DNA of 64,000 nucleotides, taken from contig NZ_LMDG01000023.1 in NCBI RefSeq assembly GCF_001426265.1, forward strand, positions 459,826-523,825. Reading direction: 5' to 3'. The translations under genes and the position numbers were made by a program. Below are positions 1 through 64,000 of this stretch, one piece after another. Numbering within the stretch: position 1 is the stretch's first letter; every line of letters begins with the position of its first letter. Origin of the DNA: Rhizobium sp. Root1220 (lineage in GTDB: Bacteria; Pseudomonadota; Alphaproteobacteria; Rhizobiales; Rhizobiaceae). A model generated the notes under the pieces. It had not been told where the DNA came from. It made no database searches and saw only the letters and a list, made by a program, of their open reading frames with translations.

Positions 1-560
1 AAACCGGAACGACGGCAACGCTGCTCAACGGTCTCTACGATCCGGCGACGAAGAGTGCCGATGTCGGCCGCTGGCTGCGCGACGAAGACGCCCACGAGGC
101 GCATCACCATGACCACCATGGACACGGTCATCACCATCATCACGGACACGACCATCAGGACCCCCACGACGTAAACCGTCACGACGCTTCGATCCGGTCC
201 TTCTCGATCGTCGAGGACAAGCCGATCGATCCGATGGCGCTCGACATGTTCATCGATCTCCTGCGTTCGGCGCACGGTGAAAAGCTGCTGCGCATGAAAG
301 CGATCATCGCCGTGTCCGACCGTCCGGAGCGCCCGCTGGTGCTGCACGGTGTCCAGAATATATTCCATCCGCCGACCAGGCTGCCTGCCTGGCCCAACCC
401 CGACGACAGGCGCACGCGGATGGTGTTGATCACCAAGGATCTGCCGGAGGCCTTCGTGAAGGATCTGTTCGACGCGTTTCTCGGCAAGCCGCGGATAGAT
501 ACGCCGGATCGCGCCGCGCTGGCGAACAACCCGCTCGCCATACCAGGCATGCGGCTCTAA
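1..560 (+). CDS. CobW/ZNG1-type GTPase metallochaperone, C-terminal part (5' end outside window)
   Basis: The open frame runs in from the left edge and stops with TAA at 558-560, so only about 185 C-terminal residues are present. It begins in a TGTTTLLNGL stretch. A histidine cluster follows between about 90 and 170 (runs such as HHHHGHDH), then a compact C-terminal domain of the CobW_C kind ending IPGMRL. CobW-family proteins are GTPases that deliver metal to target enzymes, and the His-rich linker is the usual metal-binding segment. The GTPase motifs lie outside the window, so family assignment rests on the linker and the C-terminal domain. It converges on the TusA-like gene with a 1-base gap. 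The metal could be zinc or cobalt; the sequence does not decide. Confidence 0.8.
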   Translation, partial: TGTTATLLNGLYDPATKSADVGRWLRDEDAHEAHHHDHHGHGHHHHHGHDHQDPHDVNRHDASIRSFSIVEDKPIDPMALDMFIDLLRSAHGEKLLRMKAIIAVSDRPERPLVLHGVQNIFHPPTRLPAWPNPDDRRTRMVLITKDLPEAFVKDLFDAFLGKPRIDTPDRAALANNPLAIPGMRL

Positions 561-561
561 G

Positions 562-786
562 CTATCGTTTGCGGATCAGGAAGCGGTGGCCGCGTTCGGT
601 CTTTTCGGACTCGACCAGTTCGTGGCCATCTTCATTGCAGAAATGCGGGATATCGATCCCGGCAAGCGGATCGGTCGTTTCCACGCGGATAGTCGCGCCG
701 CTGGGCAGCGACGACAGTTTTCGGCGTGTCTTGAGAACAGGAAGCGGGCATTTCAGCCCACGCAGATCATAGGAAATGGCGCTCAC
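562..786 (-). CDS. TusA-like sulfurtransferase (sulfur-carrier family)
   Basis: A 74-residue protein starting YDLRGLKCPLPVL after a short leader. This is the TusA/SirA signature, with the active cysteine in the CPxP motif. The family relays persulfide sulfur, for example to tRNA thiolation or molybdopterin assembly, in the cytoplasm. I chose the GTG at 786, which lies 4 bases past the stop of the L,D-transpeptidase gene and has a purine-rich GGGGCAGGG upstream. A longer in-frame extension reads back through that gene's end and is unlikely. The two genes are probably co-transcribed. Which sulfur pathway it serves cannot be told from here. Confidence 0.85.
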   Translation of the reverse strand: MSAISYDLRGLKCPLPVLKTRRKLSSLPSGATIRVETTDPLAGIDIPHFCNEDGHELVESEKTERGHRFLIRKR

Positions 787-790
787 GCCA

Positions 791-2017
791 TCAGTCCCTG
801 CCCCAGAATTTCCAGAACGGCTTCTTTGACGCAACCTCGATCGGCTCCTGCTGCTCGGCTGGCGCAAAGGCGGTCAGCGGGCTCGGCGTCGGGACGGGAA
901 CAACTGCCGGATCGACAACGGCAACTGCCGTGGTCTTTGACGCTTCCGGAGCCGCCGGCGTTGCCGATGGAGCTGCATTGTTGGCAACAGTCGTCGCAGT
1001 CTTGTTGGACATCATGCCTTCAAGTTCCGCGACCTTTACCATCCGTCCAGCCTCGAGCGACGTGCCCGTCGGCGCATACGCCAGGTCACGGCCCTTGCGC
1101 AGTTTGGCGACAACCGCCTTGCGCTCGGCTTCGCTTGGATCGTACCAGGCCAGACCGTCGAATTCCTTGATCGCCTTGGCGTAGGCCAGGTCGTAGGTCT
1201 TGCCATAGGAGGCAAGCGCTGCAGTCAGCGCGGGAGGCGTCGACATTTCCGGGCATTTGCCGCCGGCATCAAATCCGCCACCGGCCGACTGTTGGTTGAA
1301 GACGTATTTCTTCTCGCAGACATTCACTTCCGGCGGACGCTTGGTCACCTCGAAATTGTCGTAGCCGACCTTCAGCATCTTCCAGAACTCGATGTTCGAG
1401 TTCATGCGGTGCTTCACCATGTTGTCGGCGGTCATTCGGAACGGGAAGGCCTGCAATTGAACGGTCGACTGTCCACCCTTGAAGGCGTCGCGCGCGAAGG
1501 CGTAGATTTCCAGCACCTGCTGGTCGGTCATGGAGTAGCAACCCGATGATGAGCAAGCGCCATGGATCATCAGGTCGGTGCCGGTGCGGCCGTTGACGGC
1601 GTCATAGCGGTTCGGGAAGCCAGTGTTGATCGCCAAATAGTATTTCGAATTCGGATTCAGGTTGGCACGGCTCAGGTTGTAGAAGCCTTCCGGCGCCTGC
1701 CTGTCACCCTGCTTCACCTTGGGACCAAGACGACCGGACCAGGCGCAGATCTTGTAGTCGGCGATCTTGTCAAAGCGGTTGTCGGTCTTCGCCTTCCAGA
1801 TCTCCAGCGCCCCTTCCTCCTTGAAGATGCGGATCATGATCGGCGAATTGCGGTCCATGCTTTTCGCGTTCATCTCGGAGAGGATGCGCGGCGGCAGTGG
1901 CTGCTCGACCTTATTCTTGACCGTCGACAGGTCGATCTGGGTGGAATCCAATGCGTCGTTGCAGCCGGCGAGAGCCAGCGCTATCAGGGAAACATAGGCA
2001 AAATGACGAATGCGCAT
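791..2017 (-). CDS. YafK-like L,D-transpeptidase family lipoprotein
   Basis: A 408-residue protein with a lipoprotein signal peptide: a hydrophobic stretch ending LALAGC puts the lipid-anchored cysteine at residue 19. The YkuD-type catalytic motif is visible as HGACSSSGCYSM at about residues 153-164, with the nucleophilic cysteine in SSSGC. These enzymes cleave or form L,D-linkages in peptidoglycan or attach proteins to it; the YafK branch releases Braun-type lipoprotein in enterics. The last 100 residues are Ala/Pro/Thr-rich, low in complexity and end KPFWKFWGRD, so they look like a flexible extension. It is upstream of the TusA-like gene on the same strand. The exact substrate is an inference. 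Confidence 0.82.
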   Translation of the reverse strand: MRIRHFAYVSLIALALAGCNDALDSTQIDLSTVKNKVEQPLPPRILSEMNAKSMDRNSPIMIRIFKEEGALEIWKAKTDNRFDKIADYKICAWSGRLGPKVKQGDRQAPEGFYNLSRANLNPNSKYYLAINTGFPNRYDAVNGRTGTDLMIHGACSSSGCYSMTDQQVLEIYAFARDAFKGGQSTVQLQAFPFRMTADNMVKHRMNSNIEFWKMLKVGYDNFEVTKRPPEVNVCEKKYVFNQQSAGGGFDAGGKCPEMSTPPALTAALASYGKTYDLAYAKAIKEFDGLAWYDPSEAERKAVVAKLRKGRDLAYAPTGTSLEAGRMVKVAELEGMMSNKTATTVANNAAPSATPAAPEASKTTAVAVVDPAVVPVPTPSPLTAFAPAEQQEPIEVASKKPFWKFWGRD

Positions 2018-2149
2018 TCAAACTAGCCCAATAACGAGATGCGATCCAATCCGTCTTGCAGCTCGGGAAACGAAGCAGAATCATTGGATGAATATGGTTT
2101 AGAAAACCTTACCATCCTATGCCGCGCCACCAAGGCCCCCGCAAGTAGG

Positions 2150-2167
2150 AATGTTATTGATAACATT
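2150..2167. repeat. Perfect inverted repeat, possible operator
   Basis: Arms AATGTTAT and ATAACATT are separated by TG. The site lies in the 199-bp gap downstream of accA and 133 bp upstream of the L,D-transpeptidase start. It is AT-rich against a GC-rich background. No U-run follows on either strand, so an operator is more likely than a terminator. Confidence 0.4.
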
Positions 2168-2216
2168 ATTGTGGCTAAGGTTTGGCCCCAATCGCCAAAG
2201 TGTCGCAGTCTTCACG

Positions 2217-3170
2217 CTACAGGTTGCGCCCCATGCTGAGGAATTTCTGGCGGCGATCGTTGCGAATCTGCTCGCCGGTGCGGCTGGAAAGCTCGCCCAA
2301 TGCGTTGGCGATCACGTCGCCGGTCGCGGCAATCACGCTGTCGGGATCACGGTGCGCGCCGCCTAGAGGCTCGCCGATGATACCGTCGATGATGCCGAGG
2401 GACTTCAGGTCTTCGGCGGTGATCTTCATGTTGGTGGCAGCTTCCTTGGCGCGCGCCGAATCGCGCCACAGGATCGAGGCTGCACCTTCCGGCGAGATCA
2501 CGCTGTAGATCGCATGCTCGAGCATATAGACCCGGTTGCCGGTCGCGATCGCGATCGCACCGCCGGAGCCGCCTTCGCCGATGACGACGGAAATGATCGG
2601 AACCTTGACGCCCAGGCACATTTCCGTCGAGCGAGCGATGGCTTCCGCCTGACCGCGCTCCTCAGCGCCGACGCCTGGATAAGCGCCCGCGGTGTCGACC
2701 AGCGTGATGACCGGCAGGCCGAAACGGTCAGCCATTTCAAGGACGCGGATTGCCTTGCGGTAGCCTTCCGGCCGCGCGCTGCCGAAGTTGTGCTTCAGGC
2801 GGCTCTTGGTGTCGCTGCCTTTTTCCTGGCCGAGAACGGCAACCGGCTGGCCGCGGAAACGCGCAAGGCCGGCCTGGATCGCAGCATCCTCCGAAAACTT
2901 CCGGTCGCCGGCGAGCGGCGTGAATTCCTGGAATAGCGTCTTGGCGTAGTCGACGAAGTGGGGTCGCTGCGGATGCCGCGCGACCTGGGTCTTCTGCCAG
3001 GCGTTGAGCTTCGAATAGATGTCGACCGTCGCCTCGCGAACGCGAACTTCGAGCCTTCCGATTTCATCGGACGTGTCGATGCTCTCGTCTTCCGAGGCGA
3101 GCTTCTTCAGTTCGATGATCTTGCCTTCGAGGTCGGAGATCGGCTTTTCGAAGTCGAGGTAGTTGTGCAT
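2217..3170 (-). CDS. accA: Acetyl-CoA carboxylase carboxyltransferase subunit alpha
   Basis: A 317-residue protein of normal AccA length. It transfers the carboxyl group from carboxybiotin to acetyl-CoA in a complex with AccD, the committed step of fatty acid synthesis. An N-terminal helical region (MHNYLDFEKPISDLEGKI) precedes the carboxyltransferase core. The core carries DTAGAYPGVGAEERGQAEAI, the glycine-rich GEGGSGGAIAIATGNRVYML and ISPEGAASILW. The ATG at 3170 is used because homologs start MHNYLDFE; an upstream extension has no AccA character. It follows xerD on the same strand with a 61-base gap, a common rhizobial order. Confidence 0.97.
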   Translation of the reverse strand: MHNYLDFEKPISDLEGKIIELKKLASEDESIDTSDEIGRLEVRVREATVDIYSKLNAWQKTQVARHPQRPHFVDYAKTLFQEFTPLAGDRKFSEDAAIQAGLARFRGQPVAVLGQEKGSDTKSRLKHNFGSARPEGYRKAIRVLEMADRFGLPVITLVDTAGAYPGVGAEERGQAEAIARSTEMCLGVKVPIISVVIGEGGSGGAIAIATGNRVYMLEHAIYSVISPEGAASILWRDSARAKEAATNMKITAEDLKSLGIIDGIIGEPLGGAHRDPDSVIAATGDVIANALGELSSRTGEQIRNDRRQKFLSMGRNL

Positions 3171-3231
3171 GAGGTGCGTTTCCGTTCCTTGTGCCCGGGG
3201 TATTTGGTTGGGATGCCCTTTGTCGCCGGTC

Positions 3232-4185
3232 CTATTCCTGCTTTTTCGCCTGTTTGGCAAGGGGGTGATGCGTTTGGACCAGTTGCTGGAGCCTTTCCTC
3301 CAATACATGCGTGTATATTTGCGTGGTCGAAATGTCCGAATGACCGAGCAGTTCCTGTACCACACGCAGGTCAGCGCCGTTGGCGAGCAGATGGCTTGCG
3401 AAGGCGTGCCGCATGACGTGGGGCGAGATCATAGATGGTGTAAGACCCGTCCGGATTGCAAGATTTTTCAGATCGCGTGCAAAAACCTGGCGCGGCAGAT
3501 ACCCTTCCTTCGAGGCTGCCGGGAAAAGCCATGGACTTTCCTCGGGCTTCCCTGTTGCGGCATTCTCGGCGACCAGCATGCGGCCGTAGAGTTTCAGGGC
3601 AGCGATCGCCGATTGCGAAAGCGGTACCAGGCGCTCCTTGCTGCCCTTGCCGCGGATCATCAGGAAGCGCCCCTCCTGATCAAGCACGCGGGCGGGAAGG
3701 GAAACGAGTTCGCTGACCCGCATGCCGGTCGCGTAGAGAAGCTCGAGCAGCGCCAGCATGCGCAGCCGCAGCAACTGTCCGGGAGCGGGATCGTGTGCCT
3801 CCGTTTCCGCCTGCTCTAGCAGCCTGCCGACCTCATCGATGCCCATTGTCTTTGGCAACGCCCGGCCCTTTTTGGGGGCGTCGAGTATGCCGGTCGGGTC
3901 ATCAGTGCGGAGACCTTCGGCGTAGAGGAACTTGTAGAACTGGCGCATCGCGGCCAGCCTGCGAGCCTGTGAGGAGGGCTTGAACCCCTGTTCGGCGAGG
4001 GAGGCCAGGTAGCCGGAAAGATCGGCCGATCCTGCTTCGGTCAGTCTGATGCTCTTTCCGTTCAGGAACGAGCGGAGCGCGTCAAGGTCGTGCTCGTAGG
4101 AGGAAAGCGTATTCGCAGCCGCGCCGCGTTCGGCGCTCATCATCTCGAGAAAGGCTTCCACGTGAACGCGGCCGAGATCCTTCAT
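3232..4185 (-). CDS. xerD: Site-specific tyrosine recombinase XerD
   Basis: A 317-residue tyrosine recombinase. With XerC it resolves chromosome dimers at dif. The N-terminal SAM-like core-binding domain runs to about residue 105. The catalytic domain shows the expected residues: Arg in [12 protein letters not shown], Lys in [11 protein letters not shown], the HxxR box in [12 protein letters not shown], His in [15 protein letters not shown], and Tyr in IYTH. The frame stays open far upstream by chance. The ATG at 4185 fits homologs and has AGGAAG upstream. It sits 4 bases beyond the stop of a 58-codon gene, so the two are likely translated from one message. It is a chromosomal Xer protein and not a mobile integrase, since no element ends are visible. 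Confidence 0.95.
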
Positions 4186-4189
4186 CGCA

Positions 4190-4366
4190 TCACTTCCTGG
4201 CCGGGTTGATTGCGCCAGTGGAGGGTGGATTGATCCGCTCGGAAGGAATGCGGATCGTGACGTCGCGCTCCTGCGGCTCGACGAACGTAACGAGGCCCCA
4301 CATCGTTCCGTATATCGCTCCGGCGATGATCGCCAATATGGCGAGTAAACGGAACAGGCTTGGCAT
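4190..4366 (-). CDS. Small single-pass membrane protein, 58 aa
   Basis: A short gene immediately upstream of xerD, reading [20 protein letters not shown] and then a soluble tail rich in Pro, Arg and Asn ending INPARK. The first 25 residues form one hydrophobic segment, so it is predicted to be anchored in the inner membrane with a short tail of about 35 residues. The stop (TGA at 4192-4190) is 4 bases ahead of the xerD ATG, and xerD's ribosome-binding AGGAAG lies inside the last codons. This implies coupled expression. It diverges from aroK. I do not recognise a named family; a similar short reading frame at this place is what I would expect in relatives. Confidence 0.7.
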
Positions 4367-4456
4367 TCAGCAACTCCATGGCTTTGCTTCTTTATGAAGA
4401 AGCGTGTTTGCAAGCGCAAGAAGGAGCTTTTGAACCAAGTTTCACTTGCCCGCGAC

Positions 4457-4485
4457 TTGACGCTACACCTGCATTTGTCGATACC
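4457..4485 (+). promoter_or_regulatory. Candidate sigma-70 promoter of aroK
   Basis: TTGACG (4457-4462), a 17-base spacer and GATACC (4480-4485). The start of transcription would fall near 4492. This favours the ATG at 4513 over the one at 4501 as the aroK start. The -10 box is a weak match. Confidence 0.4.
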
Positions 4486-4512
4486 GTTCGCAAACAAAGT
4501 ATGAATGGACCA

Positions 4513-5100
4513 ATGAGCGACCCAGTCCTGACCGTTGCCGAAAGCCTGAGAGACAGAGGTCGTGCCGCGCTCGGCTCGCGCAATCTGATCCTCGTGGGCC
4601 TGATGGGTGCCGGGAAGTCCTCCGTCGGGCGGATTGTCGCCACTCAGCTGGGCGTCCCCTTCGTCGATAGCGATCTCGAAATCGAGCGCGTTTCGCGCAT
4701 GTCGATCACCGAACTCTTTGCCGCGTACGGCGAGGAGGAGTTTCGTTCGCTCGAGACGCGGGTGATGAAGCGACTGCTCAAGAATGGTCCGCGCGTGGTG
4801 TCCACCGGTGGTGGAGCCTTCATCAACGACCGCACCCGCAGGCATATCAAGAAGGGCGGTGTTTCCGTCTGGTTGAAGGCCGATCTCGACGTGCTTTGGG
4901 AGCGTGTCAACAAACGTGACACACGCCCGCTGCTGAAGACGGAAAACCCCAGGCAGACGCTCGAAAACCTGATGAATGCCCGATATCCGGTTTACGCGCT
5001 TGCCGACCTTACCGTAGTCTCCCGCGACGTGCGCAAGGAGATCATGGCCGAGGACGTGCTGAAGGCGGTGATCGAATCCCAAACTGAAAGTGCAGCCTGA
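4513..5100 (+). CDS. aroK: Shikimate kinase
   Basis: A 195-residue cytoplasmic kinase that phosphorylates shikimate with ATP, step five of the aromatic amino acid pathway. The P-loop is GLMGAGKSS, the shikimate-binding Asp is in FVDSDLEIE, and the GGG motif is STGGGAFIN. An Arg-rich lid, [11 protein letters not shown], is also present. I start at the ATG of [12 protein letters not shown] because homologs begin there and the putative promoter leaves almost no leader for the ATG at 4501. The frame is open further upstream without AroK similarity. The stop overlaps the aroB start by one base (TGATG), so translation of the two is coupled. Confidence 0.96.
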
Positions 5101-6230
5101 TGAATGCCGTTGCCGCCTCTATCGAACGCAAAGTTCATGTGCCGCTTGGCGAGCGCGCCTATGACATCGTGATCGGGCCTGGCCTGATCGCGTGCGCCGG
5201 TGCCGAGATCGCCGCGCGGCTCAAGGGGCGCAAGGCGGCTGTTATCACCGACGCGAACGTTGCGCCGCTCTACCTCGACGCGCTCGTGGACAGCCTCGAA
5301 GGCGCCGGGATCGCGTCCTCAACACTGGTCCTGCCTGCCGGCGAGAAGACGAAAAGCTTCGAGCATCTGATGGCTGCCTGCGACAAGGTCCTGGAAGCGC
5401 GCATCGAGCGCAACGATTGCGTTGTTGCGCTGGGTGGCGGTGTCATCGGCGACCTGTCGGGATTTGCAGCTGGCATAGTGCGTCGCGGCGTTCGCTTCGT
5501 ACAGGTGCCGACCTCGCTTTTGTCGCAGGTGGACTCGTCCGTCGGCGGCAAGACCGGTATCAATAGCCGCCATGGCAAGAACCTGATCGGCGTGTTCCAT
5601 CAGCCCGATCTCGTACTTGCCGATACGGATGCTTTGAATTCGCTGAGCCAGAGAGAGTTTCGCGCCGGTTATGCTGAGGTCGCGAAATACGGACTGATCG
5701 ACAAGCCGGAGTTCTTCGACTGGCTGGAAACCAACTGGAAAGCCGTATTTTCAGGCGGCTCCGCTCGCATCGAGGCGATTGCGACCAGCTGCCAGGCCAA
5801 GGCGGATGTCGTCGTCGCGGACGAACGCGAGACTGGCCAGCGGGCCCTGCTCAATCTGGGCCATACCTTCGGCCATGCGCTCGAGGCGGCCACGGCCTAC
5901 GACAGCGCACGTCTTGTCCACGGCGAGGGCGTTTCGATCGGCATGGTGTTGGCTCATGAATTCTCGGCTCGCATGAACCTCGCGAGCCCCGATGATGCGC
6001 GCCGCGTCGAGCGTCATCTGAGAGAGGTCGGCTTGCCGACGCGCATGTCTGAAATCCCCGGCGCGCTTCCGCCTGCGGAGGTGCTGATGGATGCGATCGC
6101 GCAGGACAAGAAGGTCAAGAACGGGCAGCTCACCTTCATCCTGACCCATGGCATCGGCAAGTCCTTCGTCGCCAACGATGTACCGGCTTCGGAAGTGTTG
6201 AGCTTTCTCAAGGAAAAACACCCTCAATGA
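5100..6230 (+). CDS. aroB: 3-dehydroquinate synthase
   Basis: A 376-residue NAD- and metal-dependent enzyme that converts DAHP to 3-dehydroquinate, step two of the shikimate pathway. Motifs seen are [13 protein letters not shown] for NAD binding, [19 protein letters not shown] for substrate binding, and metal-ligand histidines in [12 protein letters not shown] and [10 protein letters not shown]. It lies between aroK and the CorC-like gene, and its stop overlaps the next start as ATGA. An aroK-aroB pair is common in proteobacteria. All key residues appear intact. Confidence 0.97.
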
Positions 6231-7537
6231 CCCTCGACGGCACGCTGGCATTTCTTTCCGCATACTGGCCGGAAATTATTTCCATCGTGGCACTCGTTCT
6301 GATGTCTGCCTTCTTCTCCGGTTCGGAAACAGCGCTGACCGCGGTATCGCGCAGCCGCATCCACACGCTGGAAGCCAACGGCGAAGAGCGCGCCGGAATG
6401 GTACGCCAGCTGATCGAGCGTCGCGACCGGCTGATCGGCGCGCTGCTGATTGGCAACAATCTCGCCAACATCCTATCGTCCTCGATTGCAACGAGTGTCT
6501 TTCTCGGGATCTTCGGCAATTCGGGCGTGGCGCTTGCGACACTGGCGATGACCGTCATTCTCGTGGTCTTTGCCGAAGTGCTGCCGAAAAGCTGGGCGAT
6601 CTCGATACCGGAGCAATTTGCGCTCAAGGTGGCTTTCGCGGTCAAGATGTTCGTCGCCGTCGTCGGTCCCATCTCCTCCTTCGTGAACATGATCGTGCGG
6701 TGGATCCTGTCGCTCTTCGGCATCAACCTGTCTCGCGAGACTTCCATGCTTTCGGCCCATGAGGAGCTGCGCGGCGCGGTCGACCTTCTGCATCGCGAAG
6801 GCTCCGTGGTCAAAGCCGACCGCGACCGGCTCGGCGGCGTGCTCGACCTTGGCGAGCTGGAACTCTCCGACATCATGGTTCACCGCATGGCGATGCGCTG
6901 CATCAATGCGGATGATCCGCCCGAGGTGGTGGTCCGCACCATCCTGGACAGCCCATTCACGCGCATGCCACTGTGGCGCGGCACCACCGACAACATCATT
7001 GGCGTGGTGCATTCCAAGGACCTCCTGCGCGCGCTCGCCGAGCGCGATGCCGAGCCCGAGCACCTGGATATCGCCAAGATCGCGCAGAAGCCGTGGTTTG
7101 TGCCGGACAGTACCAGTCTCGAAGATCAGCTGAACGCCTTCCTGCGCCGCAAGCAGCACTTTGCAGTGGTCGTCGACGAGTATGGCGAGGTGCAGGGCAT
7201 CGTGACGCTCGAGGATATTCTCGAAGAAATCGTCGGCGACATCGCCGACGAGCACGACATCGACATCCAAGGTGTGCGCCAGGAGGCGGACGGTTCGATC
7301 GTGGTTGACGGCAATGTTCCCATTCGCGACCTCAACCGGGCGCTAGACTGGAACCTGCCCGATGAGGAAGCGACAACGATTGCGGGCCTGGTCATCCACG
7401 AATCGATGACGATCCCCGAAGAGCGGCAGGCTTTCACCTTCTATGGCAAGCGTTTCATCGTCATGAAGCGGGACAGGAACCGCATCACCAAGCTGCGTAT
7501 CCGGCCAGCGGAAGAAAACGAGGCGAACCCGGCCTGA
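6227..7537 (+). CDS. CNNM/CorC-HlyC family membrane protein with CBS pair
   Basis: A 436-residue protein. Residues 1 to about 190 form the DUF21 (CNNM) membrane domain with three to four hydrophobic helices and a GNNLANILSSSIATS segment. Two CBS domains follow at about 205-335 (TRMPLWRGTTDNIIGVVH, then HFAVVVDEYGEVQGIVTLED). The C-terminal CorC/HlyC domain is at about 345-425. Family members are linked to magnesium or other cation efflux in the inner membrane, although older names call them hemolysins. The start overlaps the aroB stop by 4 bases. No direct link to aromatic synthesis is implied; the association is likely conserved gene order. The transported ion is not deducible. Confidence 0.88.
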   Translation: MTLDGTLAFLSAYWPEIISIVALVLMSAFFSGSETALTAVSRSRIHTLEANGEERAGMVRQLIERRDRLIGALLIGNNLANILSSSIATSVFLGIFGNSGVALATLAMTVILVVFAEVLPKSWAISIPEQFALKVAFAVKMFVAVVGPISSFVNMIVRWILSLFGINLSRETSMLSAHEELRGAVDLLHREGSVVKADRDRLGGVLDLGELELSDIMVHRMAMRCINADDPPEVVVRTILDSPFTRMPLWRGTTDNIIGVVHSKDLLRALAERDAEPEHLDIAKIAQKPWFVPDSTSLEDQLNAFLRRKQHFAVVVDEYGEVQGIVTLEDILEEIVGDIADEHDIDIQGVRQEADGSIVVDGNVPIRDLNRALDWNLPDEEATTIAGLVIHESMTIPEERQAFTFYGKRFIVMKRDRNRITKLRIRPAEENEANPA

Positions 7538-7607
7538 CCCCTTACCACCCATTGCGCGCCGCGGGAGGAGATTGTCTCAAGGCGCGCAGGATCATCATGG
7601 ATTTAAT

Positions 7608-8087
7608 ATGTTCGATATTTTCTGGCGCTCGGTCGTCATAGGCATGGGCGCGACGGCCCTCATGGACATCTGGGCAATCCTTCTCGCCAAGGCGACGAAC
7701 GGAGGGATGCCCAACTGGGCGCCGGTCGGCCGCTGGTTCTGGCATCTGCGCACCGGCAAGGTATTCCACGACGATATCGGGGCCGCCGCGCCATATGAGC
7801 ATGAACTGGCGCTCGGCTGGATCAGCCACTACGCCATCGGCATTTTATACGGCATCCTGCTGGTGCTGATCACCGGCCCCGGCTGGCTGGCGGAGCCGAC
7901 GCTTCTGCCGGCCTGGATCTGGGCGATCCTGACGGTTGGCGCCGGCTGGTTTCTGCTGCAGCCCGGTCTGGGAATCGGCTGGGCGGCATCGAAGACGGCG
8001 AACCCCAACAAGGTCCGGTTTCTCAATCTCGTGGCTCACACGGTCTTCGGTTTCGGTCTCTATGCGACGGCACTGATCATTCGCTGA
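7608..8087 (+). CDS. DUF2938 family membrane protein
   Basis: A 159-residue membrane protein starting MFDIFWRSVVIGMGATALMD. Four hydrophobic stretches are apparent at about residues 5-25, 70-90, 97-115 and 138-157. Conserved features include NWAPVGRWFWHL and YEHELALGWISHYAIG. It matches the DUF2938 family of unknown function. I chose the ATG at 7608, although a TTG at 7572 directly behind GGGAGGAG is possible, with spacing that is too tight. It follows the CorC-like gene by 70 bases and ends ahead of bolA on the other strand. No function can be assigned. Confidence 0.7.
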   Translation: MFDIFWRSVVIGMGATALMDIWAILLAKATNGGMPNWAPVGRWFWHLRTGKVFHDDIGAAAPYEHELALGWISHYAIGILYGILLVLITGPGWLAEPTLLPAWIWAILTVGAGWFLLQPGLGIGWAASKTANPNKVRFLNLVAHTVFGFGLYATALIIR

Positions 8088-8122
8088 CCGAGCTCCGGCG
8101 CTCGCGTGTCATGCGGCAAGCT

Positions 8123-8404
8123 CTACCAGCGCACCGGCTCGCCGGGCGCTGCGGGTTCGACGGCGAGTGCGTGCAGTCCGGCATCAAGCTCCGGCCTCAG
8201 CAGTTCCGTGATGGCGCGATGGCGCGCCAGCCTCGTCATGCCGGCAAAGCTGGCGGACACGATGCGTACCCGCATATGCGTTTCCCCGGCGCCGGTAATA
8301 TCGGGCTGGTGACCAGCATGCAGATGGCTTTCGTTGATGACATCAAGGCGTTCGGGCGCGAAGGCCGTCGTCAGCTTTTCTTCGATGGAGGATTGCAGGG
8401 TCAT
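8123..8404 (-). CDS. bolA: BolA family protein
   Basis: A 93-residue protein beginning MTLQSSIEEKLTTAFAPERL. It carries the class II KH-like BolA fold with the HAGHQP motif after INESHLH, and VRIVSASFAGMTRLARHRAI in the second half. BolA proteins work with monothiol glutaredoxins in iron-sulfur or iron regulation; some also bind DNA. The frame stays open far upstream, but only because it is antisense to the J-domain gene. The true start is the ATG at 8404, which lies 105 bases from the divergently read J-domain gene. That divergent pair next to cobST is typical of rhizobia. Confidence 0.93.
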   Translation of the reverse strand: MTLQSSIEEKLTTAFAPERLDVINESHLHAGHQPDITGAGETHMRVRIVSASFAGMTRLARHRAITELLRPELDAGLHALAVEPAAPGEPVRW

Positions 8405-8509
8405 TGGCCGATCTTGCTGCTTTGCGAAAAAGGTTCCCACCAAGCCAGCAACATTCCCGTTTGTCAATTCTTGTCCTTGGCTCTTCTGAGCCCCATAATT
8501 AGCGCCGTC

Positions 8510-9307
8510 ATGAGACTCGATTCCAAATATTTCGACCGTATCCGCACCCGCCGCAAACGCGAGCAGGAACCCGAACAGGCCCCCCCTTCCTGTCAGTGGG
8601 ACGGCTGCGACAAAAAAGGCGTGCATCGCGCTCCCGTCGGACGCAATGCCGAGGGACAGTTCTTTTTGTTCTGCTTCGAGCACGTCAAGGAATACAACAA
8701 GGGCTACAATTATTTCTCCGGCCTCTCGGACGGCGAGATCGCGCGCTACCAGAAAGAGGCGATCACCGGCCATCGCCCGACCTGGACCGTCGGCGTCAAC
8801 AAGTCGGCGAAAGACAGCCCCATCCAGTCGGAAGTGCGCTCGGGCGCCTATACCCGCGTTCGTGATCCCTTCGGCTTTGTTAAGGATGCGAAGAGCAGCG
8901 GCCCGCGTTTTCCCGAACAGCGCAAGCTTAAAAGTTTGGAAGCCAAGGCCTTCGACACCATGGACCTGGCGGCCAACGCCACCTCGGCCGAGATCAAGAG
9001 TCGCTACAAGGAACTGGTGAAGAAGCACCACCCGGATGCCAATGGCGGGAAAGCGGGCTCGCCACGTAGGCTACGAGATTGGCGACTTCCTGCGGATCGA
9101 TTCCCGTCCTTGCTCTTGGTCTTCAATCGGGTATGGTCCAAATCGGCTGAGGCCGCAGGCAACCGCGGCATGTGTTTTTGCGTTTGCCCCCCAGGCGCCT
9201 CGGCCACTTCCGGATGCGGCATTTCTTGTCCGGGACTATGTTCAAGAATGCTCGCAAGCGATCGATCTGTCGCCCCGAGGTTTGGTTTCAGTCCCGGAGA
9301 AGCATAG
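8510..9307 (+). CDS. J-domain protein with aberrant C-terminus
   Basis: The predicted product is 265 aa. Residues 1-150 hold a region with CQWDGC and [22 protein letters not shown] domain starts near residue 148, with helix [19 protein letters not shown] and the HPD tripeptide at 174-176. Rhizobial relatives typically end about 25-30 residues after HPD with helices III and IV. Here the sequence changes character at about residue 181 (base 9050) and reads on for some 85 residues rich in Pro, Cys and Ser. Helix III and IV are not recognisable. The first residues after the break, KAGSPRRLR, still loosely resemble the expected continuation, so small indels or a local deletion are likely. The gene diverges from bolA and lies 100 bases ahead of cobS. 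Cochaperone activity is doubtful. Confidence 0.7.
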
Positions 9308-9407
9308 CCGACGTCCCGACATGAGCGGGCGCGGACCTTCTGCGGCGCCGTGGTTGCAAACTGGACTGAGACAGTATGGCAGGGTGTCGGTCACCCTCCT
9401 TGGAGAC

Positions 9408-10403
9408 ATGATGAGCAAGATTGACCTTGATATTTCCGAGATTCCAGACACTACCGTTTCGGTCAGGGACGTCTTCGGCATCGATTCCGACATCCGCGTT
9501 CCGGCCTACAGCCAGGGCAGCGCCTATGTCCCGGATCTCGACCCGGACTACCTCTTCGATCGCGAGACGACGCTCGCCATTCTTGCCGGCTTTGCCCACA
9601 ATCGACGCGTGATGATTTCGGGCTACCACGGCACCGGCAAGTCTTCGCACATCGAGCAGGTAGCAGCGCGCCTCAACTGGCCGTGCGTGCGTATCAACCT
9701 CGACAGCCATGTCAGCCGTATCGACCTCGTCGGCAAGGATGCGATCGTCGTCAAGGACGGCCTGCAGATCACCGAATTCAAGGACGGCATCCTGCCCTGG
9801 GCCTATCAGCACAATGTGGCGCTGGTCTTCGACGAATACGATGCCGGCCGCCCGGACGTGATGTTCGTTATCCAGCGCGTGCTGGAATCGTCCGGCCGCC
9901 TGACGCTGCTTGACCAGAGCCGCGTTATCCGCCCTCACCCTGCCTTCCGGCTGTTTGCGACGGCGAACACCATCGGTCTGGGCGATACCACGGGCCTCTA
10001 TCACGGCACGCAGCAGATCAACCAGGCGCAGATGGACCGCTGGTCGATCGTCACGACGCTGAACTACCTGCCCCACGATCATGAAGTAAATATCGTCGCC
10101 TCCAAGGTGAAAAGCTTCGGCAAGGACAAGAACGGCCGTGACACCGTCTCCAAGATGGTGCGGGTTGCCGATCTGACCCGCGCGTCCTTCATGAACGGCG
10201 ACCTGTCGACCGTCATGAGCCCGCGTACCGTCATCACCTGGGCTGAAAACGCCGAGATCTTCGGTGATCTTGCCTTCGCCTTCCGCGTCACCTTCCTCAA
10301 CAAGTGTGACGAACTGGAGCGTCCGCTGGTCGCCGAACACTATCAGCGCGCCTTCGGTGTCGAGCTGAAGGAAAGTGCTGCCAACATCGTCCTGGAGGCC
10401 TGA
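9408..10403 (+). CDS. cobS: Cobaltochelatase subunit CobS
   Basis: A 331-residue AAA+ ATPase. With CobT and CobN it inserts cobalt into hydrogenobyrinic acid a,c-diamide in the aerobic cobalamin pathway. It starts [19 protein letters not shown], as in known CobS. The Walker A motif is GYHGTGKSS at residues 72-80, Walker B is [11 protein letters not shown], and a sensor region follows at [17 protein letters not shown]. The ATG at 9408 (or the adjacent 9411) is preceded by TTGGAGAC. The frame is open back to 9036, but that extension shows no CobS similarity. cobT follows 12 bases downstream. All nucleotide-binding residues look intact. Confidence 0.97.
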
Positions 10404-10415
10404 GGCCAATCGATC

Positions 10416-12317
10416 ATGGCAGCTCGCGGTGACAATTCGAAAGCAAAGCCTGGCTCGCCGGTCGACGTGGAGCCGTTACGCAGGGCGATAACCGGCAGCG
10501 TGCGCGCCATCGCCGGCGACGGCGAGGTCGAAGTAACCTTCGCCAATGAGCGCCCCGGAATGACGGCCGAGCGCATTCGCCTGCCGGAGCTTTCCAAGCG
10601 ACCGACGGCGCACGAGCTCGCGGTTACGCGCGGTCTTGGCGACTCGATGGCGCTGAGGCTTGCCTGCCATGACGAGAAGGTGCACGCCACGATGGCGCCG
10701 CAGGGCTCCGACGCGCGGGCGATCTTCGATGCGGTGGAACAAGCGCGTGTCGAATCCATTGGTGCGCTGCGCATGGAAGGCGTTGCCGCCAACCTGCGTT
10801 CCATGACCGAGGAGAAATACGCCAAGGCGAACTTCACCGGCATCGAACGCCAGGAAGATGCGCCCGTCGGCGAAGCTGTTGCCATGATGGTGCGCGAGAA
10901 GCTGACAGGCCAGAAGCCACCGGCGTCGGGTGGTAAGGTGCTCGATCTGTGGCGCTCTTTCATCGAGGAAAAGGCCGGGTCGGAACTCGACAATCTCTCG
11001 AATGTCATCACCGACCAGCAGGCCTTCTCGAAGGTCATCCGCAACATGCTGTCGGCCATGGAAATGGCCGAGGAGTATGGCGACGACGACAGCGACCCCG
11101 AGTCCGACGACCAATCGGATCAGGAGGATCAGCCGGGCGGCGAGGAGCAGAACGACGACGAAGTCGACGATGACGCCGGCTCCGATGCCGCGCCCGTCGA
11201 AGACAGCGAAGTCGCCGACGAGCAGATGGAGGACGGCGAGACCGAAGGCGCCGAGATCTCCGACGACGACATGATGGAGGAAGGCGAGGACGATTCGGAG
11301 ACGCCGGGCGAGACCCGCCGTCCGAACACGCCGTTCGACGACTTCAACGAGAAGGTCGATTACCACGTCTTCACCGAGGATTTCGACGAGACGATCACCG
11401 CCGAGGAACTCTGCGATGCGGCCGAGCTCGAGCGCCTGCGCGCCTTCCTCGACAAGCAGCTGGCGCATCTGCAGGGCGCCGTCGGTCGCCTGGCCAACCG
11501 TTTGCAGCGCCGTTTGATGGCGCAGCAGAACCGCTCCTGGGACTTCGACCTCGAAGAGGGCTATCTCGATCCGGCGCGCCTGACGCGCATGATCATCGAC
11601 CCGATGCAGGCGCTGTCCTTCAAGATGGAGCGCGACACGCAGTTCCGTGATACCGTCGTAACCCTGCTGATCGACAATTCAGGCTCGATGCGCGGACGAC
11701 CGATCACGGTCGCCGCCACGTGCGCCGATATTCTGGCTCGCACGCTCGAACGTTGCGGCGTCAAGGTCGAGATCCTAGGCTTCACCACCAAGGCTTGGAA
11801 AGGTGGACAAGCGCGCGAACAGTGGCTGGCCAACGGCAAGCCGCAGACGCCGGGTCGCCTCAACGACCTGCGGCATATCATCTACAAATCAGCCGACGCA
11901 CCGTGGCGCCGTGCGCGCAGCAATCTCGGCCTGATGATGCGTGAAGGCCTGCTCAAGGAAAACATCGACGGCGAAGCGCTGATCTGGGCACATAATCGCC
12001 TGCTTGCCCGCCGCGAACAGCGCCGCATCCTGATGATGATCTCCGACGGTGCGCCGGTCGACGATTCGACATTGTCGGTCAATCCGGGCAACTACCTGGA
12101 ACGCCATCTACGCGCGGTCATCGATCGCATCGAGACCCGCTCGCCGGTCGAGCTGCTGGCCATCGGCATCGGTCACGACGTCACGCGCTACTACCGCAAG
12201 GCAGTGACGATCGTCGATGCGGACGAGCTGGCAGGCGCAATGACCGAGCAGCTTGCCTCGCTCTTCGAGGATCAGGCCTCCCAGCCGCGAGGCGGGCGTC
12301 TCCGTCGCGCAGGCTGA
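10416..12317 (+). CDS. cobT: Cobaltochelatase subunit CobT
   Basis: A 633-residue partner of CobS in the AAA+ part of cobaltochelatase. The N-terminal domain runs to about residue 215. A strongly acidic low-complexity linker follows at about 218-305 (stretches of Asp/Glu with Gln). A C-terminal von Willebrand A domain has its MIDAS motif DNSGS at residue 419 and a second segment [15 protein letters not shown]. The acidic linker and MIDAS are the hallmarks of CobT and resemble the BchD subunit of magnesium chelatase. It lies 12 bases after cobS and 6 bases before the next gene on the same strand, suggesting one operon. Confidence 0.97.
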
Positions 12318-12323
12318 CCGCGC

Positions 12324-13337
12324 ATGAGCGCTGCCTGGGCGGTTGGGAAACAATACGCACTCTTGGCGCTGCTGGCTCTTGGCCTTGCGACCGGCATGCC
12401 GGCGGTGGCCGGCACGTTTCCGTCGGTCATCGAGAGCCGTGTCATTTCCGATTTCAAGATAGGCTCGAACGAGACAAGGTTCGGGCCTTTCGAATTTCTC
12501 GGTGGGCTGGAGATGGTGTCGCGCAACCGGGTGTTCGGTTCGCTGTCATCCATCCGCCTCCAGCCGGACCGGACGCATTTCGTCGGGGTTCTGGACACCG
12601 GCCACTGGATGACCGGTTGTATCGAGCGCAATCCGCAAGGCCGCCTTTCGGGTTTGGCGGATGTCGAGATCACCCCGATGCGCAACCGCGTCGGGCAAAG
12701 CTTCGAGGGCAAAGGCCATATGGATGCCGAGGGCCTCGCGCTGCATGGTGATCGGGTGCTGGTCTCCTTCGAACAGGATCACCGCGTGGATGTCTATCCC
12801 AATCCGGGCTTCGAGACCTCGCGCGCCATCGACGCGATGCCTATCCCGTTTCCGAAACGCTCGCTGCGCGCCAACCGGGGCTTCGAAACCATAGCCGTCT
12901 CTCCGCTGACGAGCCCACTGAAGGGCGGTACGCTCATCGTTGCCGAGCGCAGCCTCGATGCCGATGGCAACGCCTATGCAGCCATCCTCGACGGGCCGAT
13001 GAAGGGCAAGCTCGCACTTGCCCACTACGGCGACTACGATGCCACCGACGGCGCCTTCCTGCCGAACGGCGACCTGCTGCTGTTGGAGCGTCGGTTCAAC
13101 ATGGCCGAGGGAATCGGTATGCGCATCCGTCGCATCAAGTCCGCCGACATCAAGCCAGGTTCCGTGATGGACGGCGAGATTCTGCTGCAGGGCGACTTCA
13201 ACTACCAGATCGACAACATGGAAGGCCTTGAGGCCTTCACCGCCGTCGACGGTACGACGCATGTCATTCTCGTCTCCGACGACAACCATTCTATGCTGCA
13301 GCGCAATCTGATGCTGGAATTCCGATTGGTGGAATAG
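12324..13337 (+). CDS. Phytase-esterase-like secreted protein
   Basis: A 337-residue protein with an N-terminal signal peptide of about 30 residues (hydrophobic LLALGLATGMPAVAG, then a likely cleavage). The mature part resembles the 'esterase-like activity of phytase' family, a beta-propeller fold. It has repeated motifs such as FLGGLEMVS, GSLSSIRLQPDRTHFVGVLD, FLPNGDLLLLERRF and DNMEGLEAF. Substrate and reaction are unknown for most members. It starts 6 bases after the cobT stop and is probably co-transcribed with cobST, although nothing links it to cobalamin biochemistry. Confidence 0.8.
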   Translation: MSAAWAVGKQYALLALLALGLATGMPAVAGTFPSVIESRVISDFKIGSNETRFGPFEFLGGLEMVSRNRVFGSLSSIRLQPDRTHFVGVLDTGHWMTGCIERNPQGRLSGLADVEITPMRNRVGQSFEGKGHMDAEGLALHGDRVLVSFEQDHRVDVYPNPGFETSRAIDAMPIPFPKRSLRANRGFETIAVSPLTSPLKGGTLIVAERSLDADGNAYAAILDGPMKGKLALAHYGDYDATDGAFLPNGDLLLLERRFNMAEGIGMRIRRIKSADIKPGSVMDGEILLQGDFNYQIDNMEGLEAFTAVDGTTHVILVSDDNHSMLQRNLMLEFRLVE

Positions 13338-13390
13338 CGCGCCGACAATTCGGCGGCGGGCCACTGTGTCGATGGTAGTCTGTTTGACGC

Positions 13391-14839
13391 CTACGGGTTT
13401 AGCGTGTTCTTGAAGATCCGCCCGTCCTTGATGATGACGGCCAGATTCTTGTCCGGGTCGCTCAGAAGGTTGATATCTTCAAGAGGATCCCCATCCACGA
13501 GAAGCATGTCCGCGAATGCTCCTCCCTCCAGAACGCCAAGTTTGCCCTGATAGGGGTTGCGAGGCCCGGACAAGGCCAAAAGCTCGGCGTTCGTCGAGGT
13601 CGCCATCTGCAGAACTTCGGCGTTCGAATACCAACGGCTGAGATGCGTCAGCATCGTCCCTTGCCGTGCGGTCATCTCTGGTGAGAACAGCATGTCAGAG
13701 CCCCACGCGGTCTTGATCTTGTGCTTGCGCGCGAGATCGTAGGCCACCGGGGTGGCGGCAAATACCTGGCGCAGCCGCTCGGCAGACGGGCCGGTGAGCG
13801 GCACGGAATCCTCGACGGAGAGAAACGGCTGAATGCTGAGCCAGATTCCCTTGTCGGCCATCATCCTTGCCGTGTCCTCGTCCATCAGATGGGCGTGCTC
13901 GATGCAGGCTGCCCCTGCGGCTATGGCGCGCTGGACGGTGTTGGGGGCGTAGGCATGAACGGTGACATAGGTATTCCAATCCTTCGCGACGGCAACAGCT
14001 GCCCGGAGATCGCCTTCGCTGAATGTCGTCATGTCGAGCGGGCTGCGCGGCGATGAAACACCGCCGCCACCGACGATCTTGATCTGGGACGCGCCCTGCA
14101 TGAACTGTTCGCGAACCCGGAGCTGCACCTCACCCAAACTGTCGGCAATCATCGCACCGCCGGATTTCTCCACGATGCTGAGCTGGGCCGGATTGCGTGG
14201 GATTTCCGATAGCATCCGCAGGTCGCCGTGACCGCCCGACGTCGTGATCATTGCCCCGGAGGGATAGATCCGCGGACCTGGAATCACGCCGTTATCGATC
14301 GCCTGCTTGAATGTGAAGACTGGTCCTCCGACATCGCGGACTGTGGTAAAGCCGCGCAACAGTGTGCGCTCCGCCTCCGCCGTGGAAGCGGTGAAGATCG
14401 CGCCCGGATCTCCCGTCACGGCGATGGTGATAGGAACGGCGGCGAAAAGGCTGTGCCAATGCGCGTCGATCATGCCGGGCATGAGGAGGCGCCCGCCGCA
14501 GTCAATGACGGTTGCATCGGCAGGCGGCTGACTATTGGTCGTGTCGATTGAGGCGATCCTGTTGCCCTCGATCAAGATCTGCGCCCCGGATTGTGCCGTG
14601 GCAGACTTCCCATCGAACACCTTTGCTTGCCTAAGGAGGATCCTGGTCGGCGGCGCGGACGTCTGCGCCAAGGCGAGTGGTGGAGCGGCGGCGGTGAACA
14701 GTGCTGCGCCGAGCCCGCTGAGAACTCCCCGCCGGGTAAGGTACTCCAGCCGGCGCGACGCATGCTGAATCTCAGGCGAAAGGCAACCGCAGCCGAAGCC
14801 GTGGCCGAGATGCTGGTATTTTCCACCCAACCGGATCAT
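13391..14839 (-). CDS. Amidohydrolase family protein with Tat signal
   Basis: A 482-residue metal-dependent hydrolase. Residues 36-60 carry a twin-arginine type signal (LTRRGVLSGLGAALF, then AAAPPLALAQT). It is preceded by an unusual 30-residue leader with a CGC pair. The amidohydrolase TIM barrel shows HxH in MPGMIDAHWHSLF, later histidines in YVTVHAYAPN and CIEHAHLMDED, and the metal Asp in AWGSDMLFS. Related enzymes are imidazolonepropionase-like or prolidase-like amidohydrolases; the substrate cannot be told here. The long leader before the Tat motif may mean that the start is annotated too early, but no other ATG or GTG is clearly better. It stands alone between convergent and co-directional neighbours. 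Confidence 0.83.
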   Translation of the reverse strand: MIRLGGKYQHLGHGFGCGCLSPEIQHASRRLEYLTRRGVLSGLGAALFTAAAPPLALAQTSAPPTRILLRQAKVFDGKSATAQSGAQILIEGNRIASIDTTNSQPPADATVIDCGGRLLMPGMIDAHWHSLFAAVPITIAVTGDPGAIFTASTAEAERTLLRGFTTVRDVGGPVFTFKQAIDNGVIPGPRIYPSGAMITTSGGHGDLRMLSEIPRNPAQLSIVEKSGGAMIADSLGEVQLRVREQFMQGASQIKIVGGGGVSSPRSPLDMTTFSEGDLRAAVAVAKDWNTYVTVHAYAPNTVQRAIAAGAACIEHAHLMDEDTARMMADKGIWLSIQPFLSVEDSVPLTGPSAERLRQVFAATPVAYDLARKHKIKTAWGSDMLFSPEMTARQGTMLTHLSRWYSNAEVLQMATSTNAELLALSGPRNPYQGKLGVLEGGAFADMLLVDGDPLEDINLLSDPDKNLAVIIKDGRIFKNTLNP

Positions 14840-15004
14840 TGCTTACTCTCCTCCTCAACTCTGCGGCCGACGACGATAGGGATGCAACTATAGGGGCAGA
14901 ATGGTCAAACAATCTGACATTGTCCAGCGCCGTGGCATCGGGTTTGATGCCACGGTCGCTTTCGTCAGACTTGAGCAGTGCGGGATAGCGCCAGGCGCTG
15001 CCGA

Positions 15005-15640
15005 TCAGTTGGCGCGAACCGCCTGTGTCGGACGCAGCACGCTCATCAGGGCGCCGTAGGGAAGCAGCATGAGCAGACCGACAATTACCTTCACCGAAAA
15101 ATCGCCGATTGCCCAGGAGATCCAGCGCGGCGCCTGTGCGGTGAAAACGCCAAGGATGGGGACGGCTTCCAGCGCGAAGGGATCGTTCGGACCGATGAAG
15201 ACGAAGACGGCGGCAAACGCGAAGGAAAAGAAGATCGCTGTATCGAGCATCGAACCGACCAGTGAGCCGAGCAGCGGTGCACGCCACCATGCCTGTTGGC
15301 GCAGCCGGTTGAAGACGGCGATATCGAGCAGCTGACCGGCAAGATAGGCCGAGCCGGATGCGATCGCGATGCGTGGAACAGAGGTGACGAAAGAAAGCGC
15401 GACACCAACCACGAAGCCTGCGAACACCACCTTGCGCGCGGCCTTGGGGCCGAACTGGCGGTTGGTGAGGTCGGTTATCAGGAAGGCGACCGGGTAGGTG
15501 AAGGCACCCCAGGTCAGAAGATCGGCCAGATTGATGCCGGCGAGCTCGGCATGCAGGGGAAACTGAACCAGGAAGTTCGAGGCGACGACGACCAGCGTCA
15601 TCAGGGCTACGTAGATAAGGGTAGAGCGCATCGTCAGCAT
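15005..15640 (-). CDS. yhhQ: Queuosine precursor transporter (VUT family)
   Basis: A 211-residue inner-membrane protein with about six hydrophobic segments. It contains the VUT/ECF signature LADLLTWGAFTYPVAFLITD, followed by NRQFGPKAARKVVFAGFVVG and a conserved PRIAIASGSAYLAGQLLDI segment. YhhQ imports 7-cyano- or 7-aminomethyl-7-deazaguanine for queuosine in tRNA. The start is the ATG at 15640, placed 7 bases after AGGA. A candidate preQ1 riboswitch occupies 15637-15666 and overlaps this start, which supports both the function and the start choice. The frame is open for 17 codons further upstream without similarity. A hairpin terminator separates it from rpmB. Confidence 0.92.
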   Translation of the reverse strand: MLTMRSTLIYVALMTLVVVASNFLVQFPLHAELAGINLADLLTWGAFTYPVAFLITDLTNRQFGPKAARKVVFAGFVVGVALSFVTSVPRIAIASGSAYLAGQLLDIAVFNRLRQQAWWRAPLLGSLVGSMLDTAIFFSFAFAAVFVFIGPNDPFALEAVPILGVFTAQAPRWISWAIGDFSVKVIVGLLMLLPYGALMSVLRPTQAVRAN

Positions 15641-15666
15641 TTTTTTATCCTGGGGTATGCCACCAG
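15637..15666 (-). ncRNA. Candidate preQ1-I-type riboswitch controlling yhhQ
   Basis: Reading the minus strand from 15666: CUGG pairs with CCAG (15653-15650), enclosing a loop with GCAU (15660-15657) and a following ACCCCAG. An A-rich stretch GAUAAAAAAA comes next, then AUGC (15640-15637), which can pair with the loop GCAU to close an H-type pseudoknot. This reproduces the layout of preQ1-I aptamers, and the ACCCCAG segment is identical to that of the Thermoanaerobacter aptamer as I recall it. AUGC contains the yhhQ start codon and the 3' arm of the first stem carries the Shine-Dalgarno AGGA, so ligand binding would block translation. Confidence 0.62.
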
Positions 15667-15689
15667 TTGGAGGGATCGGCAGGCAAAGC

Positions 15690-15726
15690 AAAAGGCTTGT
15701 CCGGAGATTATCCGTGCAAGCCTTTT
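15690..15726 (-). terminator. Terminator after rpmB
   Basis: A 10-bp perfect stem (AAAAGGCTTG/CAAGCCTTTT) with a nested CGGA/TCCG pair in its loop. It starts 31 bases past the rpmB stop and ends in CCTTTTGCTTT on the minus strand. It would insulate rpmB from yhhQ. Confidence 0.65.
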
Positions 15727-15756
15727 GAAGCCTTATAGCAGAAGGGCAGTTGCTGT

Positions 15757-16056
15757 TTAAGCAGCGACAGCAGCTTCGGCGGTCTTCTTGACAATCTGAC
15801 GGCGCAGCAGACGAGCGCGCATCGACAGATCACCTTCGCTTGCCTTGATCAGGAAAGCATCGAGACCACCGCGATGCTCGACGGTACGCAGAGCAGCAGC
15901 CGAAACGCGAAGACGGTAACGCTGGCCGAGCGCGTCGGAGATCAGCGTAACCTGGCACAGGTTCGGGAGGAACCGGCGCTTGGTCTTGTTGTTGGCATGG
16001 CTGACATTGTTGCCAACGAGGACTGCCTTGCCGGTCAATTCGCACATGCGGGACAT
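15757..16056 (-). CDS. rpmB: 50S ribosomal protein L28
   Basis: A 99-residue basic protein starting [20 protein letters not shown]. It contains [13 protein letters not shown] and a C-terminal helical arm ([19 protein letters not shown]), matching L28 in alphaproteobacteria. It is a structural protein of the large ribosomal subunit. The ATG at 16056 gives the conserved N-terminus. A strong promoter lies about 95 bases upstream and a hairpin terminator follows, so it appears to be a single-gene unit. Confidence 0.97.
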
Positions 16057-16149
16057 GAGACACCTATTCTTGTTTTTCTCGGCCATCTATTGCCGACCCG
16101 CGCAAAATCGGGCTTGCAATCCAACAGGCCATGATTGGAAAGTTGCGGT

Positions 16150-16178
16150 TCTATAATCAGGCAGGTCGCGCCCGTCAA
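16150..16178 (-). promoter_or_regulatory. Sigma-70 promoter of rpmB
   Basis: On the minus strand, TTGACG (16178-16173), a 17-base spacer and TATAGA (16155-16150). The leader to the rpmB ATG would be about 87 bases. Both boxes match the rhizobial housekeeping consensus well. Confidence 0.6.
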
Positions 16179-16298
16179 GCCAAACCTTGGCGTTTCCCGC
16201 AATTCCGTCAAAAAGCTGGTGTTTGCTTGATGGAACGACAAGGATATAGACCGTGTTCGACGGCCTGACCAGTTCGCCGGGACGACAAGGTTCATTTC

Positions 16299-17075
16299 AT
16301 GGCTCATATGGGCAGACGTATTCTCATTTCCGCCCTCGCTGTGCTGATGGCCGTTCCGGCCGGCGCTGGCGAGGTCGTGCATCGGACGGAGTACAAGGTT
16401 GCGCTCGGGATACTGACGATTGCTCGCGCCACGTTCGTCACTCGAATTGAAGACGACAAGAGCTACAAGGTTTCCGGCGATATCAGCTCTGCGGGTCTGG
16501 CGGATCTGGTGACGAACATTTCAGCCAAGACAAGCGTCGATGGCGTGCTGCGGGGCGATCGACTGCAGGCCTCGCGCTACTACCTTTACTACAAGAGCGG
16601 AAAACGGGCGCGCACCTACGAGGTTCGCTATAACAATGGCAACATAACCTCGACCACGGTCAAGCCGCCGCGCCGTCCGCCGGCAAATTGGGTCGATGTC
16701 CCTGCCGGAGACCTGCGCTCGGTACTGGATCCGATATCAGGGCTCATTTTCCCCGCCGACTCCAATCCTTGCTCGCAACGGCTTCCCATTTATGATGGTG
16801 AGATGCGGATGGATCTGGTGCTGTCGCCCAGAGGCTCGCAGGATTTTTCGACAGAGGGATTCAGCGGCAAGGCATTGGTCTGCAGCGTCCGGTTCGTTCC
16901 GAAATCCGGTTACAAGAAAGGCCGCAGCGACATTGTCTATCTCAGCAAGAGCAACCGTATGGAAATCTGGTTTGCCAAGGCAGATGCGGCCAATGTATAT
17001 GCTCCCGTCTATGTCCGTATCCCGACGCAATACGGGCCGGTGACCATCACGGCGGTGAAATACAGCGCAAGCTAA
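16299..17075 (+). CDS. DUF3108 domain exported protein
   Basis: A 258-residue protein with a signal peptide (MGRRILISALAVLMAVPAGAG, cleavage near residue 24). The mature part fits DUF3108, with YKVALGILTIARATF, KSYKVSGDISSAGLADL and a conserved VLDPISGLIF segment. Three cysteines remain after cleavage, so a periplasmic or outer-membrane-associated beta-rich protein is plausible. It diverges from rpmB. Its role is unknown. An ATG at 16308 is an alternative start that keeps the signal peptide. Confidence 0.82.
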   Translation: MAHMGRRILISALAVLMAVPAGAGEVVHRTEYKVALGILTIARATFVTRIEDDKSYKVSGDISSAGLADLVTNISAKTSVDGVLRGDRLQASRYYLYYKSGKRARTYEVRYNNGNITSTTVKPPRRPPANWVDVPAGDLRSVLDPISGLIFPADSNPCSQRLPIYDGEMRMDLVLSPRGSQDFSTEGFSGKALVCSVRFVPKSGYKKGRSDIVYLSKSNRMEIWFAKADAANVYAPVYVRIPTQYGPVTITAVKYSAS

Positions 17076-17105
17076 CGGGGCAAGGGTTCCCGTGAAAGGG
17101 GATAT

Positions 17106-18002
17106 GTGAAGCTTCGGGCAACGTTGATTGGGTTCACGGCCATTCTGATGTGGTCGTTTCTGGCGCTGCTGACCGCAGCCTCTGGCAGGATGCCGCCGTT
17201 TCAGCTTTCCGCCATCTGCTTTGCCATCGGCAGTATTCCGGGCATCCTAGTGCTGGCTCTCAATCCCTCACGACTGGCATTGCTCAAGCAGCCCGCCAAG
17301 GTGTGGATCGTCGGCATTGCCGGATTGTTCGGATACCACTTTCTTTACTTCACCGCACTACGCAACGCCCCGGCTGTGGAAGCGGGGCTCATCGCCTACC
17401 TCTGGCCGCTGCTGATCGTGGTCGGTTCGGCCCTGTTGCCGGGAGAGAGGCTGCGCTGGTACCACATTGTCGGCGCCCTGGCCGGTCTTGGCGGTACCTT
17501 CCTGATTGTCGGGCGGAACGGCATCGATTTCGACGGCGCCTACGCCATTGGCTACGGCGCGGCTATTCTCTGCGCGTTTACTTGGTCCGGATACTCCCTG
17601 CTGACGCGGCGGTTCGATGCCGTGTCGACGGATGTCGTTACCGGATTCTGTCTGGCAACGTCGGTTTTGTCCTTCGCTTGCCATCTCGGCCTTGAGGCCA
17701 CCGTGTGGCCGGAGACTGTGCTCGAATGGGTAGCTGTCGCGGGCCTTGGCCTGTTTCCGGTCGGTGCGGCGTTCTACGCCTGGGATCATGGTGTCAAGAA
17801 CGGGGACATCCAGATCCTGGGCGCGGCCAGTTATGCCGCGCCGCTGCTTTCGACGTTGATCCTGACCATTTTCGGATTTGCGGAACCGAGCTGGCGCATT
17901 GCGATTGCGTGCCTGCTTGTCACCGGCGGTGCTTTGCTCGCCGCGCAGGAGATGTTCCGGCGCAAGGCCGGGACGATCGAGCGGCCCGCCGCTGCCGAAT
18001 AA
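17106..18002 (+). CDS. EamA-family exporter, YddG-like (aromatic amino acids)
   Basis: A 298-residue inner-membrane protein with about ten hydrophobic helices in two EamA repeats. It starts at a GTG (17106) behind AAAGGGG, giving MKLRATLIGFTAILMWS, which resembles YddG. Conserved elements include FTALRNAPAVEAGLIAYLWP in the first repeat and a GAASYAAPLLSTLIL segment in the second. YddG exports aromatic amino acids. The assignment within the DMT superfamily is by similarity of the N-terminal half, and the substrate is an inference. It follows the DUF3108 gene by 30 bases and converges on the cupin gene. Confidence 0.83.
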   Translation: MKLRATLIGFTAILMWSFLALLTAASGRMPPFQLSAICFAIGSIPGILVLALNPSRLALLKQPAKVWIVGIAGLFGYHFLYFTALRNAPAVEAGLIAYLWPLLIVVGSALLPGERLRWYHIVGALAGLGGTFLIVGRNGIDFDGAYAIGYGAAILCAFTWSGYSLLTRRFDAVSTDVVTGFCLATSVLSFACHLGLEATVWPETVLEWVAVAGLGLFPVGAAFYAWDHGVKNGDIQILGAASYAAPLLSTLILTIFGFAEPSWRIAIACLLVTGGALLAAQEMFRRKAGTIERPAAAE

Positions 18003-18003
18003 C

Positions 18004-18423
18004 TCAAGTGGCGGGGTGCCAGTCAGGTGGCGCCACCTCGAAACTCGCGAATTCGAAACCGGGCGCAACCGTGCATCCGACCAGCGTGAACTCACCGAGC
18101 GTTTCAGCCGATTGCCACCAATCGGCGGGAACGACCGCCTGCGGTCGCTCGCCGCTAAGGATATCGGTGCCAAGGATCACGGTCTCGCAGCGGCCGCCGT
18201 CCTGCGCACGGTGCAGCGCCAGTGGCGCACCGGCGTAATGGTGCCAGACCTCCGCGGCATCGTGCACGCGATGCCAGTGCGAGCGCTGCCCGGCTTTCAA
18301 GAGGTAGTAGATTGCGGTCGAATGGGCGCGTGCCCCATGTCCGTCGCGGAATGTTTCCACATACCAGCCGCCCTCGGGATGTGCCTGCATCCCGAGTTCG
18401 CGGATAACATCGTCCGGAGACAT
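18004..18423 (-). CDS. Cupin domain protein (DUF985)
   Basis: A 139-residue protein. Cupin-type motifs are HPEGGWYVETF near the start, SHWHRVHDAAEVWHHYAG in the first beta-barrel motif and a VVPADWWQSAETLGEFTLVG segment near the end. The DUF985 branch has no firmly known reaction; some members bind metal or sugar nucleotides. Histidines that could bind metal are preserved. Its ATG shares one base with the gloB stop (TGATG), so it is translated from the same message as gloB. Confidence 0.85.
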   Translation of the reverse strand: MSPDDVIRELGMQAHPEGGWYVETFRDGHGARAHSTAIYYLLKAGQRSHWHRVHDAAEVWHHYAGAPLALHRAQDGGRCETVILGTDILSGERPQAVVPADWWQSAETLGEFTLVGCTVAPGFEFASFEVAPPDWHPAT

Positions 18424-19193
18424 CAGAAATTGTCCTTCCGCTTGCGGATTTCGGCAAAGACGTCCTCGTTGCTCCTGTTTTCCATCAGGAGGTTGCGGCG
18501 GATTGCCGGGTCGGCCGCGCGGAGGAAAGGATTGGTCTCTTTTTCGAGCGCGAGCGTTGTCGGGATCGTGAACTTGCCTTCTGCACGCAGCGCCTCGATC
18601 TCGGCCGCACGGCTCTTCAGCCGTTCGTTGTCAGGATCGATGGTCAACGCGAAGCGTGCGTTGGAGAGCGTGTATTCGTGACCGAAATAGATGGCGGTTT
18701 CGTCCGGCAGGACCGCCAGCTTTTGCAATGAATGCCACATGTCGGCAGGCGGTCTCTCGAACAGGCGTCCGCATCCAAGCGCAAACAGTGTGTCGGCGGC
18801 GAAGAGCAGCTTGTCGTCGATGAAATGGTAACAGATGTGGCCGGCGGTATGACCGGGCGTTTCGATGACTTCGACCGTGTGGTCGCCGAACAGGAAAGTA
18901 TCGCCATCGGCCATTGTCCTGTCGAGACCCGGGATCGCGACGGCCTCGTTGATCGGTCCGACGATCTCGCAGCCATATCGTTCCTTCAGCGCCAGATTGC
19001 CCTCGACATGATCGGTGTGATGGTGGGTGGTGAAGATATGTGTGACGGTCCAGCCGCGGCTGTCGGCGGCCTTCATAACGGCGTTCGCGTCGGGCGCATC
19101 GATCGAGGCGGTAAATCCGCTTTCTGGATCGTGGACGAGCACGCCAAAATTATCGGAACGGCAGAGAAAAACGTCTAAATCCAAGGGTTTCAT
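18423..19193 (-). CDS. gloB: Hydroxyacylglutathione hydrolase (glyoxalase II)
   Basis: A 256-residue zinc hydrolase of the metallo-beta-lactamase fold. It converts S-lactoylglutathione to lactate and glutathione in the cytoplasm. The binuclear metal motif is [11 protein letters not shown], followed by the later ligands in [13 protein letters not shown] and an Asp in [12 protein letters not shown]. The C-terminal HAGH domain contains [14 protein letters not shown] and KETNPFLRA. The ATG at 19193 gives [20 protein letters not shown]; the frame is open further upstream by chance. It diverges from the methyltransferase gene with an 89-base gap and is coupled to the cupin gene. Confidence 0.95.
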
Positions 19194-19282
19194 AGTCTCA
19201 AATAACCTCTTTGTCGCGGTATACCGGGAATGTAGAGGCTCCGCCCTTGAAGTCCAACCGCTCACTGATAACATTTATTGCG

Positions 19283-20023
19283 ATGCACGCTGATATTGTC
19301 GACCTACGCCAGTTCTATCATTCCGACCTCGGACGTATTGCCGAGCATTCGATCGCCATGGCGCTTTCGTCGCTATGGGTGAGATTGCCACAGGAGCGCC
19401 TCGTCGGCCTTGGCTACGTCGTTCCATTTCTCGATCGATTCCAGACTGACACGGAGCGGACGTTCGCCTTCATGCCGGCGGGGCAGGGTGCGGTTAACTG
19501 GCCGGTCGGGGCACTGTCTTCCACAGCGCTGGTTTTCGATGAAGAATTGCCACTGCCCGATTCCTCCATCGACCGTGTGCTGATGGTTCATTCGCTCGAA
19601 TTTGCGGAGAGCCCGCGCGAAACGTTGAAAGAATTGTGGCGCGTGCTGGCGCCCGGTGGGCGGCTGGTCATCGTCGTGCCGAACCGTCGCGGCGTCTGGG
19701 CACGGATGGAGCACACGCCGTTTGGTTCCGGCAGGCCGTATTCGCGCGGTCAGCTGACGCATCTGCTGCGGGAAACCAACTTCACGCCGGGCGCGACCGC
19801 TGAGGCACTGTTGTTTCCGCCGTCGAAACTGAGGACAATGATGCGGCTCAGAGGCGCATTCGAGCGCGTCGGGCGGACGCTTTGGCCGGCCTTCTCCGGC
19901 GTCATCATCGTCGAGGCCCAGAAGAGGCTTTATCAGGGCCTTCCCGTCGCGGCCCGCGCCTCGCGCCGCGTCTTCGTGCCGGTGATCACGCCGCATGGCG
20001 TTCCGACGACGCGCAGCCGATAG
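19283..20023 (+). CDS. SAM-dependent methyltransferase-like protein
   Basis: A 246-residue protein starting MHADIVDLRQFYHSDLGRIA. The second half of a Methyltransf_11 fold is clear: LPDSSIDRVLMVHSLEF, then LKELWRVLAPGGRLVIVVPN. The usual first glycine motif is only partly present, as LVGLGYVVPFL. The C-terminus carries an additional basic region. The family is a rhizobial methyltransferase of unknown substrate. It is divergent from gloB and precedes hisC on the same strand by 89 bases. No other gene in the neighbourhood clarifies its target. Confidence 0.78.
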   Translation: MHADIVDLRQFYHSDLGRIAEHSIAMALSSLWVRLPQERLVGLGYVVPFLDRFQTDTERTFAFMPAGQGAVNWPVGALSSTALVFDEELPLPDSSIDRVLMVHSLEFAESPRETLKELWRVLAPGGRLVIVVPNRRGVWARMEHTPFGSGRPYSRGQLTHLLRETNFTPGATAEALLFPPSKLRTMMRLRGAFERVGRTLWPAFSGVIIVEAQKRLYQGLPVAARASRRVFVPVITPHGVPTTRSR

Positions 20024-20112
20024 GCGTGCGGCACTCGACAAGATCGACTTTCCGTTCTATTGCCTCATGGCAATTTTAAGCCGGATTTCCGGCATTTTCC
20101 AAGGTCGATCCC

Positions 20113-21222
20113 ATGAGCGTAGAGACTAGCAAGCCCGTTCCGCGTCCCGGTATCCTGGATATCGCAGCCTATGTTCCGGGCAAGGAACATGCGCCGGGTG
20201 TTGCTCGCGTCTACAAGCTCTCGTCGAACGAAACACCGTTTGGCGCGAGCCCGAAGGCGATCGAGGCCTTCCGCGACGCCGCCGGCCATCTGGAGCGGTA
20301 TCCGGACGGGCAGGCCCTCGTGCTTCGCACGGCGATCGGTGCCGTGCACGGCCTTAATCCGGCTAACATCATGTGCGGCAACGGTTCGGATGAGTTGCTT
20401 GGTTTGCTTTGCCACGTTTATCTCGGCAAGGGCGATGAGGCCATCATCACCGAGCACGGCTTCCTCGTTTACAAGATCCAGATCATGGGTGCCGGAGCAA
20501 CGCCTGTCACCGTCAAGGAAAAGGACGCGACGGTCGATGTGGATGCGATCATTGCTGCCATAACGCCGAAGACCAAGATGGTCTTCATCGCCAATCCGGG
20601 CAACCCGACAGGGACGTATGTTCCTGTCAGCGAGATTCGCCGGTTGCATGCGGCTCTGCCGAAGAGCGCGGTATTGGTGCTCGACGCTGCCTACGCGGAA
20701 TATGTTCGTCGCAATGATTACGAGGCTGGTATCGAGCTGGTTTCGTCCAACGCTAACGTCGTGATGACCCGCACCTTTTCGAAGGTTTACGGCCTTGCCG
20801 CGCTTCGCATCGGCTGGATGTTCGCTCCGGTGGATATCATCGATGCGGTGAATCGCGTTCGCAGTCCGTTCAACATGAATACGGCGGCGATCTCTGCGGG
20901 TGCGGCCGCTGTTCGCGATCAGGCTTTCGTACAGGGAGCCGTCTCCTTCAATCAGATGTGGATCGAGAAAATCACGGGGGCGCTCGAGACGTTTGGGCTG
21001 AAGGTGACGCCTTCGGTTGCAAATTTCGTCCTCATTCATTTCCCCGATGTCGAGGGCAAGCGCGCTGCTGAAGCCGACGAGTTCCTGACGAGCCGGGGTT
21101 ACATCCTTCGTGCGGTCAAGGCTTACGGCTTTCCAAACTCGTTGCGCATGAGCGTCGGCCCCGAAGAGGCGAATCGCGCCGTCATCGAAGCGCTCGGCGA
21201 GTTCATGGGGCGCAAGGCATGA
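20113..21222 (+). CDS. hisC: Histidinol-phosphate aminotransferase
   Basis: A 369-residue PLP enzyme of the class I/II aminotransferase fold. Signature segments are [36 protein letters not shown], and [17 protein letters not shown] with the PLP lysine in SKVYG. HisC transaminates imidazole-acetol phosphate in histidine synthesis, and many also act on aromatic substrates. The following gene is an arogenate/prephenate dehydrogenase overlapping by 4 bases (ATGA), so use in tyrosine or phenylalanine synthesis is a real alternative. Length is normal. Confidence 0.92.
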
Positions 21223-22148
21223 CGGTTCAGTTCGATCGTATTGCGCTGATCGGGATCGGGCTGATCGGCTCTTCTCTCGCCCACGACATCAAGCGGCTAG
21301 GGCTCGCCAGGGAAGTCGTCGTAACAACGCGCAGTGCGGAGACGTTGAAGCGTGCAGAGGAGCTTCAGCTCGGTGATCGCTACACGACTTCAGCGGCCGA
21401 GGCTGTCGTCGAGGCGGACCTTGTGATCGTGTCTGTTCCAGTTGGCGCCTCGGAGAGTGTCGCCAAGGAAATTGCCGGTAGCCTGAAGGCGGGAGCGATC
21501 GTCACCGATGTCGGTTCGACCAAGGCGTCGGTCATCGCGCAGATGCAGCCGCATATGCCGCCGTACGTGCATTTCATACCCGGCCATCCACTTGCCGGCA
21601 CGGAAAAGTCCGGGCCGGATGCGGGTTTCCCCGGCTTGTTCGAGGGGCGCTGGTGCATTTTCACGCCGGTGCCCGGAACCGATGAAACCGCGCTGAAGGC
21701 GCTGCGTCATTTCTGGGAAACGCTCGGCTCGAAAGTCGACGAGATGGACCCGGAGCACCATGACAAGGTGCTCGCCATCGTCTCGCACCTGCCGCATATC
21801 ATCGCATACAATATCGTCGGCACGGCAGACGACCTGGAGACTGTGACGGAATCGGAAGTCATCAAATATTCTGCTTCCGGGTTTCGAGACTTTACCCGCC
21901 TTGCCGCATCCGATCCGACGATGTGGCGCGACGTCTGCCTGCACAACAGGGATGCAATCCTCGAGATGCTCGCCCGATTTTCGGAGGATCTGGCCTATCT
22001 GCAACGGGCGATTCGCTGGGGCGAGGGCGACAAGATCTTCGAACTCTTCAACCGCACCCGCACCATCCGCCGTTCCATCATCCAGGCCGGCCAGGATGTC
22101 GACGCGCCCGACTTCGGCCGTCCTCATCCCCTGGAAAAGAAGCCCTGA
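21219..22148 (+). CDS. tyrC: Prephenate/arogenate dehydrogenase
   Basis: A 309-residue NAD(P)-dependent dehydrogenase in tyrosine synthesis. The N-terminal Rossmann motif is [18 protein letters not shown]. The catalytic region [18 protein letters not shown] carries the conserved His, and the helical C-terminal domain contains [19 protein letters not shown]. The start overlaps the hisC stop by 4 bases (ATGA), implying coupling. Whether prephenate or arogenate is preferred cannot be read from the sequence. It converges on the DUF2125 gene, leaving a gap of only 3 bases. Confidence 0.92.
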
Positions 22149-22151
22149 CCC

Positions 22152-23153
22152 TCAAATCGGCGGGATGGAACCGAGCGGAATGAAGCCGCCGACGGTGACG
22201 TTGCCGCGCGCAACAACCAGATCGACAGAGACTTTGTCGCCGCCGCCAGCCAGTGCCTTCAACAGCTTGGCGGCAGTATCGACGGTCTTGGCGACGTCGG
22301 GGAAGGTCTGCTTGATGCTGTCGCGCCAGGGTCCGAGGCGGTCGATCTCGAGCTTGAACTTGCCCGAGAGATAACCTTCCTCGTCGAAGGAGAACGGCCC
22401 GGTCAGCGTCATCACCCTGCCGTCGCCGATGTCTGCCACGACCTTGCGCAACTCCCCGCCAGCGCCGTAGAGGCCCCGCTTGTCGCTGCCGTCGATCATG
22501 CCTGCCTTGCCGGCGAGTGTCACGTCCGCGCTTGCCGAGAGCTTCGGGAACAACTGCGGCCAGTCCTTGATAACGGTGTTGGAGTCCGTCACCGAGACGG
22601 CGGCATCCAGATCGACGCCATTCTGGCGAAGATGGATTTCGGTATGGGCAGCGTCAAAATTGATCGTCTGGCCTGTCTGCGAGGAGATGGCGGTTGCCTT
22701 CAGTCCGTCGATTACCGTCGAGGAGTGGTCAATGCCCTTCAGTTTCGTGACCAGGCTTGATTGCAGCCTTGCCCATTCGGCATTCACCGAAAGACCGTGG
22801 GCAGTCCGAATTTCCGCGGGAGAATCGAGCTCCCAAACGATGTGCCCGGGCGCATAGACCTGGGCCGCGGAGCGCAACGCACCGAAGCTCGCCGAAACGC
22901 CGTTGACGGTATCATCGAGGTCGACCTTCGAGCAGAACAGGCCGATGCGGAAGGGATAGCCGCGGAAGTCGATGTCAGCGCACTCGCCGCTGACGCCCGC
23001 GGTGTTGCCCGGCGTGATCGCCCGCAGGACGGTATTCTTCAGCTCGGAAGCAGCATAGAACCAGGCGCCGGTGTAGAGCGCGATCACGAGGACGATGCCA
23101 CCGCCGAGCATCCAGAATTTTCTGCCGCCTCGGGATTGGCTTGACGCTGCCAT
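22152..23153 (-). CDS. DUF2125 domain membrane-anchored protein
   Basis: A 333-residue protein with one N-terminal transmembrane helix (FWMLGGGIVLVIALYTGAWF, about residues 13-32). A large periplasmic domain matching DUF2125 follows, with CADIDFRGYPFRIGLFCSKV as a signature and repeating beta-strand patterns. Two cysteines in that segment could form a disulfide. The function is unknown; the fold resembles the AsmA-like lipid-transfer relatives only loosely. The ATG at 23153 was chosen because the reading frame extends far upstream antisense to chaC. It diverges from chaC by 51 bases. Confidence 0.85.
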   Translation of the reverse strand: MAASSQSRGGRKFWMLGGGIVLVIALYTGAWFYAASELKNTVLRAITPGNTAGVSGECADIDFRGYPFRIGLFCSKVDLDDTVNGVSASFGALRSAAQVYAPGHIVWELDSPAEIRTAHGLSVNAEWARLQSSLVTKLKGIDHSSTVIDGLKATAISSQTGQTINFDAAHTEIHLRQNGVDLDAAVSVTDSNTVIKDWPQLFPKLSASADVTLAGKAGMIDGSDKRGLYGAGGELRKVVADIGDGRVMTLTGPFSFDEEGYLSGKFKLEIDRLGPWRDSIKQTFPDVAKTVDTAAKLLKALAGGGDKVSVDLVVARGNVTVGGFIPLGSIPPI

Positions 23154-23204
23154 GATGTTCTCCAATGGTGACTCGCGAATGGTAATGTGGGTCTGGCGTG
23201 CGAT

Positions 23205-23735
23205 ATGGACGAATTTTGGGTATTTGGCTACGGATCCCTCATGTGGAATCCGGGCTTCGAATTTGTGGAGCGTTCTCAGGCTCTTGTCCATGGCTATCGG
23301 CGATCGCTCTGCGTGCGCTCCTGGGTTCACCGGGGCACCCAGCAAAATCCGGGGCTTGTACTTGGCCTCGATAGGGGTGGTTCCTGCCGCGGCATGGCCT
23401 TCCGGATTGAGCCGGAACGACGAGACGACGTGGTCGAATATCTGCGTGAACGTGAGCTGGTGACGAACGTCTATCTTGAACGCTGCCTGCCACTCCAACT
23501 GGCGGACGGCAGAAGCAGCAAGGCGGTCGCCTATGTTGTCGATAGGAACCACACGCAATACGCCGGCGCGCTCGACGCGGTCGCTGCTGCGCGGGTCGTC
23601 CACCAGGCGCACGGTCAATCCGGCCCCAACGACGCCTATGTTTTCAACACGCTGGCGCATCTGCAGGAAATGGGTATTCGCGACCACTGGCTCGAGCAGG
23701 TGGTGGGCGAAGTGACACGGCTGCGGGCGGCCTGA
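23205..23735 (+). CDS. chaC: Gamma-glutamylcyclotransferase (ChaC family)
   Basis: A 176-residue protein starting MDEFWVFGYGSLMWNPGFEF. The YGSLxW motif forms the substrate-binding loop of ChaC enzymes, which cut glutathione to 5-oxoproline and Cys-Gly. Further matches are HGYRRSLCVRSWVHRGT and GLVLGLDRGGSCRGMAFRI. A GTG at 23187 would add six residues without clear similarity. It converges on plsC with a 2-base gap. Glutathione degradation is expected by family; gloB (also a glutathione enzyme) is 4 kb away but not in the same unit. Confidence 0.9.
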   Translation: MDEFWVFGYGSLMWNPGFEFVERSQALVHGYRRSLCVRSWVHRGTQQNPGLVLGLDRGGSCRGMAFRIEPERRDDVVEYLRERELVTNVYLERCLPLQLADGRSSKAVAYVVDRNHTQYAGALDAVAAARVVHQAHGQSGPNDAYVFNTLAHLQEMGIRDHWLEQVVGEVTRLRAA

Positions 23736-23737
23736 AT

Positions 23738-24535
23738 TCAGGCGGTCGCCACGTCCGTCTTCCGGAGTTTTGCGAGCCTTTGGGCTGCTGTCGGCGGTAG
23801 CGGCAGGCTGGGGTTCCGCTCGGCCGCCTCGATCAGCAGTTCGTCGCTTGCGCGCTCGGTAACGTCGATCAGGTGAGCGAAGAACGCGTCCGGGTCCATG
23901 CCAGGCTGGATCGCCGGCAAGATCTTCACCTTGAAATGGCCGGGGTAGCGCATGGTGCTGCGGCGTGGCCAGAACAGGCCGGGATGCATGGCGACCGGGA
24001 CGACCGGCAATCCGAGGTCGCGGTACATGCGGGCGATGCCGTATTTGTATAGCGGTTCTGCGCCGGGCGCGCGACGGGTGCCTTCCGGGTAGATGATCAA
24101 CTGGCGGCCGGTCGCGAGTTCTTCCCTGGTCCGCTTCAGTGCCTCGACCATGACCTTGCCGCGGGCACCGCGATTGATCGGGATCATCCGTTGCTTCTTG
24201 GCATACCAGCCGAAGAGCGGAATCCACATCAGTTCGCGCTTCAGGATATAGACCGGATCCTTGAGCCAAGGCAGCAATGCGTATGTATCCCAAAAGGACT
24301 GGTGCTTCGGCGCAAGGATGTAGCCGCCGTCCGGCAGGTTCTCCATGCCTTCGATTTCGAAGGTGGTGCCGACGATCTTTTCCATGAGCCAATGGTTCGA
24401 CAGCGCCCAGTTTTTCGGAATCTGGTAGGCAACCTTGCGTGGCGCGAGGAAATAGTAAGGAGAAAGCACAATCATCCGGAGGATGAGATTGGCATAGAAG
24501 ATCGTGTTGAAGAGGACGGAACGCAGGGCAATCAT
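23738..24535 (-). CDS. plsC: 1-acyl-sn-glycerol-3-phosphate acyltransferase
   Basis: A 265-residue membrane-associated acyltransferase making phosphatidic acid. The catalytic HX4D motif is HQSFWD in LAPKHQSFWDTYALLPW. Substrate motif III is IIYPEGTRRAPGA, and a proline-containing block follows in LPVVPVAMHPGLFWPRR. An N-terminal hydrophobic stretch (about residues 8-30) anchors it. The ATG at 24535 is preferred over a TTG at 24547, which lacks a ribosome site. It is the last gene of ftsE-ftsX-ydcF-plsC. Confidence 0.92.
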   Translation of the reverse strand: MIALRSVLFNTIFYANLILRMIVLSPYYFLAPRKVAYQIPKNWALSNHWLMEKIVGTTFEIEGMENLPDGGYILAPKHQSFWDTYALLPWLKDPVYILKRELMWIPLFGWYAKKQRMIPINRGARGKVMVEALKRTREELATGRQLIIYPEGTRRAPGAEPLYKYGIARMYRDLGLPVVPVAMHPGLFWPRRSTMRYPGHFKVKILPAIQPGMDPDAFFAHLIDVTERASDELLIEAAERNPSLPLPPTAAQRLAKLRKTDVATA

Positions 24536-24612
24536 GAACTTTCCCAAGGCAGTGTCCGCAAGAGGCGGCTGCGTCGTCCTACACGATATTGTTCTTCAGA
24601 AAAAGCTTTCGC

Positions 24613-25329
24613 TCACCATTGTCCGGCGACGCTTTCCGATCGAAGGCCGGCGTGGCGTCCGAGGCCGGTGATGTTGCGGGCGCCGGCAAGAAGGACCTTG
24701 GCATACTCGGCGAGCATCACCCGCACGGCGTTCGGATCGGTGAACCAGTTGCTGCTTTTCAGATCCGAGTTGACCACCGGATAGGCTATGAACTGGGTGT
24801 CAGCATCGACATAGGCGAGTTCGGCCAGGCTGCGCGGCATGTGGTAGTTGTTGGTCACGACGAGAACGCTTTTATATCCCCGTGCATGAATCCAGTTCGA
24901 CGCTTCCTCGGCATTGCCGATAGTATCAAGGGCGTCATAGCCGATGTCGACGCAACAGGAGAAAAGCTCAGACGAGGCCTGGGTCATTCTGCGGATCTGC
25001 TTGGGGGTGGTTGTCGGGTGGACGCCGGAAATGAGCAGACGTTTGCCGGCGCCTTTCTGCAGCAGTTCGACCGCCTGGTCGATGCGCTGATATCCGCCCG
25101 TCAAGACCACGATCGCATCCGCGTGGGGCGCCAGCGGCGGCTTCAATGTGGTGACGGAATCGGCAAAGCGCAGGAAGCCGCCGAAAATGGTAGCGACAAC
25201 CAATATGAACGCAAAACCACCCCAGCGCAGCATGCGCCGCACCGGGCCACGACGCGCAGGTTCGCCTGCGGAGCGGATTAGCTCCGTTTTCGGGCGAATC
25301 GTGTGGCGCGACATGTGGCTCATGCTCAT
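24613..25329 (-). CDS. YdcF family (DUF218) membrane-anchored protein
   Basis: A 238-residue protein with one transmembrane helix near residues 37-55 (GGFAFILVVATIFGGFL). A DUF218 domain follows: DAIVVLTGGYQRIDQAVELL, KRLLISGVHPTTTP, then VLVVTNNYHMPRSLAEL. YdcF/SanA/ElyC relatives act in envelope integrity, and some bind S-adenosylmethionine; no catalytic role is settled. It sits between ftsX and plsC on the same strand, a conserved rhizobial arrangement that supports an envelope role. Confidence 0.86.
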   Translation of the reverse strand: MSMSHMSRHTIRPKTELIRSAGEPARRGPVRRMLRWGGFAFILVVATIFGGFLRFADSVTTLKPPLAPHADAIVVLTGGYQRIDQAVELLQKGAGKRLLISGVHPTTTPKQIRRMTQASSELFSCCVDIGYDALDTIGNAEEASNWIHARGYKSVLVVTNNYHMPRSLAELAYVDADTQFIAYPVVNSDLKSSNWFTDPNAVRVMLAEYAKVLLAGARNITGLGRHAGLRSESVAGQW

Positions 25330-25399
25330 GAATCAGAAAATATATCGAGATTGCGGCATGTAACAGACGCTTTCGTGGCGAAAAAGGCAAACGCAAGCG

Positions 25400-26410
25400 T
25401 CAATTCGCCAATCCATCGGCACGCGTCGGATCGGAGCGCAACGTGTCAATCTCATAAATCGTCCGCATAACAGTCAGCCGCGCCGTGAAGGTGGTGAGCA
25501 ATGCGATGACGATCATGGTTGCAAAGATGCCGGCATAGCCGAGCGCGCCGACAGAGAACGTGCCGAACAGGGCGGTTGCCTGATCTGTCTGCGGCGTTGC
25601 CAGCGTGTGGCTCTGGAGGAAACCGGCGCTCATGAAAAATAGTGCGGCAAGCCCGCTTCCAACCGCAGATCCCTTCAGGCTGATCTTCAGGAAATGCTTC
25701 TGGAATTCCGTGGCGACGAAAGAACTTTCGGCGCCGACAAAATGGAGCACTTCCACGATGTGCCTGTTTCCGGAAAGCGCGCCGCGGGTGGCGAAGACGA
25801 CGGTCAGAACCATCGCCGAGAAAACCAGCAGCAACACGCCGGTACCGATCATCACGGTTGTATGGGCCATGGACACAAGCCTGTCGACCCAGGTGCGGTG
25901 ATCGTCGAGTGAGGCCTGCGGAATACTTTCCTTCAGGAGCGAGCGCATCGAATCGAAGTCGGGAGGGTTGGTCTCGTCGATGGTCACGATGACGAGTCGC
26001 GGAACAGGTAGCTCCTTGATGTCGAGACCGGTGCCGAGCCAGGGTTCGAGCAGGCGTGCGGTTGCCGCCTCGTCGACGATCTGGCCGCTCTTGGTGCCGA
26101 CAAAGGTAAGGGCGATTTCGCGCGCCTGTACCAGTGCTTTTTCCATATCGAGCCCGTCATCCGGCTTGATCTGGATGGTGACCTCGCGGGAGATCTGGCT
26201 TTCCCAGCTTGCAGCGGTCGAGCGCACCATGCTGACGCCGCCGAGCGTCAGGCAGGCAAGGAAGGCCATGATGGCGATCACCACCATCAGCGCATTACCC
26301 TGAATGTTGGCCGACGGCAGGATCGGCGCTGTCGGGCGCACCCTCAACTCCGGCCGTTTCTGGCTTTTCGGCGACGCTTTCACAGGCGAGCGGGGGGCGG
26401 GCTCAGTCAT
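25400..26410 (-). CDS. ftsX: Cell division ABC transporter permease FtsX
   Basis: A 336-residue FtsX with an N-terminal cytoplasmic tail rich in Pro and Lys. The first transmembrane helix (about 39-60, GNALMVVIAIMAFLACLTL) is followed by an extracellular domain and three further helices at about 190-212, 240-262 and 295-315. FtsEX links septal ring state to peptidoglycan hydrolase activation. The start overlaps the ftsE stop by 8 bases, so the two are coupled. The length is slightly above that of enteric FtsX because of the cytoplasmic tail. Confidence 0.92.
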   Translation of the reverse strand: MTEPAPRSPVKASPKSQKRPELRVRPTAPILPSANIQGNALMVVIAIMAFLACLTLGGVSMVRSTAASWESQISREVTIQIKPDDGLDMEKALVQAREIALTFVGTKSGQIVDEAATARLLEPWLGTGLDIKELPVPRLVIVTIDETNPPDFDSMRSLLKESIPQASLDDHRTWVDRLVSMAHTTVMIGTGVLLLVFSAMVLTVVFATRGALSGNRHIVEVLHFVGAESSFVATEFQKHFLKISLKGSAVGSGLAALFFMSAGFLQSHTLATPQTDQATALFGTFSVGALGYAGIFATMIVIALLTTFTARLTVMRTIYEIDTLRSDPTRADGLAN

Positions 26411-27062
26411 GGATATCGAGGTGCCCTTCCGAGAGAATCATGCGGCGGGCTTCGACCTGGTCCATCAGGGTCAGGTCGTGAGTGGCAATCACCACCGCGG
26501 TGCCCAGCCGGTTGAGTTCGAGAAAGAGATTGAGGAGACGACGCGCCATCGGCGGATCGACGTTCGCGGTCGGCTCATCGGCGAGAAGTATCTCGGGCCG
26601 GTCGATGAGGGCGCGGGCAATGGCCGCGCGCTGCTTCTCGCCACCCGAAAGAACTGGCGGCAAGACATTGATGCGCTCGCCGAGACCGACCCATTTCAGA
26701 AGTTCCAGAACATCCGTCTTGTAGGAACTCTCGTCCTTGCCGCGAACGCGCAGCGGCAACGCAACATTCTCGTAGGTTGTTAGATGGTCGAGCAGGCGGA
26801 ATTCCTGGAAGATGATGCCAACGCGGCGCCGCAGCAACGGCAGTTCGGTTCGCGGAATATCGGAGATATCGCGCCCGAACATTCTGATCAGGCCACGTGT
26901 CGGCTGCAGCGACAAAAACAGCAGCCGCAGCAGCGTCGTCTTGCCCGCGCCCGATGGCCCGGTGAGGAACTGGAAGGATTTCTTCGGAATGTCGAAGGTC
27001 AAGTCCCGAAGAATTTCCGGCCCCATTCCATAGCGCAAACCGACGTTCTCGAAGTGGATCAA
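26403..27062 (-). CDS. ftsE: Cell division ATP-binding protein FtsE
   Basis: A 219-residue ABC ATPase that pairs with FtsX. The Walker A motif is LTGPSGAGKTTLLRLLF, the signature is PPVLSGGEKQRAAIARALI and Walker B is ILLADEPTANVD. The start is a TTG giving MIHFENVGLRYGMGPEILRD, which aligns with homologs; no ATG lies nearby in frame. The 204-bp region upstream is AT-rich and carries a 10-bp inverted repeat and a TTAACCAT motif. Confidence 0.95.
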   Translation of the reverse strand: MIHFENVGLRYGMGPEILRDLTFDIPKKSFQFLTGPSGAGKTTLLRLLFLSLQPTRGLIRMFGRDISDIPRTELPLLRRRVGIIFQEFRLLDHLTTYENVALPLRVRGKDESSYKTDVLELLKWVGLGERINVLPPVLSGGEKQRAAIARALIDRPEILLADEPTANVDPPMARRLLNLFLELNRLGTAVVIATHDLTLMDQVEARRMILSEGHLDIHD

Positions 27063-27097
27063 CGGGCAGCTCAGTCTTTTGTTGTTTCACCGCACGA

Positions 27098-27122
27098 CTT
27101 GTTAACCAACTCGGTTAACAAG
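27098..27122. repeat. Perfect 10-bp inverted repeat upstream of ftsE
   Basis: Arms CTTGTTAACC and GGTTAACAAG are separated by AACTC. It lies 36 bases upstream of the ftsE TTG and 145 bases upstream of the divergent gene. Each arm contains TTAACC. It could be a dimeric operator or a hairpin in the ftsE leader. No U-run follows on either strand, which argues against a terminator. Confidence 0.5.
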
Positions 27123-27173
27123 CGGTAAATTGCGCTGGAGAGACGCCGGTTTGATGGCGATCTTCGCGAAGCA

Positions 27174-27181
27174 TTAACCAT
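27174..27181 (+). promoter_or_regulatory. CtrA-like half-site TTAACCAT
   Basis: The octamer matches the CtrA half-site known from alphaproteobacteria. It is followed by TAAG in an AT-rich patch between ftsE and the DUF3426-like gene. A second copy lies 1.4 kb downstream, ahead of the response-regulator gene. An 8-base match is weak evidence alone. Confidence 0.35.
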
Positions 27182-27266
27182 TAAGATTTACGACTAGGCA
27201 GGATTCGTTTCAATGCCGGATTCACTACCTGGATTGAAACGTGTGGACATCGGAAAGGCCGTCCTC

Positions 27267-27911
27267 ATGAACTCTTCCTCGTTCAGACGCCAGGCGCCCG
27301 GTCGCACCTACGATTTGTTGCCACCAGAGCCCGCGGCGCGCACGACGCGCCACGCGCGCGCTGTCGACATTGCAGATGCCGAGTTTTTCGTAATTGGTGC
27401 CGGTCGCACGCAATCCTTCGATGCCCGAAGTTTCAAGGACAACCGCAGGCGCTCTGTTATAGACCCGCCGGCATCGACCGGCATTGTGGCATCGCTTGCG
27501 CGCGCCGGAGAAGGCTGGCTGCAGCAGGCGTCGCCGAGGATCTTCTTATTGTTCGTGTTTGCGGTTTCGCTGCTTGCTTTCAGTGTTTCCGGTGGCTTCT
27601 CGAGCCTCTCGCCAGCCGAGACGGCTGCGTCCGGTTCGCCGCTGCATTTCACACATGTCACTTTGACGCCGCGGGATGCCAACGGCATGCGGGTGCTCCT
27701 GATCAACGGCATCGTCGACAACGACAGCCGGACGACGCAGGTGATACGTCCCATACGCGCCGACCTTTTCGTACGCGAGCAGCTGACCGCAAGTGTCATC
27801 ATCAACCCGCCGGTCGATGTCATCTATAGCGGGCAAAGCCGCGGTTTCTCGACCAGGGTCCAGTATGCCGGTGGAAAAATCCCGGAAGTCCGGCTCTCCT
27901 TCATGCCGTGA
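27267..27911 (+). CDS. DUF3426-like membrane protein without visible zinc ribbon
   Basis: A 214-residue protein. The N-terminal 90 residues are soluble and Arg/Ala-rich, a transmembrane helix lies at about 95-120 (IFLLFVFAVSLLAFSVSG), and a C-terminal domain follows. Segments such as RVLLINGIVDNDSRTTQVI and SVIINPPVDVIYSGQSRGFS resemble DUF3426. In many alphaproteobacteria the protein divergent from ftsE begins with an MJ0042-type CxxC zinc ribbon; none is seen here. I chose the ATG at 27267, which follows GGAAAGG by a good distance, over an ATG at 27213. It precedes hpt by 63 bases. Function unknown. Confidence 0.75.
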   Translation: MNSSSFRRQAPGRTYDLLPPEPAARTTRHARAVDIADAEFFVIGAGRTQSFDARSFKDNRRRSVIDPPASTGIVASLARAGEGWLQQASPRIFLLFVFAVSLLAFSVSGGFSSLSPAETAASGSPLHFTHVTLTPRDANGMRVLLINGIVDNDSRTTQVIRPIRADLFVREQLTASVIINPPVDVIYSGQSRGFSTRVQYAGGKIPEVRLSFMP

Positions 27912-27974
27912 GGGGTGCTTCCGCGTTCGCTTTGTGGTAACGGCTTGTGCTTCTTTTCATGGAGCAGCCTTCCA

Positions 27975-28517
27975 ATGCCCGTCGTGCGCGGAAAAAACAT
28001 CGAGCCACTTTTCACCGCCGAGCAGATTGCCGAGCGCAATCACGCCATCGCAAAGCAGATCGCGCAGGGCCCCACGAAGGATCTCCTGGTTATCGCGATC
28101 CTGAAGGGCTCCTTCATTTTCGCGGCCGACCTTATCCGCGCGCTGCATGACAGCGGCCTTGCGCCCGAGGTCGAGTTCATCACGCTGTCGAGCTATGGAA
28201 CGGGGACCGTTTCGCAAGGCGTGCGCATCGTCAAGGACATCGACAGTGACGTGAAGGACCGCGACGTTCTGCTGATCGACGATATTCTCGAATCCGGCCG
28301 TACGCTGCTGTTTGCCAAGGAACTGCTCTACGAACGCGGCGCCCGCCACGTCACTATCGCGGTGCTGCTCGACAAGAGCGTCAAGCGCAAGGAAAAGCTG
28401 GAAGCCGATTATGTCGGTTTCGAATGCCCGGACTATTTCGTCGTCGGTTACGGGATGGATGTGGCCTACGCTTTCCGCGAACTTCCGTTTGTAGGCGTCG
28501 TTACCGGCGACGCCTGA
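27975..28517 (+). CDS. hpt: Hypoxanthine phosphoribosyltransferase
   Basis: A 180-residue purine salvage enzyme that joins hypoxanthine (or guanine) to PRPP. The PRPP motif is RDVLLIDDILESGRTLLFA, an ILKGSFIFAADLIRAL loop precedes it, and a purine-contacting YFVVGYGMDVAY segment lies near the end. The start MPVVRGKNIEPLFTAEQIAE is used; an upstream extension to 27915 lacks similarity. The response-regulator gene follows after 117 bases. Confidence 0.94.
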   Translation: MPVVRGKNIEPLFTAEQIAERNHAIAKQIAQGPTKDLLVIAILKGSFIFAADLIRALHDSGLAPEVEFITLSSYGTGTVSQGVRIVKDIDSDVKDRDVLLIDDILESGRTLLFAKELLYERGARHVTIAVLLDKSVKRKEKLEADYVGFECPDYFVVGYGMDVAYAFRELPFVGVVTGDA

Positions 28518-28539
28518 GTGTGCGGGACAAGACGGGTTG

Positions 28540-28547
28540 TTAACCAT
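28540..28547 (+). promoter_or_regulatory. CtrA-like half-site TTAACCAT upstream of response regulator
   Basis: TTAACCAT lies 95 bases before the ATG of the response-regulator gene, in GGGTTGTTAACCATCCCGTC. The identical octamer occurs at 27174. Regulation by a CtrA-type factor is an inference from the motif and position. Confidence 0.35.
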
Positions 28548-28634
28548 CCCGTCCATCGCTTGCCGATGTTTACCGAACGCAAAGGAAAGTCGTGTGATTT
28601 CCGTGCGGGGGCATGAAACGGAGCGATGCACACC

Positions 28635-28994
28635 ATGGCAAAAATTCTGATTACGGAAGACGAAGATTCGCTGCGCTCTTTCGTAGCCCGCGCGTTGCGC
28701 CTTGACGGTCATGAGACCGAGGAAGCCGCCGATGGTGCGGAGGGGCTGGAGAAGCTGAGAGACGGCGCCTACGATCTGCTGCTCTCTGATATCCGCATGC
28801 CTGTCATGGACGGCATCGAACTGGCCCATCAGGCAAAAACCGCCTTTCCGGCGCTGAAGATCCTGTTGATGACCGGCTATGCCGAGCAGCGGGAGCGCGC
28901 CGACGATCTGGCGGAGAAGATCATCGATGTCGTTTCGAAGCCATTTGCCTTGCCGGATATCCGCAAGGCCGTTGCTCGCGCATTGGCTGCCTGA
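28635..28994 (+). CDS. Single-domain response regulator
   Basis: A 119-residue receiver-only protein. The phosphoacceptor is Asp52 in LLLSDIRMP, acidic pocket residues lie in ITEDED, Thr80 is in LLMTGYAEQ and Lys102 is in VSKPFA, so all switch residues are present. There is no output domain. Receiver-only proteins in this lineage include CpdR and DivK, which steer the cell cycle. The PMDGIELA-type segment is reminiscent of CpdR, but the loop after Thr80 differs, so I do not name it. The ATG at 28635 is preferred to one at 28626. The upstream TTAACCAT motif and FtsEX nearby fit a cell-cycle role. Confidence 0.88.
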   Translation: MAKILITEDEDSLRSFVARALRLDGHETEEAADGAEGLEKLRDGAYDLLLSDIRMPVMDGIELAHQAKTAFPALKILLMTGYAEQRERADDLAEKIIDVVSKPFALPDIRKAVARALAA

Positions 28995-29025
28995 CACGGC
29001 TGCGGCGGCAATCCAATCAGGACGT

Positions 29026-29475
29026 TCACGGCTGGTCCGGGATGAATTTTCCCTCGTAGCGCACGCGGAAATTCCGGCGCTGGAAATCCTGCTGGAAGCA
29101 AACGAAAATCAGTTCGATATCGGCGAGGCTGTCGCGCTTGTGGAGTAGGCTGAGCGTTACCACGATGACACCAGCATAGCCGCGTGTGAGCTTGAATGCA
29201 GCATTGCGGATGGCGTTCGCCTCCGCATCCTGCCGGTCGTCCCGCCGCTCGTAGACGACCCAGAAGCGACAGATATCCCAGGTTGAACGGAGGACTTCGG
29301 TAATTTCCGTCTGGAATTGCTCAGCATGCATGCCGGGCGCCCAGGAAAGCGTCCGCTCGCCTTCGTCCGCCACGATGTTTAGGTAGCCGTCATAATCGCT
29401 GGTTCCGACGAGCGCATCCTCGATCATCTGGAACGCCGTGTTTTCGCCGATTACCGTCTTGAAGAGAATTGCCAT
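29026..29475 (-). CDS. Conserved hypothetical protein, 149 aa
   Basis: A protein starting MAILFKTVIGENTAFQMIED. No signal peptide or membrane helix is evident. It contains YDGYLNIVADEGERTLSWAP, WDICRFWVVYERRDDRQDAE and ends FRVRYEGKFIPDQP. The pattern looks like a compact alpha/beta protein, but I recognise no family and no catalytic motif. The longer open frame to 29610 adds a low-similarity tail. It converges on the response-regulator gene, leaving 31 bases. Confidence 0.6.
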   Translation of the reverse strand: MAILFKTVIGENTAFQMIEDALVGTSDYDGYLNIVADEGERTLSWAPGMHAEQFQTEITEVLRSTWDICRFWVVYERRDDRQDAEANAIRNAAFKLTRGYAGVIVVTLSLLHKRDSLADIELIFVCFQQDFQRRNFRVRYEGKFIPDQP

Positions 29476-29622
29476 CGAATCGCTGTCGTTATTCGCCTGT
29501 AGTTTGACACTACGAAGCTTTTGCCAAGCAGGAATAGTCCTGGGCAAGGAAATTCGATCGACCTTGGTGGTCGCGCACCAGGTACGACGCGTCGGATATT
29601 CGGGTGACAACCGACCAGGACG

Positions 29623-29943
29623 CTATTTGTAGTGCGGGCACGCCATGTCCTGGCTGGCACCGCTATTTCCGCCAAGGGGTTGCAGCGAGCCAGGCACCGG
29701 CCGAAGCGGGCAGCCGGCCGGCCGAGTCCTTGATGAACCGCGGTGGGGTGAAATACTGCCGGTTGTTTCGGTGCTGTACAGGTGGCTTTGGCGGCGATAA
29801 TTCGGGCTGTAGTTCTCGGCAGCCATCGACTTGCCCCCGCTATCGATCGTGGCAAAACCGCCAAGATCTATCGCATTCGCAGTGTTCACGCTCATGCCGA
29901 TGCCAATAGCGATCGCTAAGATCGGCTTCCATTCGGCTTTCAT
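29623..29943 (-). CDS. Small exported protein, 106 aa, hypothetical
   Basis: Starts MKAEWKPILAIAIGIGMSVN with a clear signal peptide and a likely cleavage after TANA. A short mature region rich in Gly, Ser and Pro follows, with two cysteines near the end (AGCPLRP and DMACPHYK). AAGGG stands 8 bases before the ATG, which supports a real start. No domain is recognised. It lies alone between two genes on the same strand. A periplasmic or secreted small protein is the most that can be said, and it may be lineage-specific. Confidence 0.5.
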   Translation of the reverse strand: MKAEWKPILAIAIGIGMSVNTANAIDLGGFATIDSGGKSMAAENYSPNYRRQSHLYSTETTGSISPHRGSSRTRPAGCPLRPVPGSLQPLGGNSGASQDMACPHYK

Positions 29944-30048
29944 CGGAATACCCTTGACTCAACGTGTTGCGCCAAAGGCAAAATAGAACGAACTGGCGTT
30001 CGGGAAAGCCGTTCTCACGCTATCGTGACCCATATTGGGACGGATTGC

Positions 30049-32790
30049 TTACTGAATGTCCAGCAACCGTTCTAAATACCGTCGCTCGATCTCCTGCGAA
30101 GGGTTGTTGCCAAGCTTCTCACGGATGGCGTCCAGAATTTCTCTGGCGCGCTGCACATCGATTTCGTCCGGTACCTTCACCTGATCCCCAAAATCCGGTC
30201 CGTCTGCCCGGCGGGGCCGGCCGAGCGGGTCACGGCCATTCTGGTTGCCCTGTCCGACCTGCCCTTGCGGCCCTTGTCCCTGTTGTCCCTGCATTGCCTG
30301 CATCATCTGGCTCATCATATCGCGAGCGCCCTGGCGGAGCGCTTCCAGCGCACGGCCTTGGCCCTGAACGGCCGGTTCACCGCGACCCTGGCCGAGCTCT
30401 CGGCCGGCGCCTTCCATCTCACGTTGCGCTTGACCAAATCCCTGGCCGGGCTTCATTCCCATGTCGCCGAGGCCCTTTTGCAATTCACCCAGCTGCTTGC
30501 CGAGCTCGTCCTGCCTGAAGCGCAGTTGTTTCAAGGCCTCACGCAACTGTTCAGCCGTCATCTGATCGGAGGGCGACTGTCCCTGTTGATCCTGCTGCCC
30601 TTGCTGACCCTGCTGCTGGTCCTGGGGCATGCCGTCATTGTCCATTGGCATATCGTCCAGCAGCGGGTCGTTCATGCCCATGTTGGGGTCGCCGCGTTGC
30701 ATGCGGTCCCGCAATTGCTGATCCAGTTTGAAGGTTTCTTCCATAAGCTTCTGCTGGTCGCGCAGAATCTGGCCAAGCTTGTCCATCTGCTGGCGCATCT
30801 GGCTGTTGTCCTGACCCTGTTGGCCCTGCTGGGGACGGCCCGCCTGCAGGTTGTTCATCATGCGCTGCAACTCTGACAGCATTTGCTGTGCCGCGTCTCG
30901 ATTGCCCGAGCGCGCCAGATTCTCGATCTGGTCCATCATCCGCTCCAGATCCTGTTGCCGGATCATGTTCTGGGCGTTCTGGTTCGGCTGCATCGGCGCA
31001 TTCTGCATGCGTTGCGCGAGTTCCTTCATATAGTCCTGCATCGCCTTGCGCAGTTCGTCCATGAGTTTCTTGACCTCGGCATCCGGCGCATTGCGTTGAA
31101 GGGCGTCGGCAAGATTCTGCTGGGCATTGCGCAGGTTGCGCTCGGCCTGCGACAGGTCACCGTCTTCCATGCCGACGGCGATATCCCAGAGATAGTCCGC
31201 GGTATCCTTCAGCGCTTCGTCGCCCTTTGCCAGCTTCATTCGCGCCAGGGCCGATTCCAGCAGCAGGTAATTGGTCAGGTTGGGGATCGTCTCTTCCGGG
31301 CGGATCGTCAGCGCTTCGTTCAGCGCGACGGCCTCCGGCATTTTGCCGGTATCGAGAGCGAAGACCTGACGCTCCTCGGCAACGGCCGCGGCAAGGGGCT
31401 CGTTGAACGGCCGGCTGGGCAGCGTCATTTCGTGCGGCGGACTGCGGCCGGTCTGGCCAGCGGCATCCTTGGCGACCAAGGTGATGCGCACGCGCTTGCC
31501 GGCGAGCGGATGCTCGGTGAGGTTCTTGCTGGTCAGCCCTTTCGCATCGCGTGCATTGCGACGGGGAATATCGAGACGATAGTCCGGCAACGGATAGAGC
31601 GGGGTCGCCGTCGGATCGGATTCGACAGGGACGATCTCGGCATGCGCCTCCTGGACGCCGTAGTCGTCCTTGATGGTAAAGCCGATTTCGAGAGCGCCGT
31701 TGACGGTCGGTTTGGGAATGCCGTTGAATGCTATCTCCGGCGCCTTGTCCGGAATGACGTTGAAAGTCCACGTGCGCCCGTTGACCTCAAGCGTGCCATT
31801 CTCCTCGAGTTTCATCAGGTGCGTGCTCGCCACCAAGGCAGGGTTTGCAACTGCCGCACCATCAGGCTGTCCCGCTTGAGCGTCAGTCTGTTTGGGGTCG
31901 TCCTGGGCAGCAATCTCCTGTGCCTGCCCGTCCTCACGCTTGAAGAGTACTTTTTCTGCGGCCTTGCCGCCGCTGACCCGTACCGTGAGATTCGAAAGCT
32001 GCGGAATCCTGATGGCGGTCTGTTCGGTGCCGGTCGCGGTCAGGTAAACTGGGGCGCGCCCGGTATAGGCAGGCGGAGTGACCCAGGCATCGATGCGAAC
32101 CGTCGGGTCACTTGCCTGTGGCTCGGGTCGCGGTTGCAGCGCATCGGCAATCGATCCGCCGTTCGTCGACAGCGAATAGGCAAAAGCGGTCGCCACCAGC
32201 AGAGCTGGAATGGTGCGCAATGCCAGGCGGTCATGGTTGGCGATTTCGGGACGCGGGAACCCGGCGTCGAGCGCGGCGATCTTTTCCGCCATCCGCGTCT
32301 GGTGTTCCCTCCAGAGGGCGCGTGCGAACGGCGTATCGAAGGCGGGTTCGTCCTCCTGCACGGCGACCGGTTGGTGCGGCAGGCCGTTGCGCTGTTCGAG
32401 CAGCCGATCGGCGGCGGCGACATCCGGCCAGCGCACTTTGCGGAACGGCAGCAGCGCGGCAACAATACCGGCGCCGAAGGCAGCGAGCAGGGCAATACGC
32501 GCCCAATCGGGCGTGTGGCGGAAGATGCCGAACCAGGAAATCGAGAGATAGAGTGCGACCAGCGAAAGAACCGGCAGCAACAGAGGAAGGGCCTGTTCCG
32601 ACAGCAGCACGATCCGCGCCAGAAAACGCTTCGCCGCAACCAGTCGCGCCAAGGACGGCCTCAGGGCAAATGCACCTTTTTTCTCCGTGCTGGAGCTCTT
32701 CTTCAATCCGGTCTCCGCGATCTGGCGTTCATGGGGCAGAGGGCGCTTCCGGCGATTGCTGGGCAATTCGCTCTTCGCAAAGGATAACAT
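30049..32790 (-). CDS. TIGR02302 family membrane protein
   Basis: A 913-residue protein matching the alphaproteobacterial TIGR02302 (DUF4175) family. Two N-terminal transmembrane helices are visible in the first 110 residues (VLLSEQALPLLLPVLSLVAL and WARIALLAAFGAGIVAALLP). A third lies near residue 190. The central part is soluble. From about residue 620 to 850 there is a Gln/Met/Gly-rich region with many QQGQQ, MQNAP and MQAMQGQQ tracts, likely coiled coil and disordered. The C-terminus IERRYLERLLDIQ is conserved. I start at the ATG at 32790; a TTG at 32814 is possible. The function is unknown. It ends the argH-lptM-lysA block. Confidence 0.88.
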   Translation of the reverse strand: MLSFAKSELPSNRRKRPLPHERQIAETGLKKSSSTEKKGAFALRPSLARLVAAKRFLARIVLLSEQALPLLLPVLSLVALYLSISWFGIFRHTPDWARIALLAAFGAGIVAALLPFRKVRWPDVAAADRLLEQRNGLPHQPVAVQEDEPAFDTPFARALWREHQTRMAEKIAALDAGFPRPEIANHDRLALRTIPALLVATAFAYSLSTNGGSIADALQPRPEPQASDPTVRIDAWVTPPAYTGRAPVYLTATGTEQTAIRIPQLSNLTVRVSGGKAAEKVLFKREDGQAQEIAAQDDPKQTDAQAGQPDGAAVANPALVASTHLMKLEENGTLEVNGRTWTFNVIPDKAPEIAFNGIPKPTVNGALEIGFTIKDDYGVQEAHAEIVPVESDPTATPLYPLPDYRLDIPRRNARDAKGLTSKNLTEHPLAGKRVRITLVAKDAAGQTGRSPPHEMTLPSRPFNEPLAAAVAEERQVFALDTGKMPEAVALNEALTIRPEETIPNLTNYLLLESALARMKLAKGDEALKDTADYLWDIAVGMEDGDLSQAERNLRNAQQNLADALQRNAPDAEVKKLMDELRKAMQDYMKELAQRMQNAPMQPNQNAQNMIRQQDLERMMDQIENLARSGNRDAAQQMLSELQRMMNNLQAGRPQQGQQGQDNSQMRQQMDKLGQILRDQQKLMEETFKLDQQLRDRMQRGDPNMGMNDPLLDDMPMDNDGMPQDQQQGQQGQQDQQGQSPSDQMTAEQLREALKQLRFRQDELGKQLGELQKGLGDMGMKPGQGFGQAQREMEGAGRELGQGRGEPAVQGQGRALEALRQGARDMMSQMMQAMQGQQGQGPQGQVGQGNQNGRDPLGRPRRADGPDFGDQVKVPDEIDVQRAREILDAIREKLGNNPSQEIERRYLERLLDIQ

Positions 32791-32880
32791 TCTTTGTGGC
32801 GAAGGCGAGGGCAAGCGCCGGGCAATGCCGGTTTTTCACGCCGGGTCGCCAAAAAGTGATGGCCCAGGCAGCGAGGCCCC

Positions 32881-34149
32881 TCAGGCCAGCCAAGCCGGTA
32901 CGGAGTCGAGGGCGATCAGTTCCTCATAGGTGCCGCGCGGCCGAATCACGTGGAATTCACTGCCCTTGACCAGCACTTCCGGGACCAGCAGACGGCTGTT
33001 GTAGGTGCCCGCCTGCACAGCACCATAGGCGCCCGCAGAGCTGACCGCGAACAGGTCGCCCGGCTTCGGCATTGCCATTTCGCGGTCGAGCGCAAGGTAG
33101 TCGCCGGTCTCGCAGACCGGGCCGACGATATCGGCCTTGATACGCGGGGCGTTGGCAGCGGAGATCACCACGGGGCGGATCTCGTGATAGGCCTCGTAGA
33201 GCGTCGGGCGAATGAGGTCATTCATGGCGGCGTCAACAATGACGAACGTCTTCTCGCCGCCGTCCTTCACATAGAGAACTTCCGTCACCAGGATGCCGGC
33301 GTTGCCGACGATCAGGCGACCGGGCTCCATGACGATCCTGCAGTCCAGGCCGCGCAGATTGTTCTTGACGATCACCGCATAGGCTTCGGGGGATGGTGGC
33401 GGGTTGTTGTCAGCCCGGTATGGAATGCCGAGACCCCCGCCGACATCGACGTGGTGGATATCGTGGCCGTCGGCGCGCAGCGTGTCGACAAGGTCGCGCA
33501 GCATCCGGAAGGCGTCGTCGAATGGCTGCAAATCGGTGATCTGGCTACCGATGTGCATGTCGATGCCGGTCACTTCGATGCCGGGAAGGCCAGCCGCGCG
33601 GGCATAGACGGCGCGGGCGCGTTCGGCGGAAATGCCAAACTTGTTTTCTTTCTTGCCGGTCGAGATCTTTGCATGGGTCCTGGCGTCCACGTCCGGATTG
33701 ATGCGGAACGAGACCGGAGCCTTCTTGCCCGCCGCGATGGCGCGCTGGTTGAGGATTTCGAGTTCCGGCTCGGATTCGACGTTGAAGCAGTAGATGCCTG
33801 CCTCCAGCGCAAAGTCCATTTCGCGCGGCGTCTTTCCGACACCGGAGAACATGATGCGGCTCGCCGGGATGCCGGCGGCAAGCGCGCGGCGCAGTTCGCC
33901 TTCGGAGACCACGTCGATGCCGGCGCCGAGATTGCCCAGCGTCTTCAGAACCGCCTGGTTCGAGTTCGCCTTCATGGCATAGCAGACCATAGAATCGATG
34001 TCGCCGAAGGCTTCGGCGAAGACGCGGTAGTGGCGCTCGAGCGTTGCCGTCGAATAGCAATAGAAGGGTGTGCCGACGCCCTTGGCAATGTCCGGAACGG
34101 GAACGTTCTCGACGTAGAGGATGCCGTCGCGGTACTCGAAATGGTTCAC
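32881..34149 (-). CDS. lysA: Diaminopimelate decarboxylase
   Basis: A 422-residue PLP enzyme that makes lysine from meso-diaminopimelate. Visible motifs are VCYAMKANSNQAVLKTLG with the PLP lysine, HIGSQITDLQPF, a glycine loop DVGGGLGIPY, EPGRLIVGNAGILVTEV and GPVCETGDYLALDREM with the catalytic Cys from the partner subunit. It starts at a GTG (34149) giving MNHFEYRDGILY, which aligns with rhizobial LysA. It follows lptM by 12 bases and is probably in one unit with argH and lptM. Confidence 0.95.
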   Translation of the reverse strand: MNHFEYRDGILYVENVPVPDIAKGVGTPFYCYSTATLERHYRVFAEAFGDIDSMVCYAMKANSNQAVLKTLGNLGAGIDVVSEGELRRALAAGIPASRIMFSGVGKTPREMDFALEAGIYCFNVESEPELEILNQRAIAAGKKAPVSFRINPDVDARTHAKISTGKKENKFGISAERARAVYARAAGLPGIEVTGIDMHIGSQITDLQPFDDAFRMLRDLVDTLRADGHDIHHVDVGGGLGIPYRADNNPPPSPEAYAVIVKNNLRGLDCRIVMEPGRLIVGNAGILVTEVLYVKDGGEKTFVIVDAAMNDLIRPTLYEAYHEIRPVVISAANAPRIKADIVGPVCETGDYLALDREMAMPKPGDLFAVSSAGAYGAVQAGTYNSRLLVPEVLVKGSEFHVIRPRGTYEELIALDSVPAWLA

Positions 34150-34161
34150 TGGAGTGGCCTG

Positions 34162-34356
34162 TTAAAGAAGGGGATCGAGGAAGAAGGGCCTGTCCACGCT
34201 GCCGGGCTGCTGCGTCGGTTTGGACGAGTCGCCGCCCCTGGTTGCCTGCACGCTCGGTGGATCGAGATCGCCCTTGCGTCCGCATCCGGCGACGGCGAGG
34301 CCGATCACGGCGAAAACAACCGTCAGGCGGATGATCTGCGGCAAGCTGGTCTGCAT
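34162..34356 (-). CDS. lptM: LPS translocon maturation chaperone LptM-like lipoprotein
   Basis: A 64-residue lipoprotein. The signal peptide VVFAVIGLAVAGC ends in a lipobox with the lipidated Cys at about residue 25, followed by GRKGDLDPP and a Pro/Ser-rich tail. LptM (YifL) assists LptD disulfide formation in the outer membrane of enterics; the GCGRKGDL start of the mature protein is the family mark. It lies between argH and lysA, which is the usual place. Function is assigned by family and context. Confidence 0.8.
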   Translation of the reverse strand: MQTSLPQIIRLTVVFAVIGLAVAGCGRKGDLDPPSVQATRGGDSSKPTQQPGSVDRPFFLDPLL

Positions 34357-34433
34357 GGGATTCCTCTTGGAGCGGCACCGATGGACACCTTCATAGCGAA
34401 GTTTATCCACCTTGTGCACCCCGATTGTTCGGG

Positions 34434-35834
34434 TCAGTTTCGGGCGCGCCAGTAGGCGATCTGCTTGCGCACTTCCGAGGGTGCCGTGCCGCCGAAACTC
34501 TTGCGGCTGGCGACCGATGCCTCGACGGTCAGCACGTCGTAGACCTTGTCCGTAATCGCGGAATTGATCGCCTGCAGATCGGCAAGCGGCAGCTCGGCCA
34601 GGTCGCATCCCTTGCTTTCTGCAAGCGCCACGGCGCGCCCGGTGACATGGTGGGCGTCGCGGAAAGGGAGGCCTGCTTCGCGCACCAGCCAGTCGGCGAG
34701 ATCGGTGGCGGTGGAATAGCCGGTGCCGGCTGCGGCCTTCATGTGGGCGGTATTGATCGTCAGGTCGCGAACCATGCCGGTCATCGCAGCGATTGCCAGT
34801 TCCAGGCTCTCGGCGGCGTCGAAGACCTGTTCCTTGTCTTCCTGCATGTCCTTGGAATAGGCGAGCGGCAGCCCCTTCATGATCGTCAGCAGCGCGATGA
34901 GCGAGCCGTTGATACGGCCGGTCTTGGCGCGCACCAGCTCGGCGGCATCCGGGTTCTTCTTCTGCGGCATGATCGAGGAGCCGGTGGAGAACGCATCCGA
35001 CAGGCGCACGAAGCCGAACTGCGGCGTCGACCAGATGACGATCTCTTCGGCGAGACGCGACAGGTGCATGGCGCAGATGGCGGCCAGCGCCAGGAACTCG
35101 ATGGCGAAGTCACGGTCTGAAACAGTGTCGATCGAATTGCGGGTCGGTTCGCGGAAGCCGAGTGCCTTCGCCGTCATGTGGCGGTCGATCGGATAGCCGG
35201 TGCCGGCGAGGGCGGCAGCACCGATCGGGCTCTCGTCCAGATGCTCGATGGCGTGGCGAACGCGCGAGCGGTCGCGGCCGAACATTTCGACATAGGCCAT
35301 GCAGTGGTGTCCGAAGGTGACGGGCTGGGCGGTCTGCAGATGGGTGAAGCCGGGCATGACGGTGTCGGCATGCTCTTCGGCGCGGTCGAGGAAGGCTGCG
35401 ATCAGGCTGGTCAGCAGCTGCTCGGTCTTCTCAAGCTCTTCCTTGACCCAGAGGCGGAAATCGAGCGCCACCTGGTCGTTGCGCGAGCGGGCGGTGTGCA
35501 GGCGGCCGGCGGCCGTGCCGATCAGTGTCGCCAGGCGCGCTTCGACATTCATGTGGATGTCTTCGAGCTTGCGGGAGAATTCGAAATTGCCGCTCTCGAT
35601 CTCTGACAAGATCGTGTTTAGCCCTTGAACGATCTTGTCTTTATCCTCGGCCGAAATGATGCCCTGGTGGGCAAGCATGGTGGCGTGGGCGATCGATCCC
35701 CGGATGTCCTGGGCAAACAGCTTCTTGTCGAAACCGATCGAGGCATTTATCTCCTCCATGATCGCATCGGGACCGGACGCGAAACGTCCGCCCCACATCT
35801 GGTTGGAGGATTTGGTGTCCGTGCTGTCGGCCAT
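34434..35834 (-). CDS. argH: Argininosuccinate lyase
   Basis: A 466-residue enzyme that cleaves argininosuccinate to arginine and fumarate. The fumarase-superfamily signature is [16 protein letters not shown]. Also visible are [36 protein letters not shown] and an N-terminal [18 protein letters not shown]. The start [12 protein letters not shown] at 35834 is used; the frame is open further upstream antisense to tlpA. It diverges from tlpA with only 42 bases between the starts, so the promoters must overlap. Length is typical. Confidence 0.96.
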
Positions 35835-35876
35835 GAAAGATGCCTGCCTTGAAGAACGCGTGTCCTGGAGAATGAA

Positions 35877-36539
35877 ATGACAACAAGAACGCCCTTGCGC
35901 CTGCCATCCCTGAAACTGGTTGGGATCGCGGTCGTCGCAGGCATCATTGCCGGTGCGGCAGCGGTTTACATCAGTGAAGCCGGGTATGGCAATGGCGGCG
36001 CTCAAACGGCATCCGCCGAGTGCGCGGCAACCAGGGACACGGCGGCCAGGATTACGCCGTTGCTGACAGGGCAGGTGGCGGCGATGGTTGCTGCCGACCA
36101 GCCGCGTCGGCTGACGGCTGTCTCCTTCAAGGGTGCCGACGGCAAACCGATGACGCTCGACAAATTTGCCGGCAAGACCGTGCTGTTCAATCTCTGGGCA
36201 ACGTGGTGCGTGCCCTGCCGCGAGGAGATGCCGGCGTTGAATGCGCTCGAACGCGAGATGGGCAGCGACAAGTTCCAGGTCGTGGCGGTCAATATCGACA
36301 CCGGCGACGACGAAAAGCCGAAGGCGTTCCTTGCCGAAACCGGGGTCGATGCGCTGCAGCTCTATCGCGACAACACCATCGACGTCTTCAACGACCTGAA
36401 GAAGGAAGGGCTGGCATTCGGGTTGCCGGTCACGCTTCTGATCGACGGCAAGGGCTGCCTGATTTCGGCGATGAACGGGCCTGCTGCTTGGGATAGCGAC
36501 GAGGCGAAGGCGCTGATCAAGGGCGCGATCGGCGTGTGA
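35877..36539 (+). CDS. tlpA: TlpA-type thiol:disulfide oxidoreductase
   Basis: A 220-residue membrane-anchored thioredoxin-like protein. One N-terminal helix at about residues 13-33 ([19 protein letters not shown]) exports the domain to the periplasm. The active site is WCVPC with Cys111 and Cys114, followed by REEMP. The cis-proline segment is [16 protein letters not shown]. An extra pair of cysteines occurs at ECAATRD and KGCLIS. TlpA supplies reductant for cytochrome oxidase assembly in rhizobia. It shares its control region with divergent argH. Confidence 0.92.
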
Positions 36540-36568
36540 GCGGTGCCACCTTCTCCCGCGGAGGAGGC

Positions 36569-37450
36569 TTAGCGAGTTGGAATCGGCACTTCGCCGCGAT
36601 AGTCGTAGAAGCCGCGGCCGGACTTGCGGCCGAGCCAGCCGGCTTCGACGTATTTCACCAGCAGCGGGCAGGGGCGGTATTTGGAATCGGCCAAGCCGTC
36701 GTGCAGCACCTGCATGATCGAAAGGCAGGTGTCGAGGCCGATGAAATCGGCGAGCTGCAGCGGGCCCATCGGGTGGTTGGCGCCAAGCTTCATGGCAGTG
36801 TCGATCGCATCGACGGTCCCGACGCCTTCATAGAGCGTGTAGATCGCTTCGTTGATCATCGGCAGCAGGATGCGGTTGACGATGAAGGCCGGGAAATCCT
36901 CGGCGACGGTGACCGTCTTGTCCAGCGAGGCGACGAACTCCCTGGCGGTGCTGAACGTGCCTTCTTCCGTCGCGATGCCGCGCACCAGCTCGACCAGCTT
37001 CATCACCGGCACGGGATTCATGAAATGGATGCCCATGAACCGCTCTGGGCGGTCCGTTGCCGATGCCAGCCGGGTGATGGAGAGCGAGGATGTATTGGTC
37101 GCGAGGATGGCATCCGGCTTCAGGACCGGACAGACCTGCGTGTAGATCCTGCGCTTGACGCTCTCGTCTTCGGTTGCCGCCTCGATGACCAGATCGGAGG
37201 CCGCAAGGTCGTTGACGTCGGACGAGCCGGAGATCAGCGCCAGCGTCGCCGAACGTTCTTCGTCGGTCATCTTGCCGCTGGTGACATGGCGCGCAAGATT
37301 GCCGTTGATCGTGGCGAGGCCGTGCTCGATGCGCTCCTGGGAGAGATCGTAGATGTGTACCTTGTAGCCGGCGTCCGCGGAAACCTGCGCGATGCCGCAG
37401 CCCATCTGGCCCGCGCCGATAATACCAATCGTCTTCAACACCGCATTCAT
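36569..37450 (-). CDS. 3-hydroxybutyryl-CoA dehydrogenase
   Basis: A 293-residue NAD-dependent dehydrogenase starting [20 protein letters not shown]. The Rossmann motif is [17 protein letters not shown], the catalytic His lies in [17 protein letters not shown], and the C-terminal domain has [18 protein letters not shown] and [19 protein letters not shown]. It acts on short-chain 3-hydroxyacyl-CoA in butyrate or polyhydroxybutyrate metabolism. It lies directly after etfBA but is separated from it by a strong terminator. Symbols hbdA, paaH or fadB2 have all been used; I leave it open. Confidence 0.93.
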
Positions 37451-37504
37451 CTCCAAATCCCCGACCGCCAGTCGCCCCCGCGCTGCCGCATTATTCTAAC
37501 AAAA

Positions 37505-37530
37505 CTGCCGGGCAAAACATCGCCCGGCAG
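37505..37530 (-). terminator. Rho-independent terminator after etfBA
   Basis: A perfect 9-bp stem CTGCCGGGC/GCCCGGCAG with an 8-base loop. It is followed on the minus strand by TTTTGTT and lies about 70 bases past the etfA stop. Confidence 0.8.
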
Positions 37531-37597
37531 CAGTAGTAGACCTTAAAAGGATAATTTTCCAGTCATTCGCAAGTGCGAAAAACAAGGTGCTTCGCGA

Positions 37598-38527
37598 TCA
37601 CAAAGCCTTCTGCAATTCCGGCAGGGCCTCGAAGAGATCGGCGACGAGACCGTAGTCGGCGACCTGGAAGATCGGGGCTTCCTCGTCCTTGTTGATGGCG
37701 ACGATCACCTTGGAATCCTTCATGCCGGCGAGGTGCTGGATGGCGCCGGATATGCCGCAGGCAATGTAGAGCTGCGGGGCGACGACCTTGCCGGTCTGGC
37801 CGACCTGCCAGTCGTTCGGCGCATAGCCGGCATCGACGGCAGCGCGGGATGCGCCGACGGCGGCACCGAGCTTGTCTGCGACGGGCAGAATGACTTCCTT
37901 GAACTTCTCCGCGGAGCCGAGCGCACGGCCGCCGGAGATGATGATCTTCGCCGAGGTCAGCTCCGGACGGTCGGAGGTCGACAGGGCGTCCCGGACAAAG
38001 GACGACAGGCCCGGATCGGGCACGGCGGCGATCGTCTCGACCGATGCGGAACCGCCGTCCGTTGCTGCGGCAAACGAAGCCGTCCGCACGGTGATGACCT
38101 TCTTGGCGTCGGTCGACTGCACGGTCTGGATGGCGTTGCCGGCATAGATCGGGCGCTTGAAGGTGTCCGATGCAACGACCTCGATGATTTCCGACACCTG
38201 TGCAACATCGAGCAAGGCTGCCACGCGCGGCAGGACGTTCTTGCCGACCGATGTCGCAGCCGAGATGATGGTGTCGTAGGAGCCGGCGAGCGAAACGATC
38301 AGGGCCGCCAGCGGCTCGGCGAGATTGTTGGCAAGGCTCGCGTCCTCGACGACCAGCACCTTGGAGACGCCGGACAGCTTCGCAGCCTGCTCGGCAGCAG
38401 CCTTGGCGCCGGCACCGGCGACGAGAACATGCACGTCGCCGCCGATCCTGGCGGCAGCCGTCAGAGTCTTGGCGGTCTGGTCGGACAGGTGGCTGCTGTC
38501 GTGGTCAGCCAGAAGAAGAATGGCCAT
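37598..38527 (-). CDS. etfA: Electron transfer flavoprotein subunit alpha
   Basis: A 309-residue FAD-binding subunit. The N-terminal domain starts [20 protein letters not shown]. The C-terminal FAD domain shows [54 protein letters not shown] and [16 protein letters not shown]. With EtfB it passes electrons from acyl-CoA and other dehydrogenases to ETF-ubiquinone oxidoreductase. It follows etfB by 23 bases, and a terminator closes the unit. Confidence 0.97.
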
Positions 38528-38550
38528 GATGATATCTCCCTTGTCCTAAC

Positions 38551-39300
38551 TTAAAGCACGCCGGCTTCGGTCTTGAGCTTTTCGACAAGCTCGGCGACCG
38601 ACTTGACCTTGACGCCAGCCTTGCGGCCGGACGGCTCCTCGGTCTTCAGCACCTTGAGGCGCGGCTCGGTGGAGACGCCGAAGTCGGCGGGCGCCTTCTT
38701 GTCGAGCGGCTTCTTCTTCGCCTTCATGATGTTCGGCAGCGAGGCATAGCGCGGCTCGTTGAGCCGCAGGTCGGTGGTGACCACCGCGGGAAGCTTGATC
38801 TCGATCGTCTGCAGGCCGCCATCGACTTCACGCGTCACCTGGGCCTTGCCGTCGCCGATTTCGATCTTCGAGGCAAAGGTCGCCTGTGCGGTGCCGAGGA
38901 GGGCTGCCAGCATCTGGCCTGTCTGGTTCGAATCGTCGTCGATCGCCTGCTTGCCGACGATGACGAGCCCCGGCTGTTCGGCATCGACGACACCCTTGAG
39001 GATCTTGGCAACGGCGAGCGGCTCGACCTGATCGTCGGTCTCGACGAGGATCGCGCGGTCGGCACCCATGGCGAGCGCCGTGCGCAGGGTTTCCTCGGCC
39101 TTGGCGGGGCCGATCGATACGACGACGACTTCCTCGGCCTTGCCGGCTTCCCTCAGCCGCAGCGCTTCCTCGACGGAAATCTCGTCGAAAGGATTCATCG
39201 ACATCTTCACGTTCGCGAGCTCGACGCCTGTGCCATCCGGCTTCACGCGGATCTTCACGTTGTAGTCAACAACCCGCTTCACGGGGACTAGGATTTTCAT
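38551..39300 (-). CDS. etfB: Electron transfer flavoprotein subunit beta
   Basis: A 249-residue partner of EtfA that binds AMP. It starts [20 protein letters not shown]. The ETF-beta signature is seen in [20 protein letters not shown] followed by KAKKKPL, the recognition loop for dehydrogenases. It is first in the etfBA unit. A 171-bp region upstream includes three spaced ACGT hexamers that look like an operator. Confidence 0.97.
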
Positions 39301-39442
39301 GGGGTCCTTCCTTCAACTCTTTCGCCAAGAAAATGCGCGCTTCGGCGCCGCTCCGATTGTCGAATGGCGACATGGATACGCGTTTTTCCTCCAAACACAA
39401 CGCTTCCATGGCGCAGACAGGCAAATTGCCCCTGCAAATATA

Positions 39443-39463
39443 TAACGTTTACGTTCACGTCAA
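39443..39463 (-). promoter_or_regulatory. Operator-like ACGT repeat upstream of etfB
   Basis: On the minus strand the site reads TTGACGTGAACGTAAACGTTA: three ACGT cores at 6-base spacing, directly next to an AT-rich TATATA that could be a -10 box. A MerR-type regulator such as LiuR, which controls branched-chain amino acid and ETF genes in some proteobacteria, is a possible binder. That is inference. Confidence 0.4.
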
Positions 39464-39471
39464 TATGCGTG

Positions 39472-40248
39472 CTATTGTCGGCGCCACGGCAGTCGCCGGC
39501 TGAGAAGAGCAGCCGTTTCCGAATTGGCGGCCGGTCGGTCACTGACGGCCCGGGGCGTCACGATTTCGCGATCGAAAAGCGGAACGCCCGGACGGCGCAT
39601 GGCAAGCACGAGTAGGCCGCCGGCCACGATGCCGCCGACATGGGCGCCCCAGGAAACCCCGCCGTCGGGATCGAGCACGAGCATCACGAACTGCTGGCCG
39701 ATCCACAGCAACAACGGCACGAAGGCCGGCAGGGGCAGGGGGATGCGCATGAGGACCAGAACCCAGACCTTCACGCGTGGATGAAGCATGACGTAGGCGG
39801 CCACCACGCCCGAAATCGCGCCTGAGGCTCCGATGAGCGGTGCCTCCGATGTCGTGCCCACAAGTCCATGGCAAAGCGCGCCGGCAGCGGCGCACAGCAG
39901 GTAGAAGGCTAGGAAGCGAACATGGCCCAGTGCATCCTCGACATTGTCGCCGAACACCCAGAGGAAGATCATGTTGGAGGCCAGGTGCCAGAAGCCCGAA
40001 TGGACAAAGGCATAGGTGAGGTATGTGAGCGGTTCGGGAACGAAGGCGAGTGCCGGCTCAAGCGTCGCATAGTGAAAGGCGACGGCGGGAATATAGCCGA
40101 GACCGACGATGGTTGCCTGCGCGACCGGCTGGGTCGCGGCAATCCCGGTAAAAAGCCAGACAGCAATGTTCAGCGCGATGAGCGCCACGGTCACCCATTG
40201 GACCTTGATGTGCTTCAGCGTGTTGGCGTCGTGCAGCGGTATGAACAT
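39472..40248 (-). CDS. Rhomboid family intramembrane serine protease
   Basis: A 258-residue polytopic membrane protein with about six hydrophobic helices. The catalytic serine is in LIGASGAISGVVAAYV and the histidine in SWGAHVGGIVAGGL. The asparagine-containing HLASNMIFLWVFGDNVED segment matches the rhomboid first half. Rhomboids cleave transmembrane substrates. The start is MFIPLHDANTLKHIKV at 40248; the upstream extension is not similar. The C-terminal tail carries a Pro/Arg-rich cytoplasmic segment. It is downstream of the adenosyltransferase gene on the same strand, and no partner is suggested. Confidence 0.92.
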   Translation of the reverse strand: MFIPLHDANTLKHIKVQWVTVALIALNIAVWLFTGIAATQPVAQATIVGLGYIPAVAFHYATLEPALAFVPEPLTYLTYAFVHSGFWHLASNMIFLWVFGDNVEDALGHVRFLAFYLLCAAAGALCHGLVGTTSEAPLIGASGAISGVVAAYVMLHPRVKVWVLVLMRIPLPLPAFVPLLLWIGQQFVMLVLDPDGGVSWGAHVGGIVAGGLLVLAMRRPGVPLFDREIVTPRAVSDRPAANSETAALLSRRLPWRRQ

Positions 40249-40285
40249 GAAGCCTGCCCCCGGGCGTTCGTGTCGAGTGGACGGC

Positions 40286-40864
40286 CTACCTGTTCTTGCC
40301 GGGAACCCAAAGCACATCGGCATGGCCGCGATCGTTGGCGTGGCGCGCGGCGACAAACAGGAAGTCGGAGAGACGGTTGACGTATTTCAATGCGGCCTGG
40401 CTCACGACCTCGCCTTTGGTGCGCGCAAGCGACACCATCAGCCGCTCGGCGCGTCGGGCGATCGTGCGGGCCAGATGCAAATGGGCGGCGGCGGTGTGCC
40501 CCCCGGGCAAGACGAAGGACGTCAACGGTTGAAGGTCGCCGTTCAGCGTGTCGATGTCGTGCTCGATGCGCGTCACCTGTGTGTCGACGATCCGCAACGG
40601 CTCGTATTCGGGCGGTTTGCCGGTGTCGGGCGTCGCGAGGTCGGCGCCGAGGTCGAAGAGGTCGTTCTGAATCCGCATCAGCATGCCATCGAGTTCCGGC
40701 ATGCCCTGCATGTGCAGCCTTGCAATTCCGATCGCCGAGTTCGCCTCGTCGATGGTGCCGAAGGCTTCAACGCGCAGATCGTCCTTCACGCGGCGAGGGC
40801 CCGACACAAGGCCTGTCGTCCCGTCGTCGCCGGTCTTCGTGTAGATCTTGTTGAGCTTGACCAT
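40286..40864 (-). CDS. Cob(I)yrinic acid a,c-diamide adenosyltransferase, PduO type
   Basis: A 192-residue enzyme that adenosylates reduced corrinoids to make coenzyme B12. Signature segments are IYTKTGDDGTTGLVSG at the ATP site, VEAFGTIDEANSAIGIAR, IEHDIDTLNGDLQPL and FVLPGGHTAAAHLHLARTI followed by RRAER. All ATP and corrin contacts of PduO-type enzymes look present. It is about 31 kb from cobST, so genes for cobalamin use are dispersed. A twin-TM protein precedes it by 18 bases on the same strand. Confidence 0.94.
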   Translation of the reverse strand: MVKLNKIYTKTGDDGTTGLVSGPRRVKDDLRVEAFGTIDEANSAIGIARLHMQGMPELDGMLMRIQNDLFDLGADLATPDTGKPPEYEPLRIVDTQVTRIEHDIDTLNGDLQPLTSFVLPGGHTAAAHLHLARTIARRAERLMVSLARTKGEVVSQAALKYVNRLSDFLFVAARHANDRGHADVLWVPGKNR

Positions 40865-40882
40865 GCTTCCCCCTTTTTTGTG

Positions 40883-41086
40883 TTAGCTAGGGCGGCCACC
40901 GCCGGTCAGCCAGAGCGTCAGCATGATCAGGATCACCGCAATCGCCTGCAAGAGCACGCGCAGCTGCATGAGCTTGTTGGAAAGGTTCGGATCGCCGCCC
41001 TTCGCCATGTTGAAGAGGCCACGGATCAGAACCAGGGCGACGATGCCCATGACGATGATCGCAAGAACATAGGTGACGGTCGACAT
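40883..41086 (-). CDS. Twin transmembrane protein, 67 aa
   Basis: Two hydrophobic helices (VLAIIVMGIVALVLIRGLFN and AIAVILIMLTLWLTGGG) flank the soluble, lysine-containing MAKGGDPNLSNKLMQLRV. This is the HIG1-like small protein found next to the PduO-type adenosyltransferase in rhizobia. It sits 18 bases upstream of that gene and is likely co-transcribed. HIG1 proteins associate with respiratory complexes in eukaryotes; a bacterial function is not established. Confidence 0.85.
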   Translation of the reverse strand: MSTVTYVLAIIVMGIVALVLIRGLFNMAKGGDPNLSNKLMQLRVLLQAIAVILIMLTLWLTGGGRPS

Positions 41087-41105
41087 GCTGCTTGTAGCCT
41101 TCTTG

Positions 41106-41939
41106 TCAGTCCACCCAGCGCATCAGGCGATAGAAAAGATCCGCAGGAAGCAGCCTCTTCAGCACCATGCCCTGCTTCGCCGGTGTGGTTACGGGATAAT
41201 GTGGTTTTGGGCTGGTCGAGTTCAATGCGTGCTTCAGCACCGCATAAACCGCTTCCGGTCCAAGCTTATGTCGATTGGGTTCACCCGATCCGTCAAGGCG
41301 GGCGAGCTGGCGGCGGTAATCTGCCGCATGCACCGAGTTCTTGATGTCGATGTGCTCGTTGATCTTCGCCAGGGCATTTGCCGTGAAGCGGGAGGTGATG
41401 GGGCCAGGTTCGATCAGGCTCACATGGATGCCGCTGTCCTGCAGCTCCATGCGAAGGCTGATGCTGAGGCCCTCAAGCGCGAATTTCGAGGCTGTGTAGG
41501 CACCGCGGTACCGGTAGGGCACGACGCCGAGGATCGATGAGCATTGAACGATGCGGCCTTGGCCGCGGCTGCGCATCAAGGGGATGACTTGCCGCGTCAG
41601 CTCGTGCCAGCCGAAGACATTCGTTTCGAACTGCGCGCGCAACACATCCGTCGCAAGGTCTTCGACGGCTCCGGGCTGGCCGTAGGCGCCATTGTTGAAC
41701 AGGGCATCGATGCGGCCGCCTGTCGATGCCGTCACGTCTCGCACCAGATCCGTTATGGTGTCCGTTCGCGTGTAATCCATCCGGAGGGCTGCGATACCAT
41801 CAGCCTCAAGCGGGGCGAGATCCTCGTATTTCCGAACGGTCGCGAAAACCTTCCAGCCGTCCGCTTTCAGCGCCCTTGCACAAAAGGCACCAATGCCGGA
41901 CGAGCATCCAGTCACGATGATTGTGCGCTGATCCGACAT
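41106..41939 (-). CDS. SDR family oxidoreductase
   Basis: A 277-residue classical short-chain dehydrogenase. Cofactor motif TGCSSGIGAFCARAL, structural motif DALFNNGAYGQPGAVED in place of NNAG, catalytic Ser in IVQCSSILGVVPYRYRGAY, and YTASKFALEGLS with Tyr and Lys. The C-terminal tail PAKQGMVLKRLLPADLFYRL is longer than in minimal SDRs. The start MSDQRTIIVTGCSSG at 41939 was chosen. Substrate unknown. It is close to the twin-TM gene (19 bases) and could share its message. Confidence 0.88.
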   Translation of the reverse strand: MSDQRTIIVTGCSSGIGAFCARALKADGWKVFATVRKYEDLAPLEADGIAALRMDYTRTDTITDLVRDVTASTGGRIDALFNNGAYGQPGAVEDLATDVLRAQFETNVFGWHELTRQVIPLMRSRGQGRIVQCSSILGVVPYRYRGAYTASKFALEGLSISLRMELQDSGIHVSLIEPGPITSRFTANALAKINEHIDIKNSVHAADYRRQLARLDGSGEPNRHKLGPEAVYAVLKHALNSTSPKPHYPVTTPAKQGMVLKRLLPADLFYRLMRWVD

Positions 41940-42016
41940 GGAATGATTCCTGTACAAAACGGGAGTCGTTTCCCATATTCGAACGGGCGACACAATGAGG
42001 AATGCCGGGAGATGGA

Positions 42017-42931
42017 ATGCCGAGGATAGTACGAATCTTTTATGAGGTGGTCTATGACGCCATATGCCACCTTATTGAAGATGACGGTTTTGCCATGGCG
42101 AGCCACATCGCATTGTCGACGCTGCTAGCAGTATTTCCGTTCCTGATCTTCGGCACAACGCTGGCCACCTTCCTCGGCGCCGACCAGTTTTCCTCCACGG
42201 CAATTCACCTGATCTTCGACACCTGGCCCGATGTCATCGCCAAGCCGCTTGCCGACGAGGTGCTGCAGGTGCTGACCATTCCCCGGGGCGGCCTGTTGAC
42301 GGTCTCCGTGCTGGCCGCGGCCTACTTCGCCTCCAACGGGGTCGAGGCATTGCGTATTTCGCTCAACCGCGCCTACCGCGTCCAGGAGACGCGGCCCTGG
42401 TATTTCACCCGCCTTGCCAGCCTTGGCTACGTCCTGATCGCCGTCATCATCTTTGCCGCCATCAGCATCGTGCTGGTGGCGGCAATACCGCTGGCGCTGG
42501 ACTATGCGCGCCTGTGGTCGCCGCTTCTTGCCGAAACGCTTGAAGTCGTCTTCAGCTGGCGTGTCTACGGGACGCTGTTCGTTTTGACGGTCGCTTTGTT
42601 CGTGGTCCACCTGTGGCTGCCGGCGGGGCGCCGACGGGTGTTCGACGTGGTGCCCGGCGTCCTGGTGACGCTGTTGCTGTGGCTGGCCGGTGCACTTATA
42701 TTCGCTTACTATCTCTCGGCTTTCGCCAACTATACGGCGACCTATGCCGGCCTGGCGTCGGTGATGATCGTGCTGATCTTTCTCTACATGATCGGCGTGA
42801 TCTTCATCGTTGGCGCCGAGATCAACGCGGCGCTGCTGAAATTCCGGGTGCGCGCAATCTTCGCTCACAATTTCCTGAGCGGTCAGCCGAAAGGCTCAAA
42901 GCCCGACAAGACGGCGAATATCGGTCGGTGA
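42017..42931 (+). CDS. YihY/BrkB family membrane protein
   Basis: A 304-residue inner-membrane protein with about six hydrophobic helices. It starts MPRIVRIFYEVVYDAICHLI and contains HIALSTLLAVFPFLIFGTTL, YFASNGVEALRISLNRAYRV and YAGLASVMIVLIFLYMIGV. These match the YihY family, formerly called RNase BN by error. Function is unknown. I prefer the ATG at 42017 because GGGAG lies 5 bases ahead; an ATG at 42002 overlaps its own ribosome site. Its last 36 bases overlap the end of gluQ on the other strand. Confidence 0.87.
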   Translation: MPRIVRIFYEVVYDAICHLIEDDGFAMASHIALSTLLAVFPFLIFGTTLATFLGADQFSSTAIHLIFDTWPDVIAKPLADEVLQVLTIPRGGLLTVSVLAAAYFASNGVEALRISLNRAYRVQETRPWYFTRLASLGYVLIAVIIFAAISIVLVAAIPLALDYARLWSPLLAETLEVVFSWRVYGTLFVLTVALFVVHLWLPAGRRRVFDVVPGVLVTLLLWLAGALIFAYYLSAFANYTATYAGLASVMIVLIFLYMIGVIFIVGAEINAALLKFRVRAIFAHNFLSGQPKGSKPDKTANIGR

Positions 42932-43777
42932 AGCGCCGCTTTCGCGCAGTTCCGCAAGGCCTGTATCGCCCCGGCTCTTGGACAGCTTCAGCCCTTCCTC
43001 GTCGATGATCAGGCGATGGTGGTGGTAGATCGGCGCAGGGAGGCCGAGCAAGGTCTGCAGCAACCGATGCACCGACGTGGCATGGAATAGATCGAGTCCG
43101 CGCACGACATGGGTGATGCCCTGCACAGCATCGTCGACGACCACGCAGAGATGGTAGCTCGATGGGGCGTCGGACCTCGACAGAACGACGTCGCCCCATC
43201 CCGAAGCGTTAGCAATCACACGGCCGGTTTCTCCGTCGCCCGTCTCCGTCCACGACATCGGCTCATCCACCAGCGCCAACGCCCTAGCCATGTCGAGCCG
43301 CCATGCATGCTTCAATCCCGATGCCAGCAGCGCCTGCCGGCTGTCCTCAGTGCGCTCCCGATCATCGGGAGGATAAAGCGGTGAACCGTCGGGGTCGCGA
43401 GGCCAAGCCAGCGCGGTCGTATCGGCAGCCGCAACACGTGCCCTGATTTCACCACGGGTCAAGAAGGACGGATAGGCAAGGCCGCGCTCGATCAGACCAT
43501 TCAACGCCGTCTGATATTCGCTGAAATGCTCCGATTGACGTCGCACCGGCAACTCCCAGTCTATATCAAGCCACTCCAGATCGGCGTAGATGTCCGCTTC
43601 GAATTCGGGTGTACAGCGCGTTAGATCGATGTCTTCCATCCGCAAGAGGAAGCGGCCGTGATTCGATGCCGCCATATCGCGGTTGAGAAACGCCGACAGG
43701 GCATGGCCGAGATGCAGCGGTCCGTTGGGGCTTGGCGCAAAGCGGAAGACTGGCTTTTGACGGGGAATCGCGATCAT
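42896..43777 (-). CDS. gluQ: Glutamyl-Q tRNA(Asp) synthetase, apparently lacking zinc-binding cysteines
   Basis: A 293-residue homolog of the GluRS catalytic domain without an anticodon-binding domain, so it belongs to GluQRS, which attaches glutamate to queuosine in tRNA(Asp). The class I motifs are FAPSPNGPLHLGHALSAF (HIGH-like) and GLKLSKSRGD (KMSKS-like). Enteric GluQRS binds zinc through CxC, Tyr and Cys. Here the matching stretch reads LAYPSFLTRGEI and the later one PLYPPDDRER, so the three cysteines appear replaced by Ser, Leu and Asp. Activity may therefore be zinc-independent. The ATG at 43777 is the only sensible start. Convergent with the BrkB gene, overlapping by 36 bases. Confidence 0.93.
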   Translation of the reverse strand: MIAIPRQKPVFRFAPSPNGPLHLGHALSAFLNRDMAASNHGRFLLRMEDIDLTRCTPEFEADIYADLEWLDIDWELPVRRQSEHFSEYQTALNGLIERGLAYPSFLTRGEIRARVAAADTTALAWPRDPDGSPLYPPDDRERTEDSRQALLASGLKHAWRLDMARALALVDEPMSWTETGDGETGRVIANASGWGDVVLSRSDAPSSYHLCVVVDDAVQGITHVVRGLDLFHATSVHRLLQTLLGLPAPIYHHHRLIIDEEGLKLSKSRGDTGLAELRESGASPTDIRRLVGL

Positions 43778-43817
43778 GCTTTCTTCTGCCACGGATTGAC
43801 GACGATCGCGAGGAAGC

Positions 43818-44462
43818 GTGCAGATCATTCGCAGTGACGATGATGTCAGGGAAGGGCTGGAGCACTTGCTCCGCCTTGATCCCCGCCTTGGGCCAGTTGC
43901 GGGGGAGGCCGGAAAGATCCCCTTGCGTCTGCGGGAGCCGGGGTTCGAGGGGCTCGCACACATCATCGTTTCGCAGATGGTATCGCGCGCCAGCGCCGAG
44001 GCGATCTGGCGCCGGATGCAGCCGGAGCACGGCGTGCTACGTGCCGACAACTACGTGCTGCTGCATTCCGAAGCATGGCGCGAGTTCGGCTTGTCACGCG
44101 CCAAGGCCGAAACGCTTTCGCGCGTTGCCGGGGCTGTTGCCGCGGGCCAGCTCGATCTGCTTGCGCTCTCGGCCAGGCCACCGCGCGAGGCGTTGGCGGA
44201 GCTAACGGCCGTCAAGGGTGTCGGCCCCTGGACGGCTGAGGTCTACCTCATATTCTGCGGCGGTCATGCCGATATATTTCCGTCCGGGGATGTCGCCCTG
44301 CAGAATGCCGTGGCTGCGGCATTCGGTCTCGGCACGCGGCCCCCGGCACGGGAGCTGGCATCCATGGCGACCGAGTGGTCACCCTGGAGATCCGTCGCAG
44401 CCCGGCTTTTCTGGGCCTACTACGCAGTCAAGCTTGGCCGTGGCGTGCTGCCGGTCGACTGA
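43818..44462 (+). CDS. DNA-3-methyladenine glycosylase II (AlkA-like)
   Basis: A 214-residue HhH-GPD glycosylase that removes alkylated bases. The helix-hairpin-helix is LTAVKGVGPWTAEVYLIF, and the catalytic Asp158 is in FPSGDVALQNAV. There is no C-terminal iron-sulfur cysteine loop, which fits AlkA and excludes MutY/Nth. It starts at a GTG (43818) behind AGGAAG. It lacks the N-terminal extra domain of E. coli AlkA. It diverges from gluQ with 40 bases between the starts. Confidence 0.9.
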   Translation: MQIIRSDDDVREGLEHLLRLDPRLGPVAGEAGKIPLRLREPGFEGLAHIIVSQMVSRASAEAIWRRMQPEHGVLRADNYVLLHSEAWREFGLSRAKAETLSRVAGAVAAGQLDLLALSARPPREALAELTAVKGVGPWTAEVYLIFCGGHADIFPSGDVALQNAVAAAFGLGTRPPARELASMATEWSPWRSVAARLFWAYYAVKLGRGVLPVD

Positions 44463-44574
44463 TCGGCAATAGTTCGGGAATAGAGGATTCCCGTTTGAAT
44501 TTATTGGACTTCACAATGCCGTCACAACCGGCCTAATATAAGAATGCAGATGCCGAATCGATCAGGAGAAGCCC

Positions 44575-45132
44575 TTGACGATTGCAGTTTCCCCCCAGGC
44601 CCTGCCGGCGCTCGTCCTGAACGCTGACTACAGGCCGCTGAGTTATTACCCCTTGTCGCTTTGGTCCTGGCAGGACGCGATCAAGGCGGTTTTCCTTGAC
44701 CGTGTGAACATCATTGCAGAATACGAGCACTCGGTCTCTTCGCCGAGCTTCTCGATGCGGCTTCCGAGCGTCGTGTGCCTAAAGACTTACGTCCAGCCTT
44801 CGCGCAATCCGGCCTTCACGCGTTTCAACGTGTTCCTGCGAGACAAGTTCGAGTGTCAGTATTGCGGTCAGCACGATGATCTGACTTTCGACCATGTCGT
44901 GCCGCGCGCGCATGGTGGCGAGACGACCTGGCAGAATGTCGTGGCGGCCTGCTCACCCTGCAATCTCAGGAAGGGCAGCAAGCTGCCGAAGCAGGCAGGC
45001 ATGTTCCCGCATCAGAAGCCGTATCAGCCGACCGTGCAGGACCTGCACAACAACGGCCGGCTCTTCCCGCCGAACTACCTGCATGATAGCTGGCTCGACT
45101 ATCTCTACTGGGATAGCGAACTGCAGCCGTGA
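44575..45132 (+). CDS. HNH endonuclease family protein
   Basis: A 185-residue protein starting at TTG (44575) behind AGGAG, giving MTIAVSPQALPALVLNADYR. The C-terminal HNH domain is FECQYCGQHDDLTFDHVVPR, with His in the DHV motif and a zinc CxxC in QYCGQ and CSPCNLRKGS. HNH proteins of this size and gene order are common in alphaproteobacteria. They are not part of an obvious restriction or phage system here, so the role is likely housekeeping and unknown. It converges on dsbB. Confidence 0.9.
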   Translation: MTIAVSPQALPALVLNADYRPLSYYPLSLWSWQDAIKAVFLDRVNIIAEYEHSVSSPSFSMRLPSVVCLKTYVQPSRNPAFTRFNVFLRDKFECQYCGQHDDLTFDHVVPRAHGGETTWQNVVAACSPCNLRKGSKLPKQAGMFPHQKPYQPTVQDLHNNGRLFPPNYLHDSWLDYLYWDSELQP

Positions 45133-45155
45133 TCAATTCCCGATCAAAGCCGTGA

Positions 45156-45668
45156 TCAAGCCGATTTGCGCACGCCGATGAAAGCGAAGGCTGCAAGGAT
45201 GAGGCTTGCGATCACGTTCCAGCCGGCGAACGACAGGCCGAGCACGCGCAGTGCGGCGTCGGTGCAGGATGGCCCCTTGATGGTATTGAGCTCGGTCAGA
45301 AGGTCGCCGGCGTTCTGCGACATGCTGCTGGCTGTCGTCGAGCAGGTCGCCGGCCCAGCCCAGAAATGCCACTCGACGCCTGCGTGATAGACGCCCATGG
45401 CGGCGCCGACGATCATCAGCATGCCGGCGGCAAGTAGGAAAGCCCTCCCGATCCAGTTCGGCAGGCCGACCGCGGACGCGATGGCGCCAAGCACTGCGAC
45501 AGGAATTCCGTAGTAGTAGGGCTGGCGCTGCAGTAGGCAAAGCGCGCAGGGAATATAGCCGCCGAGATACTGGAAGCCGAGCGCAGTGCCGACGACCGCC
45601 GCCATCGCGACCGCCAGCAGGATCGAATAGACGAAGGTGGGGCGACCAAGGGAAAAGGAGGCAGTCAT
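45156..45668 (-). CDS. dsbB: Disulfide bond formation protein B
   Basis: A 170-residue inner-membrane protein with four hydrophobic helices. The two catalytic cysteine pairs are present: Cys41-Ala-Leu-Cys44 in YIPCALCLLQRQPYYYG, and Cys109 with Cys135 in the second periplasmic loop (PATCSTTASS and KGPSCTDAAL). DsbB reoxidises DsbA using quinone. The conserved Arg after the first pair (LLQRQ) that helps quinone binding is also present. The YqaA gene lies 22 bases upstream on the same strand. Confidence 0.9.
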   Translation of the reverse strand: MTASFSLGRPTFVYSILLAVAMAAVVGTALGFQYLGGYIPCALCLLQRQPYYYGIPVAVLGAIASAVGLPNWIGRAFLLAAGMLMIVGAAMGVYHAGVEWHFWAGPATCSTTASSMSQNAGDLLTELNTIKGPSCTDAALRVLGLSFAGWNVIASLILAAFAFIGVRKSA

Positions 45669-45690
45669 GGGAGGCTCCAGCGCGGTTGGC

Positions 45691-46287
45691 TCAATGTGCA
45701 AGCAGTTTGTAGGCAATGCCGAGAGCGATCGCGACCGCGGCGAGGACGCCGGCAACCTGTCCAAGGCGCTTCTCTATGAAATGACGGATAGGCTCGCCGT
45801 AACGACGCAGCAGCCATGCCAGGAACAGGAACCGAGCCCCACGCGCAACAATCGCGGAGATGATGAAGAAGCCGAGGTTCATGTGGATGACGCCGGCTAG
45901 GATCGTCACGATCTTGATCGGCGGCAGATGCGCGAGACCAGAGGTCACCAGCAGCAGCAGGAGGATTTCCCACTCGTCATGAATGTACATGCGCATTTGC
46001 TCGAATGCATCGAGCTTGCCGTAGAATTCGAGAACCGGGCGAGCAACCGTGTCATAGGCGTAATAGCCGAGCGCCCACCCGGCAATGCCGCCAAGAACGG
46101 AGGCTATGGTGGCCACGAGCGCATAGCGATAGGCGCGTTCCGGCTTTGCGAGTGCCATCGGCAGGAAAAGAACGTCGGCGGGAACCAGAAAGACGGAGCT
46201 TTCGACGAAGGCGATAACCGCGAGCCAGACTTCCGCCGATTTACGGGCGGCAAGTGACATGGTCCAGTCGTACAGTCTGCGAAGCAT
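45691..46287 (-). CDS. YqaA family membrane protein (DedA/SNARE-associated)
   Basis: A 198-residue inner-membrane protein starting MLRRLYDWTMSLAARKSAEV. It has four or more hydrophobic helices. It matches the small YqaA branch of DedA-like proteins, with VWLAVIAFVESSVFLVPADV and a glycine-rich VLGGIAGWALGYYAYDTVA. DedA proteins are thought to act in lipid flipping or membrane homeostasis. It precedes dsbB by 22 bases. The reading frame is open upstream to 46440 without similarity. Function inferred from family. Confidence 0.84.
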   Translation of the reverse strand: MLRRLYDWTMSLAARKSAEVWLAVIAFVESSVFLVPADVLFLPMALAKPERAYRYALVATIASVLGGIAGWALGYYAYDTVARPVLEFYGKLDAFEQMRMYIHDEWEILLLLLVTSGLAHLPPIKIVTILAGVIHMNLGFFIISAIVARGARFLFLAWLLRRYGEPIRHFIEKRLGQVAGVLAAVAIALGIAYKLLAH

Positions 46288-46411
46288 TCCGATCCTTTCA
46301 TCGTGACGTGCGAGAGCTTTAAGTAGCTCGCCCCAAGCTGTAAATGCTTGCTGTGTCGTTCGTTGGGTCGAGCTTAAAAAAAACTTCGTGATCGTATTTC
46401 CGTAAACCCTG

Positions 46412-48160
46412 TCACGGCTCGACGCGCGATGGCTGTCCATGCTTCTGCCGCATGACGTTCATTTCGGTTCGTTCGCGGGCCATTTCGCTGACAGCCTGGC
46501 GCAAGACAGGGTGCTTTGCGGTAAACATATTGAAATCGCGCCGCTCCAGCACGAAGAACTGGCAGAAATCCACGGCGACGACGTCTGCGGTGCGTCGCCC
46601 GCCGCTAAGCAGCGCCATTTCGCCGAAGAAGGCACCCGGATCCAGTCGGATAGGCTCTCCCGGCACCTGCACTTCGACCGCACCGGATGACAGAAAGTAC
46701 ATGCCGTCGCCGCGGTCGCCCTTGCGCATTACGCGTTCGCCCGGCAGGGCGGATTTCGGCCGGAAGAGGAGCAGCAATTCCTCCTGCGAATCCTCGTCTA
46801 CCTTGGCAAACAGTGGAAAGGTTTCGATAAGCTCCTGCATCTCGAGCTGATGCTGATGCTCGCGCGCCTCGGTGACCGCCCGGATCTTTTCAAGTTCCCG
46901 GCCCAGTGCTTCGTGCCGGCGGCGACCGAAGTGATTGCCGAGCGCCGGCCATCTCGCGTGCACCTGCGTGTGCAGCACTTCGGCGCCGGCGCAGACGAGT
47001 GGATTGAGGGTGATCGAAATGATCGCCGCGCCGAGGATGATGTCCTGTCCCGCCGTCGGCAGCAATCCCAGGGAAACGCCGAGACCGGCTAGAATGAACG
47101 AGAATTCGCCGATCTGCGCCAGTCCGCCCGACACCGTCAGCGCCATGCCGATCGGATAGCGAAGCAGCACGACAATCAGGAAGGAGATGAGGGCCTTGCC
47201 GACAATGACCACCGCCAGCGCACTGATCACGGCAATCGGTTGGCGCACCAGGATCGTGGGATCGAACAGCATGCCGACGGACACGAAGAACAGCACCGAA
47301 AAGGCGTTCTGGAGAGGGAGCGAGTCGGCAGCAGCCCGATGGCTGAGGTTGGATTCGCTCATCACGACGCCGGCGAAAAAGGCGCCGAGCGCAAACGACA
47401 CGCCGAAGATTGCCGCTGAGCCGAATGCGATGCCGAGCGCGATCGCGAGGACCGTCAGCGTGAACAGTTCGCGTGAGCCCGTTCGAGCGACCAGCGTCAG
47501 CAGCCAGGGCACGACCTTCGGTCCGAGGACAATCGCCATGACCGCAAACGCGCCGACCTTCAGCAGCGTCAGCGAAATCGCCAGCGGAAGCGGCAACCCG
47601 GCGCCAAGTGCAAGGTCGGCGGGGGCGCGGCCGCCGAGCAATTCTGCAAGGGCAGGCAAAAGCACCAGCGCCAGGACCATGGCAAGGTCCTCGACGATCA
47701 GCCAGCCGACAGCCACGCGGCCACTGGCCGAATTGAGCAGGTTCCGCTCCTCCAGCGTCTTCAACAGAACAACGGTGCTCGCCACCGACAGGCTAAGGCC
47801 GAGGACGATCCCGGCGCCCAGCCCCCAGCCCCACCAGTTTGCGAGCCCGATGCCGATCAGGGTGACTACTGCGATCCGCGCAAGCGCACCGGGCACGGCG
47901 ATGCCGCGCACGGCGAGCAGATCGGCCGTGGAAAAATGCAGGCCAACGCCGAACATCAACAGGATGACGCCCATCTCAGCCAGCTGACTGGCGAGCTCCG
48001 CGTCGGCGACGAAGCCCGGTGTCATCGGCCCCATGGCAATGCCGGCGACCAGATAGCCGACCAGTGGCGGCAGACGCAGCCGGTCGGCAACATAGCCGAA
48101 TATGGCCGCGCAAACGAAACTCACGGCTACCGTGGCAATTAGCGATACTTCCTGATGCAC
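46412..48160 (-). CDS. CPA2 cation:proton antiporter with C-terminal cyclic-nucleotide-binding domain
   Basis: A 582-residue protein with a GTG start (MHQEVSLIATVAVSFVCAAI). Residues 1 to about 380 form a CPA2 (KefB/YbaL-like) membrane domain with a dozen helices: GYLVAGIAMGPMTPGFVADA, EMGVILLMFGVGLHFSTADL, and VGWLIVEDLAMVLALVLLP. The usual C-terminal TrkA-N/TrkA-C regions are absent. A cNMP-binding (CAP_ED) domain occurs instead at about 450-560, with LPGERVMRKGDRGDGMYF and GAFFGEMALLSGGRRTADVV. A short linker with His/Glu-rich helix joins the two. The transported ion is likely K+ or Na+. Start and stop are clear. Confidence 0.85.
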   Translation of the reverse strand: MHQEVSLIATVAVSFVCAAIFGYVADRLRLPPLVGYLVAGIAMGPMTPGFVADAELASQLAEMGVILLMFGVGLHFSTADLLAVRGIAVPGALARIAVVTLIGIGLANWWGWGLGAGIVLGLSLSVASTVVLLKTLEERNLLNSASGRVAVGWLIVEDLAMVLALVLLPALAELLGGRAPADLALGAGLPLPLAISLTLLKVGAFAVMAIVLGPKVVPWLLTLVARTGSRELFTLTVLAIALGIAFGSAAIFGVSFALGAFFAGVVMSESNLSHRAAADSLPLQNAFSVLFFVSVGMLFDPTILVRQPIAVISALAVVIVGKALISFLIVVLLRYPIGMALTVSGGLAQIGEFSFILAGLGVSLGLLPTAGQDIILGAAIISITLNPLVCAGAEVLHTQVHARWPALGNHFGRRRHEALGRELEKIRAVTEAREHQHQLEMQELIETFPLFAKVDEDSQEELLLLFRPKSALPGERVMRKGDRGDGMYFLSSGAVEVQVPGEPIRLDPGAFFGEMALLSGGRRTADVVAVDFCQFFVLERRDFNMFTAKHPVLRQAVSEMARERTEMNVMRQKHGQPSRVEP

Positions 48161-48456
48161 GCGCGTCCCTTTTTAGCAATCGCGCCACTTTGGCCGAAGT
48201 GCCGGAGAATTTAAACCGCTGATTTGACCTTGTGGCGTACCGGACGTCTTTGACGCAGGCCGCTTGTACGGATCTTCCGCCATGAACCCGCCGGAACCCC
48301 TTTCGCCCGGGTAACCGCGCGGTCACCTCACGGCGTATTTCAACCGGCGCAAATGCGTGTTTCACCAAATCTCATTTGAAGTGTACAGCGCGGAGCGAAC
48401 GTTGCATGTTGCAGGTCGGATGAGGGCAACTCAAAGCAAGTGCATGCGGGGTAGCA
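48161..48456. other. Intergenic region between divergent antiporter and GT39 genes
   Basis: This 296-base gap has no convincing coding frame. It is less GC-rich near the GT39 end. I see no hairpin, repeat or motif that I can assign beyond presumed divergent promoters. Confidence 0.4.
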
Positions 48457-49587
48457 TTGACTGAAATTACAAGTGGTTCGTACGCTCCTTCGCGGCGCGT
48501 CACACGTCTGCGTGAACTGTTGCCGGCGTTTCTGGTCGTGGCATATTTCGCCGCCAGCTTCATTGCCCGGATACTACGCGGCGGGCCGCTGGTATCCGAC
48601 GAGGCCGAGCAGGTCTTCCTGTCGCACGCCTTGCAGATCGGTTACGGCGATCAGCCTCCGCTATATAATTGGCTGGTCTATGGGTTTGGCCAGCTTTTCG
48701 GCGTGTCGCTCGAAACGCTTGCGTTCGTGAAGAGCGGAACGCTTCTGCTTAGCTGCGTCTTTCTTGCAATGGCGGCGCGGGCGGCGACGAATTCTCGCGA
48801 TGCGATGTCGATTGCGGCGCTCGGCATTTTGAGCCTGCCAGCTGTGTTCCTCCTCTCGCAGAGGGACCTGACACATAGCGTGGGCGCCTTCGCTGCGGTT
48901 TCCCTGTTTCTTTATACCGTGTTCCTCTTGGTCAAGCGACCGACCGCGCTGAACTATGGGCTTGTGGGCGCTGCGGCCGGTATCGGTTTCCTGGCGAAAT
49001 ACAATTTTGCGATCATCCCGGTTGCCATGGTGGCAGCGCTGCTGTTGGAGCCGGGGTTGCGTCGTTTGGCGTTGAACTGGCGCATGGCCATCGCCTTGGC
49101 GGTCGGCGTGTTAATCGTCGGTCCGCACTGTTATTGGATCGTGACTCATTTCGGCGACGCCACCGGCGACACGATAAGCAAGATGAAGACGGCCACGACC
49201 GGGCCAGTTCCCGATGCCGTCAAGGCTGCCTTTTCCCTTATTCTGTCGATTTTCAAATGCGCGGCATTGACACTCGGTCTGTTTGCGCTGGTCTACCGAT
49301 CGGATCTCGTCGCGATACTCACCGCAAGCAACCAGTGGACACGACTGGTCGGACGGACGCTGGCCATAAGCCTGATGCTCGTGCTCGTCGTTATGGTCGC
49401 TGTCGACGGAACCATGGTGCGTCCCAAGTGGATATCGATATTCTTTCTGGCGCTGCCGCTGTATCTCGCCCTGAAGGTTCACGCAGCAGGGATCGAGCGT
49501 CCCCGGAACGTTGAAAGCCTCGCTTGTCTGGTCGGGGTGATCGCCTTCGTTTTCCTGGCCATCGTCTCCGTAGGCGCGGTGGTCTGA
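48457..49587 (+). CDS. GT39-like glycosyltransferase, short C-terminus
   Basis: A 376-residue membrane protein with about ten hydrophobic helices, starting at a TTG (48457). The PMT/GT39 acidic motif is LVSDEAEQVFLSHA near the first periplasmic loop, followed by GYGDQPPLYNWLVYG. Family members transfer sugars from polyprenyl phosphate in the periplasm. Typical relatives run to about 480-500 residues with a further periplasmic domain, whereas this one stops in a helix (VFLAIVSVGAVV). The tRNA-Leu gene begins 106 bases later. It may be truncated or belong to a short subfamily. Substrate unknown. Confidence 0.75.
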   Translation: MTEITSGSYAPSRRVTRLRELLPAFLVVAYFAASFIARILRGGPLVSDEAEQVFLSHALQIGYGDQPPLYNWLVYGFGQLFGVSLETLAFVKSGTLLLSCVFLAMAARAATNSRDAMSIAALGILSLPAVFLLSQRDLTHSVGAFAAVSLFLYTVFLLVKRPTALNYGLVGAAAGIGFLAKYNFAIIPVAMVAALLLEPGLRRLALNWRMAIALAVGVLIVGPHCYWIVTHFGDATGDTISKMKTATTGPVPDAVKAAFSLILSIFKCAALTLGLFALVYRSDLVAILTASNQWTRLVGRTLAISLMLVLVVMVAVDGTMVRPKWISIFFLALPLYLALKVHAAGIERPRNVESLACLVGVIAFVFLAIVSVGAVV

Positions 49588-49693
49588 GGCTATTGCCTCC
49601 GAACGGTGCACCAAAGCCACCAAGGCCCGCCTTGCGGTACCGGGTGACGTTACCTATCACCGGGTCGCGCTTATCGGTCCCGTTGGGATGCGG

Positions 49694-49778
49694 TGGTGCC
49701 CCATGCCGGAGTCGAACCAGCACTTCTTTCGAAACTCGATTTTGAGTCGAGCGCGTCTACCAATTCCGCCAATGGGGC
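49694..49778 (-). tRNA. tRNA-Leu (anticodon CAA)
   Basis: On the minus strand, acceptor arm GCCCCAT pairs with ATGGGGC and ends ACCA (CCA encoded, 49696-49694). The D arm contains GGTAGACGC. The anticodon stem CTCGA/TCGAG holds loop CTCAAAA, so the anticodon is CAA, reading UUG. A long variable arm fits a class II leucine tRNA. The T arm is GCTGG-TTCGACT-CCGGC. About 85 bases including CCA. Confidence 0.95.
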
Positions 49779-49800
49779 AACGGATACCGACGAGGCGGGT

Positions 49801-49829
49801 GTCTAGCACGCGTTTGCCCGCGCGCGCAA
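49801..49829 (-). promoter_or_regulatory. Candidate promoter of tRNA-Leu
   Basis: On the minus strand, TTGCGC (49829-49824), a 17-base spacer and CTAGAC (49806-49801), about 23 bases before the tRNA. The -10 box fits the rhizobial CTAGAC-like pattern loosely. Confidence 0.35.
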
Positions 49830-49901
49830 GACGGCGGGCAAAGTTATCGGGCTGATTTGATGGAGCTTCCGGCTGCAAAAAATCGGACGGAAGCCCGGTG
49901 T

Positions 49902-51203
49902 TTAGTGGGCAATGGCGGGTCCCGCACCCGTCAGGCCTGATTTCTTCAGCGTGATCGCAAGGACTGAGGCGAGCAGGCAGAAAGCCCCGGCGATGAAGAA
50001 GGCCGGAAGGTAGCTCGACAGTTCCGTGCGCGACAGGCCGGCGCCGTAAGCGGCGGTCGCCGCGCCCAACTGGTGGCCGGTAAAGATCCAGCCGAAAACA
50101 ATGCCTGCCTTTTCGCGGCCGAAGCGGTCAGCGGCGATCTTTACGGTCGGGGGAACCGTGGCGATCCAGTCCAGGCCGTAGAAGACTGCGAAGATCGAGA
50201 GGCCGTAGAAGGTGAAATCGCTGAACGGCAAGAAGAGGAGAGAGAGACCGCGCAGGCCGTAGTACCAGAAGAGCAACCAACGATTATCGAATCGATCGGA
50301 GAGCCAGCCGGAGCCGATCGTGCCAAAGAAGTCGAAGATACCCATGACGGCGAGAACGCTGGCGGCCGCGACGGGCAGGATGCCGAAGTCGCCGCAAAGG
50401 GTGACGAAGTGGGTCTGGATCAGGCCGTTCGTGCTCAGCCCGCAGATGAAGAAGGTGGCGAACAGGATCCAGAAGGTGGAGGTCTTCGACACGTCCCGAA
50501 GCACGGTGATCGGCGTTGCCAGCATGACAAGCAGGCCGCCGGATTGCGCCGGTGGCGGCGGCGATACGGTTTCCTCGCCAAAGGACGGCAGGTTGAGATC
50601 GGACGGGCGGTCGCGCATGAAGGCGAGCACAACGAGGGCGGCAAACAGGATCATGCCGCAGACGAAGAACACCGTGGCGCGCCAGCCATAGCTTTCCGTC
50701 AATTGCGCCATGAACGGCAGGAAGACGAGCTGCCCGGTGGCCGAGCTTGCCGAAAGCATGCCGACGACGAGGCCGCGGTGCTTGGTGAACCAGCGGGCCG
50801 AAACGGTTGCGGCCAGTACCATTGCCGTCAGGCCGGTGCCGAGGCCGACAACAACGCCCCAAAGGAGCAGCAACTGCCAGATCTCTGTCATGAACAACGA
50901 ACCGACGAAGCCGCTGGAAATCAGTACCATGGCGAAGACGATGACCTTGCGGACGCCAAAGTAGTTCATCAAGGCAGCCGAGAAGGGTCCCATCAGGCCG
51001 AAGAGAACCAATCGTACGGCGAGAGCCGATGAAATCTGCGAGGTGTCCCAGCCAAACTCGTCCTGCAGCGGTTTGATCAGCACGCCCGGCGCCCCCATGG
51101 CGCCGGCTGTAACCAGCATGGTGAGGAAGGTCGTCGCGACGACGACCCATCCGTAGTGGATGTTGCGCCGCGCCAGCGACGAGGCAAGGACAGTGGAGAC
51201 CAT
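49902..51203 (-). CDS. MFS transporter
   Basis: A 433-residue protein with 12 predicted helices in two bundles. It starts MVSTVLASSLARRNIHYGWV and has a WFTKHRGLVVGMLSASSATG loop, with the family-type arginine pattern, and a long central cytoplasmic linker (PSDLNLPSFGEETVSPPPPA). Resembles oxalate/formate or monocarboxylate-type carriers. The substrate is unknown. It diverges from a TetR regulator, and the 114-base gap contains two near-identical palindromes. This suggests that the regulator represses the transporter, the usual arrangement for an efflux or uptake pump. Confidence 0.88.
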   Translation of the reverse strand: MVSTVLASSLARRNIHYGWVVVATTFLTMLVTAGAMGAPGVLIKPLQDEFGWDTSQISSALAVRLVLFGLMGPFSAALMNYFGVRKVIVFAMVLISSGFVGSLFMTEIWQLLLLWGVVVGLGTGLTAMVLAATVSARWFTKHRGLVVGMLSASSATGQLVFLPFMAQLTESYGWRATVFFVCGMILFAALVVLAFMRDRPSDLNLPSFGEETVSPPPPAQSGGLLVMLATPITVLRDVSKTSTFWILFATFFICGLSTNGLIQTHFVTLCGDFGILPVAAASVLAVMGIFDFFGTIGSGWLSDRFDNRWLLFWYYGLRGLSLLFLPFSDFTFYGLSIFAVFYGLDWIATVPPTVKIAADRFGREKAGIVFGWIFTGHQLGAATAAYGAGLSRTELSSYLPAFFIAGAFCLLASVLAITLKKSGLTGAGPAIAH

Positions 51204-51239
51204 TGGGTGTTCCGCGTGTTGGGGATTGCAAGAATTTAC

Positions 51240-51253
51240 ATGATGGCCATCAT
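51240..51253. promoter_or_regulatory. TetR operator candidate 1 (perfect palindrome)
   Basis: ATGATGGCCATCAT is a 14-bp perfect palindrome located 37 bases from the MFS start. A second related site follows with 29-base start-to-start spacing. Both fall in the divergent promoter region. Confidence 0.6.
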
Positions 51254-51268
51254 GATTGTTGATTATTG

Positions 51269-51282
51269 ATGATGGACGTCAT
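51269..51282. promoter_or_regulatory. TetR operator candidate 2
   Basis: ATGATGGACGTCAT shares 12 of 14 bases with operator candidate 1 and has a GACGTC centre. It lies 36 bases from the TetR start. The pair could allow repression of both directions. Confidence 0.55.
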
Positions 51283-51317
51283 ATAAATTGTCAAGCAGCT
51301 ATTTTGCGGAGAACCGA

Positions 51318-51914
51318 ATGCGGGTTAGCAGAGAGAAATTCGCGGAAAACCGCGAGAAAATCCTGGATGTTGCCGGCGTGATGTTCCGGGAAAGCGGTTT
51401 CGATGGCGTTGGCGTTGCCGATATCATGAAGGCGGCGGGCCTGACGCATGGTGGTTTTTACGGCCACTTCCGGTCGAAGGACGATCTCGCGCTGGAGGTC
51501 AGCCGTGCGCTCATCGACAGGGTGGCGGTGCGCTGGAAAGCGGTTATCGCAAGCACCCCGGACCGGCCGCTGGACGCTTTGGTGGACCACTATATCTCCT
51601 GGCTGGCTGTCGACGACGCCGGATGCGTGTTTGCTACTCTGTCTCAGGAGGTCAGTCGCAGCCAAGGTGCCGTTCGCGATACATTCGACAACGGGCTCGC
51701 AACGCTTGTCGATATCCTCGCGGACATCGTGCCGGGCGAGGATAACGAGACGCGCCGCAGGAACGGCTTCACCACCCTGTCCTCGATGATGGGGGCGGTC
51801 ATCCTTGCCCGTGCGGTCAGGGATCGGACGCTGGCCGGCCGGTTTCTCTCGACGATGCGGGAGCAGCTGGGACTGAAAAAGCCGCTTACGGACGGAAACA
51901 AATCAGGCCGTTGA
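51318..51914 (+). CDS. TetR/AcrR family transcriptional regulator
   Basis: A 198-residue regulator. The N-terminal helix-turn-helix is KILDVAGVMFRESGFDGVGV followed by ADIMKAAGLTHGGFYGHF and RSKDDLALEVS. The ligand-binding C-terminal domain follows and has one cysteine. I start at the ATG of MRVSREKFAENR; a TTG at 51288 would add ten residues. It is divergent from the MFS gene and shares the two operator-like sites with it. Its last 29 bases overlap the end of the methyltransferase gene on the opposite strand. The inducer is unknown. Confidence 0.92.
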   Translation: MRVSREKFAENREKILDVAGVMFRESGFDGVGVADIMKAAGLTHGGFYGHFRSKDDLALEVSRALIDRVAVRWKAVIASTPDRPLDALVDHYISWLAVDDAGCVFATLSQEVSRSQGAVRDTFDNGLATLVDILADIVPGEDNETRRRNGFTTLSSMMGAVILARAVRDRTLAGRFLSTMREQLGLKKPLTDGNKSGR

Positions 51915-52680
51915 CGTCGACGGTTTCCGAGAACGTTCCGGTCGACGACAGCGCAACGAGTTCCCGGCGCAGCGTCTGTTCGAATTCGGCTACCCTGTCG
52001 CCGAGCGCCTGGGGCGAGGTCGCGGACATGGAGAAAACGCGGCCGACGATATCATCGATATCGAGGGAGCGTTCGACAACGATGCCGATCCGTTCGAGAT
52101 TTCTGAAAGCCGACTTGAGCAGGATGTCTTCATGCGGGGTCCATTCCGGCCCCCGACGGCGCTCGCGCTCGGCATTGCGCTCCGGCGAGAAATGTTCGGC
52201 AAGCTTCCTCAGGGCCTCGTGCCAGTCCGGTGTCACGGAAACATGGCGGTCGCCGAAGAGTACGATGGAGCCGCCGGGCGCGGTAATCGCATCGAGGGCT
52301 GCAAGCGTCGCCGGACGATCCATCCAGTGGAAAGAGCGGCCCATGACGGTCATCGCCAGCGGAGCGAACTGCTGCCCAAGGTCGTAGGACGACCCCTGGA
52401 CGAAACTGGCTCTAACGCCGGCCTCGGCCGCGTTGCTGCGGGCAGCCTCCAGCATCTCCGGCTCAGGGTCCATGGCAGTGACGCTTGCCTTCGCCAGACG
52501 TGCGAAAGCAATGCCGAGCTGGCCCGGGCCGCAGCCGAGATCAAGGAGGCGATCACTGGGAACAAGCCCGGCTCTTTCGGAAACACGTTCGATCAGGGCA
52601 TCCGGATAGGGAACACGGTAGTGGGCGTAATAGGCCGCAGTCGAGCGGAAGCGGCGGGCTTCGAACGGAATGGGGGTCAT
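51886..52680 (-). CDS. Class I SAM-dependent methyltransferase
   Basis: A 264-residue protein starting MTPIPFEARRFRSTAAYYAH. Motif I is LLDLGCGPGQLGIAFARLA, motif II region VTAMDPEPEMLEAARSNAA, then LAMTVMGRSFHWMDRPATL for the post motif. The C-terminal half is helical. A small-molecule target is probable. It converges on the TetR gene with a 29-base overlap of coding ends. Confidence 0.86.
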   Translation of the reverse strand: MTPIPFEARRFRSTAAYYAHYRVPYPDALIERVSERAGLVPSDRLLDLGCGPGQLGIAFARLAKASVTAMDPEPEMLEAARSNAAEAGVRASFVQGSSYDLGQQFAPLAMTVMGRSFHWMDRPATLAALDAITAPGGSIVLFGDRHVSVTPDWHEALRKLAEHFSPERNAERERRRGPEWTPHEDILLKSAFRNLERIGIVVERSLDIDDIVGRVFSMSATSPQALGDRVAEFEQTLRRELVALSSTGTFSETVDVNGLICFRP

Positions 52681-52743
52681 CTGACAATATCCTGACCGGA
52701 ACGCTTATCGCCAAGCGGCAGGCGTTCCGATCCTTGGTGCGTG

Positions 52744-53724
52744 TTACTTGAACCCTTCGATCCGATGCGGAACATAGGGTTCCTCCAGAGCTGCAACGTC
52801 TTCGGGTGTGAGCTTGACGGACAGCGCGCCAACGGCATCGACCAAATGGTTTGTCTTGGAGGCGCCAATGATCGGAGCGGTAACCGCGCTTTTCTGCAGG
52901 ATCCAGGCGGTAGCGATCTGGGCGCGGGAAACGCCATGCTTGCTCGCCAGCTTGCCGACGGTACCGATGATCGCCTTGTCGGCGTCCTCGGCCTGCTTAT
53001 ACAGCGTCTTGCCGAACTCGTCGGTTTCGCTGCGCGCCGTTTTTTCGTCCCAGTCGCGTGTCAGCCGACCGCGCGCGAGGGGGCTCCAGGGAATCACCGC
53101 GATCTTCTGGTCCTGGCACAGCGGGAGCATTTCGCGCTCCTCCTCGCGATAGAGCAGGTTGAGGTGATCCTGCATGCTGACGAAGGGCGTCCAGCCGTTG
53201 GCGCGGGAGGTGTAGAGCATCTTCGCGAACTGCCACGCATGCATCGAGGAAGCGCCGATATAGCGAGCCTTGCCTGCCTTTACGACATCGTGAAGGGCTT
53301 CCAGCGTTTCTTCGATCGGCGTCGTGTGGTCGAAGCGGTGAATTTGGTAGAGGTCGACGTAGTCGGTGCCGAGGCGTCGAAGGCTGTGGTCGATCTCGTC
53401 GAAGATGGCTTTGCGCGAAAGGCCACCGCCGTTCGGGCCGGGGCGCATGCGGTTGAAAACCTTGGTGGCGAGCACGATGTCTTCGCGCCTGGCGAAGTCT
53501 TTCACGGCACGGCCGACAATTTCCTCCGACGAGCCGTTGGAATAGGTGTTGGCGGTGTCGAGGAAGTTGATCCCAAGGTCGAGCGCCTGCTTGATCAGGG
53601 CCCGGCTTTGTTCCTCGCCGAGCGTCCAGCTGTGGTTGCCGCGATCGGGGTCCCCGAACGTCATGCAGCCGAGGCAGATCCTTGACACCTCCAGCCCGGT
53701 ACCACCAAATTTGACGTAGTCCAT
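52744..53724 (-). CDS. Aldo/keto reductase
   Basis: A 326-residue TIM-barrel oxidoreductase starting MDYVKFGGTGLEVSRICLGC. The catalytic tetrad is visible: Asp in FLDTANTYSNGSSEEIVG, Tyr in TYSNG, Lys in VLATKVFNRM, and His in LYQIHRFDHTTPIEET. NADPH contacts near the C-terminus are seen in IIGASKTNHLVDAV. It resembles the YajO/Tas-like branch. The substrate is unknown. It stands alone between the methyltransferase and the acyl-CoA synthetase genes, the latter divergent with 181 bases between starts. Confidence 0.9.
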   Translation of the reverse strand: MDYVKFGGTGLEVSRICLGCMTFGDPDRGNHSWTLGEEQSRALIKQALDLGINFLDTANTYSNGSSEEIVGRAVKDFARREDIVLATKVFNRMRPGPNGGGLSRKAIFDEIDHSLRRLGTDYVDLYQIHRFDHTTPIEETLEALHDVVKAGKARYIGASSMHAWQFAKMLYTSRANGWTPFVSMQDHLNLLYREEEREMLPLCQDQKIAVIPWSPLARGRLTRDWDEKTARSETDEFGKTLYKQAEDADKAIIGTVGKLASKHGVSRAQIATAWILQKSAVTAPIIGASKTNHLVDAVGALSVKLTPEDVAALEEPYVPHRIEGFK

Positions 53725-53905
53725 GAGAATTGCTCCGTGACGAATAGCCTACCCGCGCGCACCCCTGATCTAGGGCGGCGATGGCGAAAATGTCAGGCCC
53801 GCGGTCGAAGAATGATATGACAGATCAGCGCAGGCTCCATCGGCGGTGCGCTTGCGTGTGCGCGGCACAAGGTGTTAGCTGCCGCAGCATAATTGGACTT
53901 TGCCG

Positions 53906-55534
53906 ATGAAACTGCCGCCACGCGATCACTATGACGAGCTATATCGCGATTTTGCCTGGAGTATTCCGGAAGATTTCAACATCGGCCGTGCCGTCAGCGA
54001 TGACTGGGCCTCGCGAGAACCGGAGCGTGTCTGCCTCGAACACTTCAGTCCGGACGGCGATCACCTTTCGTTGACTTACCGCGAGCTTGCCGAACGCTCG
54101 TCCTCGCTTGCCAATTCACTTGTCTCGTTGGGCCTCAAGCGGGGCGATCGCATCGCATTGCTCCTGCCGCAATCGTTCGAAACCGTTATTGCACATGTGG
54201 CGATCTACAAGATGGGCGCCATCGCCGTGCCGCTGGCATTGCTTTTCGGGGTCGAAGCACTCGAATACCGCCTGAAGACGGCAGGAGTGTCGGCGATCAT
54301 TACCAACAGCTTCGGGCTTCAGCGACTGCGCCAGATTCGCGAGCGACTGCCGGAACTGGCGTCGGTCATCAGCGTCGACGGCGACAGCGACGCACTGTCC
54401 TTCTTGGCGTTGATGGATGCCCATCCGCCCGTCTTCGACATTGCCGCAACGGGGCCAGACGAACCGGCCCTGATGATCTTCACGTCTGGTACCACCGGGC
54501 CGCCGAAAGGTGCGTTGCACGGGCATCGGGTGCTCGCCGGCCACATTCCGGGCATGCAATTCGCCCACGAGGGCTTCCCGCAGGCAGGCGACAAAGTCTG
54601 GACGCCATCGGATTGGGCATGGGCGGGAGGCTTGCTGAACGCGCTCTTGCCAAGCCTTCTGCTCGGTGTTCCGGTTGTCTCGTCACCCGCGCAGAAGTTC
54701 GACGCCGACATGGCTTATCGTATCATGGCGGAGATGAAGGTCCGCAACGGCTTTATTCCGCCAACGGCGCTGCGGCTGCTGCAATCCGTGTCCGATCCGC
54801 GTTCGAAATACGATCTCGTGCTTCGGACAATCGGGGCTGCCGGAGAGTCGCTCGGCGCGGAGACTTACGAGTGGGTCAAGCGAACACTCGGCATAACGGT
54901 AAACGAATTCTACGGTCAGACGGAATGCAATTTCGTCCTGTCGTCGTGCGCTGCCATCGGCATCAGCCGTGCCGGCGCCATAGGCCGGCCGGTGCCCGGG
55001 CACCGCGTTGCGATCGTCAGCGAAACGGGCGAGGAACTGCCGGCCGGACAGGCCGGGCAGATCGCCGTGAAGCAGCCGGATCCGGTCATGTTTCTTGGCT
55101 ACTGGAACGATGCCGCGGCAACTGAAAGGAAGTTCGCCAATGACTGGCTTCTGACTGGCGATATCGGTCGGCAGGATCAGGATGGCTATGTAACGTTCTT
55201 CGGGCGCGACGACGACGTCATCACGTCGGCCGGATACCGCATCGGCCCCGCGGAGATCGAGGACTGCCTGATCGGCCATCCGGCGGTGCAGCTTGCGGCC
55301 GTGGTCGGGAAAGCCGATCCGGTGCGCACCGAAATAGTCAAGGCCTATGTCGTTCTTGCTCCGGGTTTCGAGCCGAGCGAGCGGCTTGCAATCGAGATTA
55401 GCGACTGGGTGAAGATGCGGCTTTCGATGCACGAGTATCCGCGCGAAGTGGAGTTCATCGATGAATTGCCGCTGACGACCACCGGCAAGGTGATCCGCCG
55501 GATGCTGAGGGACAGGGCAAACGTCGACGCCTAG
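53906..55534 (+). CDS. Acyl-CoA synthetase (AMP-forming)
   Basis: A 542-residue adenylating enzyme. The P-loop-like motif is LMIFTSGTTGPPKGALHG. Others are VNEFYGQTECNFVL, WLLTGDIGRQDQDGYVTFFG, and GYRIGPAEIEDCLIGHPAV, with the conserved Lys in TTTGKVIRRMLRD. It resembles medium-chain or acetyl-CoA-type synthetases of the AcsA group. The ATG at 53906 is preferred to the TTG at 53900. The chain length of its substrate cannot be read here. Its stop overlaps that of the GNAT gene on the other strand. Confidence 0.9.
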   Translation: MKLPPRDHYDELYRDFAWSIPEDFNIGRAVSDDWASREPERVCLEHFSPDGDHLSLTYRELAERSSSLANSLVSLGLKRGDRIALLLPQSFETVIAHVAIYKMGAIAVPLALLFGVEALEYRLKTAGVSAIITNSFGLQRLRQIRERLPELASVISVDGDSDALSFLALMDAHPPVFDIAATGPDEPALMIFTSGTTGPPKGALHGHRVLAGHIPGMQFAHEGFPQAGDKVWTPSDWAWAGGLLNALLPSLLLGVPVVSSPAQKFDADMAYRIMAEMKVRNGFIPPTALRLLQSVSDPRSKYDLVLRTIGAAGESLGAETYEWVKRTLGITVNEFYGQTECNFVLSSCAAIGISRAGAIGRPVPGHRVAIVSETGEELPAGQAGQIAVKQPDPVMFLGYWNDAAATERKFANDWLLTGDIGRQDQDGYVTFFGRDDDVITSAGYRIGPAEIEDCLIGHPAVQLAAVVGKADPVRTEIVKAYVVLAPGFEPSERLAIEISDWVKMRLSMHEYPREVEFIDELPLTTTGKVIRRMLRDRANVDA

Positions 55535-56808
55535 CCACGGCCGGCAAGCGACATGATCTTCTGGCGCAGCATTTTCGCAACGTTGCGGGTGCTGCTGTAC
55601 ATATGGAGTTGCGCCGCCACTTGGCGCACGTCGCGGTCGCCGTTTTGCGTCAGGCCAATCACCAGCGTCCCCATGTCCTCCCGTTCCCGCCAGAAGCGAT
55701 TCATGATCGGGTGGTTGGGTGCTGCGCATGAGTCCGAGCGAACGATGTTGGCATCGTCGAGATGCCACTCGGTCAGTTCGCCCATCAGCAGCTTTCCGGG
55801 TGAAAAACGCGCGTACGCCTCGTCATAGGCGGTCTTCCATGTATATGCCTCGCCGCCCATCATCAGCACCACGGTTGCCGCAATCGCCTTGCCGTCGAAG
55901 TCGATCGTATGAACGCGAACGGCGTCGACGGCTGCAAGGTTGGAGATGGCTTCGCGGGCAAAGGCAGTGTGGTATCTGTCGGTCACCAACGCACTGCGCT
56001 TCTTGCCCTTCCAGCCACCGGCCTCCAGCGCCAGAAACTCCTCGAAGCGGGCGTGAACATCGCGCGCCTGGCGGGCTACACCGTAGACGACCGTGCCCTG
56101 CTCTTCGAGCAAGCGCCATTGCCGGCGCATCTCGCGCATGTGGGAGGAAGAAATGGCGTGGCGAAGGTAGGCCATAGCGTCCTCATCGCTCTGCAGCATC
56201 GCGCGCTGGTACGGGTTGGCAATTGTGATTGGCAGGTTGCGGCTGATCGCGACGGCCTTGGCCATGCGCGCGAAGATGCCGTTCAGCCTGATGTCGGGCA
56301 GGACAAGCATCGGCGGCAGTCGCAGATCCTGATGGGTCAATCCCTCGTAGAGATTATCGAGCGTTTCGGCCGCATCTTCCGCATCGATGAGGGGCGTGCC
56401 GAGCGGCGCGAAGCTGTTCGACCAGACGCGAACGATTGAGGGGCCGACCGCGAAGCCGGGCCTCTCGATGGAGAAAGGCATCAGGAAGCGCATCCGGCTG
56501 CGTGTGTCACTTTCGTCGCGCACCAGTGCAAAATTCACCTGCCGGTCATCGAGCCGCGGCATGGCAGGCGCCAGAAAACGTGCCGTAAAGAAGACATTCG
56601 GCTCCATCGCACGATTGGAGAGAAAGTCGAGTTCGTCCTGCAATTCATAGCCGAGCTTGCCGGAGTAGAGGCACAGCTCGCGCCCTGGCCGGCCGATTTC
56701 CACGCGTGCGTCTGCCTGCGGCGTGTCGAAATCCAGCGCCGCCAGCTCGTGAACCATGCGGTTCGCCGTCGCGTCGGTGGTTTCGTTGGCGGGGGGAGTT
56801 CGCACCAT
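55531..56808 (-). CDS. GNAT family N-acetyltransferase, BioF2-like (FemAB-related)
   Basis: A 425-residue protein of the Acetyltransf_6/BioF2-like type. It contains a double GNAT fold with QWRLLEEQGTVVYGVARQAR, FLALEAGGWKGKKRSALVTD and YTWKTAYDEAYARFSPGKLL followed by MGELTEWH. The family is frequent in exopolysaccharide clusters and transfers acyl or aminoacyl groups to envelope sugars. The first 50 residues are low in similarity. It lies 4 bases downstream of a flippase gene, so the pair is likely one unit for polysaccharide modification and export. Confidence 0.82.
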   Translation of the reverse strand: MVRTPPANETTDATANRMVHELAALDFDTPQADARVEIGRPGRELCLYSGKLGYELQDELDFLSNRAMEPNVFFTARFLAPAMPRLDDRQVNFALVRDESDTRSRMRFLMPFSIERPGFAVGPSIVRVWSNSFAPLGTPLIDAEDAAETLDNLYEGLTHQDLRLPPMLVLPDIRLNGIFARMAKAVAISRNLPITIANPYQRAMLQSDEDAMAYLRHAISSSHMREMRRQWRLLEEQGTVVYGVARQARDVHARFEEFLALEAGGWKGKKRSALVTDRYHTAFAREAISNLAAVDAVRVHTIDFDGKAIAATVVLMMGGEAYTWKTAYDEAYARFSPGKLLMGELTEWHLDDANIVRSDSCAAPNHPIMNRFWREREDMGTLVIGLTQNGDRDVRQVAAQLHMYSSTRNVAKMLRQKIMSLAGRG

Positions 56809-56812
56809 TCGT

Positions 56813-58234
56813 TCAGGCCTTCATGTCTGTTTTGGCCGCGGCCGGCTTAGCGAACGCGAAGAGGGTGATACCCAGCGCGCCGCGGACTGCGAGATGCAGC
56901 AGGATCGCTTCGACACCCATGGCCGACGCGGTCGCTATTGCCGCGCCCTCGATGCCGAGGTTCGGGATGAGAAGCACGTTGAACGTGATGCTTGCCGTCA
57001 GCGCCACGGCATATAGCAGGACGCATATGTTCTGCTTGCCTGCCATCATCAGCAGCGTTTCGGCAGGCCCGACCAAGGCTTTCGCGAGAATCCCGGCAAG
57101 CAGGATGACCATCAGCATGTAGCCGGCCGTGAATGCGTCGCCAAAGAGGGAGAGCAGCAGGTTGCCGGCAGCGAGCACGGCAAGGCCAATTCCTAGCGCC
57201 GGCCAGAATGTCCATTTGGCGGCGTCAATTGCGGCCGCTTCAAGTTGCTCTCGGGTGCCCTCGGCGATGATGCTGGAAAAGCGCGGGCCGGAGGCCGCCT
57301 TGACGGAGAAATTGATGAAGTGGACCAGGGCCATTGTTTTGGCGGCAGCGAAATAGATGGCCACTTCGTGTGGATCGAGAAAGATACCAACGATGACGAC
57401 ATCCGAGTTGGTCAGAAGAAAGCTGACGCCTTCGATCACGAAGATCGGGAAGGCGACGCCGAGCCAGGCCAGGAAATCCACCTTGGACGCCCCCGCATGG
57501 TAGTGCCGGCGTAGCCGCAGGAGCGTGGCGATGTACTGACCGACGGCTGTAACGTAAGTGGCGGCCAACGCCGCCTTCATCGCCGATACGGCGGTGTGTT
57601 CGGCGCCCAGACGGATTGCCACCAGCATGAAGGCGATGATGAGGATCGGGCGGACGATGTAAACCGGACTAAGCGCCATCACCGGCCAGTGGTTGGCCCG
57701 CGAGGTTCCCTCCAGCACGTCGCCGAGTGCGATCATTGGCAGGGCAAACAAGCCGAGAAATATGGGGACGAGGTAGTAGCTCTCGATCCTGCCGCCAAAT
57801 AGATGCAATCCGATCAAACCCAACACGAGAACGACCGTGCCGGACAGGAGTGCAAACAGGCGGGCGGTACCGGTCAGGCCGCGAATCTCGTCATAGGCGC
57901 CGGATGCCCTGTAGTGCGGCAGGAATCGCACGATGGCGGTGTGGAAGCCGAGGCAGGAGAGATCGCCGAAAACCACGATCAGCACCCAGACGAATACGAA
58001 AATGCCGTATTCGTATTCGCCCATCAGCCTGGCAAGAGCGATCTGCGACAGAAAGGCGAGGGCGGCGCTGACGATGCGGATGGCGAAGGCGGTCAGAGCC
58101 ATGCGCCGAGCGACGGCCTTTTCGCCGCTTTCCGTCAGGATGGTAGCCAGAGTGCGCAGCACGCGACCGCCCGCCGGGCGCAAGCCCGCAGGCAGCAACT
58201 TTTCAGCCGTCTCAATGACTGCCATCATAAACAC
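56813..58234 (-). CDS. Polysaccharide/lipid flippase (Wzx/MATE-like)
   Basis: A 473-residue membrane protein with about 12 helices and no periplasmic domain. It starts MFMMAVIETAEKLLPAGLRP at a GTG with GAGAG six bases ahead; an internal ATG at 58225 gives almost the same protein. It contains ALARLMGEYEYGIFVFVWVL and IYFAAAKTMALVHFINFSVK, typical of polysaccharide biosynthesis flippases. With the downstream GNAT it would export and decorate a surface polysaccharide. No glycosyltransferase cluster is adjacent, so the substrate is unknown. Confidence 0.86.
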   Translation of the reverse strand: MFMMAVIETAEKLLPAGLRPAGGRVLRTLATILTESGEKAVARRMALTAFAIRIVSAALAFLSQIALARLMGEYEYGIFVFVWVLIVVFGDLSCLGFHTAIVRFLPHYRASGAYDEIRGLTGTARLFALLSGTVVLVLGLIGLHLFGGRIESYYLVPIFLGLFALPMIALGDVLEGTSRANHWPVMALSPVYIVRPILIIAFMLVAIRLGAEHTAVSAMKAALAATYVTAVGQYIATLLRLRRHYHAGASKVDFLAWLGVAFPIFVIEGVSFLLTNSDVVIVGIFLDPHEVAIYFAAAKTMALVHFINFSVKAASGPRFSSIIAEGTREQLEAAAIDAAKWTFWPALGIGLAVLAAGNLLLSLFGDAFTAGYMLMVILLAGILAKALVGPAETLLMMAGKQNICVLLYAVALTASITFNVLLIPNLGIEGAAIATASAMGVEAILLHLAVRGALGITLFAFAKPAAAKTDMKA

Positions 58235-58324
58235 GCAAAACTCTCAGGCAAATCGTCCGTCGAGTAGTGGCAGAACAGCGTTAAGAAACGGTTGTGGCGA
58301 TGCCGTTTCACTTAACGTTTGGCG

Positions 58325-59443
58325 TCAGCGGCCAGCACGCGCCATAGCGTGGTCGATCAACCGGTCGAGAATCTCCGGGTAGCTGATGCCGCTTACGGCC
58401 ATCGCCTTGGCATACATGCTGATATCCGTGAATCCCGGGATGGTGTTGACCTCGTTGACGACGAACGCCATGTCGGCGGTCAGGAAGAAGTCGACGCGCG
58501 CCATGCCGTCGCAGCCGAGTGCCTTGAAAGCAAGAGCGGCAGCCTGCCTGATCCGGCCTTCGACGTCCTTCGGCAACTGAGCCGGAACGATCAGAGCTGC
58601 ACCGTTCTCATCGATGTATTTTGCTTCGTAGCTGTAGAAGCCATGATGCTCGGATGGCGCAATCTCGCCGGGCAGCGATACGAATATTTCGCCATCGGCA
58701 TGCTCGAGCACACTGCATTCGATTTCCCGCCCGCGAATGAATTGCTCGGCGAGCAGCTTTCGATCGTACTTGAAGCCTTCCGCCAATGCGGCGTCAAAGC
58801 TTTCCTTGTCGGTGACCTTGTTGACGCCGACGGAGGAACCCTGGCGAGACGGCTTGACGAACAGCGGAAGGCCAAGCTGGTCGACGACTTCGCCGAAAGG
58901 CGCCGGTGCGGCGTGGTGAATACAGACGGAATTCGCCACAGGCAGTCCTGCCTGCTCCAACAGACGCTTGGCGACATCCTTGTCGATGGCCGCCGCAGAG
59001 CCGAGGATGCCGCATCCCGCATAGGGTACGCGGGCGACCTCTGCCAAACCCTGGATCGAACCATCTTCGCCATGCATGCCGTGCAGGACCGGAAACAGAA
59101 CGTCGATCGGCGGCAACTCGAAGGCAGTCGCGTTGTCGGGGACTGCGAACAGCCGTCCATGTCCGCCCGGCAGCAGGCAGAGTTGTGGCGCGGCTTCTGC
59201 TGTCGACGCAAGCGACAGATCGACGTTCGGCTCGACCATCCTCCACTGTCCAGCTTTCGTGACGAAAATCGGGAAGACGTCGTATCTATCCGGATCGAGT
59301 GCCTTCACTACGTTGGTGGCCGACAGCACCGAGACGTCATGCTCAGAAGAGCGCCCGCCAAACAAAACCGCCACCCGCCGCCGATATACCGCCGTTTGAT
59401 TGGTGTTGGCACTCAGATTTGCTTTCGGCGCGACGGCTGTCAT
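58325..59443 (-). CDS. ddl: D-alanine--D-alanine ligase family protein
   Basis: A 372-residue ATP-grasp ligase. The start MTAVAPKANLSANTNQTAVY at 59443 is used. It has the serine-containing VAVLFGGRSSEHDVSVLSA, HGMHGEDGSIQGLAEVARV and the ATP-grasp end RVDFFLTADMAFVVNEVNTI followed by PGFTDISMYAK. All Ddl motifs are present. In many rhizobia another Ddl (ddlB) sits in the division-wall cluster, so this may be a second copy of the DdlA/VanA-like branch. The length and residues fit an active enzyme. It lies upstream of the flippase gene on the same strand, separated by 90 bases. Confidence 0.92.
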   Translation of the reverse strand: MTAVAPKANLSANTNQTAVYRRRVAVLFGGRSSEHDVSVLSATNVVKALDPDRYDVFPIFVTKAGQWRMVEPNVDLSLASTAEAAPQLCLLPGGHGRLFAVPDNATAFELPPIDVLFPVLHGMHGEDGSIQGLAEVARVPYAGCGILGSAAAIDKDVAKRLLEQAGLPVANSVCIHHAAPAPFGEVVDQLGLPLFVKPSRQGSSVGVNKVTDKESFDAALAEGFKYDRKLLAEQFIRGREIECSVLEHADGEIFVSLPGEIAPSEHHGFYSYEAKYIDENGAALIVPAQLPKDVEGRIRQAAALAFKALGCDGMARVDFFLTADMAFVVNEVNTIPGFTDISMYAKAMAVSGISYPEILDRLIDHAMARAGR

Positions 59444-59757
59444 GAGGGGGCCTCTCAAAGAGTTCGAGCTCGTGGCTCTGTCCGCAAGTTTGGGAAACAA
59501 AACGACGCTTTTGCGGCTGAATCTTGTGTGCACTATGAAATCAAGAGTTGCAGGCATGTTTCCACACCAGACAAAAAACCGGAATTAAGTAGCAAATGCC
59601 ACCAATGTACGCTTCCGGCCCGGTCATTCCCGAACCCAACGATAAAGGCCAGGAACCGCCACCTGCTATTACATATCAGCGTTGCATAATAGGTCGTATG
59701 CGTTTGCCTAAAATAGGATCATAAGGCGCGTAGCTTATGCACATGAGGGTCTTTATT
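59444..59757. other. Intergenic region upstream of ddl and a small membrane gene
   Basis: This 314-base gap has no frame with clear coding character. It is AT-richer than its surroundings toward 59640-59757. I see no convincing hairpin or repeat. It should hold the promoters of the divergent ddl and the small membrane protein. Confidence 0.4.
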
Positions 59758-59985
59758 ATGGATTGGGTTCCTGTCGTCTTCGTTACGTTCAAGGTTCTCG
59801 CGTTAGGCACAGCCATGTTCTTCGCCATCAAATGGCACTATGATCAAGGTGAGAAGGCCGAGACGCGGGCGGTGCTACGCACGGGCGGCACGATGGCCGC
59901 AGTCTTCGTGCTAGCGCTTCTAGTCGTGGGACTCGTCACCTTCGTCCTCAGCCGGATGCTCGGTTTGGACTTGAGCTTCCCATGA
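59758..59985 (+). CDS. Small two-helix membrane protein, 75 aa
   Basis: Starts MDWVPVVFVTFKVLALGTAM at an ATG with GAGGG nine bases ahead. Two hydrophobic segments flank a charged middle (HYDQGEKAETRAVLRT). Upstream ATGs at 59737 and 59743 would add a few residues. No family is recognised, although similar short proteins are common ahead of secA in rhizobia. A small inner-membrane protein is all that can be claimed. Confidence 0.65.
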   Translation: MDWVPVVFVTFKVLALGTAMFFAIKWHYDQGEKAETRAVLRTGGTMAAVFVLALLVVGLVTFVLSRMLGLDLSFP

Positions 59986-60010
59986 TGGCTGATTCATGAT
60001 TCCGCAAAAA

Positions 60011-60036
60011 ACCCCCGCGACATCTCTGTCGCGAGG
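60011..60036 (-). terminator. Bidirectional terminator after secA
   Basis: CCCCCGCGACA pairs with TGTCGCGAGGG around TCTC with one internal mismatch. On the minus strand it is followed by six T, and on the plus strand by CCTTTTT. It lies 36 bases past the secA stop and 26 bases past the small membrane gene. Confidence 0.75.
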
Positions 60037-60071
60037 GCCTTTTTAAGCGATCAATTCAACCTGACAAAGCT

Positions 60072-62786
<2,715 letters not shown>

Positions 62787-62899
62787 ATGACTGGTCCTTT
62801 CTCAATATACTTCCCCGGCTTTTCTTATCCGCGGCCCGGCCGAAATTCAGGCGCACGTCTCGAAACGCCAGGAACTGTTCTGGACGCGAGGTTGCGAGA

Positions 62900-62928
62900 C
62901 AGATAAGAGGGGGGTCGAATGATGTCAA
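62900..62928 (-). promoter_or_regulatory. Sigma-70 promoter of secA
   Basis: On the minus strand, TTGACA (62928-62923), a 17-base spacer and TATCTG (62905-62900). Transcript leader of about 105 bases. The -35 is a perfect consensus. Confidence 0.6.
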
Positions 62929-63030
62929 CGGATTTGGCTGATATAGAAAGGCCACATTCCAGTGTTGATGGCTGTTTGAGGCTGGATTCACAAAGTTGAA
63001 GCCGCTGGTTTAACTGTGAAGGGTTATTTG

Positions 63031-63921
63031 ATGTTGAACTACAACAAAATCGCCGTGTTGGCGCTCGCAACGTTTGTTGCGTTCCAGGCGCCGGTCCGTG
63101 CGGAAGACAAGCCGGATGCGGTCGTGGCCAAGGTGGGCGACGTCGAGATTCATCAGTCGGAGCTGGATCTGGCAATTGCCAATCTTGATCCGCAGCTTGC
63201 GCAGCTGCCTGAAGAACAGAAGAAGGTCGCCGCCCTTTCGGCTGCAATCGATGTGAAGCTGCTGGCAACGGATGCAACTGCCGAGAAGCTCGATCAGTCT
63301 GCCGAGTTCAAGAAGCGCATGCAGTATCTCGCCGATCGCGAGCTGCACAACGCCTACTTCAAGGAGCATGTCGTCGACACCGTCACCGATGAAGAAGTCA
63401 AGGCACGCTACGAAAAGGAAGTTGCCGCCCTGCCGAAGCAGGAAGAAGTGCACGCCCGCCACATCCTGGTGAAAACCGAGGCCGAAGCCCAGGACATCAT
63501 CAAGCAGCTCGACGCCGGCAAGGATTTCGCGGAGCTCGCCAAGGAAAAGTCGACCGACCCTAACAAGACCGACGGCGGCGATCTCGGCTATTTCACCAAG
63601 GGCCGCATGGTCAAGGAATTCGAAGACGCTGCCTTCGCGCTCGAAAAGGGCACCTACACCAAGACCCCTGTAAAGACCGATTTCGGCTATCACGTCATCC
63701 TCGTCGAAGATAAGCGCGATGCCGCTCCTCCGGCCTACGACCAGGTCAAGGATCAGGTTCGCCAGCTCGTCATGCGCGACAAGTATCTTGCCCTTCTCGC
63801 TGCCGCGAAGGAAAAGTCCAAGGTCGAGATCACTGACGCAACCCTTCGCAAGAGCTATGATGACGCCAACAAGCAGCCGCAGCCGGGCGATGCGCCGGCG
63901 GCAGTGCAGCCGCAGCAGTAA
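63031..63921 (+). CDS. Parvulin-type peptidylprolyl isomerase
   Basis: A 296-residue periplasmic foldase with a signal peptide (IAVLALATFVAFQAPVRAE, cleavage near residue 23). An N-terminal SurA-like region VVAKVGDVEIHQSELDLAIA precedes the rotamase domain (VHARHILVKTEAEAQDIIKQ, GGDLGYFTKGRMVKEFEDAA, TDFGYHVILVEDKRD). A Pro/Gln/Ala-rich tail ends PQQ. It isomerises prolyl bonds and aids folding of outer-membrane proteins. I chose the ATG at 63031, with GAAGGG ahead, over a GTG at 63016. It diverges from secA, so export and periplasmic folding genes face each other. Confidence 0.93.
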   Translation: MLNYNKIAVLALATFVAFQAPVRAEDKPDAVVAKVGDVEIHQSELDLAIANLDPQLAQLPEEQKKVAALSAAIDVKLLATDATAEKLDQSAEFKKRMQYLADRELHNAYFKEHVVDTVTDEEVKARYEKEVAALPKQEEVHARHILVKTEAEAQDIIKQLDAGKDFAELAKEKSTDPNKTDGGDLGYFTKGRMVKEFEDAAFALEKGTYTKTPVKTDFGYHVILVEDKRDAAPPAYDQVKDQVRQLVMRDKYLALLAAAKEKSKVEITDATLRKSYDDANKQPQPGDAPAAVQPQQ

Positions 63922-63931
63922 TCGTCATTCC

Positions 63932-63953
63932 GGGCCCGGTTTTTTCCGGGCCC
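63932..63953 (+). terminator. GC-rich hairpin after the parvulin gene
   Basis: Stem GGGCCCGG/CCGGGCCC with a loop of six T, 11 bases beyond the stop. No U-run follows on either strand, so it is a weak terminator candidate. Confidence 0.4.
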
Positions 63954-64000
63954 CTCACTATCTTCCGTAGTCGCATATCCTGCCGGCGAACGATTCCACG

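Follow-up and report, generated by a model that had tools for sequence, protein, structure and literature searches.

Class I preQ1 (preQ1-I) riboswitches are sorted into types that were reportedly defined by McCown 2014. Regulation of yhhQ by preQ1 riboswitches is already known in various bacteria (PMC5372724), and the E. coli yhhQ leader carries a type III preQ1-I riboswitch that has been crystallised (PMC10622847). Published accounts place type III almost exclusively in gammaproteobacteria, or in the Pseudomonadota, with the Shine-Dalgarno (SD) sequence placed in its P2 stem (PMC10622847, PMC11625349). The main texts of these two papers contain neither "start codon" nor "AUG", and the initiation codon is mentioned once in the review, for protein S1. 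A 2013 survey that included Rhizobiales reported that preQ1 riboswitches are mostly limited to Firmicutes (PMC3766115). In the literature passages searched, which lie outside McCown 2014, no description of a start-codon preQ1 element of rhizobia or alphaproteobacteria was found.

The window analyzed here is the whole 64,000-nt stretch of DNA from Rhizobium sp. Root1220. The original prediction placed an H-type pseudoknot in the yhhQ leader of this window, with the stems CUGG/CCAG and GCAU/AUGC and an A-rich bridge. This fold is borne out by the sequence and by comparison, and the pseudoknot at the yhhQ start is confirmed as real. The element is very probably a translational preQ1-I riboswitch near type III that is found in the GTDB family of Rhizobium. 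Its sequence, its conservation, the covariation of P1 and P2, the one-base relation of its loop to the E. coli type III loop and its link to yhhQ are established. The original prediction was silent on the likeness to type III, on the confinement to one family in the samples and on the covariation with codon 2. The features of the locus are as follows.

15757-16086, minus strand: rpmB (ribosomal protein L28; PF00830), upstream neighbor on the same strand as yhhQ
15690-15726, minus strand: terminator-like hairpin AAAAGGCUUG...CAAGCCUUUU after rpmB, read from the sequence
15637-15666, minus strand: whole element, a 30-nt H-type pseudoknot at the yhhQ start; candidate preQ1-I type III-like aptamer that doubles as expression platform
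15663-15666, minus strand: P1 5' strand CUGG (CUGG in 213/214 sequences; CCGG paired with CCGG in L252)
15654-15662, minus strand: loop UGGCAUACC, in which U15662 and G15661 form L1, GCAU at 15660-15657 is the P2 5' strand and L2 ends at C15654
15650-15653, minus strand: P1 3' strand CCAG, pairing with 15666-15663
15648-15651, minus strand: SD sequence AGGA, overlapping the P1 3' strand and L3, read from the sequence
15641-15649, minus strand: A-rich L3 GAUAAAAAA, joining the P1 3' strand to the P2 3' strand
15637-15640, minus strand: P2 3' strand AUGC, the yhhQ start codon and base 1 of codon 2; covaries with loop nucleotide 3
15005-15640, minus strand: yhhQ (COG1738/QPTR), queuosine precursor transporter of 211 aa (PF02592; TIGR00697 above cut-off)

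Read along the minus strand from 15666 to 15637, the element has the order CUGG-UGGCAUACC-CCAG-GAUAAAAAA-AUGC. P2 is formed by 15660-15657 (GCAU) with 15640-15637 (AUGC), of which AUG is the start codon. The SD sequence AGGA had been assigned to the 3' arm of the first stem; the first two bases of 15651-15648 are indeed the end of P1 and the rest belong to L3. By homology, C15654 would be the counterpart of the preQ1 specificity base, and the last A of L3 would correspond to A27 of E. coli, which contacts preQ1.

The downstream frame encodes a Vut_1/YhhQ protein (PF02592, E 7.7e-24). Its product reaches 98.8 bits against the NCBIfam model TIGR00697, queuosine precursor transporter (cut-off 50.95), and lies below the cut-off of the NCBIfam model PRK11212. 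The earlier suggestion that this gene is a queuosine-precursor importer, and that the ligand logic fits it, agrees with PF02592 and with the TIGR00697 match above cut-off. QueF, which makes preQ1, is encoded in the same genome (match 1.9e-32). The terminator-like hairpin is separated from P1 by 23 nt; it is absent from the output of the hairpin scan, which has a loop limit of 8. A scan of 15600-15900 found no sigma-70-like promoter. The sole Rfam gathering match in the window is a tRNA at 49697-49778 on the minus strand.

Orthologues of yhhQ were gathered by protein and not by motif, from 60 genomes of the genus, 80 named loci, 151 genomes of the family and 150 genomes of the order. Out of 319 loci, the element was found in 213 distinct leaders and 16 duplicates, which were removed. 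The pattern was absent from 90/319 loci, one of which (L252) is a variant altered in P1. When the pattern was relaxed so that the U, the CAU, a full ATG and the C preceding the P1 3' strand were all optional, it recovered the same 229 loci before de-duplication, so these features were not imposed by the search. The A-run was required in every pattern used, and the invariance of the L3 A-run is therefore by construction. A simple preQ1-I descriptor matched 213/213 elements, 0/213 once-shuffled copies and 0/67 yhhQ leaders from the other families of the order.

The element is present in 60/60 genomes of the genus (59 by pattern, and G053 from leader L018, which has one A fewer) and in 135/143 yhhQ-bearing genomes of the family (133 by pattern, L252 and G567). 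Leaders were read for 142 of these 143 genomes, G567 being counted from the genome-wide pattern search alone. The other 8/143 carry yhhQ without an intact element, and none of eight family genomes lacking a yhhQ match has the element. In the order outside this family, 79 genomes had a yhhQ match; ten weak matches, together with G719 and G643, were left out, and the element is absent from all 67 yhhQ leaders that were read. Named genera with the element include Rhizobium, Agrobacterium, Neorhizobium, Pseudorhizobium, Martelella, Mesorhizobium, Hoeflea, Aurantimonas, Aureimonas and Nitratireductor; the yhhQ loci read in Roseibium, Stappia, Devosia, Amorphus, Prosthecomicrobium and Cohaesibacter do not have it. 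In L254 and L255, which come from one genus with genomes of 1.1-1.5 Mb, the yhhQ element is decayed (CUGGUUCCAUUACCAAGAUUAAGAAUG) or a mere remnant.

A genome-wide pattern found a single copy in each of the 129 genomes that it matched, and likewise in the Root1220 genome. This pattern is one A shorter than the element and its true sites mostly carry two to three mismatches; it misses G445, G488, G501, G525, G544 and G580, though their leaders carry the element. No element was seen at genes other than yhhQ in the genomes searched, where the link to yhhQ is exclusive, and in these samples the element is confined to one bacterial family. Across 385 genomes spread over the class, the strict element pattern occurred in the Root1220 genome only. 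Type III-like sites in the same 385 genomes amounted to seven pattern matches, none of them near YhhQ (E <0.02, within the stretch fetched), and were judged to be chance. Viral contigs gave no match to the rhizobial element pattern. They gave 28 matches to a loose type III pattern, of which two fit in P2, one of these (L406) with one outer P1 pair.

Pair statistics were taken over 214 sequences, namely the 213 distinct leaders and L252. P1 is paired in all of them. U-A forms the second pair of P1 in 213, and L252 shows a compensatory change to C-G. The use of the start codon as a strand of P2 holds throughout, as the three pairs on AUG (CAU/AUG) are found in 214/214, and an invariant core of this kind says nothing by itself. 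The base that follows AUG is more telling. It is C in 119/119 sequences with the loop UGGCAU and G in 15/15 with UGCCAU, while with UUCCAU it is A in 39, C in 27, T in 14 and G in none of 80. A fourth P2 pair is thus required if loop nucleotide 2 is G and avoided if it is U, and the covariation check that had been proposed for the leaders of yhhQ orthologs is positive. As a baseline, G follows ATG in 10/35 long ATG open reading frames of the window.

Two further positions are invariant in 214/214 and were not imposed by the search: loop nucleotide 1, always U, and the C that directly precedes the P1 3' strand. The dinucleotide at the latter place is AC in 175/214, CC in 26 (the window among them) and UC in 13. 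Loop nucleotides 1-4 read UUCC in 80/214, from other lineages, and UG[G/C]C in 134/214, to which the window belongs. The loop has 9 nt in 208/214 sequences. L3 has 9 nt in 202/214 and 8, 10 or 13 nt in 12/214. The AGG after P1 is missing in 6/214, where L3 begins CCU, CGACACC or CCC, and the AUG pairing is retained there, which argues that the start codon and not the SD sequence is the conserved target.

Among 53 distinct sequences, P1 cells are 100% paired and P2 cells 86.1%. On these sequences the named structure scores 0.034 for covariation vs 0.015 in shuffles, none of 500 shuffles being as high, where by the tool's own warning the shuffles ignore relatedness; slid by 1-3 columns, the structure scores at most 0.011. 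Relatedness enters through a FastTree phylogeny of 205 YhhQ rows, with long rows flagged and nine short rows left out, on which the loop class changes at least 11 times. Contrasting UGCCAU with all other loops yields five independent pairs on supported branches, and the codon 2 base follows in 5/5 (sign test p 0.0625, the minimum possible with five pairs). The same contrast for UGGCAU yields only two such pairs, on average 1.5 concordant and 0.5 with no difference, and none against. Within the UUCC rows, at least 22 changes of the codon 2 base are counted, none of them to G. The covariation evidence comes from a single P2 position, a P1 change seen in one sequence and the comparison with type III. 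A MAFFT alignment of the rhizobial and type III groups misplaced the 3' tail, and pairs were therefore counted by script.

For the comparison with type III, 38 genomes from other classes were matched and 37 fetched (not G820), so that 38 yhhQ leaders were read, that of E. coli included. The type III pattern (GGUUCC, CCC, AAAAAGG) is matched by 34/38, and this set was itself chosen by a pattern containing these strings. Two regularities of the set were not imposed by the pattern: the loop continues with CU in 34/34, which places CCU opposite AGG, and the P2 strand is followed by T in 22, C in 8, A in 4 and G in 0/34. The E. coli yhhQ loop is UUCCCUCAC; UUCCAUCAC, the most frequent UUCC loop of the rhizobial form (47/80), has the same length and differs from it in one base (C to A), and this base faces a change of G to U on the other strand (AGG to AUG). 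The pair of substitutions reads as a clean compensatory change that would move P2 from the SD sequence to the start codon. On the strength of the one-base relation and the matched change, the rhizobial form appears to be a preQ1-I aptamer akin to type III, in which the start codon and not the SD sequence supplies a strand of P2.

UUCC loops never have G after the P2 3' strand, in the 80 rhizobial and the 34 type III sequences alike, and this rule was not seen in the literature passages on preQ1-I. In the crystal structures, the corresponding uridine and cytidine and the L3 adenines bind preQ1, and C8 forms a triple with the U11-A28 pair (PMC10622847). If loop nucleotide 3 of the rhizobial UUCC loops takes part in the same triple, it has to be kept from pairing with the base that follows AUG, and this would account for the absence of G. 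The UGGCAU form of the window, in which nucleotide 3 would pair with codon 2 and nucleotide 2 is G, seems to lie one step further from type III.

Type III and the rhizobial form share yhhQ downstream, a 9-nt loop (208/214 rhizobial, 32/34 type III), U at the start of the loop, C directly before the P1 3' strand, an A-run before P2, the U-A and C-G pairs of P2 and the lack of G after P2 in UUCC loops. They differ in several respects. The P2 3' strand of type III is the SD sequence AGG (AAGG), whereas in the rhizobial form it is the start codon, AAUG in 214/214. P1 is NGGG/CCCN in type III, with three G-C pairs next to the loop, and CUGG/CCAG in the rhizobial form, with two G-C pairs followed by U-A (C-G in L252) and C-G. 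The 9-nt L3 of 202/214 sequences, the combination of G at loop nucleotide 2 with a fourth P2 pair into codon 2 (134/214) and the residence in an alphaproteobacterial family also set the rhizobial form apart. The window version lacks two marks of type III, since its loop nucleotide 2 is G and not U and its L2 ends in CC and not AC. Membership in preQ1 class I is likely, and P2 holds the start codon where type III has its SD hallmark, so we file the element as a variant and not as plain type III.

Riboswitches that occlude both the SD sequence and AUG exist, such as the Vibrio add adenine riboswitch, in which the start codon likewise lies inside the sequestered region. There the codon belongs to a separate expression platform, whereas the rhizobial codon is a strand of the aptamer's own pseudoknot, beside the expected ligand pocket. 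Type II preQ1-I riboswitches (Tte, Bsu) share with the rhizobial form the H-type pseudoknot, the C specificity base and, in 175/214, AC before the P1 3' strand, and with the UGGCAU form the G in the P2 5' region (PMC10622847). In Tte, P2 takes in no more than the first two bases of the SD sequence, along with non-canonical contacts (PMC10622847), whereas the rhizobial P2 has three to four Watson-Crick pairs on AUG.

The Rfam preQ1 model RF00522 had been proposed as a check, and it gives no match to the window element even at E 10. It likewise gives none over gathering in 151 family genomes (with stricter filters above 40 genomes), none at E 10 on the E. coli yhhQ leader, the crystallised type III control, and none at E 5 on 14 type III relatives (14 of 34 loci tried). 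RF00522 does not detect the type III elements on which it was tried, and because it misses the E. coli control and 14/14 relatives, its silence here is uninformative and cannot refute the element. Its only match at the element is in L261, at 19.6 bits, below the gathering score of 39. A family genome also has a sub-gathering match away from yhhQ (L321, G583:C6:60680-60723; 26.5 bits, E 0.005). In folding energy, the 61-nt leader does not surpass its shuffles (z 0.44), nor does the E. coli leader used as control (z 0.60). Taken by itself, the 30-mer has a z of -1.41, with 18/200 shuffles equally good, and is predicted to extend P1 by GG/CC in competition with P2; this extended P1 might, as a guess, be the ligand-free state of the window form. 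Folding energy was dropped as evidence, being uninformative for the element and the E. coli control alike. The case for the element is made by comparison and not by thermodynamics.

We infer that preQ1 is the ligand, that the response is repression and that control is exerted on translation. When preQ1 is plentiful, it would dock between P1 and P2 and pair with the invariant C before the P1 3' strand. The docked preQ1 would stabilize the pseudoknot, in which the anticodon-like loop CAU pairs with AUG, with or without one pair into codon 2. With the SD sequence half in P1 and half in L3 and AUG in P2, the whole initiation site would be locked and the precursor importer would not be made. When preQ1 is scarce, P2 would open and yhhQ would be translated. 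The physiology agrees with such a switch. Symbiosis is defective in S. meliloti queC, queF and tgt mutants, and the phenotypes of the queC and queF mutants are rescued by 300 nM preQ1 (PMC3568095); S. meliloti thus seems to take up preQ1. Bartonella YhhQ imports preQ1 and, less well, queuine, in a paper that makes no mention of a riboswitch (PMC11570991).

The same fold and start-codon lock could have another queuosine precursor, preQ0 or queuine, as its natural ligand, which we consider unlikely. YhhQ proteins import preQ0, preQ1 or queuine according to lineage (PMC5372724, PMC11570991), and loop nucleotide 2 of the rhizobial form departs from type III in 134/214. A QueF match over cut-off is missing in 59/135 element-bearing genomes of the family; preQ1 there would have to be imported, or another precursor sensed. 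QueF is found over cut-off in 6/8 family genomes without a yhhQ match, and preQ1 salvage and synthesis seem partly exchangeable in the family. Sensing of another precursor is opposed by the preference of the E. coli type III aptamer, whose binding of preQ0 is weaker by about 138-fold than its binding of preQ1 (PMC10622847). The rhizobial form, moreover, retains the two bases, a uridine and a cytidine, by which type III reads preQ1.

A structured translational operator for a protein or sRNA, with no small-molecule ligand, is more improbable still. Small pseudoknots at start codons can serve as protein operators, and rpmB lies directly upstream of yhhQ, which would make L28 a candidate. Against this stands the loop, which differs in a single base from its counterpart in the crystallised preQ1 aptamer at the same gene in E. 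coli; also, some leaders of other families seem by eye to follow the end of rpmB, yet they are without the element. Hardly credible is the reading with no RNA switch at all, in which the element is a constitutive ribosome-binding site or a coding part of a longer YhhQ. The reading frame of the window is open from a TTG at 15691 through the element, as the coding version would have it. However, the L3 length variants (8, 10 or 13 nt instead of 9) shift the upstream frame, the AUG pairing survives the loss of AGG in 6/214, and the covariation of codon 2 with the loop base is explained by neither a plain ribosome-binding site nor coding constraint. The longer YhhQ was rejected on the L3 length shifts and the codon 2 covariation.

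It is probable that the rhizobial form constitutes a fourth preQ1-I subtype, belonging to one alphaproteobacterial family, in which the start codon itself closes the ligand pocket and SD pairing is dispensable. Such a subtype would have two interchangeable geometries, one with a three-pair P2, UC within L1 and no G allowed after AUG, the other with a four-pair P2 that extends into codon 2 and so constrains the second residue of the protein. If true, this would mean that a very small preQ1 aptamer design has been redirected to AUG instead of the SD sequence, and that a family which includes plant symbionts gains a switch for queuosine-precursor uptake.

A second preQ1-I-like pseudoknot precedes yhhQ in 13 genomes (L370-L382) of an alphaproteobacterial family, f25, which is probably, as a guess, Rhodobacteraceae. 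It gives no RF00522 match at E 5. Its form is CAAG-U..CCG..(A/C)C-CUUG-..AAAACGG, with P2 formed by CCG/CGG on an SD-like CGGA. Twelve of the 13 were found by pattern, and the thirteenth (L372) was found by eye and has the P1 AAAG/CUUU, a compensatory change.
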